In this document: piece by piece, positions 1-6,363 of the stretch
How the letters are laid out: the number at the start of each line of letters is the position of its first letter
Position numbering within the stretch: the stretch's first letter is position 1
Position numbers and translations under genes: made by a program
The notes under the pieces: model-generated
Seen by the model: only the letters and a program-made list of their open reading frames with translations
The model's database searches: none
What the model was told of the DNA's origin: nothing
Source of the DNA: JADFSZ01 sp022560555 [NCBI: PVC group bacterium]
GTDB taxonomy: Bacteria > GCA-001730085 > JADFSZ01
Reading direction: 5' to 3'
Length of the DNA: 6,363 nt
Assembly: GCA_022560555.1 (NCBI GenBank)
Contig: JADFSZ010000103.1
Coordinates: forward strand, 1 to 6,363

Positions 1-1047
1 TCCCCCTATCATAACGGTCATACTGCTCGCGTTGTTATCGGAGTGCTCACGAAATGTTTGATCATTCCAAACGGCGCCAAGAATCATTTCACGTTCTTGA
101 TGAGGAACCAGATACCCAAATCCTCGATAGGGATTCACTTTACGGTCAAATCCCAAGCTCACAATCGCTAGCGGAGCATATTCAATATCTTTGAGATTCC
201 GTATCAGTTCATCATGGGCTTCCGTGAGCAAGGTCGCGTTCTGATAAGCCGGCAAAGTGGTAATGACTTTATCAAAACTCCAGCTCACCCCCTGACTATA
301 AAGTCTAAATTTCCCATCAGAAAATGTGAGATCCTCAATCGGTGTTGAAAGCCTGAGATTCTTTTCGAGCCTTCTCGATAAATAATATGGCAGCATTTGC
401 ATGCCGTGACGGAAAGAAAAAAGCGCAGATTTGATTTTACTCTTTTGACTTTTGCCATTATGCTTACGCGCCCATCCTTTAATGAAAGAGCCATGTTTCG
501 ACTCAATGTTGGCAAGAGCAGGAAAAACAGAATGAAAACTCAACCGCTCAATATCTCCGGCCCATACACCGGACGCGAGAGGATCAATGATATTCTGGGT
601 GATGGATTCCCCGAATCTTCGTCGGGAAAAGCTTCCCAAGGTTTCATCGGGAACATTATACGGCTTTGCGGTCACATCCTTCCAAAGAGCTTTCATCCAA
701 CCACGTGTCAGCGGACTCGTAATAACTGATCCTAAGGATAGAGGAGCTTTATGCAAGCTCCTATCGCAATAGATGTAACGAACACTCGCTTCTTTGTTGG
801 CAAATATCACTTCACTACCAAGCCCGACATCATGCGAAAGCTCTAAAACTTCGGCGCCTTTCCCTTTTGGGCGGACGCCTCGCGGGCCCTGTTCGAATAC
901 AAATCCGCTTTGCTTCACGGTGCGGATATTTCCGCCAACTCGTGCTGATTTTTCAAAAATCTCAATCTCGCAACCAGGCTGCGACTCTTTTAAATAATAC
1001 CCTAAGGTCAAGCCGGATATTCCTGCCCCTAAAATAGCAATTCGCAT
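1..1047 (-). CDS. hemY: Oxygen-dependent protoporphyrinogen/coproporphyrinogen oxidase (HemY/HemG type), 3' end outside window
   Basis: This FAD-dependent enzyme of haem synthesis oxidises protoporphyrinogen IX to protoporphyrin IX, or coproporphyrinogen III to coproporphyrin III in organisms using the coproporphyrin route; the sequence does not decide which. The frame is open for 349 codons to the window edge, while relatives usually have about 420-480 residues, so the C-terminus is missing. Visible features are the dinucleotide-binding GAGISG at residues 7-12, acidic E32 ending the second beta strand, ARVGG at 35-39, GPRG at 54-57, and the family blocks RRFGESI (143-149) and DPLASGVWAGD (155-165). 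The fragment ends in MTVMIGG, which resembles the start of the C-terminal FAD-binding part. The ATG at 1047 is preceded by a GGAGAAG Shine-Dalgarno (1055-1061), 7 nt away. It lies 38 nt downstream of the secreted-protein gene and may share its transcript. Some genomes call this branch hemG, so the symbol is a convention. Confidence 0.92.
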   Translation of the reverse strand, partial: MRIAILGAGISGLTLGYYLKESQPGCEIEIFEKSARVGGNIRTVKQSGFVFEQGPRGVRPKGKGAEVLELSHDVGLGSEVIFANKEASVRYIYCDRSLHKAPLSLGSVITSPLTRGWMKALWKDVTAKPYNVPDETLGSFSRRRFGESITQNIIDPLASGVWAGDIERLSFHSVFPALANIESKHGSFIKGWARKHNGKSQKSKIKSALFSFRHGMQMLPYYLSRRLEKNLRLSTPIEDLTFSDGKFRLYSQGVSWSFDKVITTLPAYQNATLLTEAHDELIRNLKDIEYAPLAIVSLGFDRKVNPYRGFGYLVPHQEREMILGAVWNDQTFREHSDNNASSMTVMIGG

Positions 1048-1085
1048 AACGATTCTTCTCCAGTATCCACACCATCCGAGAGGAA

Positions 1086-1682
1086 TTACTCCCCGGATTT
1101 AACCGATGGCAAATTACGCAGTTCCTTTAGTAATCTTGCCTCCATCGTTTTGCTAAGCCGAAAAAAACCCTTTTCGCTCATAATACGGTGGCTTCTGAAA
1201 CGCTCATAAGAATCACGTACAATTTTCCCATCTTCGATCTTAAAAAACCCCAAAAGGTCCTCCACGGGGATATCATCAATGTTTTTTTCATCACACCGCT
1301 GATCGACAACATAAATATATCCCCTTTTCTTTCGTTTTGCCATTTTCTTAAAACCCGGATCGTTAGGGGCATATTGTCTGATAAAATCATGCAGGAATTC
1401 GACAAACTTTTTATTCTGAACAAAATATTCGGGTGTCGCAGCTTGGTCTTGATTGTCGATCATTTCACCAAGCACAGCTTGGGTCGGGAGCCCCATACGT
1501 AACACATCCTTTTTCGTGAGCATGGATATCAGTGTATGTTGGTTCCCCTTAATTTCTATTCGGAAAGCCGTTACTTTGTCCGTTTTATTAGTACCGCCAC
1601 CATAGACGGGAGATAAAGAAATTGAGGACGTTATTAGAAAAACAGCACTGAGGACATGAAGTTTTGAAATATTATAAAGCAT
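1086..1682 (-). CDS. Secreted or periplasmic protein of unknown function (198 aa)
   Basis: I do not recognise this family. The N-terminus looks like a Sec signal peptide: one basic residue (K7), a hydrophobic stretch at about 8-23, and a possible cleavage after VYG at 26-28, just before a GGT linker. The mature part is soluble, mixed-charge and lysine-rich, with a single cysteine (C131, in DQRCDEK), so structural disulfides within one chain are unlikely. A basic KKMAKRKKRG stretch lies near 112-121. The C-terminal third (IPVEDLLGFFKIEDGKIV, then SHRIMSEKGFFRL) has the regular alternation of a folded domain. The ATG at 1682 has only a distant AAGG upstream, so translation initiation looks weak. 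The stop is TAA, 38 nt before hemY. The signal peptide supports export; nothing supports an enzymatic role. I am sure it is a gene and unsure of its job. Confidence 0.75.
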   Translation of the reverse strand: MLYNISKLHVLSAVFLITSSISLSPVYGGGTNKTDKVTAFRIEIKGNQHTLISMLTKKDVLRMGLPTQAVLGEMIDNQDQAATPEYFVQNKKFVEFLHDFIRQYAPNDPGFKKMAKRKKRGYIYVVDQRCDEKNIDDIPVEDLLGFFKIEDGKIVRDSYERFRSHRIMSEKGFFRLSKTMEARLLKELRNLPSVKSGE

Positions 1683-1752
1683 TTTCTATTAGGACCTTAC
1701 ATAAAAACAGAACATCCATTTCTTATGATATGATAAAATGCGGCATGCAAAG

Positions 1753-1782
1753 CACGTCCCTCACGTCCCTTGTCAAAAGGGA
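1753..1782. repeat. Tandem 9-bp repeat merging into a short hairpin
   Basis: CACGTCCCT occurs twice without a gap (1753-1761 and 1762-1770). The end of the second copy forms the left arm of a perfect 6-bp inverted repeat, TCCCTT (1766-1771) with AAGGGA (1777-1782), around a 5-nt loop. It sits in the 175-nt intergenic stretch 1683-1857, between ppiC and the secreted-protein gene. No T run follows on either strand, so it does not look like an intrinsic terminator. It could be an operator-like site or chance. The rest of the stretch shows no RNA gene. A TTGACA (minus strand, 1771-1776) lies in the loop region but lacks a matching -10 at the right distance. Confidence 0.35.
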
Positions 1783-1857
1783 ACCCATTGTATCATAAAT
1801 GGTGAAATGACAAAGATTTATATCAAACTTGCTTCTTGCGAACCGGGTCGTTAATCA

Positions 1858-2139
1858 TCAATCGTTGCGATTTGTGATTTCAATTAAATGATAGCCAAAT
1901 TGAGTTTTAACAGGGCCATGGACTTTACCGATTTCTTCTTTAAAAACAACTTCGTCAAATTCTTTAACCATCTGACCGTTGGTAAATTCACCAAGATCAC
2001 CACCCTGTCGGCCTGAGGGACATTGGGAATGCTTTTTGGCCATTTCAGTAAATTCACTCCCTCCTTCGATTTTCTTTTTAATATCCTCACATTCCCCTTC
2101 GGTTTTAACAAGAATATGACGTGCTTTAGCTTTAGCCAT
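1858..2139 (-). CDS. ppiC: Cytosolic parvulin peptidyl-prolyl cis-trans isomerase (PpiC/Par10 type)
   Basis: The protein catalyses cis-trans isomerisation of X-Pro bonds as a single-domain rotamase. It has 93 residues, the size of E. coli PpiC, and no signal peptide or membrane anchor, so it should act in the cytoplasm rather than as a SurA/PrsA-like periplasmic chaperone. The Par10 active-site residues are in place: H8 in ARHILV, C40 in SQCPSG, M57, F61, F81 and H84 in QFGYHLI. The family glycines in GGDLGEF (46-52) are also present. The ATG at 2139 has a strong AAAGGAG Shine-Dalgarno 5 nt upstream. The gene ends in TGA followed directly by a second TGA, which shows that TGA works as stop on this chromosome. 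It appears to have its own promoter (2185-2215), separate from the genes upstream. Confidence 0.95.
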   Translation of the reverse strand: MAKAKARHILVKTEGECEDIKKKIEGGSEFTEMAKKHSQCPSGRQGGDLGEFTNGQMVKEFDEVVFKEEIGKVHGPVKTQFGYHLIEITNRND

Positions 2140-2184
2140 GCTGACTCCTTTTTTTATTTTTGAAATTGATTCAGAAAAACCGGC

Positions 2185-2215
2185 ATTATAGTCAGTATAG
2201 TGCTGTTATAAGCAA
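2185..2215 (-). promoter_or_regulatory. Putative sigma-70-like promoter of ppiC
   Basis: Read on the minus strand, a perfect TATAAT (2185-2190) lies about 45 nt upstream of the ppiC start. A weak -35 can be drawn either as TTGCTT with a 19-nt spacer (2210-2215) or as GCTTAT with a 17-nt spacer (2208-2213). The strong -10 and the 78-nt gap after the GIY-YIG stop make independent expression of ppiC plausible. The poor -35 keeps confidence moderate. Confidence 0.45.
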
Positions 2216-2217
2216 CT

Positions 2218-2511
2218 CTATAATTGTACGACGGATCGGATAATGCGATCTAAGTATTTTTTATTTTTCACAATCGTTTCTTTCCCGGTTTTGGGCATTT
2301 TTTTTATCGCTATCTCAACTTTTAGCGCCAAACCCTTGCCGCCAATTTTTCGTCTTAGGACCAGTTTAAGAGGGGTATGCCCCCGGAGATATTTGGAACC
2401 ATATTTTCCTCCACGCTTATGCTGGATAAGTCTACGCCGGACATCCGTTGTTATCCCCGTATAGAGACTTCCGTCATCACGCCGAACCATATATATAAAC
2501 CATCCGTGCAT
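2218..2511 (-). CDS. GIY-YIG nuclease-like protein (YhbQ/UPF0213 family)
   Basis: This is a small single-domain GIY-YIG protein of 97 residues, the usual size for the YhbQ/UPF0213 group. The motif appears as FIY (5-7) followed by LYTG (16-19). R25, in DVRRRL, is at the catalytic arginine position. H31 and the family stretch KYLRGHTPLKLV (40-51) follow, with E66 at the metal-binding glutamate position. The family fold is that of a metal-dependent DNA endonuclease, but cellular roles of stand-alone members are poorly defined; a DNA repair link is family-level inference only. The start lies 2 nt after the TAA of the methyltransferase gene and has no good Shine-Dalgarno, which suggests translational coupling. 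The stop is TAG, a genuine amber terminator on this chromosome. Confidence 0.92.
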   Translation of the reverse strand: MHGWFIYMVRRDDGSLYTGITTDVRRRLIQHKRGGKYGSKYLRGHTPLKLVLRRKIGGKGLALKVEIAIKKMPKTGKETIVKNKKYLDRIIRSVVQL

Positions 2512-2513
2512 AA

Positions 2514-3146
2514 TTAGTTTTTCGCAAAAATCACGACATCATCGCCGCAAAAAACCAGTGGGGCGTTCCAACTTTTCGCAAGCCATTTAAATGTAAAGTG
2601 AGAAAAGAAGCATATATGTGTTTCATCGTCCTTATAGTGCCACGATCGAAATCGAGAGGGCTCCAGGGCTCTTTTTGTCATAATGCCCAGATATCCGTTT
2701 TGTTTGAGACACCCCCACAATCTCTCAAGATCTTCCTTTGGGTTTTTTAAATGCTCAAGCACCTCCGTGGCCGTAATAAAATCATACCGATCGTTCCATA
2801 CATCCGGATTATAAGCAAAATAAGGGTCATATAGTACAACCGTATGCCCCACTTCTTCAAACATCACCGAGAGTGTCGGCCCGGGTCCGGCTCCAAAATC
2901 AAGACCGTAACTTTTGGGTTTCATTCTTTCAATCATGGGATGAAAAAGACGCCCTAAAAACTGACGATACCGAACATCTAACGGATTGTTTTGATGAAGA
3001 TCATACCTGGCTTTTTCGTCAGTTTCAGTTAAGAAATATTGGGATGGAACAAAAATCAGCCGGCACATTTGACATTGGATATATTCACGCCTGTTATCAC
3101 GATGGTACGAAGATAAGCTTCGGTTTTTACAAAGGGGACATGCCAT
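2514..3146 (-). CDS. Zinc-ribbon class I SAM-dependent methyltransferase (Methyltransf_23-like)
   Basis: The 210-residue protein has an N-terminal zinc-ribbon-like module (C3-x2-C6 and C25-x2-C28) and a C-terminal Rossmann methyltransferase domain. SAM-binding motif I is GLDFGAGPGP at 81-90. D107, in VVLYDPY, is the acidic ribose-binding position. The post-motif block DFITATEVLEHL (122-133) is typical of the Methyltransf_11/23 group. The substrate cannot be read from the sequence: relatives with this layout act on small molecules, sugars or lipids, and the zinc module may recognise substrate or only stabilise the fold. The ATG at 3146 is preceded by AAGGTGA, about 9 nt away. It lies 42 nt after the small secreted-peptide gene and is followed 2 nt later by the GIY-YIG gene, so it is probably in the middle of an operon. 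Confidence 0.9.
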   Translation of the reverse strand: MACPLCKNRSLSSYHRDNRREYIQCQMCRLIFVPSQYFLTETDEKARYDLHQNNPLDVRYRQFLGRLFHPMIERMKPKSYGLDFGAGPGPTLSVMFEEVGHTVVLYDPYFAYNPDVWNDRYDFITATEVLEHLKNPKEDLERLWGCLKQNGYLGIMTKRALEPSRFRSWHYKDDETHICFFSHFTFKWLAKSWNAPLVFCGDDVVIFAKN

Positions 3147-3188
3147 GAATTATTTTCACCTTTGTCTTGTCTCAAGGGGGCAAAAATA

Positions 3189-3335
3189 TTATTCATCCGT
3201 GCCTTCTTCGCCCAACAACTCTTTCACCATCAGAGCAACCTCACTCGCTTCCTCGTCCTGCCCATCAAAGGGCCCCGCAATAGCAAACGAAGCTACAGCC
3301 AAAAACAAAAATAATATACCAACAATTTTACGCAT
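3189..3335 (-). CDS. Small secreted acidic peptide (48 aa), unknown function
   Basis: This short gene is easy to miss. It encodes MRKIVGILFLFLAVASFAIA followed by about 28 more residues. The first 20 residues form a textbook signal peptide: R2 and K3, a hydrophobic core at 4-17, and an A18-I-A20 cleavage box. The predicted mature peptide has ten acidic residues and one lysine, with a short amphipathic-looking VALMVKELLG segment near 33-42. It has no cysteine, so it is not a lipoprotein. Evidence that it is real: a perfect AGGAGG Shine-Dalgarno (3341-3346) 5 nt before the ATG, a clean TAA stop, and a position in a tight gene series (26 nt after the DoxX-like gene, 42 nt before the methyltransferase). 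I do not recognise a family. A periplasmic partner or metal-binding role would be speculation. Confidence 0.68.
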   Translation of the reverse strand: MRKIVGILFLFLAVASFAIAGPFDGQDEEASEVALMVKELLGEEGTDE

Positions 3336-3340
3336 AACAT

Positions 3341-3346
3341 CCTCCT
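3341..3346 (-). promoter_or_regulatory. Strong Shine-Dalgarno of the small secreted peptide
   Basis: A full AGGAGG on the minus strand, 5 nt before the ATG at 3335, is the best ribosome-binding site in the window. It is the main evidence that the 48-residue frame is translated. Confidence 0.75.
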
Positions 3347-3361
3347 GTTTGATAGATTTTT

Positions 3362-3808
3362 TTAATCATGTCGCTTTGATCGGACCCCACCTCCCACAAC
3401 TAGAGCCGCGCTGATCAAAACAAGATTTTTTATGATATATTGGCCTTCCATAGTGAGCCCAAACGGAATTTTCGTAAAACACACATCCGGCAGTAATATC
3501 ATAGGTAGTGCTGTTCCCGGCATTTGCAAAAATAAAAGAAAGATCCCCAATCTTATGAGTGGCCTTATTATCAAGCAAAGGCCAATGACCACCTCCCACC
3601 AACCAAGTATCGGTATGAAGACCTCTGGTGAAAACCAGTAGACGGTGCGAGCAACAAGCTCCTGGGCGGGACTCATTCCAACAGTTTTAAGAGCGCCAAA
3701 CCATATAAAAATGATACCAAGGGAAACACGTAAAAAAAACGTCCCATGTCTACCCATCCAGTCGGAAATTTTGATGTCAAGTCTATCAATTTTCTTGAGG
3801 TACTTCAT
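3362..3808 (-). CDS. DoxX-like small integral membrane protein
   Basis: The 148-residue protein has about four hydrophobic segments, near 24-43, 63-82, 84-107 and 125-141, with a charged N-terminus (MKYLKKIDRLDIKISDWM). The pattern LGIIFIWFGALK (30-41), ILGWWEVVIGLCLI (67-80), FLQMPGT (93-99) and LTMEGQYIIKNLVL (118-131) matches the DoxX/DUF417 type of small membrane proteins. Members are linked to membrane redox or quinone-related functions in a few organisms, but most have no assigned role, and no catalytic residue points to a reaction here. The start is fixed by a GAGG about 10 nt upstream, formed by the end of the EEP gene; an ATG just before it runs into TGA after two further codons. It starts 7 nt after the EEP stop, consistent with one transcript. 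Confidence 0.85.
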   Translation of the reverse strand: MKYLKKIDRLDIKISDWMGRHGTFFLRVSLGIIFIWFGALKTVGMSPAQELVARTVYWFSPEVFIPILGWWEVVIGLCLIIRPLIRLGIFLLFLQMPGTALPMILLPDVCFTKIPFGLTMEGQYIIKNLVLISAALVVGGGVRSKRHD

Positions 3809-3815
3809 AAAAACA

Positions 3816-4556
3816 TTACCTCGTCAATATCTCAAAGTCACATACAAGGGGCCGGTGATCGGAAAACCGGATATCCGGCATCTCAAAGGAATTGATTTTA
3901 ATTTGTGGACTATGAAGGATAAAATCCAGTTCTCTTTGGGGGGACCTGCTCGGATGAGAAAGATGCCCTTCTTTGTTCGCGTTCTTCAGTCCGGTTGAGG
4001 CTAAAAACAGCTTGAGCTCTCCGGCCCCCCAGCGTGTATTAAAATCCCCGGAGACAATAAGCGGTTTTTTGATTCTCTTCACATGCGTATAGATATCCTT
4101 CAGTTGTTCTTGTCTATGTCGGAACTTAAGAGAAAGATGGACCAGTAAAACAACAACATCTTCTAACTCAATTTCGATCATGAGTCGCTTAACTCCTTGT
4201 CGAAAATAATGAAAATCCTGTTTCTTTATTTCCATGTTGGTTAAAAATGCATTTCCCTGTTTTCTGATCAATGGAAGGGATTGCCAGATAGATTTTTGTA
4301 AATACTTTGATTGGTAGACATAGAAATGTTTCAGGTGTTGGGCCAAAACCTTAGGCTGGCTCTCATTATTGAAGCGTACCGAGCCGCAATCGGCCTCCAG
4401 AAGTCCAATGATATCCGGATTAGTTGATGTGATAAAGTTGACTAAAGTTGGAAACTTCTTGTGTGTTTTCTTGAGATAGCCACTAAAAGGAAGAGGAAAA
4501 TGAAATTTCCAGCCTCCTCCTGTCCCATAACGAATATTATACAGAAGAAATCGCAT
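3816..4556 (-). CDS. Endonuclease/exonuclease/phosphatase (EEP) superfamily hydrolase
   Basis: This is a 246-residue metal-dependent phosphodiesterase or nuclease of the DNase I-like EEP fold. The catalytic series is complete: N7 in YNIRYG, E54 in DIIGLLEAD, H140 in VHLSL, D171 and N173 in GDFN, D211 in RELDFIL, and D233-H234 in SDHRPL. The fold covers DNA and RNA nucleases, sphingomyelinase-like lipases and inositol phosphatases, and the substrate cannot be told here. No signal peptide is seen. A start 13 codons upstream (4595) is possible by frame but unlikely: it falls inside the -10 box at 4594-4599. The start at 4556 has a GTGGA 6 nt upstream and a leader of about 30 nt. It is the first gene of a probable operon running through the DoxX-like, small-peptide, methyltransferase and GIY-YIG genes. 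Confidence 0.92.
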   Translation of the reverse strand: MRFLLYNIRYGTGGGWKFHFPLPFSGYLKKTHKKFPTLVNFITSTNPDIIGLLEADCGSVRFNNESQPKVLAQHLKHFYVYQSKYLQKSIWQSLPLIRKQGNAFLTNMEIKKQDFHYFRQGVKRLMIEIELEDVVVLLVHLSLKFRHRQEQLKDIYTHVKRIKKPLIVSGDFNTRWGAGELKLFLASTGLKNANKEGHLSHPSRSPQRELDFILHSPQIKINSFEMPDIRFSDHRPLVCDFEILTR

Positions 4557-4593
4557 TTTTATTCCACTATTTTTGTATTCATGTATCGAGTAC

Positions 4594-4621
4594 ATTATAA
4601 GCTACTCTTGACGAATGACAA
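4594..4621 (-). promoter_or_regulatory. Sigma-70-like promoter of the EEP-DoxX operon
   Basis: On the minus strand TTGTCA (4616-4621) and TATAAT (4594-4599) are separated by 16 nt. The -35 matches consensus at five of six positions and the -10 at all six. Transcription would start near 4587, leaving a leader of about 30 nt before the EEP start at 4556. The stretch 4600-4686 between this site and the upstream gene shows no other gene that I can support. Confidence 0.65.
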
Positions 4622-4686
4622 ACGTATAGTTATTCAGATTTGTCACCCCCAGTTCCATGGCATATTCGTGACGCGAGATTCTGACT

Positions 4687-5358
4687 TTACTTCCAAAAAC
4701 GATCGCTTTTAGGAATCGTTTTTTTTCTTCCTTCCTCCATGGGATCAAATCCCAGTTTCCCAAACAAGTACCACACCGAAGAAGATACTGACGGCATGGT
4801 TTCAGCTCCACGCCATAATTTCCCGTGCCCATAATGAGTCCCCTTATTTGTGACATAGGGGAGGCCCGCCTGATGAGATTTTTCCGATACAACCAAAATC
4901 ATTTTATTCATCTCACGAAGATATTTTTTGGCTTCGGCATACATCCCTGCGCTTTGAAAAGCCACGATCATCTGCCCTGTTCCCTCTAGCCAGATCGTAT
5001 CAAGATCTGTATCAAAGCAAAACCCTGACACTTTTTCACCATTCGCCACAGCTGTTTTCGTAACCACATACCGGTCCGTATTTTTAAGTATGTCTCTTGT
5101 CATCCTTGGAAAAGCGCAATACCCCCAAGAGTGTGTATCAAGAGCATATTGATAATTTTTATGCTCCCTCCACGAGAGAAATAATTTTTGATCTTTGTCC
5201 CAATAGCCTTTGCCAAGAAAATCAAGAATGCTCTTATGAAACTGATCATATCCGCTTACAGCATTAAACACGTCAATGATCGCTTCCGTCGACTTATCAA
5301 TCCGAACTCCGTCCTTATCAAATCCACCCCATACTCCTCCGGTACAAATTGTGGCTCT
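4687..5358 (-). pseudogene. C-terminal fragment of a glycosidase-fold-like (six-hairpin type) protein
   Basis: The frame is open for 223 codons from 5358 to the TAA at 4687, but a stop (5359-5361) bounds it upstream and no ATG with a ribosome site leads it. The first possible initiator, GTG at 5271, lies inside conserved-looking sequence, since GGFDKDGVRIDKSTEAIID precedes it in the same frame. Helix-loop blocks such as DTHSWGYCAF, DTDLDTIWLEGTGQM, GLPYVTNKGTHYGHGKLW and PSVSSSVWYLFGKLGF resemble the alpha/alpha-barrel of six-hairpin glycosidases, an assignment made from memory of the pattern and not firm. There is no signal peptide or N-terminal domain. The 5' end is probably lost at the junction with the phage-like block; alternatively a frameshift at the four-G run 5327-5330 hides a start at 5369. 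It may be expressed from a promoter-like site at 5378-5406, but a working enzyme is doubtful. Confidence 0.6.
4695..4726. terminator. Candidate AT-rich bidirectional terminator hairpin
   Basis: A 9-bp inverted repeat, AAAAACGAT (4695-4703) with ATCGTTTTT (4715-4723), encloses an 11-nt loop and runs into eight T residues (4719-4726) on the plus strand. On the minus strand the hairpin ends in five T residues, just before the TAA of the glycosidase-like fragment. It could stop readthrough of that fragment into the EEP operon and block plus-strand transcripts. The stem is AT-rich and the loop long, so it would be weak. Confidence 0.3.
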
Positions 5359-5377
5359 TTATCTGGCATGATTTGTC

Positions 5378-5406
5378 ATTATGCCATAAATTTGACACTC
5401 AGTAAA
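5378..5406 (-). promoter_or_regulatory. Promoter-like site at the chromosomal/phage junction
   Basis: On the minus strand TTTACT (5401-5406) and CATAAT (5378-5383) are separated by exactly 17 nt, with four and five of six consensus matches. It would drive transcription into the glycosidase-like fragment with a start near 5371. Because it lies at the point where both flanking genes break off, it may be accidental in AT-rich DNA or formed by the rearrangement itself. Confidence 0.35.
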
Positions 5407-5531
5407 CGCTTCTAAATAAAAATGACGAAACGGTCTTGAAAGCCTTGCGAATCGCTGATTATTATTGTTTAAAAGATCAAGGCATTGGACCTGTAATACA
5501 TGCTTTAAATGAATCTTTTTCGGTTAAATAA
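5406..5531 (+). pseudogene. Tail of a 5'-truncated gene, probably phage-derived
   Basis: A frame of 41 codons ends at TAA 5529-5531 and is bounded upstream by TAA at 5403-5405. It has no ATG and no ribosome site; TTG codons at 5436 and 5445 are the only weak start options. The peptide (TLLNKNDETVLKALRIADYY, then CLKDQGIGPVIHALNESFSVK) looks protein-like, with helical spacing. It stops 11 nt before the next gene, as the end of an upstream operon member would. I read it as the C-terminus of a phage gene whose front is lost at the junction. I do not recognise the family; a chance open frame is the alternative. Confidence 0.4.
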
Positions 5532-5542
5532 AAAGGTAAATT

Positions 5543-6139
5543 ATGGACGGATTTCCAATTATTAATAAACTTGAGGTTGAAGGAGATGTAGCGCATGACG
5601 CTGTGGATTCAGGGAAGCCTGTAAAAATTGGGGTGAAGGTAGTTGATTATGAGCCGGATACTGAAGACGAACAGGGCCGAGCAGAGATCGCCGAAGGGGA
5701 TCGGGGCGATGTCGCGGCGAATTTGCGTCAGGAAATAATTGAAGGCGTGAATTCATTATTTCATTTGTTTGACGGCGAGTTCCCAAATACAGGACTTGAT
5801 GGTCTTTATGATGGTAGCCCAACTGAGTCAACGAGTGAAGTTGTAGAATGCTGGAATTATCGTTACGCTACTTTTTGATTTTCTATAGTTTCTACGGGTT
5901 CCCCGACAAGTATTCAAATTTTCGTTCAGGTTTCAGCAGACGGGACGAATTTTGCTGACTTAACTAATGATGCGTTAGGGGGTTGGATTCACAGTGATGC
6001 TTCGGTCCAAACTTTAATTTTTGATTCTTATATGTTTCCAATCGCGGCTCGTTTTTTAAGAGTAAAAATAGCGGCAACTGGTACATCTGGTGAAAATATT
6101 TTTACTATAGATAACTCTTTTATATATTTGCGAAACTAA
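5543..6139 (+). pseudogene. Phage structural-like protein interrupted by one in-frame TGA
   Basis: The ATG at 5543 has AAGG 6 nt upstream (5533-5536). The frame reads 111 codons to TGA at 5876-5878 and continues in the same phase for 86 codons to TAA at 6137-6139, 198 positions in all. The N-terminal part (VEGDVAHDAVDSGKPVKIG, then AEGDRGDVAANL) is of a kind common in uncharacterised phage virion or tail-associated proteins. The part after the stop (TGSPTSIQIFVQVSADGTNF, later FPIAARFLRVKIAATGTSG) reads as a beta-sandwich, discoidin-like surface domain. The stop falls in ATF-TGA-FSIVSTG, where Trp would fit. TGG codons for Trp also occur in this gene. Either a nonsense mutation, TGA decoded as Trp in a recoded phage, or a sequence error explains it. 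The next gene overlaps the stop as TAATG. Function in host or virion is inferred. Confidence 0.6.
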
Positions 6140-6363
6140 TGGCTGTAGTTCATGTTTATAAAAAACTGACTTACAATTCACCTCCGGTTGAACAGTGGAA
6201 AACTTCAACGGGAATAGATAATACTTCGATTGAGTATGTGGGTGGGAATTAGTTTTTAATGACCAATACGGATACCAACCAAACTCAATTGCGATTATGG
6301 CGGCGAGATTCAGTAAAAAAGGAATTTGTATTAATCAAGACCATAGCTACCTTTTCAGACGGT
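6139..6363 (+). pseudogene. Second phage-like gene, interrupted by in-frame TAG, 3' end outside window
   Basis: The ATG at 6139 shares its A with the TAA of the preceding gene, so translation is probably coupled; no separate Shine-Dalgarno is visible. The frame gives 37 codons (MAVVHVYKKLTYNSPPVEQW onwards), then TAG at 6250-6252, then 37 more codons in phase to the window edge (FLMTNTDTNQTQLRLWRRDS onwards). Both halves look like one continuous beta-rich protein. A lysine, glutamate or glutamine codon one base away from TAG would fit the site. I do not recognise the family; phage origin is inferred from the tight coupling to the gene before it. The sequence past the window would show whether the frame continues. 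Confidence 0.5.

What the first reader, a model, noticed from the sequence alone, without database searches (positions are those of the whole stretch)
5340..5420. Two 5'-truncated genes meet head to head at a sharp junction
The minus-strand glycosidase-like frame is open only up to 5358 and the plus-strand phage-like tail only from 5406. Both lack starts, and both would need sequence the other side occupies. Gene direction, gene content and stop-codon behaviour all change here. This fits a prophage or recombination boundary, a large deletion, or an assembly join.
Basis: partly seen in the sequence, partly recalled or inferred. Interest (0 to 1): 0.7.

Follow-up and report, generated by a model that had tools for sequence, protein, structure and literature searches.

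The report
Beheaded sugar-enzyme gene beside phage debris
On one contig of a draft bacterial genome, a gene that looks like a sugar-cutting enzyme has lost its front part exactly where foreign, apparently decaying phage DNA begins; this is a gene break of an ordinary kind, and without the sequencing reads it cannot be told for certain from an assembly error.

Summary
The break is real, but only half of its description holds. The minus-strand gene (4687-5340) is the C-terminal part of an (alpha/alpha)6-toroid, glycosidase-like protein. Four of four relatives confirmed in genome contigs align only from window 5340 (query residue 7), yet their own frames run on upstream by about 173 residues or more. 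The missing part was not found elsewhere in the bin. The right-hand gene is not clearly truncated: a phage-like gene starts at its own ATG (5543) and matches three IMG/VR contigs (47%, E 1e-49 to 3e-49). It is interrupted by an in-frame TGA, and the next gene by a TAG. Third-position GC of these genes (0.32) lies below all 101 sampled host genes. The 202 bases between (5341-5542) match nothing I searched.

Best reading: decaying phage DNA that replaced the front of a host gene (0.5). An assembly or library chimera is nearly as likely (0.38): the phage side ends with the contig, and searches for portal, terminase and capsid found nothing in the bin (controls uneven). A recoded phage is unlikely: relatives use TAG and TGA as stops. 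Low interest.

The parts
4687..5340 (-). C-terminal remnant (217 codons with homology) of an (alpha/alpha)6-toroid, glycosidase-like gene; first 173 or so residues missing
   Evidence: 4 of 4 confirmed relatives align from query residue 7 only; alignment A1/A4; fold of the intact relative L009
5341..5358 (-). six codons in frame with the remnant but without similarity to any of the aligned relatives; then TAA 5359-5361
5341..5542 (.). unassigned stretch that must hold the breakpoint's right-hand edge; no similar DNA in the bin beyond 14-24-base chance matches
5406..5528 (+).
5543..6139 (+). phage-like structural-module gene (198 codons plus TAA 6137-6139), interrupted by in-frame TGA at 5876-5878
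   Evidence: 47% to IMG/VR contigs L018, L026, L027 over query residues 9/11-198
6139..6363 (+). start of the next phage-like gene (ATG overlaps the preceding TAA), interrupted by in-frame TAG at 6250-6252; runs off the contig
   Evidence: aligns with the next gene of L018 (35%) and of L026 (24%), no E-value computed

Best explanation
The junction is a breakpoint in the host population's DNA at which a phage-derived fragment replaced, or was inserted into, the front part of a glycosidase-like gene, and the phage fragment has since been decaying. The left gene keeps its C-terminal 217 codons but has lost its signal/start region and over a third of the toroid, so it should make no working enzyme. 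The right side holds pieces of a phage structural module with two nonsense codons. Shown: truncation at 5340, phage homology from about 5567, foreign composition, two in-frame stops. Inferred: that the join exists in a real chromosome, and that decay is the cause of the stops. The mode of joining (integration followed by deletion, or illegitimate recombination) is not known.
For: Homology of the left gene stops at 5340 in 4 of 4 confirmed relatives whose frames run on. Search of the bin with the N-terminal 186 residues of L009 found only the two paralogues on C50 and C168, which served as positive controls. The right-hand gene matches viral contigs. Third-position GC of the two phage genes 0.32, against a minimum of 0.352 in 101 host genes and 0 of 162 equal-length pieces at or below 0.32; tetranucleotide distance, order-3 likelihood and GC in the outer 2.7-4.4% of 338 host windows. 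Two in-frame stops within one short stretch of virion genes, where relatives have ordinary sense codons and where relatives use all three stops as stops: that fits chromosomal debris better than an active phage. One pair of 19 contigs compared overlaps by exactly 127 bases, which suggests a k=127 de Bruijn assembler (inference); such an assembler joins only where k-mers span, and no repeat of that size lies at the junction in this bin.
Against: No read data. The phage side ends with the contig after about 0.8 kb of phage genes. The C-terminal remnant shows no decay of its own (no stop in 217 codons), although it should have been free to decay for as long as the phage genes. No terminase (phrog_2, control rings in 11 of 14 genomes) or portal (phrog_156, control rings in only 1 of 14) was found in the bin, nor a relative of L018's capsid gene (no positive control). 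No att-like repeat or integrase is visible. Synonymous codon choice of the phage genes is less distinctive than GC3: 9.9% of host genes score lower.
Confidence: 0.5

Rival explanations
1. Assembly or library chimera: a phage contig from the same sample was joined to a host contig inside the glycosidase-like gene.
For: The joined genes are unrelated, the phage part is short and ends with the contig, its composition differs, no other part of such a phage was found in the bin, the last 304 bases overlap no other contig of the bin, and the glycosidase N-terminus is missing although the bin is 91.5% complete. A draft in 222 contigs is the setting in which such joins occur; PMC8207588 (one passage seen) names chimeric contigs as assembly errors.
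Against: An active phage should not carry two in-frame stops in virion genes, unless they are errors of thin coverage. No repeat in the bin at the junction that would explain a graph misjoin; a repeat shared with another organism of the sample is not excluded. The left end of the contig also overlaps no binned contig, so a missing overlap on the right means little.
Confidence: 0.38
2. Border of a prophage that is intact beyond the contig end, the two stops being sequencing errors or tolerated; the rest of the prophage was assembled separately and not binned.
For: Phage gene order in the window follows L018/L026; prophages often break contigs because their depth differs (established knowledge).
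Against: Site-specific prophages end at integrase/att, not in the middle of a structural module; none of those marks is seen, and there is no terminase or portal in the bin.
Confidence: 0.06
3. An active phage that reads TGA and TAG as sense codons and uses TAA alone as stop, joined to host DNA either way.
For: Both visible phage gene ends (5529-5531, 6137-6139) are TAA, and the interior stops are a TGA and a TAG.
Against: Relatives L018 and L026 end genes with TAA, TAG and TGA alike (11 and 7 ends looked at); the TAATG overlap fixes TAA at 6137 in them too; the residues aligned with each interior stop differ between the two relatives, so no single reassignment is suggested. Two codons only.
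Confidence: 0.03

Closest known systems
(alpha/alpha)6-toroid glycosidases and sugar epimerases (solved examples: methylmannose polysaccharide hydrolase MmpH 7qsj, glucoamylases such as 1lf6)
   Same: Model of the intact relative L009 aligns with 7qsj_B at Z 28.9, rmsd 2.9, 304 residues, and with 1lf6_A at Z 25.8
   Different: No Pfam, NCBIfam or PDB sequence match for the intact relatives L009 and L011 or for the alignment; enzyme activity unknown; the window copy lacks the first third or more
Structural module of uncultivated tailed phages IMGVR_UViG_3300029183_000019, _3300025889_001258 and _3300006802_012955; weakly, podovirus MW202647
   Same: 47% identity over the last 188-190 residues of the first gene, then a second gene in the same order with an overlapping ATG. 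L018 carries portal and major head matches in PHROGs upstream
   Different: Window genes carry in-frame stops; the N-terminal part of the first gene is absent; MW202647 aligns only with the L026 protein, over 66 residues at E 1e-3, not with the window protein
Prophage remnant / gene disrupted by phage DNA (general kind)
   Same: Host gene cut, foreign phage genes with nonsense codons beside it
   Different: Integrase, att sites and the other border were not seen

Membership tests
(alpha/alpha)6-toroid glycosidase-like protein (left gene) | six-hairpin helical toroid fold in the intact relative | tested here: met
   AlphaFold2 model of L009, mean pLDDT 76.6, pTM 0.83 (other four models 49.9-62.5; only 5 sequences in the alignment); Z 28.9 to 7qsj
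(alpha/alpha)6-toroid glycosidase-like protein (left gene) | complete domain in the window copy | tested here: not met
   first 173 residues of L009 have no counterpart; the model's toroid spans about residues 37-387
known glycoside hydrolase family | match to a curated family model | tested here: not met
   window fragment: only DUF7029 at E 0.015 below cut-off, none in NCBIfam; L009 and L011: none in Pfam and only sub-cutoff chance hits in NCBIfam
known glycoside hydrolase family | catalytic acid residues and activity | not tested
   -
tailed-phage structural module (right genes) | homology to genes next to portal and capsid genes of viral contigs | tested here: met
   no PHROG match of the window proteins themselves better than E 0.02
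tailed-phage structural module (right genes) | open, unbroken genes | tested here: not met
   in-frame TGA 5876-5878 and TAG 6250-6252
prophage | integrase and att repeats at the border | tested here: inconclusive
   no integrase frame among those inspected at the border and no long repeat in the window; the other border lies beyond the contig; no search of the bin for an integrase was made
prophage | packaging and head genes in the same genome | tested here: inconclusive
   phrog_2, phrog_156 and the L018 capsid protein gave no match in G000; controls: 11 of 14, 1 of 14, none; bin 91.5% complete
assembly chimera | no reads span the join | not testable with these tools
   no reads available

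The most novel reading that the evidence does not exclude
The right-hand side is a phage that reads both TGA and TAG as sense codons, with TAA as its only stop, recombining with a member of a sparsely sampled bacterial phylum.
Probability: 0.03. Interest if true: 0.55.

Novelty: new member of a known kind. Interest (0 to 1): 0.13.

Why it matters
It matters mainly as a caution. The gene caller will report a 194-residue enzyme here that is a remnant, and the phage genes must not be taken as evidence of a phage-host link until reads confirm the join. If the join is real, it is one dated example of phage DNA disrupting a carbohydrate-active gene in a poorly sampled phylum (only one other genome of the phylum appeared among the 59 searched).

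Tried and rejected
Two apparent viral relatives of the first phage segment (L012, L013; 37% over 38 residues, E 1e-3) were set aside as chance: the aligned stretch falls in a contig region whose long frame runs on the other strand (L012 only looked at), and neither came back with the longer query.

Searches that found nothing for the right-hand side: INPHARED tblastn with the window gene and with L018, blastn of 5300-5700, plasmids blastn of 4600-6363, viral contigs with residues after the TGA alone and with an exact 39-base junction pattern, and 386 relatives, in which only the window's own genome matched. The 41-codon frame gave one chance match at E 3 and no match to a degenerate pattern of its best peptide. 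Glycosidase relatives were sought in viral contigs to see whether the gene itself travels on phages: 58 stretches matched a pattern, none was confirmed.

An RNA element or terminator at the junction was considered: the fold of 5341-5545 is no better than shuffles (z 0.38), no terminator was found, and two promoter-like sites compare with 1.3 +/- 1.2 in shuffles. Repeats in the window are short two-copy families of the chance kind. A structure prediction of the phage protein was poor (mean pLDDT 51.3) and was not used. A first paper search for chimeric contigs with prophage and misassembly held no paper; two searches were seen as listings with abstract starts; of PMC8207588 one passage was seen.

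Full report
What was given. The window is the whole of contig C73 (6363 bases, no ambiguous base) of a 1.66 Mb draft in 222 contigs, 91.5% complete. The claim was that two 5'-truncated genes meet head to head at 5340-5420.

Left gene. The minus-strand frame 4687-5358 has no start codon before the GTG at 5271. A scan of genome contigs by peptide patterns gave 25 candidate stretches, of which 4 encode relatives: L008 (Candidatus Kappaea frigidicola, 59%), L009 (Omnitrophota, 56%), L010 (Elusimicrobia, 52%) and L011 (Spirochaetes, 45%) (names as in the record titles). All 4 align from query residue 7, that is window 5338-5340. Their own frames run on: L009 has 173 residues before the aligned Gly-Gly, L008 about 187 in an open frame that begins at the contig edge, L011 a similar length, and in L010 the domain sits inside a 1097-residue protein. 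In the bin, two paralogues (C50, C168) are also longer. The N-terminal 186 residues of L009 found only these two paralogues in the bin. So the gene is cut at 5340.

What the left gene was. No Pfam match reaches its cut-off for the fragment, and none exists for intact L009 and L011; the alignment matches no PDB sequence. A model of L009 (mean pLDDT 76.6, pTM 0.83; the other four models lower, 49.9-62.5) is an (alpha/alpha)6-type toroid: best matches are methylmannose polysaccharide hydrolase MmpH (Z 28.9, rmsd 2.9 over 304 residues) and glucoamylase-type enzymes. The toroid spans about residues 37-387, so the window copy has lost over a third of it; that it is inactive is inference.

Right side. 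The gene with viral relatives is 5543-6136 (TAA at 6137-6139). It begins with ATG six bases after AAAAAGG. It is 47% identical to the C-terminal part of a gene on IMG/VR contig L018 (E 1e-49) and on two nearly identical contigs, L026 and L027. The following gene, whose ATG overlaps the stop as in both relatives, aligns with the next gene there at 35% and 24%; no E-value was computed for it. L018 carries a portal match and a major head match a few genes upstream (PHROGs), so this is a phage structural module. In the relatives the first gene is longer (439 and 545 residues), so an N-terminal part may be missing here as well.

Stops. The first phage gene has an in-frame TGA (5876-5878) with homology continuing on both sides; the second has an in-frame TAG (6250-6252). 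The two relatives have ordinary sense codons there, different from each other, and they end genes with all three stop codons (11 ends in L018, 7 in L026). Nonsense codons in decaying genes, or base errors in thin coverage, are therefore likelier than a changed code.

Foreign composition. From 18 usable contigs of a 20-contig sample (148,737 bases) I took 338 windows of 958 bases; the right segment lies in the outer 3.3% for likelihood, 2.7% for tetranucleotide distance and 4.4% for GC, while the ten windows of the left part show no such joint deviation, one of them having a similarly low GC (0.053). Third-position GC of the two phage genes is 0.32, against a minimum of 0.352 among 101 host genes; 0 of 162 host pieces of 272 codons are as low. 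Synonymous codon choice is less telling: 9.9% of host genes score lower, and the amine-oxidase-like gene at the window's left end scores about the same.

Real join or artefact. For a real join: the nonsense codons, which an active phage should not have; no repeat at the junction in the bin; and a 127-base overlap between two of 19 contigs, which hints at an assembler that needs spanning k-mers. For an artefact: the phage part ends with the contig; no terminase, portal or capsid relative was found in the bin (the controls rang in 11 of 14, 1 of 14 and not at all); the right end overlaps no binned contig, though neither does the left end; and the glycosidase remnant shows no decay of its own. 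I put a decaying phage fragment in the chromosome at 0.5 and a chimera at 0.38.

Full-length homologues that begin at the break were sought and not found. The same junction elsewhere was not found in viral contigs by an exact 39-base pattern, nor any relative of the left gene there. Spanning reads and an att copy could not be tested.

Noticed in passing
window 5256-5369 (-): A 37-codon frame starting ATG at 5369 on the minus strand crosses the junction out of frame with the glycosidase remnant, with a 9-of-12 promoter-like site just upstream (5406-5378); possibly the start of another gene cut by the same break, but nothing supports it beyond the sequence.
   Followed up: no
G000 contigs C50 and C168 (L005, L006): Two full-length paralogues of the cut gene in the same bin (30-35% identity), one fused behind a PilZ domain (L006).
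   Followed up: partly
L010:2826-6119: In an Elusimicrobia bin the same domain is embedded in a 1097-residue protein with a glycosidase TIM-barrel match and two F5/8 type C domains, which supports a carbohydrate-active role.
   Followed up: partly
L012:2825-4918 (-): A viral clamp-loader-like frame appears to be interrupted by an in-frame intein-like segment (judged by eye from the translation).
   Followed up: no
L042 start and L046 end (G000 C135, C185): Two contigs of the bin overlap by exactly 127 bases, a likely trace of a k=127 assembly.
   Followed up: partly
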